Below are positions 1 to 64,000 of a DNA stretch of 64,000 nt, one piece after another. Numbering within the stretch: position 1 is the first letter of the stretch; the number at the start of each line of letters is the position of its first letter. Location of the stretch: positions 4,600,296 to 4,664,295 of the forward strand of contig NZ_KI421517.1 of the NCBI RefSeq assembly GCF_000473365.1. The letters are read 5' to 3'. Under the pieces are notes generated by a model. The model saw only the letters and a program-made list of their open reading frames with translations. It was not told the DNA's origin and made no database searches. Source of the DNA: Adhaeribacter aquaticus DSM 16391. Lineage in GTDB: Bacteria; Bacteroidota; Bacteroidia; Cytophagales; Hymenobacteraceae. The position numbers and the translations under genes are program-made.

Positions 1-1
1 T

Positions 2-175
2 GCGGTAGTCGGAATAATTATGAGTGTAGGAGCTAATTTAATTTTATGGTTCCGAGATACACCCGTTCAAAACTTTTGGGCATTATATGTTTGCTGGAGT
101 ATTTTATTTGTTATTGGCGCCATTATAAATTATAACAGCAAGCCTGATGATGGACATCATCATCACCACCATTAG
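2..175 (+). CDS. C-terminal end of a small membrane protein with natural His6 tail (partial)
   Basis: The reading frame is open from the left edge of the window and stops at TAG 173-175, leaving 57 residues. Two hydrophobic stretches (about residues 3-17 and 27-43 of the visible part) suggest two membrane passes. The protein then ends in a short polar tail, KPDDG followed by six consecutive histidines encoded by mixed CAT/CAC codons. The next gene starts 14 bases downstream, so the two are probably co-transcribed. I do not recognise the family. The His tail could bind metal, which would suit a neighbour that carries Fe-S clusters, but that is a guess. Confidence 0.7.
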   Translation, partial: AVVGIIMSVGANLILWFRDTPVQNFWALYVCWSILFVIGAIINYNSKPDDGHHHHHH

Positions 176-189
176 GAACTACATAAAGC

Positions 190-1545
190 ATGAGTAACCA
201 CCAGGAAAGCTTATCTATTGGATATAATTATCAGGACGAAACCGATACCATACAAAAAGCCGCCCTGGCTTTATTTGCTGTAGGCTTATTGTTATTGGTT
301 CTACCCCTTTTTAGCTTTAACCCAGAAGTAAATACATTTTTTCTTTGGGGTGGCACTACTCTATCTACCCTGGCGCTGCTCTTATATTTCTTCAGAACTT
401 ACCAGAAAAGTCATCCGGGGGTCCGCAACAATGGTGTCTGGCTTCGGGGCTCTACCTCTCGCGGGAAAATTGCCTGGGTAACAGCCGTTGTCCTTACTGG
501 TTTTTACATTATTCTTTATTGGTTTCCGCAATATTTAGGCAACCTGATTGAAGCCCTAAACCCTACAAGCCAATGGTTAAGAGGTAAACCAGCAGATCAT
601 TGGTTTTTATATGGCTCTTTCTATACGCTGGCTATTCTGGTTATGGGAGTTCGGGCTATTTTAAAATACCGCCACAGCCCATACCAGATCATCCGGACCA
701 TTTCCGTCATGCTTTTCCAGTTCCTATTTGCTTACCTCATCCCAGCTTTTCTAATGCTTTTGAATGAGCCCGAATTTTACTTTAGCTACTTCTGGCCATT
801 GAAATACGATTATTTATTTCCAGGAACGTTAGGTTATCTAGCAAAGGAACCAGGAGCTTTAGGCGTTTTTATGGTTTTCTGGTCGGTAATAATATCTTTG
901 ATTGGTGTACCTATACTAACTTACTTTTTCGGAAAAAGGTGGTATTGCAGTTGGGTGTGCGGATGTGGCGGGTTAGCTGAAACGGCCGGGGACCCGTATA
1001 GGCAATTATCTGATAAATCCAGAAAAGCCTGGAAATATGAGGTTGCTATAATCTACCCTATTTTAGGGTTTATAGTTTTAACAACCCTCCTGCTCTGGTT
1101 AAACTCCATGCTGGGTGGTTGGATTTTGGGTAGTTTATCTAATGGGTTTTCTCAAGCCTATGGCTTTTTTATTGGGGCTATTTTCTCCGGCGTAATTGGA
1201 GTTGGATTTTACCCGATTATGGGTTCACGGGTATGGTGTCGTTTTGGCTGCCCTATGGCGGCTTATTTAGGTCTATTACAAAAACATTTCTCCCGTTTCC
1301 GGATTACTACCAACGGCGGCCAGTGCATTTCCTGCGGAAATTGTTCTACCTATTGCGAAATGGGCATTGATGTTCGCTGGTATGCCCAGCAGGGAAAGCC
1401 CATAATCAGGGCCTCCTGCGTAGGCTGTGGCATGTGTGCTACTGTTTGCCCACGGGGTGTTTTAAATTTAGAAACAGGCCCTCAAGAAGGCAGGTATATG
1501 CCTACCAATCTTATTTCCCCGGAAAATATCCGAATTTTGAATTAA
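190..1545 (+). CDS. Membrane-bound polyferredoxin, 4Fe-4S binding protein (NapH/YccM-like)
   Basis: This 451-residue protein has about eight predicted membrane segments followed by a C-terminal ferredoxin domain. The Cys-rich membrane-proximal motifs WYCSWVCGCGG (about residue 250) and WCRFGCP (about 350) are typical of NapH/YccM/RdxA-type redox proteins. The soluble tail carries two 4Fe-4S motifs: CISCGNCSTYC at about residue 379 and CVGCGMCATVCP at about 410. The first lacks the usual Pro after its last Cys. The family passes electrons from the quinone pool or membrane to partner oxidoreductases. The partner cannot be told here, as no nitrate reductase or cytochrome oxidase gene is in view. 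It follows the His-tailed membrane protein closely. Confidence 0.85.
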   Translation: MSNHQESLSIGYNYQDETDTIQKAALALFAVGLLLLVLPLFSFNPEVNTFFLWGGTTLSTLALLLYFFRTYQKSHPGVRNNGVWLRGSTSRGKIAWVTAVVLTGFYIILYWFPQYLGNLIEALNPTSQWLRGKPADHWFLYGSFYTLAILVMGVRAILKYRHSPYQIIRTISVMLFQFLFAYLIPAFLMLLNEPEFYFSYFWPLKYDYLFPGTLGYLAKEPGALGVFMVFWSVIISLIGVPILTYFFGKRWYCSWVCGCGGLAETAGDPYRQLSDKSRKAWKYEVAIIYPILGFIVLTTLLLWLNSMLGGWILGSLSNGFSQAYGFFIGAIFSGVIGVGFYPIMGSRVWCRFGCPMAAYLGLLQKHFSRFRITTNGGQCISCGNCSTYCEMGIDVRWYAQQGKPIIRASCVGCGMCATVCPRGVLNLETGPQEGRYMPTNLISPENIRILN

Positions 1546-1568
1546 TTATCCGGCCATAGCCGCACCAA

Positions 1569-2579
1569 CTATTTTATAAAATCCAGCAAAGCCCTGTGAA
1601 AGGTATCAGTGGCTTCTATATGCGGGATATGCCCCACATTATTTAGCTCTACTAGTTTAGCGCCTTTAATGGCCGCAGCTGTTTTCTTACCCAGCTGCGG
1701 ATATTGGCCAGCTTTAGCTAATACTTCTTTATCTTTAATTTGAGCTTTTCCTACTACGGTTCTATCTTCTTGCCCAATTATTACCAGAGTAGGTACTTTT
1801 ACCAACGGGAACTCGTGTACAACGGGCTGCTGATAAATCATATCATAGGTTTGAGCCGAAGCTACGGCCACTTGTAGAAAATCCGGGCTGCGGGTTTGGC
1901 CCGCTCCAGCTTTAATCAATTCTTCATACTCAGGTTTCCAGGCGACGTAATAAGTCTTATGGTAATTTCGCATGGATTCTTCAGTAGCTTTTAACTCATT
2001 TGCTACTACTTTATCTAGCGGCTGAAATGGAACCAATGCCCGATAATCTTCTAAGCCAATAGGATTTTCTAAAACTAATTTTTGGGTAGATTCCGGATAC
2101 ATCAGCCCAAAACGGGTAGCCAACATTCCGCCCATGGAATGTCCAACCACTATAGCTTTTTTAACTTGCAGCGTATCCAGCAATTTCTTCGTATTAGAGG
2201 CCAATTGATGAAAACTATAGTGTAAAGATGCTTTAGTAGATTTCCCAAACCCTACCTGATCCGGCATTATAACCCTAAAGCCATTCTGAGAAAGGAATTG
2301 AGCTGTTTTCTGCCAATAGGCCCCGAAAAAATTCTTACCGTGCAACAACACCACTACCGGTGCATTGGCAGCTTTATTGGTTGGAGGCACATCCATATAA
2401 GCCATTTTTACCGGTGTTTTCTCTAGTGTAATGTTTAAGAAATGAACCGGGTAAGGGTATTTATAAGTTGTTAGTTCTGCATTGTAAACTTCTTTGCCAG
2501 CTGTCTGAGCAGCACCTTTAATCGCATAAAAGTGTAAGGCAACAAAAACAAAAAACCAGTAAAAATTAGTCTTCTTCAT
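1569..2579 (-). CDS. Secreted alpha/beta hydrolase
   Basis: The 336-residue product begins with a signal peptide (about residues 1-25, ending GAAQ), so it should be exported. The alpha/beta hydrolase fold is clear. There is an HG oxyanion motif in LLHGKNFFG (about 78-86), the nucleophile elbow GHSMGG with Ser148, an acid in GQEDRTV (Asp272) and the catalytic His in NVGHIPH (His317). The triad is complete, so the enzyme should be active. The substrate is unknown; ester, epoxide or haloalkane hydrolases of this size look alike. It converges with the ferredoxin gene, and bcp lies upstream on the same strand about 40 bases away. Confidence 0.85.
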   Translation of the reverse strand: MKKTNFYWFFVFVALHFYAIKGAAQTAGKEVYNAELTTYKYPYPVHFLNITLEKTPVKMAYMDVPPTNKAANAPVVVLLHGKNFFGAYWQKTAQFLSQNGFRVIMPDQVGFGKSTKASLHYSFHQLASNTKKLLDTLQVKKAIVVGHSMGGMLATRFGLMYPESTQKLVLENPIGLEDYRALVPFQPLDKVVANELKATEESMRNYHKTYYVAWKPEYEELIKAGAGQTRSPDFLQVAVASAQTYDMIYQQPVVHEFPLVKVPTLVIIGQEDRTVVGKAQIKDKEVLAKAGQYPQLGKKTAAAIKGAKLVELNNVGHIPHIEATDTFHRALLDFIK

Positions 2580-2619
2580 AAAGTTTAAAGCTTAGATAAA
2601 GTTTATCAATATAACCATA

Positions 2620-3069
2620 TCAAATAGTTTTAAGCACCTCCAAGGCTCCACTAACATGCTCCAACGGTTTCATTAAAGAATTAAAGGCATACCGGACGAT
2701 GCCGCTTTGGTCTATAACATACGTAACTCTGCCGGGAATAAGCGCTAAAGTTTTAGGCACCTGGTATAGTTTACGTACTTTCCTCGTACTATCACTTAAT
2801 AACACAAAAGGCAAATTATACTTACTCGAAAACTTATGATGAGATTCCGTATCATCTGAGCTAATACCAACCACTTCTGCTCCCTGCTCCTGAAAAACCT
2901 GGTAGAGATCCCGGAAAGAACAGGCTTCGGCGGTACAACCCCGGGTATCATCTTTCGGATAAAAATAAAGCACCACTTTTTTACTTTTCAAAACCTCCGA
3001 CAACCGAAACGGCGTTTTATCAGGTTTTAATAATTCGAAATCGGGGGCATTATCTCCTACTGCTAACAT
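2620..3069 (-). CDS. bcp: Thioredoxin-dependent thiol peroxidase (Bcp/PrxQ-type peroxiredoxin)
   Basis: The 149-residue protein spans the whole length of the Bcp/PrxQ family and reduces H2O2 and alkyl hydroperoxides with electrons from thioredoxin in the cytoplasm. The active-site block YPKDDTRGCTAEACSFRD holds the peroxidatic Cys45 and the resolving Cys50 four residues later, the PrxQ alpha2-helix arrangement. The usual Pro before Gly-Cys is Arg here. No signal peptide is seen. The ATG start at 3069 gives the standard N-terminus. It lies just upstream of the alpha/beta hydrolase and may share its transcript. Confidence 0.95.
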   Translation of the reverse strand: MLAVGDNAPDFELLKPDKTPFRLSEVLKSKKVVLYFYPKDDTRGCTAEACSFRDLYQVFQEQGAEVVGISSDDTESHHKFSSKYNLPFVLLSDSTRKVRKLYQVPKTLALIPGRVTYVIDQSGIVRYAFNSLMKPLEHVSGALEVLKTI

Positions 3070-3197
3070 AATGGCTGGTATTTGTTTTGAATAAATTGAT
3101 TATTGATTGGCTCTTTAAACTGAACCGACTTTACTTTGTTTTACTTTTTATTAAACCTCGGCAAAAATGAGCAACTTTGCTGAATAATTTTAGCTGC

Positions 3198-3890
3198 ATG
3201 CCTTTAATAAATGTTATTATTCCTGCTTATAACGAAGAAAAATCCATTCAGAAGGTAATTGCAGATATACCCGCTGGTTTGGTTGCAGACATTATTGTGG
3301 TAGATAATAATTCTACTGATAATACTTTTGAGGAGGCAAAAAGAGCAGGGGCTACGGTAATTAAAGAAAACAAACAAGGGTATGGTCAGGCTTGTTTAAC
3401 CGGTATTGCATTTGCACTGGCAAAACCAGCAGACCAAAAGCCCGATATTCTTGTTTTTTTAGACGGTGATTATTCCGATCACCCTGAAGAAATACCTAAA
3501 CTCCTTAGTCCAATTCTGAACAACCAAGCAGATTTCGTTATTGGATCCCGCGCCTTAGGTAACCGGGAACCCGGTGCTATGTTACCGCAGCAAATTTTCG
3601 GCAATTGGCTAGCTACTACCCTGCTCCGACTTTTCTATGGTGCCAGTTTCACTGATTTGGGTCCGTTCCGAGCTATCAAAACAGATAAACTGGTACAATT
3701 AAAAATGCAGGACCAGACGTATGGCTGGACCGTAGAAATGCAATTAAAAGCTGCCAAATATAAGCTTATAAGTACAGAAGTACCCGTGACTTATCGCAAA
3801 CGAATTGGTTACTCAAAAATATCGGGCACGGTTAGCGGTACCTTGAAGGCTGGCTATAAAATTATTCTTACAATCTTCCGATATTTATAG
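3198..3890 (+). CDS. Family 2 glycosyltransferase (polyprenyl-phosphate sugar transferase-like)
   Basis: This 230-residue GT-A protein opens with PLINVIIPAYNEEKSI. It has the nucleotide-sugar binding VVDNNSTDNT and a metal-binding FLDGDYSDH block, like DPM1-type enzymes that load a sugar onto a polyprenyl phosphate. No large C-terminal membrane domain is present. I chose ATG 3198; a TTG seven codons upstream (3177) is possible but gives an atypical N-terminus. It heads a tight operon: the next gene starts 12 bases after the stop, and a third glycosyltransferase follows. It may make the lipid-linked sugar donor that the third gene uses (inference). Confidence 0.88.
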   Translation: MPLINVIIPAYNEEKSIQKVIADIPAGLVADIIVVDNNSTDNTFEEAKRAGATVIKENKQGYGQACLTGIAFALAKPADQKPDILVFLDGDYSDHPEEIPKLLSPILNNQADFVIGSRALGNREPGAMLPQQIFGNWLATTLLRLFYGASFTDLGPFRAIKTDKLVQLKMQDQTYGWTVEMQLKAAKYKLISTEVPVTYRKRIGYSKISGTVSGTLKAGYKIILTIFRYL

Positions 3891-3902
3891 TCAGGAAGTG
3901 CT

Positions 3903-5372
3903 ATGGAGATTTTTGAAACCATTATTTTAATAATTTACGGGCTCAACATTAGCTTTATCTTTTGCTACAGCCTTATTCAGTTACAACTATGCTGGCTTTA
4001 CTTGAAAGCTAAAAAATCAAGCCCCCCCTCTTTACCAACTAAACCAACGGTTTGGCCTGCTGTAACCGTTCAACTGCCGCTTTACAATGAGCTTTATGTG
4101 GTGGAAAGGCTTTTAGAGACGGTGCTGGCTTTTGATTATCCGGCTGAAAAATTACAGGTGCAGGTGTTAGATGATTCCACTGATAACACCACAACACTCA
4201 TTGCTGAAAAGGCTACTCTTTTTAAAACTCGAGGGATAGATTTTGCTCATATCCGGAGACCGGACAGAAGCGGTTTTAAAGCCGGAGCATTGCAGTACGG
4301 ATTACAAACTTCCACCGGGGAGTTTATAGCTATATTTGATGCCGATTTTTTACCTACTCCTGATTTCCTGAAACAGACAATTTCAGCATTTAATCATCCT
4401 GCAATAGGAGTAGTTCAAACGCGTTGGGGACATATAAATCAAAACTATAACTGGTTAACCAAATTGCAGGCCTTTGGCTTAAATGCCCATTTTACAGTTG
4501 AACAAACGGGCAGATCAGTTGGCGGGCATTTTATAAATTTTAACGGCACTGGTGGCGTCTGGCGAAAAAGCAGCATACTTGATGCCGGAGGCTGGGAAGC
4601 CGACACTCTAACCGAAGATCTGGATTTAAGCTACCGGGCTCAACTGCGCAACTGGCAATTTAAATACCTGGAAAATATTGAAGCGCCAGCTGAACTACCG
4701 GTAACTATGCCGGCTTTAAAATCCCAGCAATTCCGCTGGACCAAAGGCGCAGCCGAAACTGCGCGTAAGAATTTAGGAAAAGTGCTTTCCTCTAATAAAA
4801 GCTTTTTCACTAAACTTAATGCCATATTCCATTTACTCAATAGTAGTATATTTATTGCCGTGCTACTTTCTGCATTACTAAGCATTCCTCTTTTGGCTTT
4901 CAAAACTTCTTTCTCTTTTGGAGGTGCTTTTTTCCAATCCAAAAGTGCCTTTATAGTAAGTTTAACTGCCATCTTTTCATTTTATTGGATTTCTTACCGC
5001 CAACTCAGCACCCCATCCCTTAAAACAGCCTTAGCTTTCTTCCCACAGTTTGTGCTATTCCTGTGTTTATCTATGGGGCTTTCGTTGCACAATTCCATTG
5101 CAGTTGCCGAAGGTTATTTTGGAATAAAAACGCCCTTTATTCGTACCCCTAAGTTTAATATTGTTACCCAAAAGGATTCCTGGCATAACCGGTTATATAC
5201 CGTAAAAAGAATTCCACCACTTTCTTATTTAGAAGCTTTGCTTTGTTTTTACTTTTTATTTGGCATATATCTGGCTTTTAAAACCCAAACCTTTGGTATG
5301 TTGCCCTTTCATAGTATGCTTAGCTTTGGTTTTGGAGCAATTTTTTACTACTCTGTTAAGCATAGCCGGTAA
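3903..5372 (+). CDS. Membrane processive-type family 2 glycosyltransferase (cellulose synthase/CslA-like)
   Basis: The 489-residue protein has an N-terminal membrane helix (about 8-33), a cytosolic GT2 catalytic domain and four or five C-terminal membrane helices. The processive GT2 signature is complete: LDDS (Asp90-Asp91), DAD (146-148), TED (237-239) and QQFRW (275-279). This layout is found in CslA mannan synthases and bacterial cellulose or hyaluronan synthase relatives. The product is probably a beta-linked glycan or glycolipid, but the sugar cannot be inferred. It is the middle gene of the three-gene operon, with two bases between its stop and the next start. Confidence 0.9.
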   Translation: MEIFETIILIIYGLNISFIFCYSLIQLQLCWLYLKAKKSSPPSLPTKPTVWPAVTVQLPLYNELYVVERLLETVLAFDYPAEKLQVQVLDDSTDNTTTLIAEKATLFKTRGIDFAHIRRPDRSGFKAGALQYGLQTSTGEFIAIFDADFLPTPDFLKQTISAFNHPAIGVVQTRWGHINQNYNWLTKLQAFGLNAHFTVEQTGRSVGGHFINFNGTGGVWRKSSILDAGGWEADTLTEDLDLSYRAQLRNWQFKYLENIEAPAELPVTMPALKSQQFRWTKGAAETARKNLGKVLSSNKSFFTKLNAIFHLLNSSIFIAVLLSALLSIPLLAFKTSFSFGGAFFQSKSAFIVSLTAIFSFYWISYRQLSTPSLKTALAFFPQFVLFLCLSMGLSLHNSIAVAEGYFGIKTPFIRTPKFNIVTQKDSWHNRLYTVKRIPPLSYLEALLCFYFLFGIYLAFKTQTFGMLPFHSMLSFGFGAIFYYSVKHSR

Positions 5373-5374
5373 CA

Positions 5375-6706
5375 ATGGAAAGTAAGTTAGTAGTAAAAGC
5401 AGGTATAATAGCATTCACTACAGCTATAGGATATGTTCTTATAGGCTACTTTACCCAGCGCACTCAATTTGTACAACTCCTACTGCTGCATTCTTTTGTT
5501 TTTGGTCTTTATTTGTGGCTGGTAAAACTACCTATTACTTATAAATCAGGTTTATTTCTGGCCTTATTCTTCCGGTCCATCTTTTTATTCGCTACTCCTG
5601 CGCTTTCCGATGATTTTTACCGGTTTATTTGGGATGGGACTTTAGTAGCTAATGGACAGAATCCTTTTCTGCATTTGCCCAGTTACTATGCCGAAAACCA
5701 ATTTGCTCCTCCGGGTCTAACGCCCTTTTTATTTCAGAAACTTAATTCCCCTGATTACTTTTCAGTTTATCCACCTGTCTGCCAGTTTATATTTGGGGTG
5801 GCTAATGCTATTGGCGGAGATTCTATTTGGTTAAATTGCCTGGTTATGCGGCTTTTTATATTTGCCGCCGAGACAGGCTCATTATTTTTAATGCTTAAGC
5901 TACTGCCTCTGGTTAAGCTTCCGGTTAAACAAATTTGGTGGTATGCTTTTAATCCCCTGGTAATTGTAGAATTAACCGGGAACCTTCATTTTGAGGGTAT
6001 CTTAATTTTCTTTTTGCTACTTAGTCTATTCTTGCTTCTCAAAAATAAAAGAGCTCTTTCGGCCATTGCCTTTGCATTGGCAGTTGCCGTAAAATTATGG
6101 CCTCTCATGTTTCTGCCGTTTCTTTTAAAAAGTTTAAAAATAAAAGCTTTTCTTTTTTACGCCACTATAGTGGGCTTCCTTCTTACATTGCTGTTTGCAC
6201 CTTTTCTTTCCATACAGCTGCTTCATAATATACTAAATAGTGTAAACCTGTATTTTCAGAAATTTGAATTTAATGCCAGTGTATATTATGTATTGCGGTG
6301 GCTGGGCTACCATTGGCGGGGTTATAATGAAATTGCTTATATAGGCCGATTTTTATCTCTTGCTACTTTTATTGGAATAATAACGTTAGCCTTTAAACGC
6401 TCCAGCTTAATACCTCAGCAGCTTCCATATTTTTTTACGCTTGCTGTTTCTATTTATTTATTTCTGGCTACCATTGTACATCCCTGGTACATTACACCAT
6501 TAGTAGCCCTTGCCACCTGCACTCACTGGCGCTATCCAATTGTGTGGTCAGGCGTTGTAATAGTTTCTTATGCAACGTATACAACACAATTGTATAAAGA
6601 AAACCTATACCTGGTAGCATTGGAATACTTTATTGTTTTTACCGTGCTTTTTCTGGAAACCCGGAAAGTAATTAATTTAGATAAAGATGTTATTGCTAAC
6701 CAATAA
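5375..6706 (+). CDS. Polytopic membrane glycosyltransferase (GT87/mannosyltransferase-like, GT-C fold)
   Basis: The 443-residue protein has about ten to twelve hydrophobic helices. A loop after the second or third helix carries LSDDFYRFIWDG, matching the acidic catalytic loop of GT-C enzymes that take sugars from polyprenyl-phosphate donors on the outer face of the membrane. A HPWYITPL motif near the C-terminus is also typical. It is the last gene of the operon with the two GT2 genes, which supports a pathway in which one enzyme loads a lipid carrier, one extends inside and one transfers outside. The acceptor is unknown. Confidence 0.78.
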   Translation: MESKLVVKAGIIAFTTAIGYVLIGYFTQRTQFVQLLLLHSFVFGLYLWLVKLPITYKSGLFLALFFRSIFLFATPALSDDFYRFIWDGTLVANGQNPFLHLPSYYAENQFAPPGLTPFLFQKLNSPDYFSVYPPVCQFIFGVANAIGGDSIWLNCLVMRLFIFAAETGSLFLMLKLLPLVKLPVKQIWWYAFNPLVIVELTGNLHFEGILIFFLLLSLFLLLKNKRALSAIAFALAVAVKLWPLMFLPFLLKSLKIKAFLFYATIVGFLLTLLFAPFLSIQLLHNILNSVNLYFQKFEFNASVYYVLRWLGYHWRGYNEIAYIGRFLSLATFIGIITLAFKRSSLIPQQLPYFFTLAVSIYLFLATIVHPWYITPLVALATCTHWRYPIVWSGVVIVSYATYTTQLYKENLYLVALEYFIVFTVLFLETRKVINLDKDVIANQ

Positions 6707-6714
6707 ACGCTGTC

Positions 6715-7404
6715 TTACTCCAGCGCTCCGTTTACCTCCCGAATTGCCCGCATAAAAAACTCTTTTAAAGGTTTAGAGAGTTTTATAGCTTTTATACATT
6801 CGTCCAAAAAGCCATCGGAGGTAACCAATTTATCCGGTAAGGGCCGGGAAACCATCCAACTTTTATGGCGCAAATAGGTAATGGCCGGATTATCGGCGTC
6901 ATACCCTTTAGGAGTAGTTTTTAATTTCTCTCCCGCTAACTCTCCAAAATAGTCGTAAAACTCCTGGTCTTTCACGACCTTCTCAAATTCACCTAAGTTA
7001 TAGTCTATTTCCTGGCGTACTACCTTTAAAGGAGATGCCGGCGGCAGCCATAACCCACAGGCAATAAAAGACTTATTATCAGGGCAAATATGCAAGTAAT
7101 AACCTGGGTTAATAGATTTACGACCTCCTTCAGCTAGGAAAGCACCAAAATGATTTTTGAAAGGATCTTTGTTCAGTGAAAAACGGATATCGCGGTAAAT
7201 CCTAAAAACCAGATCTTTTCCTTGTTGTTTAGCCGCAATGGGTTCAAATTTTGCTGCCTCCTGTAATAAGCTATCTAGAAACTGAATATGATCCTTTCGG
7301 GCAGCTTCGTACTTGCTTTTATGCTCGGCAAACCATTCCCGGGTATTATTCTTTTGTAATTCAGAAATAAATTGTAAGGTAGATTTCTCTAAATGCTTTT
7401 TCAT
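6715..7404 (-). CDS. DUF2461 family protein
   Basis: The 229-residue protein matches the DUF2461/TIGR02453 family across its length. The N-terminus contains FLxxLxxNNxREWF-type text (NNTREWFAEHKSKYEAAR), and the centre has RIYRDIRFSLNKDPFKNHFGAF and PGYYLHI, the conserved blocks of the family. The biochemical role is not established. No signal peptide or membrane segment is seen. It converges on the glycosyltransferase operon with only eight bases between the stops and no obvious hairpin. Confidence 0.88.
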   Translation of the reverse strand: MKKHLEKSTLQFISELQKNNTREWFAEHKSKYEAARKDHIQFLDSLLQEAAKFEPIAAKQQGKDLVFRIYRDIRFSLNKDPFKNHFGAFLAEGGRKSINPGYYLHICPDNKSFIACGLWLPPASPLKVVRQEIDYNLGEFEKVVKDQEFYDYFGELAGEKLKTTPKGYDADNPAITYLRHKSWMVSRPLPDKLVTSDGFLDECIKAIKLSKPLKEFFMRAIREVNGALE

Positions 7405-7482
7405 TTTTCAGTAGAAACTTAATAAGGCAGGTTAAACAAACTAAAAATAAATAATCCTACTCTTTCCGCCCTACTTCTTAAA

Positions 7483-8349
7483 CTAATGTTGCCAGTAAGC
7501 GTTACGTTTTATTTCTTTTAGTTTTAAATTTCTGTTGTCCCAGGTTTTCTGGCTTATTAAAACATTAGGATAGGCCGTAGCAAACAGGTAAGTATTTAGC
7601 TTCTTATCATCTAGTTGCAAGTTTACCTGCCAGGCGGAATCTCCGGATTCTGTTGTAACTGCACTTATCTTAAAATTTGCCTGATAAATGGTAGGTTTAG
7701 TTGCTTTATTGGTTTGTAACCATTCGGCCACCTTTGCAGAAAAACTTACCCCCTTTTCAAACTTTAGTGTTCGTAAGGTATAGACCAATTGGTCTTCTAA
7801 AAGTAAATCAGCGCTTAAGCTTATTTGCCCCTCCCCCTGATTATCCCAGTAGGAATTAAAACTATATTTTAACTGATTCCCCTTTTTGGTAATAGCCTTG
7901 AAAGTATTCCCGCACCACTCCTGCGATGAAATAGTTGCTTTATGGATACTAACTGGATTGTCGCGTTTGAAAAATAAAGAGCTTAGGAAATGGTAAGGAT
8001 AATTGGCTGTTTCTATCCGGCAAAACTGATTTACTTTTATAACCGGGAATAAGTCTTTCCGTTTATAATCATCTGTTTTAACATTGAATTCTTCATTAAA
8101 ATCCTCCTTAACCGTTATTAAAACAAAATCAAAGGTGCGGACTTTATTATATATTATTCTTTCTGCCGAGTAAGTAGCCACTTCCGCTAAACCGTCATCC
8201 CAGAATTTATTTAATGCCCAATCCTTTTGAAAATAATTACCTGAATCCTCACCAGATACATTTACTGCTTTATCACCTCTGTTGGCACAACCCACTACGC
8301 CCCCAATTACCATTAAAACAATAAATAGTACCCTGAGAAATAAAGTCAT
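7483..8349 (-). CDS. Conserved lipoprotein of unknown function
   Basis: The 288-residue product starts with a lipoprotein signal peptide: a hydrophobic stretch and the lipobox VVGC with Cys at about residue 21. The rest is predicted to be mostly beta-strand and soluble. It contains WDDGLAEVATY, a stretch I associate with a Bacteroidota lipoprotein family sometimes named in databases as a septum-formation protein. I see no Maf enzyme motifs and do not trust that name. The gene sits between DUF2461 and the anti-sigma gene on the same strand. Function unknown. Confidence 0.75.
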   Translation of the reverse strand: MTLFLRVLFIVLMVIGGVVGCANRGDKAVNVSGEDSGNYFQKDWALNKFWDDGLAEVATYSAERIIYNKVRTFDFVLITVKEDFNEEFNVKTDDYKRKDLFPVIKVNQFCRIETANYPYHFLSSLFFKRDNPVSIHKATISSQEWCGNTFKAITKKGNQLKYSFNSYWDNQGEGQISLSADLLLEDQLVYTLRTLKFEKGVSFSAKVAEWLQTNKATKPTIYQANFKISAVTTESGDSAWQVNLQLDDKKLNTYLFATAYPNVLISQKTWDNRNLKLKEIKRNAYWQH

Positions 8350-8426
8350 ATTTAGAGATTAGCAGGCCATAAATAAGCAAGGAGTACTAAAAAACTGAAA
8401 GGCAGATGAAGATAATTAGGTTAAAC

Positions 8427-9287
8427 TTAGATTTTACCCATGACAAACATTTCTTCCATTGTTGGATTTACACTTCCGCCCATAGGCTCCAGCGTTATAG
8501 CAAAGGCCTGAGCTTCCTCTATGTTCTTCATAAGTTGAATAGAATTGAAAGCTTCTAATTCATCTAAAAGTCCGGCATCAATGGGATTACCATCTACCAA
8601 AGCCCAAAGCTGGTATTGTCTATCTTTAGGAGGCTCTGGCAAGTTATTTACAGCTAATAACACATTCTTAGTTGGCTTATGCCAGTAAATGGTTACTTTA
8701 GAAGCCGGCGACTTTTCTACTCCATTTAACTCTACCCGGGCAGTATGAGGATCTTTTAACAAGGCAACTGTTTCGCTATTTTGATTAAGCTTTAATTGCA
8801 CCCGCTCCAGATTTTGTGCGTATTGCTGCTGACTGGCAACAGCAACCTGCAAACTTTGCTCAGCTCTTTTCCAGTTATTATAAAAGTAAATGGTTAACAC
8901 ATTACTTAAAACCAGTAAGGCGACAGCGGCGGCTGCTAACCATCGGTAGGTCGGGGTGTTTTTTACCTGACTTGAATTACCGAAGGGAATTATTTTAGCT
9001 TCTTCCTGTCCTAAAGAGGACTCTTCTCTAAACTTAGGTTCAAGCTCTTCCGAAGATGCCATTTGCGCTTTAACTGACCCTAAAACTTTAGCTTTCAGGT
9101 CTGCTGGTGGCGTTACAGCATGAATAGTGGCATAAGCATCAAGGGTATCCAGAACCTCGTCTAATGCTGCTTTCACTTCCGGATATTGACGCGCCATATC
9201 CTCTACCTCTGCTTTTTCAGCAGTTGTAACAACACCGGCGGCATACAGCTCCAATATTCCGGAAGATATGTATTCTCTAATATCCAA
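8427..9287 (-). CDS. Anti-sigma factor (RskA/anti-sigma-K type)
   Basis: The 286-residue protein has a cytosolic helical sigma-binding domain (about 1-100, beginning MDIREYISSGILELYAAG), one membrane helix (about 114-135) and an external domain with the RskA_C-type blocks YQLWALVDGNPIDAG and FAITLEPMGGS. It should hold the adjacent ECF sigma factor at the membrane until a signal releases it. The start is TTG at 9287: an in-frame stop lies three codons upstream and the first internal ATG would remove family-conserved text. Only one base separates it from the sigma stop, so translation is probably coupled. Confidence 0.88.
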   Translation of the reverse strand: MDIREYISSGILELYAAGVVTTAEKAEVEDMARQYPEVKAALDEVLDTLDAYATIHAVTPPADLKAKVLGSVKAQMASSEELEPKFREESSLGQEEAKIIPFGNSSQVKNTPTYRWLAAAAVALLVLSNVLTIYFYNNWKRAEQSLQVAVASQQQYAQNLERVQLKLNQNSETVALLKDPHTARVELNGVEKSPASKVTIYWHKPTKNVLLAVNNLPEPPKDRQYQLWALVDGNPIDAGLLDELEAFNSIQLMKNIEEAQAFAITLEPMGGSVNPTMEEMFVMGKI

Positions 9288-9288
9288 T

Positions 9289-9837
9289 TTAACTTAATAG
9301 TTTAGTAAGTACTTTCATGGCGGCACGAGCCCGGGTTTTAACCGTTCCCAGCGGAATATCCAACTCCTCCGATATTTCACTCTGGGAATATCCATCAAAA
9401 TACATCATATCAATAATTTTCTTTTGGTCCGGGTTTAGCTTATCAACGATTTCTTTTATTCCTACATGTTCGGGAACTATGTTGTAAGAAGATTGTAAAT
9501 GGTTTACCGGGCTATCCTCGATTGCATTTGTTTTAGAACTTACGCGATATTCGCGCGACCGGATTTTATCGATAGATGAATTTCTGGCTATATTTATCAT
9601 CCAGGTGAACAACCTGCCTTTATCTTCCTGATATTGCGCAAAAGAAGACCAAATCTTCACAAAAGTTTCCTGCATTACATCTTCTGCAACCTCTTCTTTC
9701 TTTACAATCCTTAAAATTACCCCATATAAAGCAGCGGCATAATTATCATAAAGAAGGGTCATGGCAGATTCATCTTGTTCGCGTAAACGGCGGATTAAAT
9801 CTTCTTCTGAAACAGTTATTTTAAATACCGGAGTCAA
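9289..9837 (-). CDS. ECF RNA polymerase sigma factor (SigK-like)
   Basis: The 182-residue protein has sigma-70 region 2 (about 25-95, with LYDNYAAALYG and EDVMQETFVKIW) and region 4 (about 125-178, a helix-turn-helix with YSQSEISEELDIPLGTVKTRARAA). It directs RNA polymerase to a small regulon and is controlled by the anti-sigma factor encoded one base downstream. The only plausible start is TTG 9837, since an in-frame stop lies four codons upstream and the next Met is inside region 2. Both genes of the pair thus use TTG, which may limit their synthesis. Confidence 0.92.
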   Translation of the reverse strand: MTPVFKITVSEEDLIRRLREQDESAMTLLYDNYAAALYGVILRIVKKEEVAEDVMQETFVKIWSSFAQYQEDKGRLFTWMINIARNSSIDKIRSREYRVSSKTNAIEDSPVNHLQSSYNIVPEHVGIKEIVDKLNPDQKKIIDMMYFDGYSQSEISEELDIPLGTVKTRARAAMKVLTKLLS

Positions 9838-10235
9838 TTTATTTTTTTATAAAAACTGTCGCTAATATAAGGAATATTTATACTTACTATACCTAATTAA
9901 AATACCATTACTGGAAAACTTATCTTTAAGATTAACTATTTTTCATTTTTCTTAAAAATCTTCAATAATTCTTCTTTAATACAAGGTCAATAATTTCCGA
10001 AATCGATAATACTTGCCTTTTTTACTTTAGAAAATTTACTCGAACCCAAATGAAAATTTAACTTTTACTTTTTCAATAAAAGTATTTGACTTTCATATGA
10101 TATAGTAAAATTTAAAATTTTTTAAAAAAGCATTTTGGAAAAGGAACAAATTTAATATTTTACAAGTTTTACCCAAATTATTAGTTATCGTAAAAAAGAA
10201 AACCTATTTTAGTTTAGGCGTTAAAATATAATTAG
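9838..10235. other. AT-rich intergenic region between divergent genes
   Basis: About 400 bases separate the sigma factor gene (leftward) from a small hypothetical gene (rightward). The DNA is very AT-rich. It must hold promoters in both directions, but I could not pick out a convincing TTG/TAnnTTTG pair. No hairpin, repeat or conserved ORF stands out. Confidence 0.5.
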
Positions 10236-10448
10236 ATGGCTTTTTCCCTAGCGGAATTTGAAAATTTTAAAGGTCAAATAAATACAATAGAAGACTGTGA
10301 GAAAAAAATCAAAGTTCTAAAAGATTTGTTTGATAAAGAAGAAGATGATTTGGAAAGGTTGGAGTTAAATAAATACATTTTGAGGCTTCAAACCCGATTA
10401 GCAGCACTCCGTATTGATTCTATCAACGAAATTTTCAAACAGGAGTAA
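10236..10448 (+). CDS. Small coiled-coil hypothetical protein
   Basis: This is a 70-residue soluble protein, acidic and Leu/Lys/Glu-rich, probably one long helical hairpin (NTIEDCEKKIKVLKDLFDKE and ERLELNKYILRLQTRLAALR). It has no signal peptide, metal motif or known domain that I recognise. ATG 10236 is the natural start. It stands alone between the sigma operon and the GAF gene, which converges on it. Coding is supported by the regular heptad-like pattern and absence of rare features, but function is unknown. Confidence 0.6.
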   Translation: MAFSLAEFENFKGQINTIEDCEKKIKVLKDLFDKEEDDLERLELNKYILRLQTRLAALRIDSINEIFKQE

Positions 10449-10489
10449 AGTTCTGTTCTTTTAGTTACTTAACTCAAATAGCTTAAATT

Positions 10490-11029
10490 TTAATAGGTCA
10501 GTTCGTCCAGAGATTGGGGAAAAAATAATTCTTTTTCAATTCGGGGCATAACAGCATTTATTACAGCCTCCACAAAACCGCCTCTTTCAATAATTCGATG
10601 ATGAAATAAGGCAATTAAGCCATTGGTCCTATCGTCTTTATCAACTAAGGGTACTCCAATAAAACTTTCTACTTTAAATTTCTTAAGAAGCGTATCCTCC
10701 GGAAAAATATTTAGAGCGCCAACCGGTACATAACTAAAATTAGAATCTGTAAAACAGGCACTTAATAGACCGGAAATTCTATACACAGAATTTTTAAGTT
10801 TTTTACCAGATTTATAGAAGGATTCTGTTTCCAGTTTATCCAATTGGCCATTGGGGAAGCGGGCAATTAAAATATAATCTACTCCTAGAATTTGGTATAA
10901 ATAACTACAGACATCGTGCAAAAAATTAGCTTCGGTATAAGTTTCCACAAAAGCAATGGTATCATCCAACTGCTTTTTCTCATCTTCTGTCCAGGCGGTA
11001 TGTAATAAAGATGTAGAAAAGCTTTTCAT
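10490..11029 (-). CDS. Stand-alone GAF domain protein
   Basis: The 179-residue protein is almost entirely one GAF domain (about 30-170), with the strand text VDYILIARF, a central FIGVPLVDKDDRTNGLIALFHH and a C-terminal helix PRIEKELFF. No kinase, cyclase or DNA-binding domain is attached, so it may sense a small molecule or redox state and act through a partner protein. It starts at ATG 11029. The xseAB operon lies upstream on the same strand but is separated by a terminator hairpin at about 11109-11140. Confidence 0.78.
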   Translation of the reverse strand: MKSFSTSLLHTAWTEDEKKQLDDTIAFVETYTEANFLHDVCSYLYQILGVDYILIARFPNGQLDKLETESFYKSGKKLKNSVYRISGLLSACFTDSNFSYVPVGALNIFPEDTLLKKFKVESFIGVPLVDKDDRTNGLIALFHHRIIERGGFVEAVINAVMPRIEKELFFPQSLDELTY

Positions 11030-11108
11030 TTTTATATGCCGTTATCCAACAGATAAATTTAATCCGGAAGCTCTATATACGAGATAGTCTGGGCAAATCC
11101 TTGTATTA

Positions 11109-11140
11109 AAAAAGCTTAATATATAATTATTAAGCTTTTT
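11109..11140 (-). terminator. Terminator hairpin after xseAB
   Basis: A perfect 13-bp stem (AAAAAGCTTAATA with TATTAAGCTTTTT) closes a six-base loop about 50 bases downstream of the xseB stop. The A/T tracts on both sides mean it could work in both directions. Confidence 0.7.
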
Positions 11141-11190
11141 CTAGGACATAAAAAAAATACCTTACAAAATATTGGTTACCAGTCAGTTCT

Positions 11191-11400
11191 TTACAAGTCA
11201 GATTTATCTTCTAACTGCGAAATAATTTTTTTAACTTCAGAATCAGTAGAAGTAAGTTTAGATTGACAGTATTGGATTAATTCTGACGCCCGTTTAACCT
11301 TTTGTGCTAATTCATCAATAGGAATACTTTCACTTTCCAACCGCGAAATAATATCGGTTAGTTCGTCTAAAGCTTCCTGGTAGGTTAAATTAGTTATCAT
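11191..11400 (-). CDS. xseB: Exodeoxyribonuclease VII small subunit
   Basis: The 69-residue protein fits the XseB family in length and sequence: the N-terminal YQEALDELTDIISRLES and PIDELAQKVKRASELIQYCQ form the helical hairpin that packs on XseA. Several copies join one XseA to make exonuclease VII, which degrades single-stranded DNA from both ends. Its ATG (11398-11400) lies inside the 3' end of xseA, an overlap of 11 bases, so the two are translationally coupled. Confidence 0.93.
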   Translation of the reverse strand: MITNLTYQEALDELTDIISRLESESIPIDELAQKVKRASELIQYCQSKLTSTDSEVKKIISQLEDKSDL

Positions 11401-12757
11401 CTGAGAATTTCTTTTTATAAGTTATCTGGCTTTCAATTTCGCCGGAATACAAACGTGTGGTAATGGGAGCCTTCACGTCGACCTGATTTACTTCTGTAAT
11501 GGGTCGGCCGTTCTGGTAAACCAGGGCATACCCCCTTTTAAGTACGTTAGCCGGATCTAAATGCACCAGAGTATTTGTAAAATGCTGCAGTTTAAATTGC
11601 TCTGATTTTAATCGATTTTCAGAATTACACTGCAGGTTAAACTTTATTTTTAGAAGGTTTACATTTTCCTTTTGCAGGCGCTTGGCAGCAACATAAATAG
11701 CCGTATTCATTTGGGCCTTTAAAAACTGTTTTTCCTGGTTTAACAAATCTTTTGATTCTGAAATTAGGGTTGTTCTTAAAGTATTCAGAACCAGTTCCTG
11801 AGAAATTATAATTTCGTTGGTTTTCAGAATTAATTGTTTCTGTAAATACTGAAGCTTTTCCGCAAACGAGCGGTTATGGCTTATAATGGTTGCCGCCGCC
11901 TTAGTAGGAGTTTTTGTTTTAAGCCGGGCCATTAAATCGCAAACAGATTCGTTTTTCTCGTGGCCAATACCGGTAATAATAGGGATGGGAAAACGCGCTA
12001 CAGCTCTGGAAAGTAAATAAGTATCAAAGGCCTGGAAATCTAACTGGCTACCCCCTCCTCTAACCAATACCACAGCATCGTATTTTATGCCCGATTCATA
12101 TATGCGAACTAATTGCTTATAAATTTCTTTATGGGCATCAACTCCTTGTACCGGGGCAAAGTATTCGTCTACTTCAAAAGTGTAGTTATGCCGGTTAAAG
12201 ATCAGCTCGTGCATAAAATCTGCATACCCATCCGCCTGGGCCGAAGAAATCAAAGCTATATGCTGAATAACGGGGGGAAATTTTAACTGTTTGTTACTGG
12301 TAATATATTCCCCGTTTACCTCCCGGATATGTTGAGGATTATCGTCTAAAAGCTTTTGTAAAACGGCCTGTTTAGAAAGCGCTAGCTTTCCAATGGTATA
12401 ATTACAATCAATGTCTTCAATTTCCAGCGATAATCCATAAAGCACATGGTAATGCACTTTAACTTTTAAAAGTAGCTGAATATTATCTTTAAATACCTGA
12501 CCGGTTGTTTCTTCAAAAAACTGTATGCATTTGTAGCTGTTTCCCCAAATACGGGCCCTCATGGATGCTTTTACCGTATTAGTACTATCACATTTCTCAA
12601 TAAGAGTTAGGTAGCACTGATTTTTAGCGGGGTAATGAGAAATACCCATTGTTTCGGCAATAACTCCAAACTGCTGATCCCGAAAAGCATCTTCTAACCT
12701 TACCTGTATAAGTTGGTTAAGTTCAGATAAGCGTATGGGAGAAGCGGCTGTTTGCAT
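11390..12757 (-). CDS. xseA: Exodeoxyribonuclease VII large subunit
   Basis: The 455-residue protein has an N-terminal OB-fold (about 1-115, starting at the conserved RLSELNQLIQVRLED), the catalytic core with HIALISSAQADGYADF, VVLVRGGGSQLDFQAFD and PIITGIGHEKNESVCDL, then a long coiled coil and a C-terminal segment with LKRGYALVYQNGRPI. These are the conserved XseA blocks in the expected order. It cuts single-stranded DNA in mismatch repair and recombination together with XseB, whose gene overlaps its 3' end. Confidence 0.95.
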   Translation of the reverse strand: MQTAASPIRLSELNQLIQVRLEDAFRDQQFGVIAETMGISHYPAKNQCYLTLIEKCDSTNTVKASMRARIWGNSYKCIQFFEETTGQVFKDNIQLLLKVKVHYHVLYGLSLEIEDIDCNYTIGKLALSKQAVLQKLLDDNPQHIREVNGEYITSNKQLKFPPVIQHIALISSAQADGYADFMHELIFNRHNYTFEVDEYFAPVQGVDAHKEIYKQLVRIYESGIKYDAVVLVRGGGSQLDFQAFDTYLLSRAVARFPIPIITGIGHEKNESVCDLMARLKTKTPTKAAATIISHNRSFAEKLQYLQKQLILKTNEIIISQELVLNTLRTTLISESKDLLNQEKQFLKAQMNTAIYVAAKRLQKENVNLLKIKFNLQCNSENRLKSEQFKLQHFTNTLVHLDPANVLKRGYALVYQNGRPITEVNQVDVKAPITTRLYSGEIESQITYKKKFSDDN

Positions 12758-12811
12758 GTTTACAAAAATAACGCTTTTTTAGGTTTATTCTTATATTAGC
12801 TCCAGTTAAAC

Positions 12812-12839
12812 AAAAAAGGCAGCTTAAAGCTGCCTTTTT
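12812..12839 (-). terminator. Terminator hairpin after small lipoprotein gene
   Basis: GGCAGC (12818-12823) pairs with GCTGCC (12829-12834), flanked by A6 and T5 tracts, just downstream of the leftward 50-residue lipoprotein gene and upstream of xseA. The symmetric flanks allow bidirectional function. Confidence 0.75.
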
Positions 12840-12856
12840 ATTTTTATTCCTTTTTA

Positions 12857-13009
12857 TTAGTTAGAATCCTGAGCACGCTCAGCATATTCTTCCCGATTAG
12901 CACGTTTGTGCGCCGCATCCTCTTCAGGGTCTGTTTTCGGATTAGCATCACAAGCCTGTACTAACAGCGAACTACCTAATAAAAACATCATCCAGATCTT
13001 TTTTTTCAT
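12857..13009 (-). CDS. Tiny lipoprotein (50 aa)
   Basis: A 50-codon gene starts at ATG 13009 and stops at TAA 12857-12859. The product begins MKKKIWMMFLLGSSLLVQAC, a lipoprotein signal with lipobox LVQAC (Cys20), leaving a mature peptide of only about 31 charged residues ending AERAQDSN. A terminator follows directly, and another lipoprotein gene lies 28 bases upstream on the same strand. Signal, spacing and terminator support a real gene. Function unknown; small entericidin-like or structural lipoproteins are possible analogies. Confidence 0.65.
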   Translation of the reverse strand: MKKKIWMMFLLGSSLLVQACDANPKTDPEEDAAHKRANREEYAERAQDSN

Positions 13010-13037
13010 AACAAGCAGAAAAGATTAATATTTATAA

Positions 13038-13394
13038 TTATTGTTTAATTTGTTTATTTACTGTTGTTCTGCTTTGAGAAGTATTTGCTTCACCTCTGGT
13101 ATTAGAATTTCCTACCCGTTGCTGCGTTTTCTCGGCAGCTGAAGCAGCATCTGTTTCTCCTACTGCACCCGGGTTATGCATACTATCGCCTGTTATTGCG
13201 TTATTCATGGTGCCCCCATTGTTACTGGACTCAGCCCCTCTTTCCGAGTCATCTACTTGTCCGCCACCAGTTTGCCGATCGTCTTGCAGGCCACTTTCAC
13301 TAGCCCCATAACCTTCCTGGGTATTAGACGTTTCCTGGCAACCAAACCCCCAAAGCAGGAGCGAAAATACAAGAATATGCGCTATTTTTTTCAT
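13038..13394 (-). CDS. Low-complexity lipoprotein
   Basis: The 118-residue product has a lipoprotein signal (lipobox WGFGC, Cys19) and a mature part rich in Gly, Ser, Asn, Gln, Asp and Thr, without hydrophobic core residues. It is probably disordered and anchored to a membrane. No repeats or known domain are seen. It is followed closely by the tiny 50-residue lipoprotein gene, so the two may form a unit. Function unknown. Confidence 0.65.
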   Translation of the reverse strand: MKKIAHILVFSLLLWGFGCQETSNTQEGYGASESGLQDDRQTGGGQVDDSERGAESSNNGGTMNNAITGDSMHNPGAVGETDAASAAEKTQQRVGNSNTRGEANTSQSRTTVNKQIKQ

Positions 13395-13490
13395 AGTTTT
13401 ATAATTTAATTTTAAGGTCTTATAAAAATTTCAATTCAAATTATACTTATTACAAAAGCTTTACTTTGATTATAAGCAATTTAAGGTGTA

Positions 13491-15176
13491 TTAATTAAAA
13501 TATTCCTTTTCCAAAGCCCGGTCATGACTATAAATATCATCCCGGAAATGAACAGCACCATTATCATCTACCCAGCTGGTAAAATATACAATATAAACAG
13601 GTACCTTTGCCTTAAGGTTTTCATATTTTTCCTCACCTGCGTGCATAGCTGAAATAATCTCACTTGTAGTCCATTGAGGCTTATCCCTTAAAAGGAATTC
13701 GGCTAAGTCTACTGGTTTCTCTACCCGGATACATCCATGACTAAAGCCCCGCTCCGTCTGGTTGAATAAGGACTCAGAAGAAGTATGATGCAGATATACA
13801 TCGTGCTCATTAGGAAAAATGAATTTAATATCACCTAAAGGGTTTTTAGGGCCAGGCCGTTGCCGAATTCGATATTTAAAGGTTTTTTCATTAATGGATG
13901 CCCAATCAACAGCATGAGGAGACATGGGCTTTGCATTTTTATTATAACTGTCAAGCAATTCCATATCCATCCGGTTCAACCAATCGGGATCCCGAATAAG
14001 TTTTGGTTTAAATTCATTTACTATAATACTGTTGGGTACGTTCCAATATGGCGAAAAAACAATATACTCTAATTTATCACTGAATACAGGAGTACTAGTC
14101 ATGGTTTTACCAACAATAACCCGCATGCTCAAAACATTTTTCCCATTTTCACGGGCATAAAGCATATACTCCGGAATATTTACAAAAATGTGCTTTTCTT
14201 CAAACTTTTTAGGTTTCGGCACCCACCGCCAGCGCTCCATATTGATAATAATCTGATCTATACGTTCATCTAGCGACACATTCATGGCTTTAAGCGTGGT
14301 AGGACCCAACGCACCATCAGCTTTTAATCCATGGCGTATCTGAAAATCTTTTACTGCATTAACTAACTCATCGTCAAATAAAAATTGGTTGGGTGCGGCA
14401 ATATTCCAACGTTCTTTTGGCAGCAACCGCTGACGCAATATAGGCACCACCCGGGAAGTATCGCCTTGTTTAAGTTTGGTAACTCCTTCAATTTTAGGCC
14501 ATCCGCCAGCTTGTTTAATTTCCCGATATTTTTGCAAAGCTGTCCGTAACCGGTTATAATCCTCATGTAAAGGCTCAAATTGATAATAAGGATAACGACT
14601 ATCGCGCTCTTGTAAAATAGTTTGCAGCGCTTTATCCAGCTTTATTTTATTTTTCCGGACACTCCATTCAATATTATCTAGTTTACGGGGATTTACCGTT
14701 CCCCGGTAGAAATCCGAAGCATAATTCATATAAGAAGCCGTTAAGGCTACATCTATTTCCTGCTTCAGTTTAAATTTTAAAGAATCATCTTTGGCTTGCT
14801 CATAACTAGCAAACATTTTATTAAAATCTTTAATTTTATAATCATTGGGGTTCAGGCCTTCGCGATAAGACTTGTTTACCACATCAATAAAGGTGTTTGC
14901 CTGCGGCACTAACTTTTCTTCCTTAAACCAGCCTAAGCGGTAGTTGCGGGTGCGGTAGAACCGCATAATAACATTGCGGTGTTCTTTAAACTCAGGTTCA
15001 TGTGCAATGTACTTGTCTACAAAGGCACTATCAGTTTTACTTAAAGGTGTTCCCTGTTTGCCATCTTCACTTGTAACATCACCTTTATTTTTAGCTGCTT
15101 TACTACAACTAATTGTTCCTAGAATTAAGATTGATAAAAAGAAATATAATATTCTATACTTATACGTTTTATACAT
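13491..15176 (-). CDS. L,D-transpeptidase, YcbB/LdtD-like lipoprotein
   Basis: With the ATG at 15176 the protein is 561 residues and begins with a lipoprotein signal ending LGTISC. A TTG 16 codons upstream is possible but would bury the signal. The order is scaffold domain, a peptidoglycan-binding domain (around QIRHGLKADGALGPTT) and a YkuD catalytic domain with FVNIPEYMLYARENGK and the active-site SHGCIRVEKP. This is the YcbB plan. The enzyme makes 3-3 cross-links in peptidoglycan or attaches proteins to it, in the periplasm. It is apparently a single-gene unit. Confidence 0.92.
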   Translation of the reverse strand: MYKTYKYRILYFFLSILILGTISCSKAAKNKGDVTSEDGKQGTPLSKTDSAFVDKYIAHEPEFKEHRNVIMRFYRTRNYRLGWFKEEKLVPQANTFIDVVNKSYREGLNPNDYKIKDFNKMFASYEQAKDDSLKFKLKQEIDVALTASYMNYASDFYRGTVNPRKLDNIEWSVRKNKIKLDKALQTILQERDSRYPYYQFEPLHEDYNRLRTALQKYREIKQAGGWPKIEGVTKLKQGDTSRVVPILRQRLLPKERWNIAAPNQFLFDDELVNAVKDFQIRHGLKADGALGPTTLKAMNVSLDERIDQIIINMERWRWVPKPKKFEEKHIFVNIPEYMLYARENGKNVLSMRVIVGKTMTSTPVFSDKLEYIVFSPYWNVPNSIIVNEFKPKLIRDPDWLNRMDMELLDSYNKNAKPMSPHAVDWASINEKTFKYRIRQRPGPKNPLGDIKFIFPNEHDVYLHHTSSESLFNQTERGFSHGCIRVEKPVDLAEFLLRDKPQWTTSEIISAMHAGEEKYENLKAKVPVYIVYFTSWVDDNGAVHFRDDIYSHDRALEKEYFN

Positions 15177-15390
15177 ATTTATAAATTTCAATAAAAGACT
15201 TACTTTACTTTTCGGTTTTCCCAAATAGTTTTATATTTTCTTTTTACTATTATTTGGCAAAAATGTTCTTAATTATAAGGAGCATAAACTGGAAAAATTA
15301 CAAAAACAAAAAGCTGGCAAATCGGTTTAATTAAGTTATCCCCTTTCGTTTACTTTATCTCTAAACCTCATAGTTACTCATACAATATAC

Positions 15391-17178
15391 ATGCACAACT
15401 ATTCAGCTAACAGGTACCCCACCGATACGCATTCGTTCGCAAAACCAACGGAGGCCGTTGTAAAACATTTGGAATTAGATCTGGACGTCAATTTGACTAA
15501 TAAAAGTATATCAGGCACGGCTACTTATACAGTTACTGCAAGTCAAAATGCAGCCGAAATAATTTTTGATACCAAAGATTTAGTAATAGAAAGCGTATTA
15601 CTGGAAAATGGCCAGGCAGCAGATTTTACCTTGGGAGAAGAAAAACTTTATTTAGGCATACCTTTGCATATTTCAATTCCACAACATACAACTAAACTTA
15701 GTATACATTACAAAACCACCGCAAAATCGGCCGCTCTGCAATGGCTGGCACCGGAACAAACCGGTGGAAAACAGCATCCCTTTTTATTTACCCAGTCGCA
15801 GGCTATATTGGCTCGGAGCTGGTTACCGTGCCAGGATAGTCCCGGCATCCGGTTTACGTATAATGCTCAGGTAAAAGTACCAGTCGGGTATTTAGCCCTG
15901 ATGAGTGCTTTAAATCCCCAGGAGAAAAGCCTGGATGGTACTTATAATTTCTCCATGACCAAACCCATCCCCTCCTACCTGATGGCTTTAGCAGTAGGCG
16001 ATCTGGAATTTAAACCCATAAGCGGCACCACCGGTGTATATGCAGAACCTGCCCAGTTAGAACAAGCTTATCAGGAATTTACAGAACTTCCGGAAATGCT
16101 GGCTGTTGCCGAAAACATATATGGCAAGTATTCATGGGACCGTTACGATTTGTTATTGCTTCCACCTAGTTTTCCTTTTGGCGGCATGGAAAACCCCATG
16201 CTTACTTTTGTTACGCCTACTATTATTGCCGGGGATCGCTCACTAACAAGTCTGGTCGCACATGAATTAGCGCACTCCTGGTCTGGCAACTTAGTAACCA
16301 ACGCAACCTGGAACGATTTCTGGTTGAACGAAGGTTTTACCGTTTACTTTGAACGCCGGATTATGGAGGCTTTACATGGTCAGGATTACGCGGATATGCT
16401 GAAAGTATTAGGTTATCAGGATTTACAGCATACCCTGGAGGAAATAGGCCACAGCAGTAAGGATACCTGCTTAAAACTCGACCTCACCAACCGGGATCCC
16501 GATGAAGGATTAACAGAAATAGCGTACGAAAAAGGCAATTTATTTTTACTGGCTATAGAAGCTACAGTAGGCCGGGAAATTTTCGATCAATTTGTAAAAG
16601 GTTACTTTAAAGATTTTGCTTTTCAATCTATGACAACAGAAAAGTTCATAGCGTATTTAGAGGCAAAATTATTACCCCCCGATTCACCTTATAGCAAAAT
16701 AATAAACCCCGAAGAATGGATTTACCAGCCGGGATTACCAATTACCGGTCCGGTAATAACTTCCAATCGGTTTGAAAAAGTCCAGGAACAGGTCACGCTT
16801 TGGCTTAATACTACGCCGGCCAATGCCCTTAAAACTGAAAACTGGTCTACCCATGAATGGCTATATTTTCTGAATGGGGTTAGTTCCCAGCTTACGTACG
16901 GCCGAATGGCTGAATTAGATCAGACTTTTAACTTTACGGATTCTGGTAATGCTGAAATACTTGCTGTTTGGTTGCATGAAGCTATAAAGCAGGAATACCT
17001 ACCAGCCGAAGCGGTATTAGAAAATTTTCTGTTACACGTAGGCCGACGTAAATTCCTGGTACCTTTATACAAAGCATTAAGGGAACAAAACCCGGAGCAG
17101 GCAAAAAGTATATACACAAAAGCCAGAGCAAATTATCATGCTGTGGCAACCAGCACGTTAGATGCCTTACTATTTTAA
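15391..17178 (+). CDS. M1 family zinc aminopeptidase (leukotriene A4 hydrolase-like)
   Basis: The 595-residue protein has the M1 layout: an N-terminal beta domain, the substrate-binding GGMEN motif (about 264), the zinc site HELAHSW with His291, Glu292 and His295, and the third ligand Glu314 in WLNEGFTVYFE, exactly 18 residues on. A helical C-terminal domain of the LTA4H type follows (about 460-595). There is no signal peptide, so it probably trims peptides in the cytoplasm. No exopeptidase partner is adjacent; the cyanophycinase gene follows about 180 bases later. Confidence 0.93.
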   Translation: MHNYSANRYPTDTHSFAKPTEAVVKHLELDLDVNLTNKSISGTATYTVTASQNAAEIIFDTKDLVIESVLLENGQAADFTLGEEKLYLGIPLHISIPQHTTKLSIHYKTTAKSAALQWLAPEQTGGKQHPFLFTQSQAILARSWLPCQDSPGIRFTYNAQVKVPVGYLALMSALNPQEKSLDGTYNFSMTKPIPSYLMALAVGDLEFKPISGTTGVYAEPAQLEQAYQEFTELPEMLAVAENIYGKYSWDRYDLLLLPPSFPFGGMENPMLTFVTPTIIAGDRSLTSLVAHELAHSWSGNLVTNATWNDFWLNEGFTVYFERRIMEALHGQDYADMLKVLGYQDLQHTLEEIGHSSKDTCLKLDLTNRDPDEGLTEIAYEKGNLFLLAIEATVGREIFDQFVKGYFKDFAFQSMTTEKFIAYLEAKLLPPDSPYSKIINPEEWIYQPGLPITGPVITSNRFEKVQEQVTLWLNTTPANALKTENWSTHEWLYFLNGVSSQLTYGRMAELDQTFNFTDSGNAEILAVWLHEAIKQEYLPAEAVLENFLLHVGRRKFLVPLYKALREQNPEQAKSIYTKARANYHAVATSTLDALLF

Positions 17179-17355
17179 TGCTCTGCCAGCATATCTGGCG
17201 GTTTATGTGCAGCCATTTATAGTGAGGAGAAAACAAATTACATGCTTTTTTTACACAATTAGCACCAAATTATAGTTTTAACTGTTTAAATTTGAAATAA
17301 TATTTATAAATTATAAGTAAATTTTCAATCAAACACTTAACCCTGATATTAATAC

Positions 17356-18246
17356 GTGACTATACCCAAAGGAAAATTAATTGCAATTGGTGGAAACGAA
17401 GACAAAGGCACCTATCCCAATCCAAAATCTCGCAAAAAGTATTATCTAGATTTTTTCGAATTGGGAATCCTGAAGCGCATTGTTACCGAATTGCATGTTA
17501 CCAATCCACGTATTGAAGTAATCACCTCTGCTTCTATGATTCCGGAAGAAGTGGGCGAACGCTATACTGGGGCTTTTTCTATTCTGAGTTGTGTTAACAT
17601 CGGCCTTATGCACATTAGAAGCCGGGAAGATGCAGCCAACCCTGATTACCTGAAACGGCTGCAGGAAACAGACGGTATATTATTTACAGGCGGCGATCAA
17701 TCGCGGCTAGCTGACTTTTTTGCCAACAGCTCCTTTTTAGAATGTTGCCTGCACCGGTACCAAACCGAACCAAATTTTGTAATTGCCGGAACCAGTGCGG
17801 GTGCTATGGCGATGTCTGAGATAATGATAAAAGGAGGTAGCAGTACCGAAGCTTTAATGAAAGGAGCCGTTAAATTAGGTACCGGATTAGGCCTGGTACA
17901 AAACGTAATTATTGATTCTCACTTTGTTAAGCGTGGCCGTTTTGGCAGGTTAATAGAAGCCGTAGGTACGCATCCTCGGGCTATCGGCATAGGTTTAGGC
18001 GAAGATACCGGTGTACTTATTACGAATGGTAATCAAATAGAAACCATTGGCTCTAATCTGGTTATTATTATTGATGGTCATCATATAAATCATAACAACA
18101 CCAAAGAAGTAAAAAAAGGCATGGCTTTATCCATCGAAAACATAACCATGCATGTATTGGCTAAAGGAAACGTGTACGATATTGCAGAGCGTACCTTTTA
18201 TAGAGATCTGGAAACCCACCACAACCGGGAGGAAACAGCTTATTAG
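17356..18246 (+). CDS. cphB: Cyanophycinase (serine exopeptidase, S51)
   Basis: The 296-residue protein has the cyanophycinase signature: KLIAIGGNEDKG at the N-terminus, ILFTGGDQSRL, and the nucleophile motif AGTSAGAMAMS with Ser147. It hydrolyses cyanophycin (multi-L-arginyl-poly-aspartate) to beta-Asp-Arg dipeptides. The start is GTG 17356. The next gene, six bases away and convergent, encodes an isoaspartyl peptidase that could split those dipeptides. No cyanophycin synthetase lies in the window, so it may act on scavenged polymer, or cphA may lie elsewhere. Confidence 0.9.
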   Translation: MTIPKGKLIAIGGNEDKGTYPNPKSRKKYYLDFFELGILKRIVTELHVTNPRIEVITSASMIPEEVGERYTGAFSILSCVNIGLMHIRSREDAANPDYLKRLQETDGILFTGGDQSRLADFFANSSFLECCLHRYQTEPNFVIAGTSAGAMAMSEIMIKGGSSTEALMKGAVKLGTGLGLVQNVIIDSHFVKRGRFGRLIEAVGTHPRAIGIGLGEDTGVLITNGNQIETIGSNLVIIIDGHHINHNNTKEVKKGMALSIENITMHVLAKGNVYDIAERTFYRDLETHHNREETAY

Positions 18247-18252
18247 AATTAA

Positions 18253-19179
18253 TTAGTCTTTATAAATGGCTATAAAAGCAGCCTCGGGACCTTTTTTAGC
18301 GGCCCGATACATTCCTTCAGAATTGAAAGCCAGTTCAATATTGCCGTAACTATCTACTGCTATCAAGCCACCCTCTCCGCCTATTTTTACTAACTTATCC
18401 TGCACCACCACTTCGCATGCCTGCTGTAAACTTAAACCTTTGTACTCCATCAGGCAAGAAACATCATAGGCTACCACAGCCCGCATAAAATATTCTCCGT
18501 GCCCGGTACAGGAAACAGCACAGGTGGCATTGTTGGCATAGGTACCAGCTCCTATAATAGGACTGTCACCAATTCGGTTAAATTTCTTATTGGTCATGCC
18601 CCCCGTTGAAGTAGCCGCTGCCAGGTTACCATTTGTATCGCAGGCCACAGCTCCCACAGTACCAAATTTCCGGTCTTCGGTATGATCTAAGGTTACAGAA
18701 TTATCGTGCTGGGCAGCTACCCATTGCTGATACCTGAATGGATCAAAAAAGTAAGTATCAGACTCAAAAAGCAAATCATGTTCCCGAGCAAACTCTTCTG
18801 CGCCCTCACCGGTAAGTAAAACGTGCTCAGAGTATCTCCTAATTTTATTCGCCAACAATATCGGGTTTTTAATGTGGTTCACTCCTGCTACTGCTCCGGC
18901 TCCCAGCGTTTGGCCACACATAATAGCTGCATCCATTTCGTGTTTTCCTTTATGATTAAAGACAGAGCCTTTGCCTGCATTAAAAAGCGGATTATTCTCC
19001 AAACACACTACAGCTGCTTTCACGGCTTCCACCGCCGATTTACCCGCCGCTAATACCTTATACCCTTCCTCAATAGCACCTTCTAATGCCGTTTTATAGT
19101 CCTGTTCTTTCTCTATTGTTAAAGCAGAACGCAAAATTGTCCCAGCTCCTCCGTGAATAGCAATGGCAATATTATTCAT
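18253..19179 (-). CDS. Isoaspartyl peptidase / plant-type L-asparaginase (Ntn hydrolase)
   Basis: The 308-residue precursor begins IAIAIHGGAGTI and contains NAGKGSVFN and the autoprocessing site before Thr174 in KFGTVGAVACD, followed by STGGMTNK and GDSPIIGAGTYA. It should self-cleave into alpha and beta subunits with Thr174 as nucleophile. The family splits beta-aspartyl dipeptides and asparagine. There is no signal peptide. Its convergent position next to cyanophycinase suggests joint use in cyanophycin breakdown to Asp and Arg (inference), though repair of isoaspartyl peptides is also possible. Confidence 0.92.
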   Translation of the reverse strand: MNNIAIAIHGGAGTILRSALTIEKEQDYKTALEGAIEEGYKVLAAGKSAVEAVKAAVVCLENNPLFNAGKGSVFNHKGKHEMDAAIMCGQTLGAGAVAGVNHIKNPILLANKIRRYSEHVLLTGEGAEEFAREHDLLFESDTYFFDPFRYQQWVAAQHDNSVTLDHTEDRKFGTVGAVACDTNGNLAAATSTGGMTNKKFNRIGDSPIIGAGTYANNATCAVSCTGHGEYFMRAVVAYDVSCLMEYKGLSLQQACEVVVQDKLVKIGGEGGLIAVDSYGNIELAFNSEGMYRAAKKGPEAAFIAIYKD

Positions 19180-19311
19180 AACAACTGAAGGTATTTATAA
19201 AGTATGGAAGCATTAACGGAAGCCGATTCTTACAGTTTTAAACTAGGTTAATTAATTTTAGGAGGTAGAAAATAAAAGGTAGAAAAAGGAATTTAAATGG
19301 GCTAAAAAACG

Positions 19312-19319
19312 TATCTTTG
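19312..19319 (+). promoter_or_regulatory. -7 promoter element (TATCTTTG)
   Basis: A perfect match to the Bacteroidota -7 consensus TAnnTTTG lies 40 bases upstream of the DUF3127 gene start. A clear TTG -33 element is not seen at the expected distance. Confidence 0.6.
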
Positions 19320-19359
19320 TATACATTATTCAAGGTAAAATTTAAAGAAAAGTTAGATT

Positions 19360-19764
19360 ATGTCATTTGATGTTCAAGGTAAATTGTACGAAATATTCGA
19401 TGAGCAACAAGTAAGCGAGAAATTTCGGAAGAGAGAATTTGTGTTGGAGATTCCGGATGGATCTTATACCCAATACATTAAATTTCAGCTTACTCAAGAT
19501 AAGTGCAACGTGCTTGATCAGTTTAAAGTTGGTGATGATGTAAAAGTAGCTTTTAACCTTTCTGGCAAACCTTTTACAAAAAACGGTACTACCATGTACT
19601 TCACTAATTTAAGTGCTTGGCGGGTTGAAAGTGCAGATGCTGCTAGCGCTGCAAATACCAGCAACAATGCAGGTAACAACTACCGTGCTGCTGGCGCGCC
19701 ACAACAACCAGCTATGGCCAGCTCTTTCATTAGCGATGAAGCGGATAATGATTTGCCATTCTAG
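19360..19764 (+). CDS. DUF3127 protein with SSB-like acidic C-terminal tip
   Basis: The 134-residue protein has a DUF3127 domain (about 1-92, starting MSFDVQGKLYEIFDEQQVS), a predicted OB-like fold, then a disordered Ala/Asn/Gln linker and the terminal peptide DEADNDLPF. That three-part plan, OB domain, flexible linker, acidic tip ending in hydrophobic-Pro-Phe, copies bacterial single-stranded DNA binding protein, whose DDDIPF tip recruits repair proteins. Whether it binds DNA is unproven. A perfect -7 element precedes it and a strong terminator follows, so it is a single-gene unit. Confidence 0.82.
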   Translation: MSFDVQGKLYEIFDEQQVSEKFRKREFVLEIPDGSYTQYIKFQLTQDKCNVLDQFKVGDDVKVAFNLSGKPFTKNGTTMYFTNLSAWRVESADAASAANTSNNAGNNYRAAGAPQQPAMASSFISDEADNDLPF

Positions 19765-19784
19765 TTAGAAAAAACAGATATATA

Positions 19785-19812
19785 AAATGCGGGCCCTGGT
19801 CCGCATTTTTTT
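19785..19812 (+). terminator. Terminator after DUF3127 gene
   Basis: AAATGCGG (19785-19792) pairs with CCGCATTT (19801-19808) around an eight-base loop, followed by a run of T, about 20 bases after the stop codon. Confidence 0.85.
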
Positions 19813-20379
19813 TTACCCTTTATTCCCCCTTTTACTTTTATAAAACTTAATTTTATAAAATCTAATATCAGTGGTTCGTTAAAATTTACGTACTTTCAAA
19901 ATCCAAGTTCCGGTATACAGCTCCCATATTTTTCCGGAATTTATAATGCTGTTTAAACCCAGCTTTATAAAATACCGCCTGTAGATTTTCAAGAAAATTA
20001 TCCTAAGAAGATAGGCGTTAATTTTAGCACTGATTGTATCCTTACTGATTCATTACTTTCTCAGCTATTTTTACATCATGTTGCTGAAGTTTATAATTTT
20101 TTTATGGTAATAGACTAAGTTGTCCGTTTGTATATAAAGTAAGTTTATTAGTTAGTAAATGATTAACAGGGCTAAGTCGAACCAGAATTGCCATTTTCTA
20201 GAACACCTATATAATAATTTGTAAATTGAACCTATGGCAATAATGGCAATTCAACAAAAATTGTTTCAAACACATTATTATTGACTAAAACTTTAACTTT
20301 ACTTAGGGACTATAAAATAAATTGTCCTAACGGTAAAATTCCCAAGCCGAATAAGTTTTTCCTGTAAGGCATACCGTTT
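19813..20379. other. Long gene-poor AT-rich region
   Basis: No ORF with family character was found on either strand. It holds one 11-bp inverted repeat, GAATTGCCATT (20185-20195) and AATGGCAATTC (20242-20252), with 46 bases between the arms. The right arm is next to a short ATGGCAATA/ATGGCAATT direct repeat. Role unknown. Confidence 0.4.
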
Positions 20380-20387
20380 TAACTTTG
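20380..20387 (+). promoter_or_regulatory. -7 promoter element (TAACTTTG) of the Fur-family gene
   Basis: TAACTTTG matches TAnnTTTG and would place transcription start at about 20393. Two bases further on, CAAAGATA (20390-20397) is a perfect -7 element on the opposite strand, so promoters may point both ways. Confidence 0.5.
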
Positions 20388-20402
20388 TTCAAAGATAATT
20401 TT

Positions 20403-20433
20403 TTCAATAATGCAACAAAGCCGCATTATTGAA
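20403..20433. promoter_or_regulatory. Perfect 11-bp inverted repeat, probable operator
   Basis: TTCAATAATGC (20403-20413) and GCATTATTGAA (20423-20433) are perfect inverted copies around a nine-base spacer. The site sits just after the predicted transcription start and 13 bases before the ATG of the Fur-family gene, where a bound repressor would block its own transcription. Its ATAATGC half-sites are Fur/Zur-box-like. Confidence 0.6.
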
Positions 20434-20446
20434 TGTTTGGAAAATA

Positions 20447-20818
20447 ATGATCAAACGCAATACTAAAGCAAAGCAGATGATTTTGGAATCTTTAAAAACT
20501 TCAAAATCAGCAATAAGTCAGGATAATTTACAGGCTCAATTAGGGGATTTGGTAGACAGAGCAACAATTTATAGAGTTCTGAACAGCTTTTATGAAGATG
20601 GTGTTGTTCATAAAATAGTGGGCGATGACGGCAAACAATACTTTGCCTATTGCAGAAATTGTTCAGAGAAAAGCCACCACCATAACCACTTTCATTTTCG
20701 CTGCCTGAACTGTGGCAAAATAGAATGCCTGCCAAATGAGATGGAAGTTAATTTACCGGAAAAATATCGTACGATTAACTTTAATGGTTTTATTTCCGGC
20801 TATTGTTCTTTATGCTAA
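20447..20818 (+). CDS. Fur-family transcriptional regulator (possibly Zur-like)
   Basis: Using ATG 20447 the protein is 123 residues. It has a winged-helix DNA-binding half (about 10-75, with the recognition helix DRATIYRVLNSFYEDGVVH) and a metal-binding dimer half with a His-rich loop CSEKSHHHNHFHF and two CxxC pairs, CLNC and the terminal CSLC, which form the structural zinc site. The family represses metal-uptake or stress genes; which metal is sensed cannot be read. An earlier TTG (20429) overlaps the inverted repeat and is less likely. No uptake gene is adjacent. Confidence 0.85.
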   Translation: MIKRNTKAKQMILESLKTSKSAISQDNLQAQLGDLVDRATIYRVLNSFYEDGVVHKIVGDDGKQYFAYCRNCSEKSHHHNHFHFRCLNCGKIECLPNEMEVNLPEKYRTINFNGFISGYCSLC

Positions 20819-21479
20819 ATGATTAGTTTTACTTAATAAATAATTAAATTAAGAAACTGTTGGAAGTAGAGCCGATAAATAAGGGTAGTAAAACTGCCAC
20901 AAGCCATGAGCTTGAATGTTGAATATATTAAAAATGTATTTTTTAAAAATACAAATCATCCTTCGACATTATAATTTGTGTAAATTAAATTAGCCTGCTA
21001 AGAAAAGATTCTATTTTATTTAAAATATTTATTTCAACATTGATTTTATTCTTTCCTACCTTAAATTATCCTGTCGGTTCTCAATGTGCAGTAAGCCACA
21101 ATGGCTATATCTATCAAGGCAGATACCTAGAAACCTTTTTTGCGAAAAGGCAATTACATAAATTTGAATGATACATCCAGGCTCTGTGCTATTGAAGGAA
21201 TGTTTTCTATGTCCCAATTTTCTGTTAATCTTTACTGAACTATCAAAAAAGGGCCGCCAGAATCATCAAATACATTGGTAATAGTGCAATGTTAAATGTT
21301 TTTATGGCAGTAATACCATTTCATGTTGTTACGATAACAATGGTAAGTAGCTTACCCCCTATTAGTAGGTACTACAATTGTCTCCTGAAATCGTACAACC
21401 AGTAAAAAATGTAAATAGGAAAAACTATAATATCCTAGGATTTTGGTTTGTATGCTGGTTTACATGGAAAAAAAAGGTA
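20819..21479. other. Gene-poor region after the Fur-family gene
   Basis: About 660 bases without a convincing gene. One short open stretch (20989-21171), listed separately, may be a remnant. No repeat, hairpin or tRNA was noticed. Together with 19.8-20.4 kb this makes the longest low-coding part of the window. Confidence 0.45.
20989..21171 (+). pseudogene. Possible remnant of a small secreted protein
   Basis: A 60-codon open stretch has no ATG (only an internal TTG). It encodes a hydrophobic segment like a signal peptide (LFKIFISTLILFFPT) followed by VGSQCAVSHNGYIYQGRY. The mature-like part has protein character, but there is no proper start and the frame ends early. It may be decayed coding DNA or chance. 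I do not recognise the family. Confidence 0.2.
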
Positions 21480-21875
21480 ATGGAAGAACTGGAGAAACTA
21501 ATTGCCACTGGCGAAGGAGATAAACTTGAATTTAAGAAAACCATAAACCAGCTTGTTAAAATTGCCCGCACCATAACTTCTTTTGCCAATTCCCGGGGAG
21601 GTATCATTTTGGTGGGCGTAATGGATAACGGTACTATCAGCGGCATTGATCCCGAGGAAGAAAAACATAGTTTAACCAAAGCTGCAGAACTTTACTGCAA
21701 CCCACCGGTAAAATTATTTTTTAAGGAAATAGAAGTAGAAGATAAAATAGTTTTAAAAACCATAATTTTTGAAAGCAAAAATAAACCTCATTTTGCCAAA
21801 GTAAAAGAAGGTGATTGGCGAGCCTACATACGGGTAAAGGATGAGTCGGTGCAGACGGATAAATGGCTCATTTAG
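21480..21875 (+). CDS. AlbA_2 (Schlafen-like) domain protein
   Basis: From ATG 21480 the product is 131 residues, a single AlbA_2/AAA_4-type putative nucleic-acid-binding domain: EGDKLEFKKTINQ, the core FANSRGGIILVGVMDNGTISGI, and the C-terminal YIRVKDESVQ. An in-frame TTG at 21378 would add 34 unlike residues and is rejected. The family usually sits at the front of larger ATPase-like regulators; here it stands alone, a form common in Bacteroidota. The role is unknown. A very strong hairpin follows seven bases after the stop. Confidence 0.82.
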   Translation: MEELEKLIATGEGDKLEFKKTINQLVKIARTITSFANSRGGIILVGVMDNGTISGIDPEEEKHSLTKAAELYCNPPVKLFFKEIEVEDKIVLKTIIFESKNKPHFAKVKEGDWRAYIRVKDESVQTDKWLI

Positions 21876-21881
21876 CCCTAA

Positions 21882-21922
21882 AAAAACTGGCCAGTTGCGC
21901 TTTACACAACTGGCCAGTTTTT
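21882..21922 (+). terminator. Strong terminator after AlbA_2 gene
   Basis: A perfect 16-bp stem (21882-21897 with 21907-21922) around a nine-base loop has A and T flanks. Each arm holds the self-palindrome ACTGGCCAGT. Confidence 0.85.
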
Positions 21923-22022
21923 AGTATTAGTTTTCATATTTAGAAATAAGCTTTTCAATAAATGCTTTTGCCAGCCTCTTATTTCTCGGCAGCACCTAAA
22001 TCGAAAACCTGGTACATTAAAG

Positions 22023-22556
22023 TTAATTTTGTTTCCTGATTGGTAAGTCCAAAGTATGCTTAGGCATATCAAAAACTTCCACCTCTATTCTACCATCAGT
22101 ATAAATGGTTTTTACGGCCTGACCATTAGCATAGGAAACAGTTTTAATTGGAGTGCCATCTTTTTCAAAATATTTCCAATCGCCAGTCCAGTAATAGTGG
22201 ATTTTATCCTCTAAATCCTCTATCCATGCCGTTCCGATATTAGATATCTGTCCGTTTTCATGGTAGTAAGTAATGTCGACAAGTCTTTTATCGCCATGCC
22301 AGGTATAATGCTCCGTCATCCGAACATTCCCAGATTGATAAAAATATTTCCAGTTGCCTACCTGTTTACCATGATCGAACCGACCAATGGACATAAGGCT
22401 TCTCTTATTATTAATGTATTCTTTATACTTCCATTTACCGTGATGCAAGTTGTTTTTATCGTACCGGTTAATAAAAATATTTTTAAAAAATTGTGCCTGC
22501 GCCTGCATATTCCCGAATAAGAATAACAAGGCTACAACACTGAAAACTTTCTTCAT
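22023..22556 (-). CDS. Secreted MORN/YwqK-type repeat protein
   Basis: The 177-residue product has a signal peptide (about 1-21, ending QAQAQ) and repeats of the MORN-variant type: HGKWKYKEY, GKQVGNWKYFYQSGNVRMTEHY, YHENGQISNIG and GDWKYFEKDGTPIKTVSYANGQ. These beta-hairpin repeats occur in many Bacteroidota exported proteins of unknown function and in YwqK-type proteins. It is transcribed leftward, starts at ATG 22556 and seems to stand alone. Confidence 0.8.
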   Translation of the reverse strand: MKKVFSVVALLFLFGNMQAQAQFFKNIFINRYDKNNLHHGKWKYKEYINNKRSLMSIGRFDHGKQVGNWKYFYQSGNVRMTEHYTWHGDKRLVDITYYHENGQISNIGTAWIEDLEDKIHYYWTGDWKYFEKDGTPIKTVSYANGQAVKTIYTDGRIEVEVFDMPKHTLDLPIRKQN

Positions 22557-22697
22557 GCTCTTTATCTATCTTGATTAAATTAAACCTGTTTTAAAGCCAA
22601 TTTTCACGAGCTTCCAGTATAGAAACAAGACTGGGTTGATGAAGTTCAAAAGAAAAAGCCTGGTTAAAAATTTAACCAGACTATATGCATACGCTTA

Positions 22698-22802
22698 TTA
22701 ATCGTAAGACTTTTTCTTTTCTTGTTTTTCTGCTTTCTTTTCTTTAGCAGTTTTTACGGGCTTTTTTTTAGTTTCTTTACGGGCGTCCTGAGCTTTAGCC
22801 AT
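22698..22802 (-). CDS. Very small lysine-rich protein (34 aa)
   Basis: The gene runs from ATG 22802 to TAA 22698-22700. The product starts MAKAQDARKETKKKPVKTAK and is about 40% lysine, with no hydrophobic core and an acidic/basic alternation. Short proteins of this type recur in Bacteroidota genomes. It may bind nucleic acid or ribosomes, but that is a guess. It lies about 140 bases upstream of the MORN-type gene on the same strand. Confidence 0.6.
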   Translation of the reverse strand: MAKAQDARKETKKKPVKTAKEKKAEKQEKKKSYD

Positions 22803-23133
22803 AACCTTATTGATTTAGTGATCTAATAATTTATACTTAACGGAAAAACGTTAAAATTTATTTATAAGTTAGGCTGCATTTTTTTATTGCCCACCTATTG
22901 TTAACAGGAAGCGCTACCCCCTTAAATTACTAAATAAATAAAAACATTATTACGCCATTTAAAGGTATAAGATATTCTGTTACAATTATCTAAAATAGTC
23001 AGAAAAATAAGAAAGATTTTAGATAGAAAAAATTACAAATATAGAATTAGCTAAATATTAACTTTTCTCGTAATATACCTAAATCTAATTCCTTATTTCT
23101 GACCTAGTTCCACTTACAACTTATTAACTGTGT
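22803..23133. other. AT-rich intergenic region upstream of phoH
   Basis: About 330 bases between divergent genes must hold promoters for the lysine-rich protein (left) and PhoH (right). I saw no hairpin, repeat or clear promoter match. Confidence 0.4.
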
Positions 23134-24519
23134 ATGACTGAATCTAAGCGGCCTCGAGGCACTACTAAAAAAGCTAAAACTGACAGTTCCGAATCACCTA
23201 AAACTAAAAAAATATTTGTTCTGGATACCTCCGTCATTCTTTATGACCACAGCGCGATTGAGCACTTTGGCGAACACGATGTGGCCATTCCTATTACGGT
23301 TTTAGAAGAATTGGACAATTTTAAAAAAGGAAATGATATAAAAAACTTTGAAGCCAGGGAATTTATCAGGTTTATTGATGCCCGCTCTCAGGATTTAATG
23401 TTACAAAACTGGTTGCCAATAAACGGGCCAGATAAGGGCAATTTCAAAGTCATGATGATTCAGGCTTCCCAATTAGATGCCGATAAAATATTTGGTGAGA
23501 AAAAGGCCGATCATAAAATATTAAATGCCGCCTTGCTTTTGCAGCACGAATACCCCGACCGGCCGGTTATTATGGTTACCAAGGATATAAACCTCCGGTT
23601 AAAGGCCAGAGCATTGAATTTGATAGCGGAAGACTACGAAACCGGTAAAGTTCAGGATGTAAACTCCTTATATACCGGCAACGATGTGCTAACGGATGTT
23701 TCGCCCGATGCTATTGACCAGCTTTATGATGAAGGCAGTTGCAGCAGTGAAGATGTATTAACAGAGCCGCCCGCCGATAATCATTATTTTATTTTAAGGA
23801 GTTATAAAAGCTCTATTTTGGCTTATTTTAATCCTTCCGAGAAAAGAATTGAGCGGGTAGATAAATTATCGGCTTATGGAATTAAGCCCCGTAGTGCTGA
23901 GCAAACTTTTGCTTTGCACGCCATTTTAAACCCAAATGTTAAGCTTGTTTCGATACAGGGCGTGGCTGGTACCGGTAAAACCTTATTAACTCTTGCTGGT
24001 GCCTTAGAACAACGCCGGGAGTATAAACAAATATTTCTGGCCCGGCCTATTGTACCGCTAAGTAACAAAGACATCGGTTATTTACCCGGCGATATAAAGT
24101 CTAAGCTAAACCCTTACATGGAACCACTTTGGGATAACCTGAAATTTATTCAGAACCAGTTTCCGGAAACTACCAAAGAACACCAAAAGCTTAAAGAGTT
24201 GGTAGAACAGGAAAAGCTTATGATTTCGCCGCTGGCTTACATCAGAGGCCGCAGTTTGTCTAATATTTTCTTTATTGTGGATGAAGCCCAAAACCTAACG
24301 CCCCACGAAATTAAAACCATTATTTCCAGGGCAGGAGAAAACACTAAAATTGTGTTTACCGGCGACATTTACCAAATAGATACGCCTTACCTGGATGCTC
24401 AGAGTAATGGGCTGTCTTACCTAATAGATAAAGCCAAGAACCATCCATTGTACGCGCATATCACCTTATTAAAGGGAGAGCGCTCTGAATTGGCCAACCT
24501 GGCGAACGATTTACTTTAG
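23134..24519 (+). CDS. PhoH-like ATPase with N-terminal PIN domain
   Basis: The 461-residue protein joins a PIN ribonuclease-like domain (about 26-165, starting KIFVLDTSVILYD and with acidic ADHKILNAAL) to a PhoH P-loop ATPase (about 245-461) with Walker A GVAGTGKT (about 278) and Walker B FFIVDEAQN. This is the PhoH2/YlaK plan, which acts as an RNA helicase and RNase in studied members. It is cytoplasmic, starts at ATG 23134 and ends at a bidirectional terminator. Confidence 0.93.
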   Translation: MTESKRPRGTTKKAKTDSSESPKTKKIFVLDTSVILYDHSAIEHFGEHDVAIPITVLEELDNFKKGNDIKNFEAREFIRFIDARSQDLMLQNWLPINGPDKGNFKVMMIQASQLDADKIFGEKKADHKILNAALLLQHEYPDRPVIMVTKDINLRLKARALNLIAEDYETGKVQDVNSLYTGNDVLTDVSPDAIDQLYDEGSCSSEDVLTEPPADNHYFILRSYKSSILAYFNPSEKRIERVDKLSAYGIKPRSAEQTFALHAILNPNVKLVSIQGVAGTGKTLLTLAGALEQRREYKQIFLARPIVPLSNKDIGYLPGDIKSKLNPYMEPLWDNLKFIQNQFPETTKEHQKLKELVEQEKLMISPLAYIRGRSLSNIFFIVDEAQNLTPHEIKTIISRAGENTKIVFTGDIYQIDTPYLDAQSNGLSYLIDKAKNHPLYAHITLLKGERSELANLANDLL

Positions 24520-24536
24520 TAACACCAGAAAATAAA

Positions 24537-24568
24537 AAAAGGCCGGCAAAAAAATTAGCCGGCCTTTT
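24537..24568. terminator. Bidirectional terminator between phoH and dinB-like gene
   Basis: AAAAGGCCGGC (24537-24547) pairs with GCCGGCCTTTT (24558-24568) around a ten-base loop. It lies between convergent genes and can serve both. Confidence 0.85.
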
Positions 24569-24591
24569 GGGTTTCTGTTAGTTTAAAGCTT

Positions 24592-25113
24592 TTACAAAAC
24601 CATCAGGTATCGATCTCTGATTATTTCCAAATGGTGGTTTAAATGGCCGGCAATAATACCCACCAGTGCATTTACCGTTACAGGGTTGCCATTGGCAATG
24701 CCTTTTCGCTTGATCATTTCTTCATTTAAAGTTTGAATCAGGCCAAGCGTAGCGGCCCGAACCACTTTAAATTCTTGTAGTAAACTTGCTATTGCTCTCT
24801 CATTAAAATTACTATTCAAGACATAAGTATTCTCATCAAAACCCGGCAGTTCTTTCGTTTCGCCTCTACTAATACACATGCACCGGTAAGCCATTACCCG
24901 TTCCGTATCTATCATATGGCCAAGTGCTTGTTTTAAAGTCCATTTGCCGGGAGCATATGCTTTTTCTGCCTGGTCTTCTGGTACAGAACTTAAAAGGGAA
25001 TCTAATTCCTGCATTTGCTGCTGAAGTAAGTCTACAATCGGCCCCTCAGGTAACTTACTGATATAAGTTTTATAAAATAGCGGATATTCGGACGGATCTG
25101 GAATGGTAAACAT
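24592..25113 (-). CDS. DinB-family metal-binding four-helix protein
   Basis: The 173-residue protein has the DinB/YfiT-like plan: PGKWTLKQALGHMIDTERVM with His66 in the first metal position and GHLNHHLEII near the C-terminus with His157 and His161, giving the three-His site. Bacterial relatives include bacillithiol S-transferases and many uncharacterised DNA-damage-inducible proteins. The substrate cannot be read. It starts at ATG 25113 and converges with phoH at a shared terminator. Confidence 0.85.
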   Translation of the reverse strand: MFTIPDPSEYPLFYKTYISKLPEGPIVDLLQQQMQELDSLLSSVPEDQAEKAYAPGKWTLKQALGHMIDTERVMAYRCMCISRGETKELPGFDENTYVLNSNFNERAIASLLQEFKVVRAATLGLIQTLNEEMIKRKGIANGNPVTVNALVGIIAGHLNHHLEIIRDRYLMVL

Positions 25114-25205
25114 ATTCTTTACTATCTAAACTTAAATATAGGTAAATAAAAATATTACCTGAAAAATATTTTCGCGTATACGAGGCAAACCTTAAAGATA
25201 AAATT

Positions 25206-25640
25206 ATGGCAAGCTTAGCAGAACAAGGCTTTAAAATTTCTAAAAATGCTTTATTCAGGTACTTAATGCAAAAGGCTACTAAACTGATGGGTAAGCCAGC
25301 TAAAATTGGTTTCTTACTTCAGGATGCCTATAAAAAACTGGTGAATGAGAAAAGCGCCAAAAACGGCTTTGACCAGATAAGGGACATAATGTTTTCATTT
25401 ATTCGCCTTGTTCGTGCTTACATTGATGGGTCTTACCGCGATGTGTCTACAAAATCTGTTGTTATAGGTATTGCCACCCTGCTGTATGTAGTTTTACCAA
25501 TAGATATAATTCCTGATTTTATTCCGGTTTTAGGTTTTGCCGATGACATTAGTTTAATGGCTTGGTTTATTAAAGCTTTCCAGGAGGAATTATCCAAGTT
25601 TCAGGATTGGGAACATTTACAAGGCATACAGCCCTCTTAA
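25206..25640 (+). CDS. DUF1232 (YkvA-like) membrane protein
   Basis: The 144-residue protein carries a DUF1232 domain: IGIATLLYVVLPIDIIPDFIPVLGFADDISLMAWF (split here as LLYVVLPIDIIPDFIP and GFADDISLMA). The hydrophobic hairpin probably inserts into the membrane. An N-terminal amphipathic helical part of about 80 residues precedes it. Function is unknown in the family. The SDR gene starts 41 bases later but has its own -7 element in the gap. Confidence 0.85.
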   Translation: MASLAEQGFKISKNALFRYLMQKATKLMGKPAKIGFLLQDAYKKLVNEKSAKNGFDQIRDIMFSFIRLVRAYIDGSYRDVSTKSVVIGIATLLYVVLPIDIIPDFIPVLGFADDISLMAWFIKAFQEELSKFQDWEHLQGIQPS

Positions 25641-25666
25641 TCTAAGAATTTAACTCTTAATTGTTT

Positions 25667-25674
25667 TATCTTTG
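25667..25674 (+). promoter_or_regulatory. -7 promoter element giving a probably leaderless mRNA
   Basis: A perfect TATCTTTG ends only seven bases before the ATG at 25682. Transcription in Bacteroidota starts a few bases after this element, so the mRNA would begin at or within about three bases of the start codon. Confidence 0.55.
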
Positions 25675-25681
25675 CTTTTCC

Positions 25682-26503
25682 ATGAAACAAAATAAAACAA
25701 TTAGTATCCTGGGTTGTGGTTGGTTAGGTATGCCTTTGGCCACAAGCTTTTTAACTAAAGGGTATAAAGTAAAAGGATCTACTACCACAGATAGCAAACT
25801 GGCAGAACTGGCAGATAAAAATATTATACCTTTTTTAATAAATTTATCTGATTCTGCAGCAGGAACTAATTTAACTACCTTCCTGGAAGCGGATATTCTC
25901 ATCATTAGCTTCCCGCCCCGGCTACGAGCCGGGCAAGGAGCTATGTACCTGGAACAAATACATTTACTAAAACAGGCAATTAGTAATTCCCCTGTAGAGC
26001 AAATTTTATTTATAAGTTCTACCTCTGTTTATCCTGATTTAAATAAAACAATAACGGAAGCAGAAGACCTAACTCTTTCTATAGAAAACAACCCGCTCCT
26101 GCAAGCGGAAGCGGAAATTACTTCACTTAAAGAAAAAACCGTTACCATTTTACGTTTTGCTGGTTTGGTAGGGGGAGCACGGCATCCCGGCAGGTTTTTC
26201 GCCGGAAAGCTCAATGTTCCTAACCCGAAAGGCCCGGTAAACCTAATTCATCTGGAAGATTGCCTGGCTATCATAGAAACTATTGTTCGGGAAGCGCATT
26301 GGAATAAAATTTTTAACGCCGCAGCTGATGAGCATCCGAGCCGCAAGGAGTTTTATACCGCCGCAGCAAAGGATTTAAATTTATTACCACCGGCTTTTTC
26401 CACATCCTCCCCTGCTGATTCTTTTAAAATTATTAGCAATAAAAAATTAAAAGAAGAGCTGGGTTATGCATTTAAGAAGCCAAACCCCATGCAATTCTTT
26501 TAA
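25682..26503 (+). CDS. NAD(P)-binding sugar-epimerase-like SDR protein (YeeZ-like)
   Basis: From ATG 25682 the protein is 273 residues. It has a Rossmann fold opening with ISILGCGWLGMPLA, the GxGxxG motif in the YeeZ form, an ISSTSVY strand for the catalytic Ser region, and RFAGLVGGARHPGRFFAG near the substrate site. The classical YxxxK pair is not evident, as is common in this atypical SDR subgroup. The substrate is unknown. A hypothetical start at 25661 would overlap the promoter element and is rejected. The flavoprotein gene follows 12 bases after its stop. Confidence 0.85.
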   Translation: MKQNKTISILGCGWLGMPLATSFLTKGYKVKGSTTTDSKLAELADKNIIPFLINLSDSAAGTNLTTFLEADILIISFPPRLRAGQGAMYLEQIHLLKQAISNSPVEQILFISSTSVYPDLNKTITEAEDLTLSIENNPLLQAEAEITSLKEKTVTILRFAGLVGGARHPGRFFAGKLNVPNPKGPVNLIHLEDCLAIIETIVREAHWNKIFNAAADEHPSRKEFYTAAAKDLNLLPPAFSTSSPADSFKIISNKKLKEELGYAFKKPNPMQFF

Positions 26504-26515
26504 AGGATAATTGGT

Positions 26516-27751
26516 ATGTCGGGAAGAAAAGAAAAAATAGTTGTAATTGGCGGAGGTGCGGCAGGATTTTTTGCCGCTATTACTTGTGCTCAAAATAATC
26601 CGGAGGTAGAAGTTATTCTGCTGGAGAAGACAACTAAACTTTTGTCTAAAGTTAAAATTTCAGGCGGTGGAAGATGCAATGTAACGCATGCGCTGTTTAA
26701 CCCTAATCAGTTTATCCATTTCTATCCCCGGGGCGGCAAGTTCCTGAAAAGCTGCTTTAAAATTTTTGGTGCTACCGAAACGGTAGCGTGGTTTGAAAAG
26801 CGGGGCGTAAAATTAAAAGCCGAACCTGATGGCCGTATGTTTCCGGTTACCGATAATTCCGAAACCATTGTAAATTGCCTAATACAGGAAGCTCGAAAAA
26901 CCGGAGTAATTATAAAAACCGGAGTAGGCGTAGAAGCCATTGTAAAAAGTAATGCCGGAAATGCATTCTCTTTACATTTAACTTCTGGCGACACCATACT
27001 TGCTGCCAAGGTATTAGTTAGTACTGGTGGTAATCCAAAAAGCCAAAATTATCAATGGTTGTCAAATTTAGGCCACACCATTCTAGCCCCGGCACCTTCT
27101 TTATTTACGTTCAATGTTCCTAATTCGCCATTAAAAGAGCTCCCGGGCATTTCTGTAGCTAATGCCAGAGTAAAAATAGCCGGGCAACCTTTAGAAAATG
27201 AAGGACCACTATTAATAACGCACTGGGGCTTTAGCGGACCTGCCATTTTAAAGTTATCGGCTTGGGGAGCGCGCCTATTACAGGATATAAATTATCATTT
27301 TACCGCCTTAATAAATTGGATTCCGGATTATACAGAAGAAACTTTACGCGCTTTTCTGACTGATTACCGCAAGCAATACCCAAAACGCCTGGTCGTCTCC
27401 AATCCCATATTTGGTTTGCCACAACGCTTATGGAAAGTATTGAATGCCATTTCTGAGATACCTGATCAAACGGTCTGGGCAGAACTACCGGCCAAAAATC
27501 AAAATAAATTAGTAGAGTCTTTGATTAGGGCACCTTTTGAGGTGAAAGGTAAAACAACTTTTAAAGATGAATTTGTTACCTGCGGGGGCATCGCCCTACC
27601 CGAAATTAATGCAGCCACCATGGAAAGTAAATTAATTCCTAATTTATTTTTTGCTGGTGAGGTGCTGGATATAGATGGCGTTACCGGGGGCTTTAACTTT
27701 CAGGCCGCCTGGACTACTGGGTATTTAGCCGGTAAAGCAATGGCAGGTTAA
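26516..27751 (+). CDS. FAD-dependent oxidoreductase, HI0933/YhiN family
   Basis: The 411-residue flavoprotein starts with a dinucleotide fold VVIGGGAAGFFAAI and the family mark SGGGRCNVTH (about 50-59), then a central domain and the C-terminal FAD motif NLFFAGEVLDIDGVTGGFNFQAAWTTG. These define the HI0933 family (YhiN), whose natural reaction is not settled. It is 12 bases downstream of the SDR gene, so the two are probably one operon. Confidence 0.93.
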   Translation: MSGRKEKIVVIGGGAAGFFAAITCAQNNPEVEVILLEKTTKLLSKVKISGGGRCNVTHALFNPNQFIHFYPRGGKFLKSCFKIFGATETVAWFEKRGVKLKAEPDGRMFPVTDNSETIVNCLIQEARKTGVIIKTGVGVEAIVKSNAGNAFSLHLTSGDTILAAKVLVSTGGNPKSQNYQWLSNLGHTILAPAPSLFTFNVPNSPLKELPGISVANARVKIAGQPLENEGPLLITHWGFSGPAILKLSAWGARLLQDINYHFTALINWIPDYTEETLRAFLTDYRKQYPKRLVVSNPIFGLPQRLWKVLNAISEIPDQTVWAELPAKNQNKLVESLIRAPFEVKGKTTFKDEFVTCGGIALPEINAATMESKLIPNLFFAGEVLDIDGVTGGFNFQAAWTTGYLAGKAMAG

Positions 27752-27868
27752 AATTTAAAATCTCTATCTTTAAATACCATAATATTCACGCCTGATTAAA
27801 ACAAAATTTTTCATTTGGTAGTAAAATAAGATTAATCGTTGTATCAAAACATTAGTCAATATAAATCT

Positions 27869-28312
27869 ATGGAAAAAGGAAATGAATTTGTTTCAGTTGT
27901 TCACCACTTGATTGAACGCTGCAAAGAAGGACAAATAGGATATGCCCATGCTGCAAAAGATATTGAGGATCCAGAACTAAAATCTTTATTCCATCAGTAT
28001 TCTGTTCAGCGCGACCAAATGGTAACAGAATTGCAGCACGAACTACACCAGATGGGTAAAACCGATGATGAAAGTACTTCTATTGAAGGTACTATTCATC
28101 GTACCTGGATGGATTTATCTTCTGCCTTGTTGAATAAAGATAAAAAACAAGTTTTACGGGAAGCAGAACGCGGCGAGGATTATGCTGTTGCTGCTTTTGA
28201 CAAAGCCTTACAAGCGGATTTACCTGGAAACTTGAAAACCATTGTTCAAAAACAATATCAGCAGGTAAAAGAAGCCCACGATCGAATTCGTGACTTACGT
28301 GACTCAGCTTAA
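27869..28312 (+). CDS. PA2169/DUF2383 family four-helix-bundle protein
   Basis: Using ATG 27869 the protein is 147 residues and begins MEKGNEFVSVVHHLIERCKE. It is all-helical, with repeated Glu/His positions as in ferritin-like PA2169 family proteins (ERCKEGQIGYAHAAKDI, ELQHELHQMG, AERGEDYAVAAFDKAL). Members are induced by stress in several bacteria; iron binding is suspected. A weak -7-like TATCTTTA is at 27765. Two hairpin terminators follow. Confidence 0.82.
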   Translation: MEKGNEFVSVVHHLIERCKEGQIGYAHAAKDIEDPELKSLFHQYSVQRDQMVTELQHELHQMGKTDDESTSIEGTIHRTWMDLSSALLNKDKKQVLREAERGEDYAVAAFDKALQADLPGNLKTIVQKQYQQVKEAHDRIRDLRDSA

Positions 28313-28332
28313 TTTCAGGTTAAAACACAAGC

Positions 28333-28366
28333 ATAAAAAAAAGGAGGTTAATGCTCCTTTTTTTAT
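28333..28366 (+). terminator. Terminator after PA2169-family gene
   Basis: AAAAAAAGGAG pairs with CTCCTTTTTTT across a seven-base loop 20 bases after the stop codon. Confidence 0.85.
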
Positions 28367-28393
28367 GTCAAAAATTTAACTTCACAATAAATA

Positions 28394-28425
28394 AAAAGGC
28401 TCAACCAAAACTGGTTGAGCCTTTT
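28394..28425 (-). terminator. Terminator after DEAD-box helicase gene
   Basis: AAAAGGCTCAACCA (28394-28407) pairs with TGGTTGAGCCTTTT (28412-28425) around a four-base loop. It lies 76 bases downstream of the leftward helicase stop and can also act rightward. Confidence 0.8.
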
Positions 28426-28501
28426 CTTAAGAGCAAATCCCTCTTTTAATCCTTATGTATGCTCTTACTACCGTATTTTTTACGTAGCTAATATTTGAAG
28501 G

Positions 28502-30256
28502 TTACCAGCGTCTGGATTTTTCTTTCCGACGATCACCACCTCTGTCTCCGCCACGGTCACGATCACCTCCACGGTCTCCACCTCTATCACGATCGCCGCC
28601 GCCGCCGAAGCGTCTCTTAGGTTTATCGTCAAATCTGCCTCTGGATTCTCTATCGCCAGAACCAGACCCTCCGCCTTCACCTGCCGTTTTCTTCTGGGCT
28701 TTTTCAAAGCTAACAGGTTTGCCTAACAATGTAGTGCGGCCAATTTTATCTATTACCTCAGATAAATATTCTGTAGAAACTTCAACAAAACTGAATTTAT
28801 CGTACAAATCTATGTCTCCAATTTTGCTGGTAGGCACAGATGTATTTTCGGTTATCGCTTCAATGATATCTTTGGGATGCACCCGGTCTTTTTTACCAAT
28901 GGTAACAAATAAACGGCTAAAACCTTCGCGTGGGCCTTTCATCTCTTCGGATGCAGCTTGTGCTTTGGCTTCTTTCATGCTTATTTTCAACAAAGCCGCA
29001 GCCACTTCCAACGAAGTAAAATCTTCGGCTAATAAGCGTTCGATGCGGGAAATTTGTTTTTCCAGTTTTCCTTTGGCAATAACCTCTTTAATCTGATCAA
29101 GGAATAAATTGGTTTTAATCTCCGCAACATCTTCGTAGCTAGGTACCGCCGCCAGTTTTATTTTGGCGTTGGTGTAGCGCATAATATCTTTTAATTTATA
29201 GATATCGCGACCCGATACAAACGAAAACGCTCTACCTGATTTACCAGCGCGGCCGGTACGACCAATACGGTGTACATAAGCTTCTTCATCCTGTGGTAAA
29301 TCATAGTTAAATACTGCTTCCAGATCTTCAACGTCAATACCACGGGCAGCTACATCGGTTGCAACCAAAAACTCCAACGTGCCGGCTTTAAATTTAGCCA
29401 TTACATTGCTCCGTTGCGTCTGGTTCATATCACCGTGTAAACCATCGGCAAAGTAACCTCTGGCTTGCAAATTAGCTACCAGTTCATCAACCATCCGTTT
29501 GGTATTACAGAAAACAATCATCGATTTCAGGTTGTACATGTCAATAATCCGTGACAGCACATCCATTTTCATGTTGTTACGAACCTCGTAATACGATTGC
29601 TCAATGTTAGAAACTGTTAAGGTCTGATGTACAACTTTAACAATCTGCGGATTTGTCTGATATTTTTTAGTCAGTTCCATGATTGGTTTGCTCATGGTAG
29701 CCGAGAAGAAAATAGTCTGACGTTCAGTTGGTATCTTGGTTAATACAAATTCAATATCCTCTCTAAAGCCCATGTCTAACATTTCATCGGCTTCATCCAG
29801 GATTATTTTTTTAACGGAGTCTAATTGTAAAGTTCCGCGCTCAATATGGTCCATTACCCGGCCCGGCGTACCAATTACAATTTGCACTCCACTTTTCAGG
29901 GCCCGTAACTGCCGGTCATAAGACTGACCACCGTAAATAGGAACTACCTGAATATCTCTTTTATATTTTATTAATTTACTTATTTCTTCGGAAACCTGAA
30001 CCGCTAATTCGCGGGTTGGGCATAATATTAATGCCTGTACACTGCGGTTTTTCGGGTCAATGCTTTCAATGGTAGGAATACCAAATGCAGCTGTTTTACC
30101 TGTTCCGGTTTGAGCTTGGCCAATCACGTCGCGGCCTTCTAAAATATACGGAATCGCCTCCGTTTGTATCGGTGATGCTTCTTCGAATCCCATATCAGCT
30201 ATAGCACGCTGCATTTCCTGGGACAATGGAAGCTCATCAAATCTTAATTTGTTCAT
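28502..30256 (-). CDS. DEAD-box RNA helicase (DeaD/CshA-like) with Arg/Gly/Asp tail
   Basis: The 584-residue protein has all helicase motifs in order: Q motif SPIQTEAIPYILEGRD, AQTGTGKT, PTRELAVQ, DEAD, SAT, ATDVAARGIDV and HRIGRTGRAG. A DbpA-type RNA-binding domain follows (about 455-530, RLFVTIGKKDRVHPKDII), then a basic tail of GGDRDRG repeats ending RRKEKSRRW. It remodels structured RNA in ribosome assembly, mRNA decay or cold growth. A perfect -7 element on its strand 169 bases upstream implies a leader of about 160 bases. Confidence 0.95.
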   Translation of the reverse strand: MNKLRFDELPLSQEMQRAIADMGFEEASPIQTEAIPYILEGRDVIGQAQTGTGKTAAFGIPTIESIDPKNRSVQALILCPTRELAVQVSEEISKLIKYKRDIQVVPIYGGQSYDRQLRALKSGVQIVIGTPGRVMDHIERGTLQLDSVKKIILDEADEMLDMGFREDIEFVLTKIPTERQTIFFSATMSKPIMELTKKYQTNPQIVKVVHQTLTVSNIEQSYYEVRNNMKMDVLSRIIDMYNLKSMIVFCNTKRMVDELVANLQARGYFADGLHGDMNQTQRSNVMAKFKAGTLEFLVATDVAARGIDVEDLEAVFNYDLPQDEEAYVHRIGRTGRAGKSGRAFSFVSGRDIYKLKDIMRYTNAKIKLAAVPSYEDVAEIKTNLFLDQIKEVIAKGKLEKQISRIERLLAEDFTSLEVAAALLKISMKEAKAQAASEEMKGPREGFSRLFVTIGKKDRVHPKDIIEAITENTSVPTSKIGDIDLYDKFSFVEVSTEYLSEVIDKIGRTTLLGKPVSFEKAQKKTAGEGGGSGSGDRESRGRFDDKPKRRFGGGGDRDRGGDRGGDRDRGGDRGGDRRKEKSRRW

Positions 30257-30424
30257 GTGTTTTTCGATTAAAATAATTTATACGCTATTTGAAACGAGCA
30301 GATACTTTATTTTAACGACGTTTAGAAAGAAAAATACCGGCGAGATAATACTAGATGCTAACGGAAACGTGGCTAATGTACCAGCCATGTGTGAATAATT
30401 GACTGCTAATTTCAAAATTTTGTT

Positions 30425-30432
30425 CAAAGATA
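30425..30432 (-). promoter_or_regulatory. -7 promoter element (TATCTTTG) of the helicase gene
   Basis: CAAAGATA on the + strand reads TATCTTTG leftward. Transcription from it would begin near 30418, giving the helicase mRNA a leader of about 160 bases. Long leaders are common on cold-shock mRNAs. Confidence 0.55.
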
Positions 30433-30688
30433 AGGAATAAATTTGGAAGGTAAACTATATAGGGAAAAAACTATAAAATAAAAAAGCCTGCTTTGCGTTC
30501 ACGCTCTTCTATCTGAATGGCTTTTGTCTCGCTGCCTGAACTTTACAAACCTCCTTACTCTTCAGGGAGGGAATTGCTTGTAAAACCTTGGCAAAAGCCG
30601 TATCTTTAACTTATCAAAATAGCTTGTTCGAACTTCAAAATCTTCCTTTTCGAACCTCTTATTTACAACAACAACTAACCTGCTAAAA
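30433..30688. other. Intergenic region between divergent helicase and addA-like genes
   Basis: With the helicase leader (30257-30432) it makes a 432-base gap. The right part is less AT-rich than most gaps and holds CCTCCTTACTCTTCAGGGAGG, a weak hairpin at about 30550-30570, and a TATCTTTA (-7-like) at about 30601 that could serve the rightward gene. No ORF with family character is seen. Confidence 0.4.
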
Positions 30689-33600
30689 GTGCCACAAACG
30701 TTTAAAATATATTCTTCTTCGGCCGGATCTGGGAAAACCTATCATTTAACCAAAGAATATTTAAAGCTTGCCTTGCAAAGTCAAAGCCCGGCTTATTACA
30801 AAACTATTCTGGCTATAACCTTTACCAACGATGCCGCCAATGAGATGAAAGAGCGGATTTTGTCGGCTATGCGGAACTTTAATGATGCAGGATTAGATGA
30901 AAAAATGAAAGCCCGGAGTGAGGAGCTTTTACAGAGTATAACAAAAGATATACAGGACGAATACGGCCAACCGGATACAGACATTGAAACTATCCGGAAG
31001 CGGGCTCAACTAACGTTCGAACAAATTTTATACAATTATTCCGAATTTTCAGTAAGCACCATTGATGCTTTTGTTAATAAAGTAGTTACTGCGTTTACCC
31101 GGGAATTAAATATCCCCTATAATTTTGAAGTTGACCTGGATACGGCCACGTTATTAACTACTGCGGTATCTATGTTGTTAGACAAAGTGAATAACGCGCC
31201 AGAAAATAGCTTGCTGGCCCAAACGTTGGAAAACTTCGCCCTGGAAAAAGCCGAAGAAGGTCGTAGTTGGAACAACTTGCCAATAGAACTTGCCTCTTTT
31301 GCCGCTAATTTATTAAATGAACAGGTATACGAAGCGGTTTCGGAGCTGCAAAAGCTATCTCTGGAAGATTTTAAAAGAATACGGAAGGAACTATACCATC
31401 AAAAGAGTCAGATTGAAAATACAGTTCAGGAAACAGCCCAGGCAGCTATTAATTTAATTCAGGCCAACCAGGTAGATCCGGCTTTTTTACATTATAAAGA
31501 AAAAGGTATTTACGGTTTTTTTAATAAGTACCTAGGCAAGTTTGAATTTAACCAGCCCAATTCTTATGCCTGGCAAACCATTAATAATGATAAATGGTGC
31601 GGTGCCAAAGTACCTAAAGACGTGGAAGCCCGGGTAGACGGCATCAAAGGTGAATTAGCAGAACATTTTCATACCATAGAGGCCGTCCGGACAACACATG
31701 CCGCCTACTACGTACTTATTAATGAGATTCTCAAGCATCTGTACCAAATCTCAGTGTTAAATGAACTAGAAAAGTGTATTCAGGATATAAAACGCGATAA
31801 AAACCTGGTGCATATTTCGGAATTTAACAAGCGAATTTCTGATATAGTACTAAAAGAGCCTGTGCCTTTTATTTACGAGCGGCTTGGCGAAAAATACAAC
31901 CACATCTTAATTGACGAATTTCAGGATACCTCCTCGTTGCAGTGGAACAACCTGCTGCCGTTAATTGAAAACTCACTGGCTTCCGGACATTTTAATATGG
32001 CTGTAGGCGATGCCAAACAGGCCATTTACCGCTGGCGGGGGGGCGATATGGATCAGATTCTGCACCTCTACAAAAAAAATACGCCTGCTTTGTACCGGAA
32101 CTGGAATAACGAGGACTTATTGGAAGCCCGCTACGAGACTTTAGATTTAAGCCTTTCGCCTGCTGACCTAAACACCAATTACCGCAGCACGAAAGAGATT
32201 ATTGACTTTAACAACAGTTTATTTAAGTGCGTGAGCGATACTTACGGGAACTACCCGATGCTGCAAAGTATCTACGATGAGAATTTTAAACAGGAAGTTC
32301 CAACTGGTAGCGCCCGAACTGGTGGGCACATTCAGATACTTTTTACGCATAACGAAGATTCTAATTACGAGCATGACCTGGATAGCTGCGAACGCACCGA
32401 AACCTTTTACGCAGGTTACAACAAACCTCAACTCCTAACTTACCAGGAAAGTACGCTGGCTATAACCTTACAGCTAATTCAGAAGGCCATAGCCGAAGGT
32501 TACGAATGGAAAGATATAGCCATTTTGTGCCGTACGAACCGCAACAGCCGCCTGGTAGCAGGCTTCCTGAAAGAAAAGAAGTTCGATATTATTTCGCAGG
32601 ACTCTCTTTCACTACAATTTGCAGAAGTTGTAAATTTAATTGTAGCGCTGTTTCGGGTATTTAACCGCCCCAATGATACCTTGGCCCGCTCAGAGGCCAT
32701 GTATCTTGTTAGCAAGGTTGTTGTTAAAATGCAGCCGGATAATAACCTGACCCAGGCTTTTACTTCTGTTGCTAATTATGAAGATAATACAGCCTTTTTT
32801 GATAAGCTACGCGAGTTTGGGTACGATTTAGAAGAAAAGGAAACCGGCAACCTGTCTATTTACGAACTAACCGAAAAAATAATCCGGGTGTTTGGGTTGC
32901 TGGGTAAAAACAACGAATGTGAATACTTATTCCGGTTTCTGGATGTAGTACTGGAGTATAGCCTGAACCAAAGCAATAATTTAAACAATTTCCTGGAGTA
33001 TTGGGAAATGCACAAAGAGAAACTTAGTATCAATTCGCCTAAAAACCGGAATGCCATAACCATAACCAGTATCCATAAATCCAAAGGTCTGGCTTATCCG
33101 GTTGTTATTATTCCTTTTGCTGATTGGTCGTTGGAGCCGCAGCGGGGAGCTTTATTGTGGAGCAAATTGCCTCCTGAGCTGCCTATTGCCAATCTTATTC
33201 CGGCAGCAGTGGTAAATTTGGGCAAACGCTTAGAAGAAACATCTTTACAGCCCCAATACCAGGCTGAAATGGAGAAAACATTTATCGAGAACCTGAATAT
33301 GCTGTACGTTGGGTTTACCCGCCCCGAAGACCGGCTTTATATTATCTCTAATAAAAAGGAATTTAAACAAGCTAATAACCAGAAAACAATCAGCTACCTG
33401 CTTTACCAATATTTGCAACACCAGGAATTGTGGCAGGAAGAAAAACTTTGTTACCAATTAGCCAAAGGCACCCCAACCAAAAAAGCTGCTGCTAAAATTA
33501 TAGATGATGTTTTTCATGTAGATTTGTTTGAATCCTATAATTGGACGCAACGCTTAAAGCTAAAGCAACATGCCAATAACGTATTCGACTTTGCTACCCA

Positions 33601-34054
33601 GCAGGAACACCGCCGACTAAACCGAAAACTGCATTATGCCCTCTCCCGCATTACAACAGCCAACGAGCTCCCTTTAGTTTTGAAACAGCTAGTCAACGAA
33701 GGCATTATCAGCAGCAAAGATGCTCCGGAGCTAAAGGAAATGTTATCAAAAATTATTCATCATCCGGAATTAAAGCGTTTTTTCAGCCCGGAAACTTTTG
33801 TAGAAAAAGATAAAGAAATATTAAACCTAAAGGCGACCCGTTACAAACCAAATCGCATTGCCTTGGATGGCAGCAAAGTAGTACTGATGGATTTTAAGGC
33901 CCCTCCTTTTACTCAGGAACACGCCGATAATTTAAATTTTTACGCCAGTTTATTTAAAGGGCTTTTCTTTTCCGAGATAGAATGCATCCTGTATTATTTT
34001 GATGTAGAAGAAATAGAGAGATGGGCTTACGCAAGCGAAGCAGTAGTTAACTAA
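30689..34054 (+). CDS. UvrD/RecB-like helicase, AddA-type recombination subunit
   Basis: The 1121-residue protein is a superfamily 1A helicase: Walker A YSSSAGSGKTYH (about 8-19), Walker B ILIDEFQDTS, motif III AVGDAKQAIYRWRGG, TNYRST, ITSIHKSKGLAYPVV and LYVGFTRPEDRLY. The C-terminal part has a PD-(D/E)XK-like block, YKPNRIALDGSKVVLMDFK. The first catalytic Asp is replaced by Asn (about 1054), so this nuclease may be inactive. The start is GTG 30689. With the AddB-type gene downstream it should process double-strand breaks for RecA. Confidence 0.88.
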   Translation: MPQTFKIYSSSAGSGKTYHLTKEYLKLALQSQSPAYYKTILAITFTNDAANEMKERILSAMRNFNDAGLDEKMKARSEELLQSITKDIQDEYGQPDTDIETIRKRAQLTFEQILYNYSEFSVSTIDAFVNKVVTAFTRELNIPYNFEVDLDTATLLTTAVSMLLDKVNNAPENSLLAQTLENFALEKAEEGRSWNNLPIELASFAANLLNEQVYEAVSELQKLSLEDFKRIRKELYHQKSQIENTVQETAQAAINLIQANQVDPAFLHYKEKGIYGFFNKYLGKFEFNQPNSYAWQTINNDKWCGAKVPKDVEARVDGIKGELAEHFHTIEAVRTTHAAYYVLINEILKHLYQISVLNELEKCIQDIKRDKNLVHISEFNKRISDIVLKEPVPFIYERLGEKYNHILIDEFQDTSSLQWNNLLPLIENSLASGHFNMAVGDAKQAIYRWRGGDMDQILHLYKKNTPALYRNWNNEDLLEARYETLDLSLSPADLNTNYRSTKEIIDFNNSLFKCVSDTYGNYPMLQSIYDENFKQEVPTGSARTGGHIQILFTHNEDSNYEHDLDSCERTETFYAGYNKPQLLTYQESTLAITLQLIQKAIAEGYEWKDIAILCRTNRNSRLVAGFLKEKKFDIISQDSLSLQFAEVVNLIVALFRVFNRPNDTLARSEAMYLVSKVVVKMQPDNNLTQAFTSVANYEDNTAFFDKLREFGYDLEEKETGNLSIYELTEKIIRVFGLLGKNNECEYLFRFLDVVLEYSLNQSNNLNNFLEYWEMHKEKLSINSPKNRNAITITSIHKSKGLAYPVVIIPFADWSLEPQRGALLWSKLPPELPIANLIPAAVVNLGKRLEETSLQPQYQAEMEKTFIENLNMLYVGFTRPEDRLYIISNKKEFKQANNQKTISYLLYQYLQHQELWQEEKLCYQLAKGTPTKKAAAKIIDDVFHVDLFESYNWTQRLKLKQHANNVFDFATQQEHRRLNRKLHYALSRITTANELPLVLKQLVNEGIISSKDAPELKEMLSKIIHHPELKRFFSPETFVEKDKEILNLKATRYKPNRIALDGSKVVLMDFKAPPFTQEHADNLNFYASLFKGLFFSEIECILYYFDVEEIERWAYASEAVVN

Positions 34055-34220
34055 ATCTAACGAATTAAGTTAAAAAGTTCCTCTTGCCAACCTTAGAACT
34101 TATTATTACTTGATTGAAACCTCTGCTTTATACCCGATTGAAGATTCATCTGGAAGCACCCTATTCAATTATTTAGCGGATTAAATAAAAACACCGCTTA
34201 AAGACAAAATATTAATATAA

Positions 34221-37112
34221 ATGAAATCATTCCTGCAAACAGCAGCCGAATATATCTACCAAAAATACGCGGAGAACATCAGCCAGATCTGTATTGTATT
34301 GCCTACGCGCCGGGCCAGCATTTATTTTAAAAACGCTTTGGCCCAAGTGGCTACGGAAGGAATCTGGTCACCGGAAGTTTCTTCTATGGAAGATTTTGTT
34401 ACTCGTTTAGCAAAAGTGGAAGTACTGGAGCCTATTCACCTGCAATTAGATCTGTTCGATATCCTACAGGATCTGGATCCAAATATTGATTTTGACCAGT
34501 ACGTAACCTGGGCTAGCACCTTATTGGAAGATTTCAGCCGGATGGATTATGAAGTAGTAGATACTGCTAAACTTTTTGAGTATGTGAGTCAGGCCAAAGC
34601 CCTGGAACGCTGGGATCCTAAACAAGCAGGTTTTGAAATATCTCCCTTAATTCAAAAATACTTTAAACTGTGGGATAACTTAGAACAAGCCTATATTAGA
34701 CTAAGGCAAAAACTAAAAAAAGATAAACAAGCCTACACCGGTATGGCTTACCGGCTGGTGGCTGATAACATTGAGGATATTCTTCAAAAATCAACCTGCC
34801 AACAATTTATTTTTTTAGGCTTAAACGCCTTAACCCACTCCGAGGAAATTATTATCCGCACCTTATTAAGCAAAAACAAGGCGGAAGTATTATTTGATTC
34901 GGATGATTTTTACATGGAGGACACCTCGCAGAATAGGGCTGGAAATTTCCTGCGGCGGTATAAAAAAACCTGGAAATTAGAGGAATGGAAATGGCAGCAG
35001 AATTACCTGTTAACTGACAAAAAAGAAATAAATGCTATTGCCGTGGCCAATGCCAGTATGCAGGGTAAAATAGCCGGCCAAATACTGCAAGACATCCGAC
35101 AGCAAAATCCCGCTGCCCAGGTAGCCATTGTACTTCCCGATGAAACTATGTTACTTCCGGTGCTCCATTCTATTCCGGAAGAGATTACAGATTACAACGT
35201 TACCATGGGACTTACCTTTAAGGGAACCCCACTATACAACCTTATTGATTTACTTTTTGAATTACACTTAACTGGTGTAATTCAGCCTGCTGATTTGGGC
35301 TATAAAGTAAATATGTACCACCACCTAACGGTGCAAAAAATCTTAAGTCACCCGTTTATCCGAAGGTACGAACAATATTTTGACTCTGTAACGGAAGAAG
35401 CTGCCGAACAAAGTTTTGTCTCTAAAACGCTGGCGGAAATTATTGCTAAAAACAAGGTTCTACTTTCGGCTAAAGAACTTTTAAAATTAGGTAATGAGCA
35501 CGCGTTGTTTAAGGCGTTGTTCCAAACCTGGCGCAACTGCGACGATATTATTGCTGCTTTTTATAGCTTGATTGATTTACTTAAGCAGGTATACCAATTT
35601 CAGCCGGAAAACCCGATCGAAACCGAGTACCTTTATATTTTTTATACCCTAGTGCAGCGCCTCGACTCTATTTTTGATTGTAGGGAACAACGCATTTCGG
35701 TACGAAGCTTTAAAAAGTTCTTATACGAGAATATTTCTACTACCCGATTACCTTTTAGCGGGGAGCCGATTTCGGATATTCAGGTAATGGGGTTCCTGGA
35801 AACCAGAGCACTTGATTTCGAGAACCTAATTATACTATCGGTAAATGAGAACGTATTACCAGCACCTAAGAAGCATAAATCGTTAATGCCCTATGATGTT
35901 CTTAGATCTTTTGGGCTACCTACTTATGCTGAACAGGAAAGCATTACCTCTTACTATTTTTACCGTTTATTACAGCGGGCCAAGCGCATACACTTGCTTT
36001 ATGTCTTACCTTCTGACACCTATGGCTCCGGTGAAAAAAGCAGGTTTATTCTGCAACTGCAACACCATTTAGTTCCGGCCAACCCGAACATTACCTTCCG
36101 CGACTTAACAGCTATTGTAGAACAACAGGAAAGCAAAGAATACCACCCAGACATTATTATTCAGAAAGATGAGCAACTGTTGGCTAGTATGAAACAAGCC
36201 TTACAAAAAGGACTTTATCCGTCGCACCTGAATATGTACCTAAATTGTTCATTGCAATACTATTTCTACAAAATAGCCGGCATTAAAGAAACCGAAGAAA
36301 TAGAAGAACAAATAGGGGCCGACCAGTTCGGAAATATTGTCCATAAAGTACTGGAAGATTACTTTAAACCTTTCTGGGAAAAGAAAACCTTAATAACAGC
36401 CAAAGATTTTGAGGTAATGCAGATTAAGCTACCGCAACGGGTAAAAGAAGCTTTTAAAGCCGGTATTTTAGGTAACGTACCAGAACAGGGCATGAATTTT
36501 TTACTCTTGAAAATAGCTACCCAGGTTTTGGAGGCCTACCTGAAAAAACAAACTGAAAGCAAAGACCTGCCACTACAAATTTTAAGTTTAGAGCAAACAC
36601 TGGAAACAACCTTACAGGTAAACATAGGCCATGAAACGATACCCGTAAAAATTGCCGGTAAAGCCGATAGAATTGACAGAACCGAAAAAGCCATCCGGGT
36701 AATAGACTATAAAACCGGAATGGTAGCTGCTAATGACTTAAAAATTAAAACAGAGGATGTGGCTGAGCATTTGTTAACCGACAAAAAGTACGGAAAGGTA
36801 AGGCAGCTTTGGTTATACAAGTACCTGATGGCTAAAAAGCTAAAAGCAGAAGGCAAATTAGATAACACCTTATTTGAACCAACCATAGAAGCCGGCATTA
36901 TTTCATTTCGGAATTTGAATGCAGGGCTAATGACGTCAGATATTGCATTTGAAGATGATAAGAATATTGGATTAGAAGACTTTATGCAACATTCTGAAAA
37001 ATATTTATCTCAATTTATTCAGGACATGCTAAACCCGGAAATTCCTATTAAAAAAACACAAGATTTGGAGGTTTGTCAGTATTGCGTGTACCGTGGCATT
37101 TGTGCCCGTTAA
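34221..37112 (+). CDS. PD-(D/E)XK nuclease, AddB-type recombination subunit
   Basis: The 963-residue protein has an inactivated helicase-like region and a C-terminal PD-(D/E)XK nuclease with AGKADRIDR and VIDYKTG (about 812-832), an intact catalytic set. A lone Cys at about 674 (LNCSLQYYFY) and three near the end, Cys952, Cys955 and Cys961 in CQYCVYRGIC, match the AddB pattern for a 4Fe-4S cluster that staples the nuclease domain. It follows the AddA-type gene by 166 bases and is closed by a strong terminator. Confidence 0.88.
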   Translation: MKSFLQTAAEYIYQKYAENISQICIVLPTRRASIYFKNALAQVATEGIWSPEVSSMEDFVTRLAKVEVLEPIHLQLDLFDILQDLDPNIDFDQYVTWASTLLEDFSRMDYEVVDTAKLFEYVSQAKALERWDPKQAGFEISPLIQKYFKLWDNLEQAYIRLRQKLKKDKQAYTGMAYRLVADNIEDILQKSTCQQFIFLGLNALTHSEEIIIRTLLSKNKAEVLFDSDDFYMEDTSQNRAGNFLRRYKKTWKLEEWKWQQNYLLTDKKEINAIAVANASMQGKIAGQILQDIRQQNPAAQVAIVLPDETMLLPVLHSIPEEITDYNVTMGLTFKGTPLYNLIDLLFELHLTGVIQPADLGYKVNMYHHLTVQKILSHPFIRRYEQYFDSVTEEAAEQSFVSKTLAEIIAKNKVLLSAKELLKLGNEHALFKALFQTWRNCDDIIAAFYSLIDLLKQVYQFQPENPIETEYLYIFYTLVQRLDSIFDCREQRISVRSFKKFLYENISTTRLPFSGEPISDIQVMGFLETRALDFENLIILSVNENVLPAPKKHKSLMPYDVLRSFGLPTYAEQESITSYYFYRLLQRAKRIHLLYVLPSDTYGSGEKSRFILQLQHHLVPANPNITFRDLTAIVEQQESKEYHPDIIIQKDEQLLASMKQALQKGLYPSHLNMYLNCSLQYYFYKIAGIKETEEIEEQIGADQFGNIVHKVLEDYFKPFWEKKTLITAKDFEVMQIKLPQRVKEAFKAGILGNVPEQGMNFLLLKIATQVLEAYLKKQTESKDLPLQILSLEQTLETTLQVNIGHETIPVKIAGKADRIDRTEKAIRVIDYKTGMVAANDLKIKTEDVAEHLLTDKKYGKVRQLWLYKYLMAKKLKAEGKLDNTLFEPTIEAGIISFRNLNAGLMTSDIAFEDDKNIGLEDFMQHSEKYLSQFIQDMLNPEIPIKKTQDLEVCQYCVYRGICAR

Positions 37113-37150
37113 AATAAAAAAGGAGCTTCACGGAGCTCCTTTTTTATTTT
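37111..37150. terminator. Bidirectional terminator after AddB-type gene
   Basis: A perfect 17-bp stem (37111-37127 with 37134-37150) holds GGAGCT/AGCTCC and A/T flanks. It starts at the AddB-type stop region and also faces the end of the leftward LysM gene. Confidence 0.88.
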
Positions 37151-37191
37151 TCACTTATAGTGCTTTATACGTGTTAAAACAAAAGTATGTT

Positions 37192-37506
37192 TTAACGCGG
37201 AATAACTATTTTTTGCCCCGGATGAATTAAATTCGGGTCTTTTATCTGATCTGTATTTGCCTGATGGATTTTGTGCCAGGCATTCGCATCTCCGTACAGC
37301 TGTTTAGCAATTTTAGATAAAGAATCGCCACTTTTTACGGTATAATATTCTTTTTGAGGTGCTGCAGGCTGAGCTGGTTGGGCCGCTTGTGGTTGAGCTA
37401 CACTTGGCTGAGACGGCGCAGCTGGTTTCACTACATTATTTTTAGGGGTCGCCTGCGGATTTGCTGGCTTCTCATCTCCTTTTTTAAAAAAATCAAATAA
37501 TCCCAT
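37192..37506 (-). CDS. LysM-domain protein
   Basis: The 104-residue protein has a short N-terminal segment MGLFDFFKKGDEKP, a Pro/Ala/Gln linker (about 18-50) and one LysM domain (about 53-103) with YYTVKSGDSLSKIAKQLYGD and LIHPGQKIVIPR. There is no signal peptide, so like E. coli Kbp (YgaU) it may act inside the cell, perhaps in potassium or stress response; that role is inferred only from the similar size and domain. Confidence 0.85.
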   Translation of the reverse strand: MGLFDFFKKGDEKPANPQATPKNNVVKPAAPSQPSVAQPQAAQPAQPAAPQKEYYTVKSGDSLSKIAKQLYGDANAWHKIHQANTDQIKDPNLIHPGQKIVIPR

Positions 37507-37808
37507 AGTTCTTTCTATTATATTAAAATATTTATCATTCTGTAGGAAAGCTTTTTATGGCTCCCATCTATATTTTAACATACGCCCCCCTCTTGGTTTA
37601 GTTATAGAACCCTCCTAATTTATCTTTGCCTTTACAGGCGAATACAAGCTGTTCTTCCAAAATTATCTTTATTAGCTACTCATTTTATTCTTAACAATTT
37701 AACCTATTGTAAAAAGTCTCCGTAACATTCAGAAAATAAAATGTTTTAATGCCAGGTATAAAGACTGTAAGTCTATAAACAAATTTTAAGAACCTTAAAT
37801 CTATAACT
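37507..37808. other. Intergenic region with a -7 element at 37621-37628
   Basis: About 300 bases between divergent genes. TATCTTTG at 37621-37628 is a perfect rightward -7 element, with TTGG 25 bases upstream at a spacing longer than usual. It would give the lipoprotein gene a leader of about 175 bases. No ORF or repeat is seen. Confidence 0.45.
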
Positions 37809-38219
37809 ATGAAAATCTCAGTTTTGAAGAATTATTTATCCCTCTTAACACTTGTTCTATTTTTACTTGCCAGTTGCGGTGGCGACAAAAATACAATAGG
37901 TACGGCTGCAACCATTTCGGGTAGCCAAAATAAACTCTGGATAGCCCGGAAGAGTATTGCTGCTGATGGCCAGGTGCGTAAAATGACAAAAAAAGAAAGG
38001 GATGAAGAAATCCAGTTTTTTGCAAACGGATCTTTCAGTATGCGGTCGGCCGAACAAAATACTTCCGGAAAATGGACTTTTGATCCAATGATTAAAAATT
38101 TAACATTACAATACGTTGGCTCTGATGCGGTGAAAAATTTTGAAGTGGTAAAACTTAATGATAAAGAAATGATTCTAAGACAGGAAGATGGGTCTTCTAT
38201 GGAGCTAAAGGCTCAATAA
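37809..38219 (+). CDS. Small conserved-type lipoprotein
   Basis: The 136-residue product has a lipoprotein signal with lipobox LLASC (about 24) followed by GGDKN. The mature part contains KLWIARKSIAADGQVRKMTKKERDE and a closing KEMILRQEDGSSMELK, which look like a small lipocalin-type beta-barrel (as in Bacteroidota lipocalin-like domain proteins). That fold call is uncertain. It is a single-gene unit with a terminator 40 bases downstream. Confidence 0.7.
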   Translation: MKISVLKNYLSLLTLVLFLLASCGGDKNTIGTAATISGSQNKLWIARKSIAADGQVRKMTKKERDEEIQFFANGSFSMRSAEQNTSGKWTFDPMIKNLTLQYVGSDAVKNFEVVKLNDKEMILRQEDGSSMELKAQ

Positions 38220-38259
38220 TTTTATTTTATCTTTTCTTTAATAAAATAAAAGGTACTTT

Positions 38260-38290
38260 AAACCGGTTTCTCATAAGAGAGCCGGTTTTT
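38260..38290 (+). terminator. Terminator after lipoprotein gene
   Basis: AAACCGG with TTCTC pairs imperfectly with GAGAGCCGGTTTT, followed by a T run, 40 bases after the stop. Confidence 0.7.
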
Positions 38291-38334
38291 TATTTTATTT
38301 TAGTAGCTTCTGCTCAGATTTGTTATTTTTATAT

Positions 38335-39675
38335 ATGGAAATACTTTTTGCTTTTGTTGGATTGATAATTGGCTTTATTTCGGCCTATATGGTTTTTAAA
38401 TTCAGAAATGCCTCCATACAAGAGAAGGTTAATCAGGCCCAGGTAAACCAATCAGTTTTGCAGCTACAGGTACAGGAAAAACAAAGTGAAATAGCCCAGT
38501 TAAAAGAACAGATAAGAACGAGCAATGCCAATATTCTATCGCTGCAAACAGAATTAACCAAAACAGAAACTGATTTATACCATCTGAAACAAAAACTTAC
38601 CGACCAGAAAGATGAATTAGAAACCTTACGGACTTCATTTTTACAACAATTTGCCAGTGTCTCCAATCAGGTTTTGGTTACCAATGCCGAACATTTCAAA
38701 AAAGCTTCGGCCGAAAACCTGGAAAACATATTAACTCCTTTAAAAGAACGAATAAAAGAATTTGAAACGAAAGTAGATACCACTTACGAAAAAAGTCTGC
38801 GGGAGAATATTGCTTTAAAAGAGCAAATTTCGATGCTGGCCAGCCTGAACCAGCAAATGAGTCAGGATGCAATAAACTTAACGAAAGCTTTAAAAGGTGA
38901 ACGAAAAACGCAGGGCAACTGGGGTGAGTATTTATTGGAAGTTTTACTAGAAAAATCTGGCCTGCGGCAGGGTGATCATTATAACCGGGAAGTGGTGTTA
39001 AAGAATGAGGAAAATAAAACCTACCGCCCCGATGTTATTGTGAACTTACCCGGCCAGAAACATCTAATTATAGATTCTAAAGTTTCTTTATTGGCGTATG
39101 ATGCTTATAGCAACTGCGAAGATGAAACCTTGCAACAAGCACACCTTATCAGTCACATTCAATCTATCCGGACCCATTACCAGGAATTAAGTAAAAAAGA
39201 ATACCACCATTTAATTGGTGTTCATTCTCCTGATTTTGTACTCATGTACATTCCTATTGAGCCAGCATTTAATCTGGCAATGCAGCATGACCGGGATTTG
39301 TTTATAGATGCCCTGAACCACAATATTGTTTTTGTTACCACCTCTACCTTACTGGCCACTTTACGTACCGTAGAAGGAGTCTGGAAACAAGAAAACCAAA
39401 AGAATAATGTACTTAAAATTGCGAAAGAAAGTGGCTTGTTGTATGATAAATTTGTTGGTTTTGTTGAAGATTTAAAAGCCATTGGCAAGCACCTGGATAA
39501 TAGCCACAGCAGTTACCAGGCGGCTATGAATAAATTAACGGACGGCAAAGGCAACTTAATTAAGAAAGTAGAACAATTAAAAAACATGGGTGCCCGCACT
39601 TCTAAATCCTTAGATATCAGCTTACTTAAAGATTCAGAAACAGAAGAAGTTAGTGCAGGGCTTTTAAGTGACTAA
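38335..39675 (+). CDS. rmuC: DNA recombination protein RmuC
   Basis: From ATG 38335 the protein is 446 residues: an N-terminal membrane helix (about 2-20), a coiled coil (about 25-110) and the RmuC domain with GERKTQGNWGEYLLEVLLEKSGL, RPDVIVNLPGQKHLIIDSKVSL and PDFVLMYIPIEPAF. The DSK motif belongs to a PD-(D/E)XK-like nuclease fold. RmuC limits inversions at short inverted repeats in E. coli. Two upstream codons could start in frame (38320), but the ATG at the membrane helix is usual. Confidence 0.93.
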   Translation: MEILFAFVGLIIGFISAYMVFKFRNASIQEKVNQAQVNQSVLQLQVQEKQSEIAQLKEQIRTSNANILSLQTELTKTETDLYHLKQKLTDQKDELETLRTSFLQQFASVSNQVLVTNAEHFKKASAENLENILTPLKERIKEFETKVDTTYEKSLRENIALKEQISMLASLNQQMSQDAINLTKALKGERKTQGNWGEYLLEVLLEKSGLRQGDHYNREVVLKNEENKTYRPDVIVNLPGQKHLIIDSKVSLLAYDAYSNCEDETLQQAHLISHIQSIRTHYQELSKKEYHHLIGVHSPDFVLMYIPIEPAFNLAMQHDRDLFIDALNHNIVFVTTSTLLATLRTVEGVWKQENQKNNVLKIAKESGLLYDKFVGFVEDLKAIGKHLDNSHSSYQAAMNKLTDGKGNLIKKVEQLKNMGARTSKSLDISLLKDSETEEVSAGLLSD

Positions 39676-39714
39676 AAAAATTTTATTTTTACCTCTTCTT
39701 ACAAAACCTACCCT

Positions 39715-40578
39715 ATGGAAAAAGTAAATTTTAAAATTGGTGGTGTACCGGAGCATTTTAATTTACCCTGGCACCTGGCCATGCAGGAAGGTTTATTTGA
39801 ACAGGCTGGCCTCCAATTATCATGGACTGATTACCTTGGTGGTACCGGAGCCATGACGAAGGACTTACGTTCCGGCGATTTAGATATTGCGGTGCTTTTA
39901 ACCGAAGGAATTGTAGCCGATATTGTAAAAGGAAACGAGAGTAAAATTATTCAGGTTTTTGTAGAATCTCCTCTAAATTGGGGAGTACATGTACCAGCTC
40001 AAAGTAACTTATATGAGGCAAAAGATTTAGAAGGCAAACGGGTTGCCATTAGCCGTATGGGATCCGGATCGCATTTAATGGCTTTCGTATACGCTACCCA
40101 GCAGGGATGGAATCCGGCTGATTCAGAACTGGTATTGGTAGGAGGTATAGATGGTGCCCGGGTAGCCTTTAAAAATAATACCGCCGATGTTTTTCTATGG
40201 GAAAAGTTTATGACGAAGCCTTTGGTAGATGCCGGAGAATTTAGGCGGGTAGATGAAATTCCAACTCCTTGGCCATGCTTTGTTATTGCTGCCCGCCAGG
40301 AAATCATCAATCAGCAGGCCGGTCCTTTAAAAAAGCTCCTGAAAATAATTAATACTGCCAATCAATCTTTCAAACAAAATCCGGAAGCCGTAAACCTGGT
40401 ATCGCAAAATTTTAACCTGCAGCCAGCCGATGCCCAAACCTGGTTTACCAGTACCCGCTGGGCTACTACAACTGGAGTTTCTGAGTCCATGATACAAGGC
40501 GTGATAGATATGTTACGCAAACTGGAATTAATCGACCAGACGCCTCAAGCGTCCGAACTAATAGAAATATTATCCTAA
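39715..40578 (+). CDS. Periplasmic-binding-fold protein without signal peptide (NMT1/THI5-like)
   Basis: The 287-residue protein has the type 2 periplasmic-binding fold of NMT1/THI5 and sulfonate-binding proteins: FKIGGVPEHFNLPWHLAMQEG, GGTGAMTKDLRSGDLDIAVLLTEG, LEGKRVAISRMGSGSHLMA and ADVFLWEKFM. Unlike true ABC binding proteins it has no signal peptide or lipobox and begins directly with the first strand, and no permease or ATPase gene is adjacent. It may be a cytosolic enzyme or sensor. It follows rmuC by 39 bases and ends at a terminator. Confidence 0.82.
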   Translation: MEKVNFKIGGVPEHFNLPWHLAMQEGLFEQAGLQLSWTDYLGGTGAMTKDLRSGDLDIAVLLTEGIVADIVKGNESKIIQVFVESPLNWGVHVPAQSNLYEAKDLEGKRVAISRMGSGSHLMAFVYATQQGWNPADSELVLVGGIDGARVAFKNNTADVFLWEKFMTKPLVDAGEFRRVDEIPTPWPCFVIAARQEIINQQAGPLKKLLKIINTANQSFKQNPEAVNLVSQNFNLQPADAQTWFTSTRWATTTGVSESMIQGVIDMLRKLELIDQTPQASELIEILS

Positions 40579-40583
40579 ATTTC

Positions 40584-40616
40584 AAGGCTATTCTAAAAAA
40601 GGATAGCCTTTTTTTA
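40584..40616 (+). terminator. Terminator after binding-fold gene
   Basis: AAGGCTAT (40584-40591) pairs with ATAGCCTT (40603-40610), followed by seven T, just after the stop codon. Confidence 0.82.
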
Positions 40617-40629
40617 CGCTCCTCTCCTA

Positions 40630-40886
40630 TTGAAAAAAATTTACTTATCCGTGCTCTGGAAATAGTTATCCTGTGTTCATTTATAGGCCGAAAAGTTTAT
40701 AAAACTGAAGCTGATTATTTTATTGAAAGCTTTACACTAAAATACCAACAGCTATACACAGTTGCTTCCGAAACTGAATGGACTTCCAATACGCATTTGG
40801 TAGAAGGAGACTCTACAAATGTAATGCCCACCCGCCAAGCCAATAAAGCCATGGTGGCTTACTTCGAACCTCTTTTAGCTTATTAA
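40630..40886 (+). pseudogene. Decayed N-terminal remnant of an M2 (ACE-like) metallopeptidase lipoprotein
   Basis: A TTG at 40630 opens a signal-peptide-like text (LKKIYLSVLW) that hits a stop after 11 codons. A frame shift later the sequence becomes clearly protein-like: KTEADYFIESFTLKYQQLYT, then EWTSNTHLVEGDSTNVM and QANKAMVAYF, ending at TAA 40884-40886. This matches my memory of the first roughly 80 residues of Bacteroidota M2 peptidases, lipoproteins of around 600 residues. The rest, including the HEXXH zinc site, is absent. So it is a small fossil left by a deletion plus frameshift. Confidence 0.6.
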
Positions 40887-41004
40887 AAGAACAAAATAAA
40901 GGTCAGGAATTTATGGTGTTAAACACTTTTAAACTTTATCATACAAAAGAGCCATTTTAGTTAACTCTTTTGTATAATTTTATTACTATTAGAGAAAAGT
41001 CCTT

Positions 41005-41721
41005 CTAATAATTCGCTTCTACGGCTGGTACATCAATCAGGATAAAAGCACTATCCTGAGCTGCTTTTATAGTCACCAAATCCACCTGGTCTATCCGTAA
41101 CTGATCTTCCTTAGTTGCCTGTACGCCATTCACAAATACTTCCCCATCTATTAGGTAGATAAAGGTTTTACGAATGCTAAAAGTCTGAAAATTTAGCTCT
41201 TTATCAGCGTTAAGTTTTCCATAATAAATAGTGGAGTTAGAGTTCATATAAACCACATCTTCCAAAACTTTCTGGCCTGATACCAGCGGAATTAACTCAT
41301 TTTTAGCATCATAAAAATCAATGCTTTTTTGTTCATAAGATGGAGACAAACCTTGCTTATTAGGCATAAACCATAACTGGTATAAGTGTAGTTCTTTGTC
41401 TTGCTCGTTTCGCTCGGAGTGTGTAATGCCTGTACCAGCCGTCATGCGTTGTACTTCTCCGGCCGAAATGGTAGTTTTATTACCAAGGCTATCTTCGTGG
41501 GCTACCTCTCCTTCCAAAACAATGGTGATAATTTCCATTTCTGAATGCGCATGCATCGGAAATCCTGAATTCCCGGCGATCCGGTCATCATTAAAAACCC
41601 GCAAAGGCCCAAAATGTACGTTATTGAAGTCGTAATAATCAGCGAAAGAAAAAAGAAAGTAGGAATTTAACCAACCAGCAGAAGAATTATACCTTTCAGA
41701 AGCAATAATAAGTTTGACCAT
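41005..41721 (-). CDS. Pirin family protein (YhhW-like quercetinase type)
   Basis: The 238-residue bicupin has the pirin N-terminal cupin with FGPLRVFNDDRIAG, the metal ligands His57 and His59 in FPMHAHSEMEI, and His101 and Glu103 in GTGITHSERN. The four-ligand site is intact, so it could act as a quercetin 2,3-dioxygenase-like metal enzyme; many pirins instead have regulatory roles. It has no signal peptide. A perfect -7 element on its strand lies 33 bases upstream of the ATG. Confidence 0.93.
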   Translation of the reverse strand: MVKLIIASERYNSSAGWLNSYFLFSFADYYDFNNVHFGPLRVFNDDRIAGNSGFPMHAHSEMEIITIVLEGEVAHEDSLGNKTTISAGEVQRMTAGTGITHSERNEQDKELHLYQLWFMPNKQGLSPSYEQKSIDFYDAKNELIPLVSGQKVLEDVVYMNSNSTIYYGKLNADKELNFQTFSIRKTFIYLIDGEVFVNGVQATKEDQLRIDQVDLVTIKAAQDSAFILIDVPAVEANY

Positions 41722-41753
41722 AGTATAGCAGATTTATTTGCGTGATTCAAGAT

Positions 41754-41761
41754 CAAAAATA
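41754..41761 (-). promoter_or_regulatory. -7 promoter element (TATTTTTG) of the pirin gene
   Basis: CAAAAATA on the + strand reads TATTTTTG leftward, matching TAnnTTTG, and would start a pirin mRNA with a leader of about 25 bases. Confidence 0.45.
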
Positions 41762-41822
41762 TCTTGAAAATACTATTTACGTTTGCTAAGGCTATTGGTT
41801 AGTTACTGCTTGCAGTTAAAAA

Positions 41823-41852
41823 AAGGCCAGTCTCTGTTCAGAAACTGGCCTT
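41823..41852 (-). terminator. Terminator after S24 repressor gene
   Basis: AAGGCCAGT (41823-41831) pairs with ACTGGCCTT (41844-41852), 24 bases downstream of the leftward stop. The leftward reading ends in only a short T stretch after the stem. Confidence 0.75.
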
Positions 41853-41875
41853 ATTACGATGAATTATCGTTTACC

Positions 41876-42652
41876 TTATGCTTTCTTTAATTTAATTACT
41901 TCCTGCTGCAAGTCCATTACAATAGAGGTTAGTTTACTTAAAGAGAAGTCTGCAATAGGAAACGTACTGCTAATATATGCTTTTGCCTCCCAGATTTCAG
42001 AAACATCTTCTACCGGAACCTCATAAGGTTCATAAATAGGATTATCCGAGTGTAATCTTAATAAAGACCTTTCGGAGATTTTATTAAAGATCCGTTTAAA
42101 TACCACTCCTTCCTGCTGGCTAACCACAATGCAGGGTGTACCGTCTTTTATCTCAGTCCAATCTTCCACGTACTTTCCTATAATAACGGCCCCGGAAGCA
42201 ATAGGTAACATAGAATCTCCTTTAATCTCGAAAGCCCGGTGCGTACCAATTGCATCCAGCATCGGCAACCGGAACCGGGGCAGTTCCTCAATAAATTCCG
42301 GATCGGCATAGCCATTTAAATAACCAGCACTGGCTTTTTGAGGCACCAGCTCGATAAATTCATTCTGATCTTTATCAACTGTTATAGCTAAAACCCGTAA
42401 ATTAGACTTGCCCGGCAGGTTGCTAGTTTCATTAGCCGAAGAGGCTGCTGTTTGGCTTAAATCAACTGTTATAAATTGGTCGAGGGAAATACCAAAAAAC
42501 CGGGCCATGGAAACTAAAGTACTTAATTTAGGTTCTGCCCTTCCCTCTTCGTAAGCCCCTATTAATGAACGTTTAATTTCTAATTTTTCAGCTAACTGAG
42601 CCTGCGTAAGACCTTGCTTTTTCCTTAAAATTTTTAAGTTATTTTCTACCAT
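41876..42652 (-). CDS. XRE-family repressor with LexA/S24 autoprotease domain
   Basis: The 258-residue protein has an N-terminal helix-turn-helix (about 5-60, LRKKQGLTQAQLAEKLEIKR) and a C-terminal S24 domain with the Ser-Lys dyad: Ser147 in IKGDSMLP and Lys186 in VVFKRI. An Ala-Gly pair (Ala109-Gly110 in KASAGYLNGY) sits where LexA-type proteins cut themselves. It should be a damage- or stress-released repressor. No prophage genes are adjacent, so it is probably a host regulator; targets are unknown. A coiled-coil-like end (VMDLQQEVIKLKKA) may help dimerise it. Confidence 0.88.
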   Translation of the reverse strand: MVENNLKILRKKQGLTQAQLAEKLEIKRSLIGAYEEGRAEPKLSTLVSMARFFGISLDQFITVDLSQTAASSANETSNLPGKSNLRVLAITVDKDQNEFIELVPQKASAGYLNGYADPEFIEELPRFRLPMLDAIGTHRAFEIKGDSMLPIASGAVIIGKYVEDWTEIKDGTPCIVVSQQEGVVFKRIFNKISERSLLRLHSDNPIYEPYEVPVEDVSEIWEAKAYISSTFPIADFSLSKLTSIVMDLQQEVIKLKKA

Positions 42653-42858
42653 TAAGCTAATTATAAAGCTTTCAAACCTTCCTATATACGTAAATTTAGT
42701 AAAACAAGAAATAAAATACTAATATTTTTAGAAACCTTTAGTTATTTTATTTAAGTAAGTGGATTGACTTTAATAAATTTCCATACCTATTTTAGAAAAT
42801 TACCATATTGCATTTATCCATATCTTAGAGCAACATTAACTTGTAAGTGGGGAGCAAC

Positions 42859-44076
42859 GTGAAATTTGTATTTTTTTTAATTTTAATACCTTTTCTTTTC
42901 TTTAGTAATCCGCTGAAATGCCAAACAGTGGAGCCAGTAATAACTTCGGATGGAGTTACAGCCCGACAAAAGGATTTACTGGACGTTGTCAAGAAAATCA
43001 AAAAGAAAAACAGGGAAGATTCAGTAGTTTCACCACACCAAGGAAAAAGCAATTTGCATATTTCGGTTTTACCTATGGCTGGTTATAGTTTACAAACCGG
43101 CTTTGCTATTTTGGGAGTAGCTAATGCAGCCTTCTATACCGACACTACCGTTAAAACTAATGTATCGAGCGTATTAACTAATATTACTTATTCACAATAC
43201 AATCAAATTTTATTTCCTTTTCAAACAACTATCTGGACCAAAGGAAACCGATATAAAATAATTACTGATTGGCGGTTTTTAAAATTCCCATCGATTACTT
43301 ATGGTTTAGGAGGCAATACCATTCCTTCTAATGGCTATAATATAAATTATTTTCATTTACGGTTTTACCAAACTGTTTTGAAGTCAATAGGATCAAATAT
43401 TTATGCTGGCTTAGGGTTTAATTTAGATTTCCTTTGGAATGTACAGGAACTTGGTTTATCAGCGAATGAGATAACTGACTTCCAACTTTATGGCTACTCT
43501 AAAAAAAGTACAGCTGCTGGACCTACCTTTAATCTCTCTTTCGATAACCGGGAAAATTCCATTAATCCGAATCAAGGCTATTTTATGCAGGGTACCTACC
43601 GGCCAAATTTAAAATTAATGGGTAGCAGCTCTAACTGGCAGTCACTTATAGTAGATTCCAGGAAGTATGTTAAATTTCCGACCCATTCAGAAAACGTACT
43701 AGCCTTTTGGAATTATAATTGGCTTACATTAAACGGAGATCCGCCTTATTTACTTTTACCTAGTACAGGTACAGATATAAATAATAACTCAGGACGAGGT
43801 TACATACAGGGAAGGTTTAGAAGTAAAAATATGCTATACCTTGAAACAGAGTATCGTTTTAAGATAACCCGAAACGGATTACTGGGAGCTGTTACCTTTA
43901 TAAATGCCCAATCTTTTACAGAACAAAATAATCAGTTTTCTAAAGTGATTCCAGGTTATGGAGCGGGAATAAGATTAAAAGTGAATAAATACTCCCGGAC
44001 AAATGTGGGGATAGATTATGGAGTTGGAATTGGTGGCTCCCGGGGCTTCTTTGTTAATCTGGGCGAAGTTTTTTAA
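42859..44076 (+). CDS. Omp85/BamA-type outer membrane beta-barrel without POTRA domains
   Basis: I start this protein at GTG 42859 (405 residues), where a purine-rich GGGGAG sits five bases upstream; a GTG at 42847 would add four residues. A signal peptide (ending LKCQT) is followed by a short linker and a predicted 16-strand barrel with the L6-type GRGY motif (GRGYIQGRFRSKN), AGPTFNLSFDNREN and a terminal aromatic residue in LGEVF, the outer membrane sorting signal. The POTRA domains of BamA are missing. Function is unknown; relatives include surface antigen D15-like proteins. Confidence 0.8.
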   Translation: MKFVFFLILIPFLFFSNPLKCQTVEPVITSDGVTARQKDLLDVVKKIKKKNREDSVVSPHQGKSNLHISVLPMAGYSLQTGFAILGVANAAFYTDTTVKTNVSSVLTNITYSQYNQILFPFQTTIWTKGNRYKIITDWRFLKFPSITYGLGGNTIPSNGYNINYFHLRFYQTVLKSIGSNIYAGLGFNLDFLWNVQELGLSANEITDFQLYGYSKKSTAAGPTFNLSFDNRENSINPNQGYFMQGTYRPNLKLMGSSSNWQSLIVDSRKYVKFPTHSENVLAFWNYNWLTLNGDPPYLLLPSTGTDINNNSGRGYIQGRFRSKNMLYLETEYRFKITRNGLLGAVTFINAQSFTEQNNQFSKVIPGYGAGIRLKVNKYSRTNVGIDYGVGIGGSRGFFVNLGEVF

Positions 44077-44113
44077 CCAATGCTATTTACAAGATAAAAT
44101 GTTTACCAAACAG

Positions 44114-44143
44114 AACAGCCACTCCTAAATTAGAGTGGCTGTT
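44114..44143. terminator. Bidirectional terminator between barrel and tatA genes
   Basis: AACAGCCACTC (44114-44124) pairs with GAGTGGCTGTT (44133-44143) around an eight-base loop between convergent genes. Confidence 0.82.
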
Positions 44144-44165
44144 TTGTTATATCTGTTAATGTTGC

Positions 44166-44552
44166 TTATTCTGCTATTTTATTTTCTTCCTGCTTTGGTT
44201 CCTCCACCGGCGAAGAAATTTCAGGATTTACAGCTGCTACATCTTGCTCAGTTTGCGTAAACGTTTCCGGCCGACGCTTTTTGTTCATAATATTATCAAT
44301 GCTTGGTCCTTCTACATGAACAGGCTCTGGCGTATAAGTATGTTGGCTGGTAGGCTCATCATTAATACTTTTTTCTATCTCCGTTTTAATACCATTGGTA
44401 GCATCTTTAAACTCCCGAATACCACGACCTAAACCTTTGGCTAAATCTGGAATTTTATTGGCTCCAAATAATAATAGAATTACAAGCATAATAACCATTA
44501 CCTCGCTACCGCCCAATCCGCCAATAAAAAGAAAAACTGCATTTAAACTCAT
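44166..44552 (-). CDS. tatA: Sec-independent translocase TatA/E component
   Basis: The 128-residue protein has a short N-terminal membrane helix (about 8-28, [20 protein letters not shown]), the hinge [21 protein letters not shown] and an amphipathic helix, the TatA plan. The C-terminal half (about 65-128) is a long acidic, Pro-rich tail without known role. It forms the pore-like part of the twin-arginine exporter. tatC is not in the window. A -7-like TATCTTTA on its strand lies at 44620-44627. Confidence 0.9.
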
Positions 44553-44852
44553 ACTATTAATTTTTTAATGTTCTTGAATAACGTTAAATCAACCCCTGAT
44601 CCGGTAGATATTCCTTTTGTAAAGATAGTAAATATTATTTTTCTAACAAGGTAAATCCCTCAAAATTAGGATAGTTCTAAAACACTTTGGCCGTCTTTAA
44701 AAAATATTAAAATATTAATATATTCATTTTAAATATACTACAGAATTAGCCGTTACTAAATTGATTACTTATTAGCTTACTGTTAATAGCCTAAACAAAC
44801 GTAAGAGCTATACCGTTTTACCTAAAAACCGCATTACCAAAACAAAAAAACT
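44553..44852. other. Intergenic region between divergent tatA and gdh genes
   Basis: Three hundred AT-rich bases. TAAAGATA at 44620-44627 is a near-perfect -7 element for tatA. I found no clear element for the dehydrogenase gene, and no hairpin or ORF. Confidence 0.4.
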
Positions 44853-46274
44853 ATGAATGGAGAAACGCAAGGAAAACAATTTCTAAGAAGTGTCCACCAT
44901 TATTTTGATGAGGCTGCCCGGCACACGAATATCGATCCCGGCATTCTGGAACAAATTAAAGTCTGTAACAGCGTCTATAAAGTAAACTTTCCAGTAGAAG
45001 TTGACGGAAAAGTAGTGGTTTATGAAGGCATCCGTGCCCAGCACAGCCACCATAAGCTACCTACTAAAGGAGGTATTCGTTATAGTATACACGTAGATGA
45101 AGACGAAGTAATTGCCCTTGCTACGTTGATGACGTTTAAATGTGCCCTTGTGGATGTCCCATTTGGAGGAGCCAAGGGTGGGGTAAAAATTAACCCCCGG
45201 ACTACTTCTGTGGAAGTCTTAGAAAAAGTAACCCGCCGCTATGCCAGTGAGTTAATAAAGAAAAACTTAATTGGCCCTGGTATGGATGTTCCTGCCCCTG
45301 ACTACGGCACCAGTAGCCGGGAAATGGCTTGGATTGCTGACACCTATCATACTTTTAAATATGGAGAAACCAATGCGTTAGGTTGTGTTACAGGCAAACC
45401 AGTGGGCCAGGGTGGTATTCGCGGACGTACCGAAGCTACCGGCTTAGGCATTTATTACGGTTTGCGGGAAGCTTTGCAAGACACCGAAATCATTCAGAAG
45501 CTCCATTTAAATTCCGGGCTTAGCGGCAAACGCATGATTGTACAGGGTCTTGGTAATGTTGGTTTCCATGCTGCCTACTTCTGCCAGCAAGACGGCGTAA
45601 TTATTACGGGTATTGCCGAACGAGAAGGAGGCATTTTCAATCCCAATGGTTTAAATATTCAGGAGGTATTCAGGCACCGGACAGAATCAGGCTCTATATT
45701 AAATTACCCAGGTGCCAGTAATGTAGAAAACTCGCTTGATTTGTTAACCTACGAATGTGACATTTTACTACCAGCTGCCCTGGAAAACCAGATAGACCAA
45801 CATAATGCAGCTGATGTTAAAGCTAAAATAATAGCAGAAGGTGCCAACGGCCCCGTAACGCAGGCAGCAGAAAAAATATTATTGCAAAAAGGAGTATTCC
45901 TGTTACCAGACCTGTATTTAAATGCGGGAGGGGTTACTGTTTCTTATTTTGAGTGGTTAAAAAATTTATCCAATGTGCGGTTTGGCCGGATGGGAAAACG
46001 AGCCGAAGAAGCCAGCTTACGACGGATTGTTGATACCATTGAATCGACCACTGGTAGATCTATAGGAGCTAAGGAGCGAAAGCTATTGATCCATGGTGCC
46101 GATGAAACTGACCTGGTAAGGTCTGGCTTGGAAGATACCATGATTTTGGCCTATCACGAAATGCGGGAAGTGATGCGGCAAACGCCAAGTGTAAATGATT
46201 TGCGGACAGCTGCTTTCTTTGATGCTACCCAGAAAATTGCCGTTAGTTACCACTCGTTGGGTATTTTCCCTTAA
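44853..46274 (+). CDS. Glutamate dehydrogenase (Glu/Leu/Phe/Val dehydrogenase family)
   Basis: The 473-residue enzyme interconverts glutamate with 2-oxoglutarate and ammonia using NAD(P). Substrate-site lysines are visible in KGGIRYSIHVDEDE (Lys72), MTFKCALVDVPFGGAKGG (Lys96 and catalytic-type Lys108), followed by GPGMDVPAPDYGT with the catalytic Asp. The Rossmann domain starts with VQGLGNVGFHAA (about 230). The length fits Glu dehydrogenases better than the shorter Leu type. msrB follows 39 bases later and may share its transcript. Confidence 0.92.
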   Translation: MNGETQGKQFLRSVHHYFDEAARHTNIDPGILEQIKVCNSVYKVNFPVEVDGKVVVYEGIRAQHSHHKLPTKGGIRYSIHVDEDEVIALATLMTFKCALVDVPFGGAKGGVKINPRTTSVEVLEKVTRRYASELIKKNLIGPGMDVPAPDYGTSSREMAWIADTYHTFKYGETNALGCVTGKPVGQGGIRGRTEATGLGIYYGLREALQDTEIIQKLHLNSGLSGKRMIVQGLGNVGFHAAYFCQQDGVIITGIAEREGGIFNPNGLNIQEVFRHRTESGSILNYPGASNVENSLDLLTYECDILLPAALENQIDQHNAADVKAKIIAEGANGPVTQAAEKILLQKGVFLLPDLYLNAGGVTVSYFEWLKNLSNVRFGRMGKRAEEASLRRIVDTIESTTGRSIGAKERKLLIHGADETDLVRSGLEDTMILAYHEMREVMRQTPSVNDLRTAAFFDATQKIAVSYHSLGIFP

Positions 46275-46313
46275 AATTTTTTGATATTTGTGCTTTACTT
46301 TTAATAATTTAAA

Positions 46314-46700
46314 ATGAATACCTCAGGAGAAAATATAAAATACAATACATTAACGCCGGAAGAAGAACGGGTAATTCGTTTTAAGGGTACCGAATTTCCT
46401 TATACAGGTAAATTTACCAAACACAAAGAACCTGGCACCTATGTTTGCCGGCAATGTAATGCACCACTTTATAAATCTGAAGATAAATTTGACTCCCACT
46501 GCGGCTGGCCCAGCTTTGATGATGAACTACCGGGTGCAGTAGAACGGGTATTGGATGCTGATGGGCATCGGGTTGAAATTATTTGTGCCAACTGTAAAGG
46601 TCACCTGGGGCATGTATTTGAAGGAGAACGATTTACGCCTAAAAATACCCGGCACTGCGTAAATTCCGTTTCTTTAGATTTTGTTCCGGATAATAAATAA
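46314..46700 (+). CDS. msrB: Peptide-methionine (R)-S-oxide reductase
   Basis: The 128-residue protein is a stand-alone MsrB. Zinc ligands Cys45/Cys48 (CRQC) and Cys91/Cys94 (CANC), the substrate motif HCGWPSF with probable resolving Cys63, the HLGHVF block and catalytic Cys115 in RHCVNS are all present. It repairs methionine-R-sulfoxide in proteins using thioredoxin. No signal peptide is seen. It is probably the second gene of a unit with glutamate dehydrogenase, closed by a strong hairpin. Confidence 0.95.
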
Positions 46701-46710
46701 CCAATAATAT

Positions 46711-46757
46711 ATAAAAGCAAAAAGAGGATGTAATTAACATCCTCTTTTTGCTTTTAT
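46711..46757. terminator. Very strong bidirectional terminator between msrB and HAD gene
   Basis: A perfect 21-bp stem (46711-46731 with 46737-46757) with a five-base loop. Its right arm covers the stop codon of the leftward HAD gene. Confidence 0.9.
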
Positions 46758-47359
46758 AATATTCTATCTTCCTGCAAGGCTGTTCGTAAAGCCTCCGGCG
46801 AAGTAAAATGAATTGATTTGATACCCATAGCTTCTGCCGCTTTCACATTTCGAAGATTATCATCTATAAATAAAGCCTCTTCTGGTTTTACATGGTAACG
46901 ATTTAACAAAGTTTGATAAAATGAAGGAAAAGGTTTTCGGTCTTTCTCCTCCCCTGACATAACAATACCATCAAACCATTTTAAAAACTCAAACCGTTCT
47001 AAAGCAATTGGGAAAGTTTCTGCCGACCAATTAGTTAAAGCATAAATTTTATATTTACTACTTTCTTTTAATTCCCGGAATATTTCTACAGTACCTTCAA
47101 TAGCACCTCCCAGCATTTCTTCCCAGCGCCCGTAAAAAGCTTTAATGTGGTGAGCCTGTTCTGGATATTGTTTTACCAACAGGTCAGTGGCTTCTTGAAT
47201 AGTTCGTCCCCCATCCTGCTCTTCATTCCAATCCGAGGTACAAACGTTCTCTAAAAAGTGAAGCATGTCTTGTTCATTTTCAAACATTTTACGGTAGAGG
47301 TAATGCGGGTTCCAATCAATAAGAACGGCACCCAAATCAAAAATAATGGTGTTTATCAT
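46754..47359 (-). CDS. HAD-family hydrolase (YihX-like phosphatase)
   Basis: The 201-residue protein has HAD motif I IIFDLGAVLIDW (Asp8, with the second Asp replaced by Gly as in many subclass IA members), a helical cap, motif II YALTNWS, the Lys in EEKDRKPFPSFY and motif IV ALFIDDNLRNVKAA. It resembles E. coli YihX, which removes phosphate from glucose-1-phosphate and similar sugars. The exact substrate is unknown. A conserved-type gene with kinase-like motifs lies upstream on the same strand. Confidence 0.88.
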   Translation of the reverse strand: MINTIIFDLGAVLIDWNPHYLYRKMFENEQDMLHFLENVCTSDWNEEQDGGRTIQEATDLLVKQYPEQAHHIKAFYGRWEEMLGGAIEGTVEIFRELKESSKYKIYALTNWSAETFPIALERFEFLKWFDGIVMSGEEKDRKPFPSFYQTLLNRYHVKPEEALFIDDNLRNVKAAEAMGIKSIHFTSPEALRTALQEDRIL

Positions 47360-47401
47360 AAGTTTATAATTTTATAAATCGAGCAGGCAATAACGAAGCA
47401 G

Positions 47402-48448
47402 CTATAAACTATTAACAATACGAGGCTCCCGGCTTAAAATAGTTTTAATATTCAGGCGTACCAAATCGCCCATGTTTCGGCAACGCAAAAAATCTTCTGA
47501 TTTATGATGTTCAGCCAATTCTTGTTTTAATTGTTCTACTTTCTCTTGGGTAGACACAGTATCATTTCGCATTAAATCAATAAGGTCTTTCAACCGATAG
47601 CGGGCCAGTTTAAGTCGGTGGTACATCAAAGCCCGCTCTTCGCTCTGATACTGTTGTACCGTTTGTGGTTTTAATAAACTCAGCACCAGATCCACCACTT
47701 TAAAATTATCCTTAAAGAACTGCGGCAGGTACATAACTTTTCTACCTTCGTAAGACTGCTGATCAAAATCTATGGGTCGCACCCGGTATTGCTCATCCTC
47801 AAAATCCGGCGTAATGTCTATAACATAATTATAAGAGCGCATATCGCCTAAAAGCCTGATAAAACACCTTTCGTTAAATTTTACAAACTCTTTGGCAATA
47901 CGAACTCTATTGGTATTTGGCCGGTTCAGGTATTCTTTAATAAATACATCGCCGGGCATACCGGCAATATGTTCTTCTATGAGGCTATCGCCATCTACAA
48001 TATAATTTATTCGGCTTGGTGATAAAATATGTTCTAATTCGAGCCCGTATATACGGGAAGCATCTGCGCGTTTAACATAGAAATAATCATAGTTGTCGTT
48101 CAGCTGATTTTTAATTTGTACTCGGAAAGGATGGGTATTTCCGAAGGTGCAATAATCTATGCGGGAAACAAATAAATGCTCAATAACTGAAATATCACCG
48201 TCCGTTTTTAGTAAGGCGTAAATCATAGTCAAGGCCTTGTTCAATTCATCCTGCCTGAACTGCTCATACAAAACCGTTTCCCAAAGCGTATCTTTGCCTT
48301 GCTTATCGTAGTACGGAAAGGATTCACTATAATGCAGAAGATCTTCGTATCTAACCGGCAATTTTGTTTCACGGTCGTAAGTGCGCAGGTATTTGCGCAG
48401 CTTAACAGAGATCGGATACACTATCTTTTTTTTTGTAATATTATTCAC
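47402..48448 (-). CDS. Uncharacterised protein with protein-kinase-like-fold motifs
   Basis: The 348-residue protein (GTG start at 48448) matches no family I can name. Its motifs follow the order of aminoglycoside-phosphotransferase-type kinases. A strand ends YFYVKRAD (Lys126), then Glu in GLELEH (137-139), a hinge-like IEEHIAGMPGD, a catalytic-loop-like LLGDMRSYNYVI with Asp202 and Asn207 at the D-x4-N spacing, and RPIDFDQQ (Asp227/Asp229) in place of DFG. The glycine loop is not obvious. It is probably a small-molecule or protein kinase (inference). It sits 42 bases upstream of the HAD phosphatase gene. Confidence 0.6.
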   Translation of the reverse strand: MNNITKKKIVYPISVKLRKYLRTYDRETKLPVRYEDLLHYSESFPYYDKQGKDTLWETVLYEQFRQDELNKALTMIYALLKTDGDISVIEHLFVSRIDYCTFGNTHPFRVQIKNQLNDNYDYFYVKRADASRIYGLELEHILSPSRINYIVDGDSLIEEHIAGMPGDVFIKEYLNRPNTNRVRIAKEFVKFNERCFIRLLGDMRSYNYVIDITPDFEDEQYRVRPIDFDQQSYEGRKVMYLPQFFKDNFKVVDLVLSLLKPQTVQQYQSEERALMYHRLKLARYRLKDLIDLMRNDTVSTQEKVEQLKQELAEHHKSEDFLRCRNMGDLVRLNIKTILSREPRIVNSL

Positions 48449-48503
48449 GGATGCTCGTAATCTGCAAATAAAGAAATAAGAAATTTATCATTATTTTAAA
48501 TTT

Positions 48504-48725
48504 TTACTCATTATTGGCATCAGAAATAATATCCTTGGCATCTTCTACATTCTCTCCGTTGTTGTAAAGTATTTGTTCCGGGTTTTCACCTAAAGCATCT
48601 TTGCCTAAAGAGTTATCATCATCAAAAACATTTTCTGGTCTATCAGACCGCTTTTCTTTACTTTTTGAAGGATTAGGTGAATTGTTCTCTTTCAGCCCTT
48701 GGTTATCTAAATCTTCCTTATTCAT
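48504..48725 (-). CDS. Small hydrophilic hypothetical protein
   Basis: The 73-residue product is highly polar and acidic, with many Asn, Asp, Glu and Lys and no hydrophobic core, so it is probably disordered. It contains ENVFDDDNSLGKDALG. It starts at ATG 48725, upstream of the kinase-like gene on the same strand (55-base gap). Family unknown. Confidence 0.55.
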   Translation of the reverse strand: MNKEDLDNQGLKENNSPNPSKSKEKRSDRPENVFDDDNSLGKDALGENPEQILYNNGENVEDAKDIISDANNE

Positions 48726-49131
48726 AGCTTTTAAATTTAAGTTTTTATTGACTGTACGTAGTTAAGACAACTTTTTGTTTTTAACGAACTCTCTAAACTT
48801 TTTTAGAATTAAAACCTTCGGAAATTATTTTAAGAAAACAATTGCTAAGGCTAAATATTACATAAGGCCTGGAGAGAGGAAAAAAATTGAATCAAAATAA
48901 AATAAAACGTTTTCTTTAACTTATCTATAACTCTACAAAAACGAGTAAAAAGCCTCCTCAAAATTATTAGGTGCCATTTTTCCTTAATCTTATTTAAAAT
49001 GAAAATAACAGGGAATACATTCAAATATATAATTAAACAAATAATTATGCTAAAATATCAAGATTTTGGAATTTAATTTTTACTTTTACTCGTTATATCC
49101 GTAATATACCTTAAGGTATTTTACTATAACC
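48726..49131. other. AT-rich intergenic region between divergent small genes
   Basis: About 400 bases, very AT-rich, between the small hydrophilic protein gene (left) and a small membrane protein gene (right). I saw no convincing promoter, hairpin or ORF. Confidence 0.4.
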
Positions 49132-49290
49132 ATGATATCTTTCTTACTACAGCATATATATATTTTTATAGGATTTGTAACCTTATTATTAGTGATAGGG
49201 GTGCTTTATAAAGATTATATAAAAAAAAATATAAATCCGGCTCGTATGACAGCACGGCCTAAGCATAAGTTAAAAATAAAGAGACTTTAA
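49132..49290 (+). CDS. Small single-pass membrane protein (52 aa)
   Basis: ATG 49132 to TAA 49288-49290 encodes 52 residues: one membrane helix (about 9-26, IYIFIGFVTLLLVIGVLY) and a basic tail ending KHKLKIKRL. A perfect 26-bp hairpin terminator follows, which supports a real transcript. It resembles the 50-residue protein at 49589-49741 in size and plan. Function unknown. Confidence 0.6.
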   Translation: MISFLLQHIYIFIGFVTLLLVIGVLYKDYIKKNINPARMTARPKHKLKIKRL

Positions 49291-49300
49291 CTTTCTTGTG

Positions 49301-49360
49301 TTTCTAAATAAAATAAAAGGCTCTGATGTTTAATTCAGAGCCTTTTATTTTATTTAGAAA
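49301..49360. terminator. Exceptionally long perfect hairpin (26-bp stem)
   Basis: Positions 49301-49326 pair without mismatch with 49335-49360 around an eight-base loop. The core GGCTCTGA/TCAGAGCC is flanked by A/T runs on both sides. It ends the small membrane protein gene (rightward) and the 59-residue gene (leftward). Confidence 0.85.
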
Positions 49361-49369
49361 AATTTTTAT

Positions 49370-49549
49370 TCAATCTCCACACATATTCAAATAATACAAC
49401 ACTTTAGCCTTCTGTTCTTGTTCGCGCTTATTCTTTATAGCAATTTCTGTTTCTAATTTTAATTCAGAATTACCTAAGGCTTTGCTTACCTGCAAAAACT
49501 CTTTTTTTTCGCTGTTAACAGAATAGTTTAGCTGCATATTATTCTTCAT
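49370..49549 (-). CDS. Small helical hypothetical protein (59 aa)
   Basis: ATG 49547-49549 to TGA 49370-49372 encodes 59 residues, largely one amphipathic helix (about 13-50) rich in Lys and Glu (KLETEIAIKNKREQEQKAK), ending YLNMCGD. The long hairpin at 49301-49360 lies just downstream and could terminate it. No family recognised. Confidence 0.5.
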   Translation of the reverse strand: MKNNMQLNYSVNSEKKEFLQVSKALGNSELKLETEIAIKNKREQEQKAKVLYYLNMCGD

Positions 49550-49588
49550 ATAAAGGTTTTAAAGCTTAAAAAAAGTTAATAGAAATAT

Positions 49589-49741
49589 TTAATCAGGTTT
49601 ATGATATCTGATTTTCCGAACGCTGCTATTCCTAATATTTTTATTCATACTCACACCATAATCACGCACTAATAGCCATATAAATGAAGAAAGAGCCGTG
49701 GTTAAAAGTAAAATAAATAAGAAATACTTAATTAGCTCCAT
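49589..49741 (-). CDS. Small single-pass membrane protein (50 aa)
   Basis: From ATG 49741 the product is 50 residues: a membrane helix (about 5-25, YFLFILLLTTALSSFIWLL) and a basic tail with NIRNSSVRKIRYHKPD. A TTG at 49804 in the same frame would add another hydrophobic stretch but is less likely. Its plan matches the 52-residue protein on the other side of the hairpin. Function unknown. Confidence 0.5.
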   Translation of the reverse strand: MELIKYFLFILLLTTALSSFIWLLVRDYGVSMNKNIRNSSVRKIRYHKPD

Positions 49742-49886
49742 AAGTATTTGAGTTAAAAAAATAAAAAATACGAAAAAGTAAAAGGTTAATAAAACCAAAA
49801 ACAAATCAGTCCTAAACCTGATTGAAACACTTATCTATAAAGATATCTGTGAATTTTTGCTTGGAAGAATAATTTATTTACGGCGG

Positions 49887-50096
49887 TTATTTTAATTTAG
49901 TTTTAATTTCTTGCCAATTTTTTATATTGAAAATTTTAAGATTCCCGTTGTTAGCAATCAAATCCATTACTAGGGAACTTTCTACTTTTTTTCCTATTTT
50001 TTTACCTATTTCACAACCTTTACTTAAAAGTTTGGGTATATATTTATGCTGGTCAGGTGAAGTAGAAACATCGACGGAGAAGAGTATTCCAGCCAT
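49887..50096 (-). CDS. Small soluble hypothetical protein (69 aa)
   Basis: The 69-residue product starts MAGILFSVDVSTSPDQHKYI and has a Lys-rich middle (EIGKKIGKKVESS) and a hydrophilic C-terminal end. No signal, metal motif or known domain is seen. It starts at ATG 50096. A perfect terminator-like hairpin sits just upstream of its start instead of downstream of its stop, which is unusual. Confidence 0.45.
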   Translation of the reverse strand: MAGILFSVDVSTSPDQHKYIPKLLSKGCEIGKKIGKKVESSLVMDLIANNGNLKIFNIKNWQEIKTKLK

Positions 50097-50111
50097 TTGA
50101 ATTTAAATGAT

Positions 50112-50140
50112 AAAGGGTAACTAAAATTTAGTTACCCTTT
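50112..50140. terminator. Hairpin with T run between two divergent genes
   Basis: AAAGGGTAACTAAA (50112-50125) pairs with TTTAGTTACCCTTT (50127-50140) and is followed rightward by TTTTTATT. Genes on both sides point away from it, so it does not end any recognised gene. It could end an antisense RNA or lie in the leader of the leftward gene. Confidence 0.6.
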
Positions 50141-50225
50141 TTTTATTATATTGATTTTCAGGTTACCGGTTTAGTAAAATTTATTTAATATTCGTATATA
50201 TAGCTAACCACCTATAGAACACATT

Positions 50226-50492
50226 ATGGCAGATATAGACGAATTATCGACCGATGAATTATATCAGGAACGCAAAACAAAATGGGATTTGGAGCTATCT
50301 CACATTGAAGATAAACATCCAGAATATTTCAATCTAAACATTTCACCTTTAGCCTTGAAATTAGAACAACATATATTCTTTTCCTACGATACCTATCGTT
50401 CCTCCTTTGGCTTTAGACCAGACTCCAATTTACCTGATACTATCAGGGAAGAATGTTTAGAGGCATTTCACCGGGTTTGGGCGCCCGCCTAA
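50226..50492 (+). CDS. Small conserved-type hypothetical protein (88 aa)
   Basis: The 88-residue soluble protein begins MADIDELSTDELYQERKTKW and has a well-ordered mix of acidic and aromatic residues (HPEYFNLNISPLALKLEQHI, FGFRPDSNLPDTIREEC), which suggests a folded domain. No signal peptide or known motif. It starts at ATG 50226 and stands alone. Confidence 0.6.
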   Translation: MADIDELSTDELYQERKTKWDLELSHIEDKHPEYFNLNISPLALKLEQHIFFSYDTYRSSFGFRPDSNLPDTIREECLEAFHRVWAPA

Positions 50493-50581
50493 AAAAAAGT
50501 TTTAAAGCTTATGGAACATCTAACTAACCTTTAAAGCCTAAAGAATTATACAAGGTTAAGTTGTGATAAATCTTTGTATTA

Positions 50582-50971
50582 TTAAGCAATAACGGTGGAT
50601 TTATTAACTATTACTGGCCCCCAAATATATTTAGTATATTTAGGCGCATCTGGTAGAACTGGAGAGTTGCTGGTTTTCTTTTTACCAGAAGTATTTAATT
50701 TTTGTTTGGTCCCTGGTTTGCCCTTCTGAACTGGTATTTTCTTTTTCTCTCCTGCCGAGCTACTTTCCAGCTTTTCCGGATCTTTAGGATTTAATGCAGG
50801 ATCATCAAAATCCAAATCCATGCTCTTAATTAACTTTTCATCTACAATACCCGGCGTGGTAGGTACATCAATAGATATTACACCACCTTCAGGTTTTGGG
50901 GTTACTGAACTTTGTGCTTTTACCACCTGAAAAACGAGTAAAAAACAAAAGAGTGAAACTGAGATTTTCAT
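50582..50971 (-). CDS. Secreted low-complexity hypothetical protein
   Basis: The 129-residue product has a signal peptide (about 1-19, ending VVKAQ) and a Pro/Lys/Ser-rich mature part with GEKKKIPVQKGKPGTKQK and a C-terminal YTKYIWGPVIVNKSTVIA that could form a strand. It is probably disordered and secreted to the periplasm. No family recognised. Confidence 0.6.
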   Translation of the reverse strand: MKISVSLFCFLLVFQVVKAQSSVTPKPEGGVISIDVPTTPGIVDEKLIKSMDLDFDDPALNPKDPEKLESSSAGEKKKIPVQKGKPGTKQKLNTSGKKKTSNSPVLPDAPKYTKYIWGPVIVNKSTVIA

Positions 50972-51156
50972 GATCTTTCTTTAGTATTAGGTTTATTATA
51001 TTTCCGGCACAGATTAAAAGATTCTCTATTTAATTAACTAAAAGCGTTGTAATAAATTATTTTAGGCAGCTGAATTTAATTTAGTAAACCCTCACCTGTC
51101 CATTTTACATAAACCTAACCAACTTATAATCAGTCAAAACAAAATTTTCTAAAAAA

Positions 51157-51164
51157 TACCTTTG
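51157..51164 (+). promoter_or_regulatory. -7 promoter element (TACCTTTG)
   Basis: A perfect TAnnTTTG match 66 bases upstream of the STAS-like gene; a -33 TTG is not evident. Confidence 0.45.
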
Positions 51165-51230
51165 GTAAACTCCTTTTTTCGTGGCTAACTTAACGTTACC
51201 AAATGCGCCGCAGCTTTAAACAGGTAAACT

Positions 51231-51629
51231 ATGAAATTATACGAGGATGCTGTATTAGAGATAGATCTTAGAGAAGATATTCTTTGGGTAAGTTGGACAG
51301 AACGCAAAACGCTTGAAGATTTTAAGCCTGTTGCGGATACAATTGTAGCATTTTCCCTTAATTTAAATATTGAGAAGCTTTTAATAGATGGCAGAACTAC
51401 CCATTATACCAAAGTAGCGCCTGACGAAAGCATTATCCAATATTTCGTAGCAGCATTTGGAAAAACCAATATTAAAAAGATTGCCCGTTTGCTTTCTGAA
51501 AATATTTTGTTTGAATCTAAAGTTAATTTGCAGAACCTTTCTTTAAATGCCGAACATTTATTACCGTTTCAATTCCGGTACTTTGGCGACGAAACTAATG
51601 CTATTGCTTGGCTGCATACAATAGAATAA
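51231..51629 (+). CDS. STAS/SpoIIAA-like domain protein
   Basis: The 132-residue protein resembles the SpoIIAA-like (STAS/CRAL-TRIO-type) small domain seen in many Bacteroidota: LREDILWVSWTERKTLEDFK, LNIEKLLIDGRTTHYTKVAP, then helix text IIQYFVAAFGKTNIKKIARLL and a closing FRYFGDETNAIAWL. The fold assignment rests on strand/helix order, not on a diagnostic motif. No catalytic residue is evident; it may act as a stress or signal-responsive scaffold. Confidence 0.65.
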   Translation: MKLYEDAVLEIDLREDILWVSWTERKTLEDFKPVADTIVAFSLNLNIEKLLIDGRTTHYTKVAPDESIIQYFVAAFGKTNIKKIARLLSENILFESKVNLQNLSLNAEHLLPFQFRYFGDETNAIAWLHTIE

Positions 51630-51747
51630 ATTTATTAATTCGGCCTTTGGTTCTTTTTTTATATACTTGCGATTACTTAATGCCTTATTTTTACAATAGA
51701 AACAAAGACCTCAATTAAGCAAACAATAAAATTTTTAAACAAACACT

Positions 51748-51996
51748 ATGAACACTTTTACGCCAACACAAGATTATGATTTACTTATCGACAGACCGGT
51801 AAGCTTCTTCGAAGACGAAGACGATGATATTTTTGATGATGACGAAGATAATTTAGATGATGATCTGGATCTTTTTGAAGAGGAAGAAAAAGAGCCAAAT
51901 GAATTAGTTGATATCGATGAACTGGATCTGGATATTGCGGATGAAGAAGCTTTAGATGAGGATTGGGAAGAGGAAGAAGATGATGATCTTCTTTAA
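51748..51996 (+). CDS. Extremely acidic small protein
   Basis: The 82-residue product has over half Asp plus Glu, in long runs (FEDEDDDIFDDDEDNLDDD, EEEEDDDLL), with Leu/Ile spaced between. It is probably disordered and may bind cations, histone-like proteins or RNA-binding proteins by charge mimicry (inference). It starts at ATG 51748 after a rightward unit and ends 30 bases before a strong terminator, which supports expression. Confidence 0.65.
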   Translation: MNTFTPTQDYDLLIDRPVSFFEDEDDDIFDDDEDNLDDDLDLFEEEEKEPNELVDIDELDLDIADEEALDEDWEEEEDDDLL

Positions 51997-52025
51997 GAAG
52001 AACTTTTCTAACAGTTAAAATTCCC

Positions 52026-52069
52026 TTAAAATAAAAAAGCCTGATCTTGATCAGGCTTTTTTATTTTAA
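52026..52069. terminator. Strong bidirectional terminator
   Basis: A perfect 21-bp stem (52026-52046 with 52049-52069) with core GCCTGATC/GATCAGGC, between the acidic protein gene and a leftward small gene. Confidence 0.88.
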
Positions 52070-52085
52070 AATCATAATAATGAAA

Positions 52086-52304
52086 TTACATTAAGTCGTA
52101 TGATTTAACCGAGCCCAGTAATTGATTTCTTTGATCTAATAGACTTTGCAGCGAATCAAAATTAGTTTGTGTAAAAGGAACAGATTCATTGTACGTTCTG
52201 CCATAAAAGCAATTAGATTCTTTAGCTTCACTTTTTTCCACAAACTCGTTCATTTTTACCTTCCCATTATTGTTTTCTGATTCAACCCAGCTATTTAATT
52301 TCAT
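52086..52304 (-). CDS. Small hydrophilic hypothetical protein (72 aa)
   Basis: The 72-residue product is polar, with MKLNSWVESENNNGKVKMNE at its N-terminus, a single Cys (NCFYGRTY) and a C-terminal helix LQSLLDQRNQLLGSV. No signal peptide or known motif. ATG 52304 is the start. It is closed by the strong terminator at 52026-52069. Confidence 0.55.
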   Translation of the reverse strand: MKLNSWVESENNNGKVKMNEFVEKSEAKESNCFYGRTYNESVPFTQTNFDSLQSLLDQRNQLLGSVKSYDLM

Positions 52305-52599
52305 AACTTTTAACTTTTTAAAATTTAACGACGAACAAGTTTATGTAATAAGCTTTATACTGTATTTATTTACAGATTGTTACAATTTACTTCTTTTTTT
52401 TTTGATAACCTAAATATTTTAAATTTTTAATTAAATATTATAAATTTTTTAACAAAAATTCGTTCTTTCTGAATTTGGAAAGCTTGAACCAAACGTAATG
52501 CCTCATATTTTTATAAATGCTATTTATTTTATAAAACTTCCACCTAATTTATTTCCTTGCGTAAAAACCGGCAGTACCACCTAAGATGATTACTTCCTT

Positions 52600-53694
52600 A
52601 TGATTCTGCAACCAAGTCCGGAAAACAGCATAATATTAGAGCAGTTGGTAGAACAGATGGATAAAGCTTTCTTTATTTATGATGTTGCCCCACAAAAGCT
52701 TCGCTATATAAATCCAGCATTCGAAGAAATTTTTGAAACTGAAAGAAGTAGTTTATTAACTAATCCTGAGTCTTACCTGGCAAGTATAGATCCCGAAGAT
52801 CAGGATTATGTAAAAAAACGGGTAAAAAGCATTTTAAAGCAGAGCCAGCTCGTTACCGAATTCAAACACCTGACCCCACGCAATAAGGTTAAATGGATAT
52901 CGTTGCAGACTTTCCACATCCTAAATGAAGACGATACCAAAAGTATTGTGGGTATAGCCGAAGATGTAACAAATAAAAAGGTTAACCAAGCTACCCTTTT
53001 AAAATATGCTGATAAAAAAGATACAGTTTTACATACTATGTCACATGATTTGTCTGGGCCTATAAATTTGATTAAAAACTTAGCCCGTGTTATAGACACT
53101 GAATCGCTTAATTACCACAACAACAAAATATCAGAGGCTTTATCTTACATTCAGCAAACTTGTGAACAAAGTATAAAGCTTATTACCAATTTACTGACTA
53201 ATGAATTTTTGGAGTCTTCCGAAATAGGGCTTCGAAAAATCCGATTTAACTTAGTGCCCAAAATTCAAAACATACTAGACGCCTTTAAAAGTGCTGAAAT
53301 TAATTTTAAAAGAAATGTAAAATTTAATTACACAGCAGAAGTAATTTATATTATTGCTGATGAAGTAAAAATAATTCAGGTAGTAAATAACCTACTCCAT
53401 AATGCTAATAAATTTACTCATGAAGGGGGCAGCATTGTTATTGATTTAGAAGAAGAGGAAGACTTTGTTCTGATAAAGGTTACTGATAATGGCATTGGCA
53501 TTCCAGCTGATTTACAGCCGCACATTTTTGAAAAATTTACACCCGCCCGCCGACCTGGCATCAGAGGCGAAGAACCTGTAGGGCTTGGTTTAAGTATTGT
53601 AAAGAACATGGTAGAATTACACCATGGCAGCATTTGGGTAACAAGTGAGGAAGGCCAAGGCACCACTTTTTTTGTGGAAATACCAAAAGAATAA
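52600..53694 (+). CDS. PAS-domain sensor histidine kinase (orphan)
   Basis: The 364-residue protein has a PAS domain (about 15-130, with YDVAPQKLRYINPAFEEIF and GIAEDVTNKK), a HisKA box HTMSHDLSGPINLIKNLARV with phospho-acceptor His149, and a HATPase domain with N box NNLLHNANKFTHEGG, G1 DNGIGIP and G2 GLGLSIVKNMV. No membrane helix or receiver is present, so it is cytosolic and orphan; a response regulator is not adjacent. The ATG at 52600 is used. Confidence 0.92.
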   Translation: MILQPSPENSIILEQLVEQMDKAFFIYDVAPQKLRYINPAFEEIFETERSSLLTNPESYLASIDPEDQDYVKKRVKSILKQSQLVTEFKHLTPRNKVKWISLQTFHILNEDDTKSIVGIAEDVTNKKVNQATLLKYADKKDTVLHTMSHDLSGPINLIKNLARVIDTESLNYHNNKISEALSYIQQTCEQSIKLITNLLTNEFLESSEIGLRKIRFNLVPKIQNILDAFKSAEINFKRNVKFNYTAEVIYIIADEVKIIQVVNNLLHNANKFTHEGGSIVIDLEEEEDFVLIKVTDNGIGIPADLQPHIFEKFTPARRPGIRGEEPVGLGLSIVKNMVELHHGSIWVTSEEGQGTTFFVEIPKE

Positions 53695-53738
53695 CTTTTA
53701 ACCTTTATATTGGAAAATTATTTTTAAATCTACGTGTC

Positions 53739-53813
53739 ATGAAACCTGCCCTGATAATTTTACTAATCATTGTTGTAATATTTGTGCTAAGAATGCGTCG
53801 CAAAAACAAATAA
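53739..53813 (+). CDS. Very small membrane protein (24 aa)
   Basis: ATG 53739 to TAA 53811-53813 encodes 24 residues, a single hydrophobic helix (PALIILLIIVVIFVL) and a basic tail RMRRKNK. Such short helix-plus-basic-tail proteins are a known class of bacterial microproteins. It lies 44 bases after the histidine kinase and two bases before the end of the leftward CvpA-CAP gene. Coding is plausible but unproven. Confidence 0.4.
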   Translation: MKPALIILLIIVVIFVLRMRRKNK

Positions 53814-53815
53814 AT

Positions 53816-54775
53816 TTAATTTCTGAAATTTTGAGTCATCATGAGCCGGTGGGGCCCTGCAGCCATTACGCCAATACCTACCCTACCAAAACCCTTGCGT
53901 AAAATATTGGCCCGGTGGCCGGGAGAATCCATTAATCCTTCGTGGGCTATAGTTAAAGAAGGAGCCAATGCTAAATTTTCACCCGCCGTTATAAATTTAA
54001 CGTTTCCTTTTCGTATCCGGTAAAAGGCATCTTTGCCCTCTGGGGTATAATGCGAGAAATACCCTCTCCGGAACATATCGGCAGAATGCAACCGGGCTAC
54101 CCGAGTTAAGGCAGTATCCATTTTTAACGGTTTTAATCCTTCTGCTGCTCTTTCCTTATTAATCATCTCCAGCATTTCTGCCTCCAAATCTGGCCGCGGT
54201 TTAGATTTAGCTACTTTATAAGGTAAGGCAATTGTTTTATTAGATTCCGGATGAATCGTCAGATTATTTAAGGTGCGCCCCACCGCTTTATCAAAAATGG
54301 GCGTCATGGCATTTTCTAACCTTTCGGTATAAGAGCCAAATTTATCGGCCAACTTACTTTCGTGCACTTCTTTTTCAATGCTTTCGGGTAGCGGCAAAGC
54401 GAGGAGTAAAACTGATAAAATAGCAACCGTAATAAAAGCATTAATAAAACCAGGAATTAAACCCAGAGCATGATTAGCTTTCCGGATATGGATATCGGGT
54501 GGTAACTTCCGTAATACCCACAAACCAGCGGTTTGCAACAAAATACTGGCTACAATAGCAACTACAAAAAAGGAAACAGGTAAAGTCCAGGCCTCACTCC
54601 AATCGGTTTTACCATTGAGCCAATTTGCCAAATAAGGATAAAACCGTAAGGCTAGAAGTAAGCTACCAACCCACCTGATTAAATCTAATAGACCAAAAAT
54701 AAAACCTCGGTACCAGCCATTATAAATGCTGGATATAAAAATTATAACAATTAAGATATCTATATAGTTTATCAT
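53816..54775 (-). CDS. CvpA-CAP (SCP-like) fusion membrane protein
   Basis: The 319-residue protein joins an N-terminal CvpA domain (four membrane helices, about 1-130, starting MINYIDILIVIIFISSIYNG with GWYRGFIFGLLDLIRW) to a C-terminal CAP/SCP domain (about 195-319) with MLEMINKERAAEGLKPL, HSADMFRRGYFSHYTPEG, GENLA and SPGHRANIL, the four family marks. CvpA proteins act in envelope homeostasis; bacterial YkwD-type CAP domains are exported and lie outside. The fusion would tether a CAP domain to the outer face of the membrane. Confidence 0.9.
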   Translation of the reverse strand: MINYIDILIVIIFISSIYNGWYRGFIFGLLDLIRWVGSLLLALRFYPYLANWLNGKTDWSEAWTLPVSFFVVAIVASILLQTAGLWVLRKLPPDIHIRKANHALGLIPGFINAFITVAILSVLLLALPLPESIEKEVHESKLADKFGSYTERLENAMTPIFDKAVGRTLNNLTIHPESNKTIALPYKVAKSKPRPDLEAEMLEMINKERAAEGLKPLKMDTALTRVARLHSADMFRRGYFSHYTPEGKDAFYRIRKGNVKFITAGENLALAPSLTIAHEGLMDSPGHRANILRKGFGRVGIGVMAAGPHRLMMTQNFRN

Positions 54776-54889
54776 ATACTGCCGGTGCTATGCCTGTAAA
54801 ACTTATAGTTTTATGCTTTTACCTGACAGATTGAATTTCAGTTGCCTGATGATAACTTATCAACTACAGAGCTTGCTATAACGGCAATA

Positions 54890-54925
54890 AAAAAAGCTAA
54901 CAGAATGACTTCTGTTAGCTTTTTT
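54890..54925 (-). terminator. Terminator after the efflux operon
   Basis: AAAAAAGCTAACAGA (54890-54904) pairs with TCTGTTAGCTTTTTT (54911-54925) around a six-base loop, 27 bases after the leftward TolC-type stop. Confidence 0.88.
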
Positions 54926-54951
54926 AAGTTTATCCTTTTCAGAAAGATTGG

Positions 54952-56397
54952 TTATTGCCAACCACCGCCTAATGCCCGGTAAAGGTCTATAGACGAAAGA
55001 AATATTGATTTTCTGGTATCGGTAAGAACTAACTCTGCTTCTAATACGCCTCTCTGGGCAGTAATTATTTCCAGATAATTAGCATAACCGGCCGTAAATA
55101 AATCATTGGAAGTAGCCACTGCACTACGTAAAGTTTCTACCTCCTGCTGTTTTAAATCAGCAACCCGGCGATAGTTTTCAATACCCCGCATACTGGTTAA
55201 TACCTCCTGATAACCGGTAAGCAGTGCCTTTTGGTACCCGTAGAAAGCTTCCCGGTTTCCGGCCGCACTTCTTCTGTATTCGGATCTTAAGATATTCTGG
55301 TTAAAGATAGGCGCCGTTACTCCCCCTAATACCCCCATGGCTAAAGAAGCCGGATCAAAAAGTAAGGGTGCTTTAAAAGCATTGAATCCAATATAAGGCG
55401 AAATAGTAAGTGCTGGCAAAAAAGAAGCTCTTACTGCTGCTACATTTGCTTTAGCGGCTATTAATTCTAACTCTGCCTGCTGAATATCTGGCCGACGGCT
55501 TAATAAGTTTACCGGAATACCCACTTGTAAATTAGCGGGCAGTACCTGCTGATTTAAAGGTAATCCCCGGTTGATGGGTTGCGGAAACCGGCCTAACATA
55601 GAATTTAACTGGTTTTCGATTGCCACAATTTCCTGTTGTTTCATAGCCTGCAAACTACGGGTATTGAGTAACTGTGCTCTAAATTGCTGAACAGCCAATT
55701 CGGTAGCTCTACCTCCAGCCTTCTGCACCTGAATAAGCTCTACAGCTAATTGCTGCAACTCAATATTTCGGTCTAAAATTTCCAGCTCATTATCCAAAGC
55801 CAATAACTCATAATACATACTGGCAACATTGGCAACCAAAGCCGTTTGAACTAGATTACGGCCTTTTTCAGAAGCTAAGAAACGGGCATATGCTGCCTTT
55901 TTGTAATTACGGAGCTTTCCCCACAAATCAACTTCCCAGAAACTTCTTAACCCTACCAGGTAATCCTGTACCGGATTTGTAACCCGCTGATCCCGATTTA
56001 TATTAGGAGATTTATTGGTATCATAATTACCTACTCCGGTCATGGTATATTCACCATACCTATCTACGGAGGCAGATGCTACGCCTTGTATACCTGGCAG
56101 AAAAGCGCCCCGGCTCAACATCACATTTGCTCGTGCCATTTCAATCCGTTGCACGGCCATCTGTAAATCCGGATTTTGCTGTAAGGCCGTATCAATTAAA
56201 TTAACCAGGTTAGGATCGGTAAAAAACTTTTTCCAGGAGATAGCACCAATACTAACCGAATCAGTCGCTCCGCCAAAACTGTTGGGTACTTGTTTGGTTT
56301 GGGGTAAGGCAACCGGAGGAGCCACTTTACAGGCTCCTACCAAACTTAAAAGAATAAGACTAACTAGAGAATTTAATATATATTTATTAATTAACAT
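54952..56397 (-). CDS. TolC/NodT-family outer membrane efflux lipoprotein
   Basis: The 481-residue protein has a lipoprotein signal (lipobox LVGAC, Cys23) and the two-repeat OEP fold: WKKFFTDPNLVNLIDTALQQ, SFWEVDLWGKLRNYKKAA, SRRPDIQQAELELIAAKANV and YANYLEIITAQRGVLEAEL. It forms the outer membrane exit duct of an RND pump. Its ATG overlaps the 3' end of the RND gene by 11 bases, so the two are translationally coupled; it is last in the adaptor-pump-channel operon. Confidence 0.94.
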   Translation of the reverse strand: MLINKYILNSLVSLILLSLVGACKVAPPVALPQTKQVPNSFGGATDSVSIGAISWKKFFTDPNLVNLIDTALQQNPDLQMAVQRIEMARANVMLSRGAFLPGIQGVASASVDRYGEYTMTGVGNYDTNKSPNINRDQRVTNPVQDYLVGLRSFWEVDLWGKLRNYKKAAYARFLASEKGRNLVQTALVANVASMYYELLALDNELEILDRNIELQQLAVELIQVQKAGGRATELAVQQFRAQLLNTRSLQAMKQQEIVAIENQLNSMLGRFPQPINRGLPLNQQVLPANLQVGIPVNLLSRRPDIQQAELELIAAKANVAAVRASFLPALTISPYIGFNAFKAPLLFDPASLAMGVLGGVTAPIFNQNILRSEYRRSAAGNREAFYGYQKALLTGYQEVLTSMRGIENYRRVADLKQQEVETLRSAVATSNDLFTAGYANYLEIITAQRGVLEAELVLTDTRKSIFLSSIDLYRALGGGWQ

Positions 56398-59300
56398 TAT
56401 AAATTTCTTCTTTTACAAGTGGATATGATGATTCCTGAGCGGGCTGCTTTTTCTTATTGTTTTTCTTTTTGCCTATGCTGGCAAACAATACATATAGTCC
56501 CGGAATCAGAACTACCCCGAATAAAGTACCAATAAGCATCCCTCCTGCCGCAGCTGTTCCAATAGATCGGTTACCCATGGCACCGGCCCCATCTGCAAAA
56601 CACAAAGGCAATAAACCTGCTATAAAAGCAAACGAAGTCATCAGGATTGGCCGGAAACGAGAAGCCGCTCCCTCCACCGCTGCTTGTAAAACTGAAAGGC
56701 CTTCTTTGTTACGCTGAATAGCAAATTCTACAATTAGAATAGCATTTTTACCTAACAAACCAATAAGCATTACCAGGGCCACCTGGGCATACACATTGTT
56801 TTCCAACCCCTGGAATTTTAAGAACATGAAAGCTCCGAAAATACCAGTAGGCAAGGATAAAATTACCGGGAGTGGTAACAAAAAGCTTTCGTATTGTGCA
56901 GCCAGCAACATGTAAACGAATATTAAACAGATAACAAATATGATTGTCGTCTGGTCACCCGAAAGAATTTCCTCCCGAGCCATACCTGACCATACATAAG
57001 TGAAGTTATCTGGTAATACATCCTGGGCAATGCGCTGCACCTCCTTGATAACATCTCCACTACTGTACCCATTATCAGGCTCCAGCGCCACCATTGGAGA
57101 GGAATACATGTTGTACCGGGTAATCTGCTCTGGACCGTAAACCCTTTCTAACTTAATAAAAGTAGAAAATGGCACCATTTCTCCCCGGTTATTCTTCACA
57201 AACATGTTTAGTACATCTTCCGGTTTAGTGCGGTAATCCGGGCCAGCCTGTAACATTACCTTATACATCATACCAAACCGAATAAAGTTAGAAGCATAAT
57301 AACTTCCCATTAAGGTCTGTAAGGTACCCATAGCATTTTCAATAGTCACCCCTTGTTTGGCCGCCATATCCTGATCCACATGAATCATGTACTGCGGGAA
57401 ATTAGGGTCGAACATGGTATAGGCGCCATCATCAATTACCGGAGATTTCTGAATAGCTTCGATAAATTGATTCGTAACTTTGGAAGCTTCCTGCAAATCG
57501 CCATCTCTCCTCCTGTCCTGTAACCGCATATCCATACCAGCCGAGTTACCAAAACCAGGCACGGTGGGCGGCGAGAAAAACATGATTTTAGCTGATTTTA
57601 AATCTTTGGTTTGCTCCTGCAACATAGCAATAACATCATCCACTGATTCTTCACGGTCATCCCAACTCTTCAGGTTAATCATACCCATCCCGTAAGAAGC
57701 TCCCGCCGATTCAGTTAAAAGGCTATAACCTGCCAGGGTAGATACAGATTCTACCGATCCAATTTTCTGAGACGCCTGCTCAATTCTATCTAATACATAA
57801 TCAGTACGCTCTACAGTTGCTCCAACCGGGGTTACTACGTTTACATAAATCATTCCCTGGTCTTCTACCGGAATAAAACTGGTAGGCAATATTTTACCTA
57901 AACCAAAAGTAGCACCAAAGAATACTAGCAGCATACCCACCGTAACAGCTTTGCGGCCGGCTATACGGGCTACCAATCCCCGATAAGAATTTTCTACTTT
58001 TCCATAACCAAAGTTAAATTTGTTAAAGAAGCGTTGTAGAGGGCCGTTTTTCTTTTCTTTACCGTGGTTATTTTTTAACATTAATGCACATAGTGCTGGC
58101 GTAAGAGTTAAAGCATTAATACCCGATATAACAATAGAAACGGCTAGTGTTAAAGAAAACTGGCGATAAAAAACGCCAACTGGACCAGTCATGAATGCAA
58201 CCGGAACAAACACCGCCGACATTACCAGGGTGATGGCCACAATCGCTCCACTGATTTCGTTCATTGACTCCAGCGTAGCTTCCTTCGGCGACATGTGCTT
58301 TTCCTCCATTTTTGCGTGCACGGCTTCCACTACTACAATGGCATTATCTACTACAATACCAATGGCTAGCACTAAGGCAAACAAGGTTAACATATTAATA
58401 GAGAACCCAAACATCTGCATAAAGAAAAGGCTACCTATAAGCGCAACCGGTACAGCTAAGGCCGGAATTAAAGTAGAACGGAAATCCTGCAGGAAAACAA
58501 ATACGACAATAAATACCAGGATAAATGCTTCAATTAAAGTCCGGAATACCTCGTGCATAGAGGCATCCAGGAATCGGGAAACATCATAGGCAATATTATA
58601 TTTCATACCTGGCGGGAAATTTGAGCCCTGAAGCTCCGCCATCCGGGTTTTGATATTAGCAATTACTTCTTTTGCATTAGAACCCGGGCGCTGCTTAATC
58701 ATGATGGAAGCAGATGGTTTTCCGTCTGTTTTAGAAACCATACCATAATCAAAGGAACCGAATTCAACATCCGCTACATCTTTTAAGCGTAAAACAGAGC
58801 CGGAAGCATCTTCATTTGCCCGGATTACCAGGTTTTTGTACTGTTCTGGTTCATTAAATTTACCCGTGTACTTTAAAACGTATTGCAGCATTTGCGCATC
58901 CTGTCCGGAGCTTTCACCCGCTTTACCGGGAGCAGCTTCCAGGTTTTGAGCCCGAATGGCATTAATAACTTCATCCGTAGATACTTTATAGGCTGCTAAA
59001 CGGTCTGGCTTTAACCAAACCCGCATAGAGTAATCTTTAGAACCCATGATTTCGCAGAAACCTACTCCTTCAATCCGTTTTAATTCCTGGAGAATATTAA
59101 TATCTGCAAAATTGTATACAAACCGTTCGTCAGCCTTTGGGTCGTCACTCATCAGGTTCAGGTAAAGCAACATACTGTTTACCTCTTTCTCTGTACTTAC
59201 CCCTGCTTTGATAACTTCTTCCGGTAATTCGTCAATTACCGTCATAACCCGGTTCTGCACGTTTACTGCCGCTAGATCCGGGTCAGTACCAACTTCGAAT

Positions 59301-59578
59301 GAAACCTGAATGATTGTAATACCATTGTTACCCGTTACCGAAGACATGTATGTCATGCCGGGTACCCCGTTTATGGCTCTCTCCAGCGGTGTGGCAACGG
59401 CCTTGGTACATACCTCGGCATTGGCACCCGTATATTTGGCCGTAACCGACACCGAAGGCGGAACAATTTCCGGGAATAAAGTAACAGGTAAATTAAATAG
59501 GGCCAGAATACCCAAAAAAGTAATGAAGAGCGATATAACCAGTGATAGCACCGGTCGCTCAATGAACATTTTTAACAT
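56387..59578 (-). CDS. RND multidrug efflux transporter (HAE1/AcrB-type)
   Basis: From ATG 59578 the pump is 1063 residues (a TTG at 59602 would add eight). It opens FIERPVLSLVISLFITFLGI, has 12 predicted membrane helices and two large periplasmic loops, and ends in a basic tail. The proton-relay block in TM4 reads GIVVDNAIVVVEAVH, with the second Asp of AcrB's Asp-Asp pair replaced by Asn; the TM10 Lys is kept in IGLLGKNAILIVEF. It should export drugs or bile-type compounds with proton uptake, working with the adjacent adaptor and channel. Confidence 0.94.
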   Translation of the reverse strand: MLKMFIERPVLSLVISLFITFLGILALFNLPVTLFPEIVPPSVSVTAKYTGANAEVCTKAVATPLERAINGVPGMTYMSSVTGNNGITIIQVSFEVGTDPDLAAVNVQNRVMTVIDELPEEVIKAGVSTEKEVNSMLLYLNLMSDDPKADERFVYNFADINILQELKRIEGVGFCEIMGSKDYSMRVWLKPDRLAAYKVSTDEVINAIRAQNLEAAPGKAGESSGQDAQMLQYVLKYTGKFNEPEQYKNLVIRANEDASGSVLRLKDVADVEFGSFDYGMVSKTDGKPSASIMIKQRPGSNAKEVIANIKTRMAELQGSNFPPGMKYNIAYDVSRFLDASMHEVFRTLIEAFILVFIVVFVFLQDFRSTLIPALAVPVALIGSLFFMQMFGFSINMLTLFALVLAIGIVVDNAIVVVEAVHAKMEEKHMSPKEATLESMNEISGAIVAITLVMSAVFVPVAFMTGPVGVFYRQFSLTLAVSIVISGINALTLTPALCALMLKNNHGKEKKNGPLQRFFNKFNFGYGKVENSYRGLVARIAGRKAVTVGMLLVFFGATFGLGKILPTSFIPVEDQGMIYVNVVTPVGATVERTDYVLDRIEQASQKIGSVESVSTLAGYSLLTESAGASYGMGMINLKSWDDREESVDDVIAMLQEQTKDLKSAKIMFFSPPTVPGFGNSAGMDMRLQDRRRDGDLQEASKVTNQFIEAIQKSPVIDDGAYTMFDPNFPQYMIHVDQDMAAKQGVTIENAMGTLQTLMGSYYASNFIRFGMMYKVMLQAGPDYRTKPEDVLNMFVKNNRGEMVPFSTFIKLERVYGPEQITRYNMYSSPMVALEPDNGYSSGDVIKEVQRIAQDVLPDNFTYVWSGMAREEILSGDQTTIIFVICLIFVYMLLAAQYESFLLPLPVILSLPTGIFGAFMFLKFQGLENNVYAQVALVMLIGLLGKNAILIVEFAIQRNKEGLSVLQAAVEGAASRFRPILMTSFAFIAGLLPLCFADGAGAMGNRSIGTAAAGGMLIGTLFGVVLIPGLYVLFASIGKKKNNKKKQPAQESSYPLVKEEIYNVN

Positions 59579-59661
59579 TTTTATCTTGAATCTAAAAGCC
59601 AAACAAATAGCAGGCGAATCCGAAAATTCACTTGCCTTTCAAACACCAATCCATCTACAGG

Positions 59662-60798
59662 CTAGTAAGCTGCTGCGAAAATGCTATCCATTGGGACTTG
59701 TACCGGCTTAATAACCGTTCCATCTTTTAAGTCCTGAACACCTTCGTAAACTACCTGTTCTCCCGCTTGTAAGCCAGATTCAACTATATAAAAATGAGAC
59801 AACCTATTTTTAGGTTTGAAACTTCTAATTTTTACGCGATTATTCTTATCCACCACATAAACAAAGTTTCTATCCTGAATTTCTATTGCGGCTTTTTGTG
59901 GTATAATTAAAGCATCATCCACCTCACTGGTAAGCCGTACCATACCCGAAGAATGGTGCTTTAGTAGTTGTTTTCTATTAGGAAATTTAGCTCGGAAAGC
60001 AATGGAACCGGTATTAGATTCAAATATGCCATCCATGGTTTCTATTTTCCCTTTTAAAGGGTAGGTAGATCCATCCGCCAGAATAAGTTCTACAATGTTG
60101 CTGCTGGAATTACCTTTATCTTTTGACTTTACATAATTTAAGTATTCTTTTTCTGAAATTTTAAAGTAAACAAATACATTTTCCAGATCAGAAATAGTGG
60201 TCAGTAAGGTTCCTTCATCTATCAAACTACCTACTTTTAGCGGAATCCGGTCAATAACACCAGCAAAAGGAGCTCTTATATAAGTATAAGTTAAGCGGGT
60301 GGCCGCATTGTTATAAGCAGATCGGGCTTCTTCTATTCTGGCCTTTGCTGCTCCTAATTTAGATTGAGCCATTTTTAATTCAGAGGCAGAAATCACTTTT
60401 TTGTTAACTAAAAGCTTTACCTGCTCTACTTCTACTTCAAAACCTTTTGCTTCGGCAATAGCACTGTTTAAATTAGCTTTGGCTTTGTCTACCTCTGCCT
60501 TATATTCAGTTGGGTTTATGCGGAAAAGCGGCTGACCTTTTTTTACCATCTGCCCCTCATCTACCAAAATATTTTCTAAATACCCAGTCACTCTAGCCCG
60601 CATTTCCACGTGCTTAGATGCCTGAACATCGGCTACATAATCCTGGTGCAACAACGTATCTTTGGTAACAACCCGGGTAACCGGCATACTTGGCGGGGAG
60701 GTGAGCTTTTTATCGGTTTGTCCGTTGGCGGTGCAACCAAACACAAAGGCACCTATCACTAAATTAAATATCCAGTTAAATTTTTCTAAATTATTCAT
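59662..60798 (-). CDS. RND efflux periplasmic adaptor (AcrA/MexA-type)
   Basis: The 378-residue adaptor has a lipoprotein-like signal (FVFGC, Cys22), a lipoyl/hairpin part VTGYLENILVDEGQMVKKGQPLF (as VDEGQMVKKGQPLFRINP), the coiled-coil region, APFAGVIDRIPLKVGSLIDEG and the barrel. It links the inner-membrane pump to the outer-membrane channel. It is first in the operon, with 83 bases to the pump start. Confidence 0.94.
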   Translation of the reverse strand: MNNLEKFNWIFNLVIGAFVFGCTANGQTDKKLTSPPSMPVTRVVTKDTLLHQDYVADVQASKHVEMRARVTGYLENILVDEGQMVKKGQPLFRINPTEYKAEVDKAKANLNSAIAEAKGFEVEVEQVKLLVNKKVISASELKMAQSKLGAAKARIEEARSAYNNAATRLTYTYIRAPFAGVIDRIPLKVGSLIDEGTLLTTISDLENVFVYFKISEKEYLNYVKSKDKGNSSSNIVELILADGSTYPLKGKIETMDGIFESNTGSIAFRAKFPNRKQLLKHHSSGMVRLTSEVDDALIIPQKAAIEIQDRNFVYVVDKNNRVKIRSFKPKNRLSHFYIVESGLQAGEQVVYEGVQDLKDGTVIKPVQVPMDSIFAAAY

Positions 60799-60929
60799 AA
60801 TTAAATTTTTAAACGCTAAGGAATTGCGACAATAGTGTCAGAATAGCGCAAGCAGATTTAACCTCTAAAGGTTAAAATCGGGAATAATAAAATGGGAATA
60901 CTAGGCTATGAAATAGCCCTGGAACTGGA

Positions 60930-61346
60930 TTAAAAAGGAGTGAGCCGAAACAGGAAGGAATAATACTCAGGTAATAAATTGAGGATACCACTGTAAGTTG
61001 GAGATGGTTTCTCCTCCTGTGATTCCTGAAATAAAAAATAGTGGGCTTTTAAAAAAAAGTAAACACCAAGAGCCAGGGAAGAATAGAAACGGTTGGGCTT
61101 CAGATGGAAATTGGACTGCCCCATATCACTAAACTCTTCTGATAAGTCCATAATTTCCAGAAGTATGTGTTGGGCAAAATATTCTGGTTCCTCCAGTATT
61201 TCTTCTTCTTCAATATCTTCTGTTAGGGTTTCATTAATAAGGGCATAAGGCAACCTGTCTGCTAAATGTTTTCTAGGGAAGAAAGCAAATACCAGTGTAT
61301 GAATTAAGAAGCAAAATAAGAAAAAGGAAGCCCACTTTCTTACCAT
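60930..61346 (-). CDS. Hypothetical protein upstream of the efflux operon
   Basis: From ATG 61346 the protein is 138 residues, with an N-terminal hydrophobic helix (about 4-22, ASFFLFCFLIHTLVFAFF), a very acidic loop (TEDIEEEEILEEPEY) and a second hydrophobic helix around YSSLALGVYFFLKAHYFLF. A TTG at 61385 could extend it by 13 residues. It lies 131 bases upstream of the adaptor gene on the same strand and may be co-transcribed. No family recognised; it may be a local accessory or regulator of the pump. Confidence 0.6.
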   Translation of the reverse strand: MVRKWASFFLFCFLIHTLVFAFFPRKHLADRLPYALINETLTEDIEEEEILEEPEYFAQHILLEIMDLSEEFSDMGQSNFHLKPNRFYSSLALGVYFFLKAHYFLFQESQEEKPSPTYSGILNLLPEYYSFLFRLTPF

Positions 61347-61440
61347 GTCTTTAGGTTGAATTATGTTAAAAAAAATTTCTTTCAAATTTCCCCCTCGTTC
61401 CTTCTTTACTGCTCTTTTTTTAAAAGTAAAATACTTTTTA

Positions 61441-61448
61441 CAAAAATA
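61441..61448 (-). promoter_or_regulatory. -7 promoter element (TATTTTTG) upstream of the efflux region
   Basis: CAAAAATA on the + strand reads TATTTTTG leftward, a TAnnTTTG match 95 bases upstream of the hypothetical gene's ATG. It may start the whole efflux transcript. No -33 TTG is seen. Confidence 0.4.
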
Positions 61449-61811
61449 TCAATAAATTCTATATTTCATAATGTTTTTTATACTTTTTAAATCTTATGAT
61501 CTTGTTTTAACCAGTAAAGAAACAAAAGCATTTAAAAAATTGTATTATAACCTTTAATTCTGAAGATTTTCTGAAGTAGTCTAGTTATATTCTAATTAAT
61601 AAATATATACGATCGCCTCCGAAAATTCATTTTTTCACACCTCCTAACAAAATTAATACTAATTCAGTTTTCTTTTAACCCAAATAAGAGGCAAATACTT
61701 TATAATATCTTTATCCAACATATATCATATTGAATATTTATGCGTAAAGGGACAAGTAAAATTTTTCCTTATACACTAATTTTTCTTTGCTATAATTTTT
61801 AAAAGATATTT
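61449..61811. other. AT-rich intergenic region upstream of glgX
   Basis: About 360 bases between divergent genes. TATCTTTA at 61706-61713 is a one-mismatch -7 element that could serve glgX. No hairpin, repeat or ORF was seen. Confidence 0.4.
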
Positions 61812-62650
61812 ATGGATTTAAAAGTATATCCGGGTACCCCCTACCCCTTGGGTGCCACCTGGGATGGTAATGGCGTAAACTTTGCCCTTTTTGCCCAAAA
61901 TGCTACAGATGTAGATTTATGCCTTTTCAACTCAACTGAAGACCAGACAGAAACCCATCGTATTAAAATGTTTGAGCGGTCACACCAAATCTGGCATGCG
62001 TACCTCCCGGACATAAAACCCGGTCAATTATATGGTTACCGGGTTCATGGCACTTTTGATCCTAATAATGGCCACCGCTTTAATCCCAATAAACTTTTGC
62101 TAGACCCATATGCCAAGGCTATATCGGGTACTATCAAATGGCATAATTCCCTATTTGGTTACCAAATGGGTCATGAAGACGCTGATTTAAGCTTTAATGA
62201 CGAAGATAGTGCTCCGTATATTCCAAAAGCTGTAGTAATAGATCCCAACTTTGATTGGGAAGGTGACACAGCTCCGAAATACCCCTACTTCCAATCCATT
62301 ATTTACGAAACCCATGTAAAAGGCTTTACAAAAATGCATCCCGAAATTCCGGAAGAGATACGGGGAACCTATGCCGCATTAGCTCATCCGGTTACTATTA
62401 AGTACCTGAAAGAATTAGGCATTACAGCCATTGAACTAATGCCAGTGCATCACTTTGTGAACGATAGTATTCTGGAAGATAAAGGGCTTGCCAACTACTG
62501 GGGGTATAATACCATTGGCTTTTTTGCTCCGGATGTACGGTATTCCAGCAGTGGCGCTTTAGGCCAGCAGGTCATTGAATTTAAAAATATGGTAAAAGAG
62601 TTTCATAAAGCCGGAATAGAAGTAATTCTGGATGTAGTATATAACCATAC

Positions 62651-63105
62651 CGGCGAAGGAAACGAATTAGGACCCACTCTTTCCTTTAAAGGAATAGACA
62701 ATGCCTCTTACTACCGGCGAAGGAAACGAATTAGGACCCACTCTTTCCTTTAAAGGAATAGACAATGCCTCTTACTACCGGCGAAGGAAACGAATTAGGA
62801 CCCACTCTTTCCTTTAAAGGAATAGACAATGCCTCTTACTACCGGCGAAGGAAACGAATTAGGACCCACTCTTTCCTTTAAAGGAATAGACAATGCCTCT
62901 TACTACCGGCGAAGGAAACGAATTAGGACCCACTCTTTCCTTTAAAGGAATAGACAATGCCTCTTACTACCGGCGAAGGAAACGAATTAGGACCCACTCT
63001 TTCCTTTAAAGGAATAGACAATGCCTCTTACTACCGGCGAAGGAAACGAATTAGGACCCACTCTTTCCTTTAAAGGAATAGACAATGCCTCTTACTACCG
63101 GCTAA
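62651..63105 (+). repeat. Seven perfect tandem copies of a 64-bp unit inside glgX
   Basis: Copies start at 62651, 62715, 62779, 62843, 62907, 62971 and 63035. The last is followed at 63099 by the first four bases of the unit (CGGC) and then unique sequence. The array is bounded by a shared TACCGGC, which would have been the original microhomology. Each unit holds the 14-bp palindrome TTCCTTTAAAGGAA. I saw no differences between copies. 64 is not a multiple of three, but six extra copies (384 bp) are. Confidence 0.97.
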
Positions 63106-64000
63106 TGGAAGACAACCAGCGTTACTACATGGATTATACCGGTACCGGTAATACCCTTAACGCAAATCTGCCTAACGTACTCCGTCTGATAATGGACAGC
63201 CTGCGTTACTGGATTCTGGAAATGCACGTAGATGGGTTCCGTTTCGATTTAGCTTCAACACTGGCTCGGGAACTCCACGAAGTAGATCGGCTAAGTTCCT
63301 TCTTTGATATTATCCACCAGGACCCAATTATTTCGCAAGTAAAATTAATAGCTGAACCTTGGGATATTGGTGAAGGAGGCTATATGGTGGGCGGCTTTCC
63401 TCCGGGCTGGACGGAATGGAACGGTAAATACCGGGATTGTATGCGCGACTACTGGCGTGGCGAAGACAGTATGTTAGCTGAATTTGCGCAACGATTTACG
63501 GGTTCTTCTGATCTTTATTTAGACGATTACCGCCGGCCAACTGCCAGTATCAACTTCATTACCGCCCACGATGGTTTTACCATGCACGATTTAGTATCGT
63601 ACAATGAGAAGCACAACGAAGCCAACGGCGAAAATAACAATGATGGCGAAAGCCACAACCGTTCCTGGAACTGTGGAGCAGAAGGACCAACCGATGATCC
63701 GGAAATAAACGCTTTGCGTGACCGCCAAAAACGTAATCTTTTAACTACTTTATTCCTCTCGCAAGGTGTTCCGATGTTGGTGGCCGGCGATGAGATAAGC
63801 CGTACCCAGGGCGGTAATAACAATGCTTATTGCCAGGATAATGAAATTTCGTGGCTAAACTGGGATAAAGCTGATACGGGATTATTAGAATTTACCCGAA
63901 AGTTAATCCACTTGCGGAAAGATCACCCGGTTTTCCGGCGGCGGCGGTGGTTCCAAGGTCAACCTATTCATGGCCTAGAAACCGAAGATATTGCCTGGTT
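63021..64000 (+). CDS. Possible restart reading frame for the GlgX C-terminal part (open at window end)
   Basis: An ATG at 63021, in the tail of repeat copy 6, is in frame with copy 7 and all downstream glgX sequence. It starts [17 protein letters not shown] and continues through GH13 regions II-IV to the window edge. It lacks CBM48 and region I, so it would not be active alone. Each copy has the same ATG, but only the one in copy 6 (and formally those in frame register with it) reads on into the unique sequence. Whether it is translated is unknown; no ribosome-binding site is evident. Confidence 0.4.

Follow-up and report, generated by a model that had tools for sequence, protein, structure and literature searches.

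A seven-copy, 64-bp tandem array interrupts glgX/treX in Adhaeribacter aquaticus and is probably a recent, revertible null allele

A profile search of the Adhaeribacter aquaticus genome yielded only one glgX gene above the family cut-off, and that gene holds a tandem array of seven identical 64-bp units followed by 7 bp (TACCGGC). The array lies on the forward strand at positions 62648 to 63102 of the window, that is, the whole 64,000-nucleotide stretch of contig NZ_KI421517.1 that was analyzed. To judge from its reading frames, the debranching enzyme of the sequenced isolate is probably split and inactive. The array most probably goes back to a recent spontaneous duplication that was seeded by 7-bp repeats and then amplified, either as an ordinary accident or as a loss of function selected in the laboratory or in the niche; it would then be a revertible null allele and not an evolved contingency locus. 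As it stands, an ordinary null allele is the most likely description.

The period check found an exact period of 64 over 455 bp, seven units plus the terminal 7 bp, with zero differences between copies. Tandem Repeats Finder gave 62648 to 63110, 7.2 copies and a score of 910; the three remaining rows for the window scored 51, 83, and 67. An earlier sequence-only reading of this DNA had also described seven identical 64-bp copies, and its interval of 62651 to 63105 is the same array offset by 3. TACCGGC stands at both edges as the left (62648 to 62654) and right (63096 to 63102) copies of a 7-bp direct repeat on the forward strand, the left copy being the putative ancestral seed. Where one copy meets the next in the assembly, ...TCTTAC is joined to TACCGGCGAAGG. 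Each unit also carries a strandless 14-bp perfect palindrome, TTCCTTTAAAGGAA, at 62681 to 62694 in copy 1, which occurs in none of the 104 single-copy relatives described below. The genome's own record is identical to the array region (100% over 1999 bases), but since both come from one assembly the match confirms nothing independently. The sole other match of the 2-kb region within the genome was 36 bp at 89% identity, about 0.9 kb downstream, within treZ, which likewise belongs to GH13.

Since 64 is three times 21 plus one, copies 2 and 3 are out of frame. Both shifted frames of the unit contain stops, TAA at offset 39 and TAG at offsets 20 and 47 (zero-based), and direct translation of the native frame through the array encountered six in-frame stops. 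One tool column gives this glgX frame as 844 amino acids, stop-free in matches; direct translation shows the stops and is the version used here. Among modeled copy numbers of 1 to 10, only one copy leaves the frame uninterrupted, and every number from 2 to 10 breaks glgX. The six extra copies amount to 384 bp, or 128 codons, and the frames to the left and right of the array agree. This agreement has no effect on function because the stops lie inside the array; 4 or 7 copies preserve the outer frame, yet the internal stops remain. The frame shift of +1 per copy, the stops in both shifted frames, the matching outer frames, and the splitting of the protein at any copy number above one had all been proposed from the sequence beforehand, and each was borne out by translation or by the model.

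The gene is open from the ATG at 61812, stays in frame across copy 1, and terminates in copy 2. The N-terminal part (61812 to 62753, forward strand) is an open reading frame of 313 amino acids that comprises CBM48 and the first portion of the GH13 catalytic domain, with CBM_48 and Alpha-amylase matches, and its last 11 residues are out of frame. The C-terminal part, of 438 amino acids, begins at an ATG at 63021 in copy 6, occupies 63021 to 64000 of the forward strand, and remains open past the window end to the natural end of the gene (L013:1817-3133). No single uninterrupted frame encodes GlgX/TreX, and the length of TIGR02100 (688 positions) is matched by the two pieces, the N-terminal part aligning to positions 2 to 295 (E value, 8.2e-144) and the C-terminal part to positions 270 to 687 (E value, 4.6e-186). 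The parts score 480.2 and 619.9 bits, respectively, each below the cut-off of 640.9, and both together with their in-frame neighbors score 1116.3 bits, above it. Among solved structures, the top three matches of each part are GlgX or glycogen debranching enzymes (7u39, 2vnc, and 2wsk). No second break was seen in glgX outside the array. A second glgX acting as a backup was rejected, as the genome has no other above the cut-off. A viral origin was also set aside, the GlgX N-terminal part being without a relative in the viral collection. The promoter and terminator scan showed no excess over shuffled sequences.

The glgX stop overlaps the treZ start as TAATG, and downstream, beyond the window end, treZ is followed by a treY-malQ fusion (1408 amino acids, L013:5258-9484). 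The profile scores of this TreXYZ unit are 701.2 bits for TreZ (cut-off, 538.8), 906.6 for TreY (498.65), and 386.2 for MalQ (205.65). Within the fetched flanks, a same-strand treZ follows glgX in 13 of 22 relatives, the 22 being the 26 other genomes with a GlgX match minus 4 more distant ones, and in all seven congeners. Between treZ and treY the sequence shows an inverted repeat accompanied by a T run; it is absent from the terminator scan list. Because glgX overlaps treZ and adjoins treY-malQ, it belongs to a glycogen-to-trehalose route, as its treX, no less than to glycogen metabolism. Judged by gene order, the broken step is debranching in the TreX-TreY-TreZ route as well as in glycogen use. 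According to a review, the choice between the names GlgX and TreX follows the operon and the enzymatic properties are considered identical, with the bifunctional Sulfolobus TreX as an exception (PMC11046441). The A. aquaticus gene resembles the known TreX-TreY-TreZ/GlgX systems in its sequence family (TIGR02100), its treZ and treY-malQ neighbors, and the TAATG overlap, and differs from them in being split by an array.

For comparison with relatives, 108 loci were fetched, 28 from the family profile search and the best 80 of 589. The segment motif was present once each in 104 of them, in keeping with the sequence-only expectation that the family needs one copy; the four loci outside the motif (L038, L039, L040, and L042, with matches of 501.9 to 726.9 bits) were left out of the copy count. 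All seven congener genomes searched gave a full-length match with no internal stop. The best relative of the GlgX N-terminal part among the best 80 of 589 loci, a set from which very near records may be omitted, was from Pontibacter, at 79%. An exact 7-bp repeat at a spacing of 64 occurs in 8 of the 104 single-copy loci and is TACCGGC itself in 6, so that single-copy relatives, too, carry the short direct repeat that bounds the ancestral segment. The TACCGGC copies fall in the conserved residues H-T-G-E and Y-Y-R. Short end repeats are typical of reversible intragenic tandem duplications, although they are not required. As in such duplications, the glgX array consists of direct tandem copies that break an open reading frame and are absent from relatives. 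One further locus, L041 on contig 14 of genome G030, is a second, partial glgX match (model positions 211 to 687) whose conserved YY motif, within the segment, contains a TAG; that genome also has an unbroken glgX. One genus of the family, g5, is nearly without the glgX motif (G119 alone has it), and seven of seven g5 genomes in the profile search had no GlgX match at 1e-60; the enzyme therefore seems dispensable within the family.

The segment motif was found in 75 of 204 family genomes and in 20 of 395 sampled genomes of the phylum, and in each survey tandem copies were present in one, the A. aquaticus genome itself. No recurrence at the same site was seen by exact pattern in the other genomes of either set. 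Because both surveys relied on the exact DNA pattern of one segment, they would overlook duplications in other parts of glgX and any in a glgX whose sequence departs from that pattern (as in G034). Two motif hits in G030 lie on different contigs. The repeat tract is thus confined to 1 of the 75 motif-bearing family genomes and to none of the 7 congeners, the other species being without it. Within the A. aquaticus genome, a 1.28-Mb sample (25%), combining the window with the stretch that follows it and with 60 pieces 20 kb in length, was scanned for exact self-matches with periods of 7 to 1000 that were 14 bp or longer and extended over 0.4 or more of the period. The longest other such match was 59 bp, versus 391 bp for the array, and no further exact array of more than 2.6 copies at periods of 7 to 1000 was present in the sample, which therefore gives no sign of a genome-wide tendency. 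The array is not due to chance. Short repeats of 75 or 33 bp, with 1.4 to 1.8 exact copies, were seen at L161:17327-17460, L152:13340-13386, and L156:15588-15647. The window also has an imperfect 30-bp repeat at 28529 to 28594, where a protein in which DEAD-box helicase motifs were recognized by eye has a tail rich in Gly, Arg, and Asp.

The age of the break was approached through the divergence of glgX relative to that of treZ, the latter compared over the 434 to 492 residues present in the fetched loci of the congeners. The ratio ranged from 0.79 to 1.33 (mean, 0.98) in the 7 pairs that include the A. aquaticus genome and from 0.49 to 1.24 (mean, 0.79) in the 21 pairs among the others. A long-standing pseudogene was rejected on this comparison, in which the ratio overlaps the range of the relatives with a somewhat higher mean. 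Any sign of relaxed constraint in the ratio is weak at best, which would suit a recent break; the higher mean (0.98 versus 0.79) would also be compatible with constraint having been relaxed for longer. Identical copies and an otherwise unbroken gene make it probable that the allele is young.

The genome, 5.17 Mb in total, is assembled in 4 pieces; the scaffold that contains the window measures 4.83 Mb and may have been built on short reads, in which case seven copies is an estimate. Runs of exactly 100 N occur three times in the 1.28-Mb sample (L133:13780-13879, L161:2534-2633, and L171:4917-5016), and 5 of their 6 flanks have similar sequence (75 to 95%) elsewhere in it. The right flank of the L161 run and the left flank of the L171 run are about 91% alike on opposite strands, which points to a break at the corresponding edge of two related regions that look phage-like by eye. 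The genome has one 16S gene; four near-complete congeners have 2 to 3, and two draft congeners have 0 and 1. Except for the array, the sample contains no repeat pairs of at least 200 bp at 97% identity or more. The 100-N runs, the lone 16S gene, and the missing long repeat pairs would suit a short-read scaffold unable to span 455 bp of identical repeats, and could be taken to mean that the genome is single-copy and that the assembler or a gap filler created the array. We consider this unlikely. In a single-copy gene the two edges have only 7 bp in common, an overlap too short for an assembler to join them; a junction between copies should therefore have been present in the reads, and two or more copies are likely real. 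The exact count of seven is uncertain, given that the assembly contains 100-N gaps and that its rRNA operons are perhaps collapsed.

Two further readings, and a combination of them, would give the array a function. The sequence-only reading saw in it the form of an on/off switch for glycogen debranching. In an evolved switch, selection would keep the copy number variable; a population would then hold some cells that make GlgX/TreX, and perhaps TreZ, beside others that do not, and would alternate between glycogen storage and trehalose making. Identical copies can recombine, every copy number above one interrupts the frame, and the TAATG overlap with treZ means that a single array could affect two steps. 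The contraction to one copy that the same reading envisaged is mechanically plausible, since arrays of identical direct repeats are able to contract. The switch itself was not supported, and no positive evidence for an evolved one was found: the array occurs in 1 of 75 motif-bearing genomes of the family and 1 of 20 of the phylum, the outer frame is irrelevant to function, all other genomes searched lack the array, the seven congeners included, and the sampled quarter of its own genome has no second array of this kind. The treZ/treY neighborhood past the window end, the 7-bp seed repeat, and the stop-restart layout are additions to what that reading described. The repeat consists of ordinary conserved codons, a single ON state among many copy numbers is a poor layout for frequent return, and glgX encodes a storage enzyme, whereas known phase-variable genes mostly concern the cell surface or restriction. 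An evolved switch is accordingly highly improbable. The other reading, which we rate as very unlikely, is that translation stops at the TAA in copy 2 (62751 to 62753, forward strand), restarts at an ATG 11 bases on (62765 to 62767), and steps through the array, so that N- and C-terminal parts sharing 23 repeat-encoded residues assemble into a wholly or partly working enzyme while treZ is still translated. In the model, the ATG after the copy 2 stop reads copy 3 in the native frame and the walk steps through every second copy; whichever copy number from 1 to 10 is modeled, the chain from each stop to the next ATG arrives at the native glgX 3' end, the last piece being 438 amino acids at odd copy numbers above one and 410 amino acids, started at a TAATG, at even ones. 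An AAGGA between stop and ATG, ending 7 bases upstream of the repeat ATG, is a candidate aid to restarting, but Bacteroidota rely little on Shine-Dalgarno pairing, and in a loose test the ATG is present in 45 of the 104 single-copy relatives, the purine stretch in 52, and both in 23. Both lie in conserved codons (K-G-I-D-N-A), and therefore no adaptation is needed to explain them. The cut, moreover, falls within the GH13 catalytic domain: judging by sequence motifs, region I lies in the N-terminal part, whereas the C-terminal part has the catalytic Asp and Glu. The stop-restart layout could keep treZ translated, and reinitiation could leave some enzyme activity; a two-piece enzyme is less likely. 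A copy-number ladder in treX would combine the two readings, termination and restart at each second copy setting the amount of the C-terminal part and TreZ, and rare contraction to one copy restoring the whole enzyme. Its chances appear slight; if true, one repeat would both tune and switch glycogen-to-trehalose flow in a subpopulation.

The reading we prefer, an amplified spontaneous duplication, was in part the alternative already offered from the sequence, a recent null allele, which fits better than a switch for an array unique among the genomes searched. In the order of events that we infer, an ancestral single-copy glgX/treX carried two TACCGGC repeats 64 bp apart, and misalignment between them would have produced a spontaneous tandem duplication. 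A pair of 64-bp copies, once formed, is expected to gain and lose units through recombination or slippage. Unequal recombination or replication slippage would then have raised two copies to several identical ones, leaving the isolate with a split debranching enzyme and an array physically able to contract. Seven copies exceed a simple duplication and might reflect selection, either on copy number or in favor of a stable OFF state.

Spontaneous sequence duplications in pneumococcal capsule genes (the type 3 locus, cap8E, and tts) were reportedly described by Waite et al. in 2001 and 2003. The simple-sequence-repeat phase variation of Haemophilus, Neisseria, and Campylobacter likewise depends on repeats whose length is not a multiple of three and whose copy number sets the frame, but it uses short units and has several ON copy numbers, whereas the glgX array has a 64-bp unit, stops in both shifted frames, and one ON state. 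By analogy, the glgX array is of the same kind as the pneumococcal intragenic duplications, in which a duplication inside an open reading frame also breaks the gene. A tandem duplication within wchA abolished the capsule in serotype 8 (PMC4022640), capsule gene duplications are stated to be reversible (PMC4243769), and the work of Waite et al. is also referenced (PMC13410964 and PMC8406281). The glgX array differs in its larger number of copies, in affecting a glycogen/trehalose enzyme, and in its host, a member of the Bacteroidota; its predicted reversibility comes from sequence. Among the titles retrieved for glgX and tandem repeats, none concerned an array in glgX.

The array thus offers a clean natural case of an apparently microhomology-seeded duplication, amplified within a metabolic gene, whose seed is still visible in single-copy relatives. 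If its copy number varied in culture, reversible intragenic duplication, described for capsule genes, would be extended to genes of storage and osmolyte metabolism.
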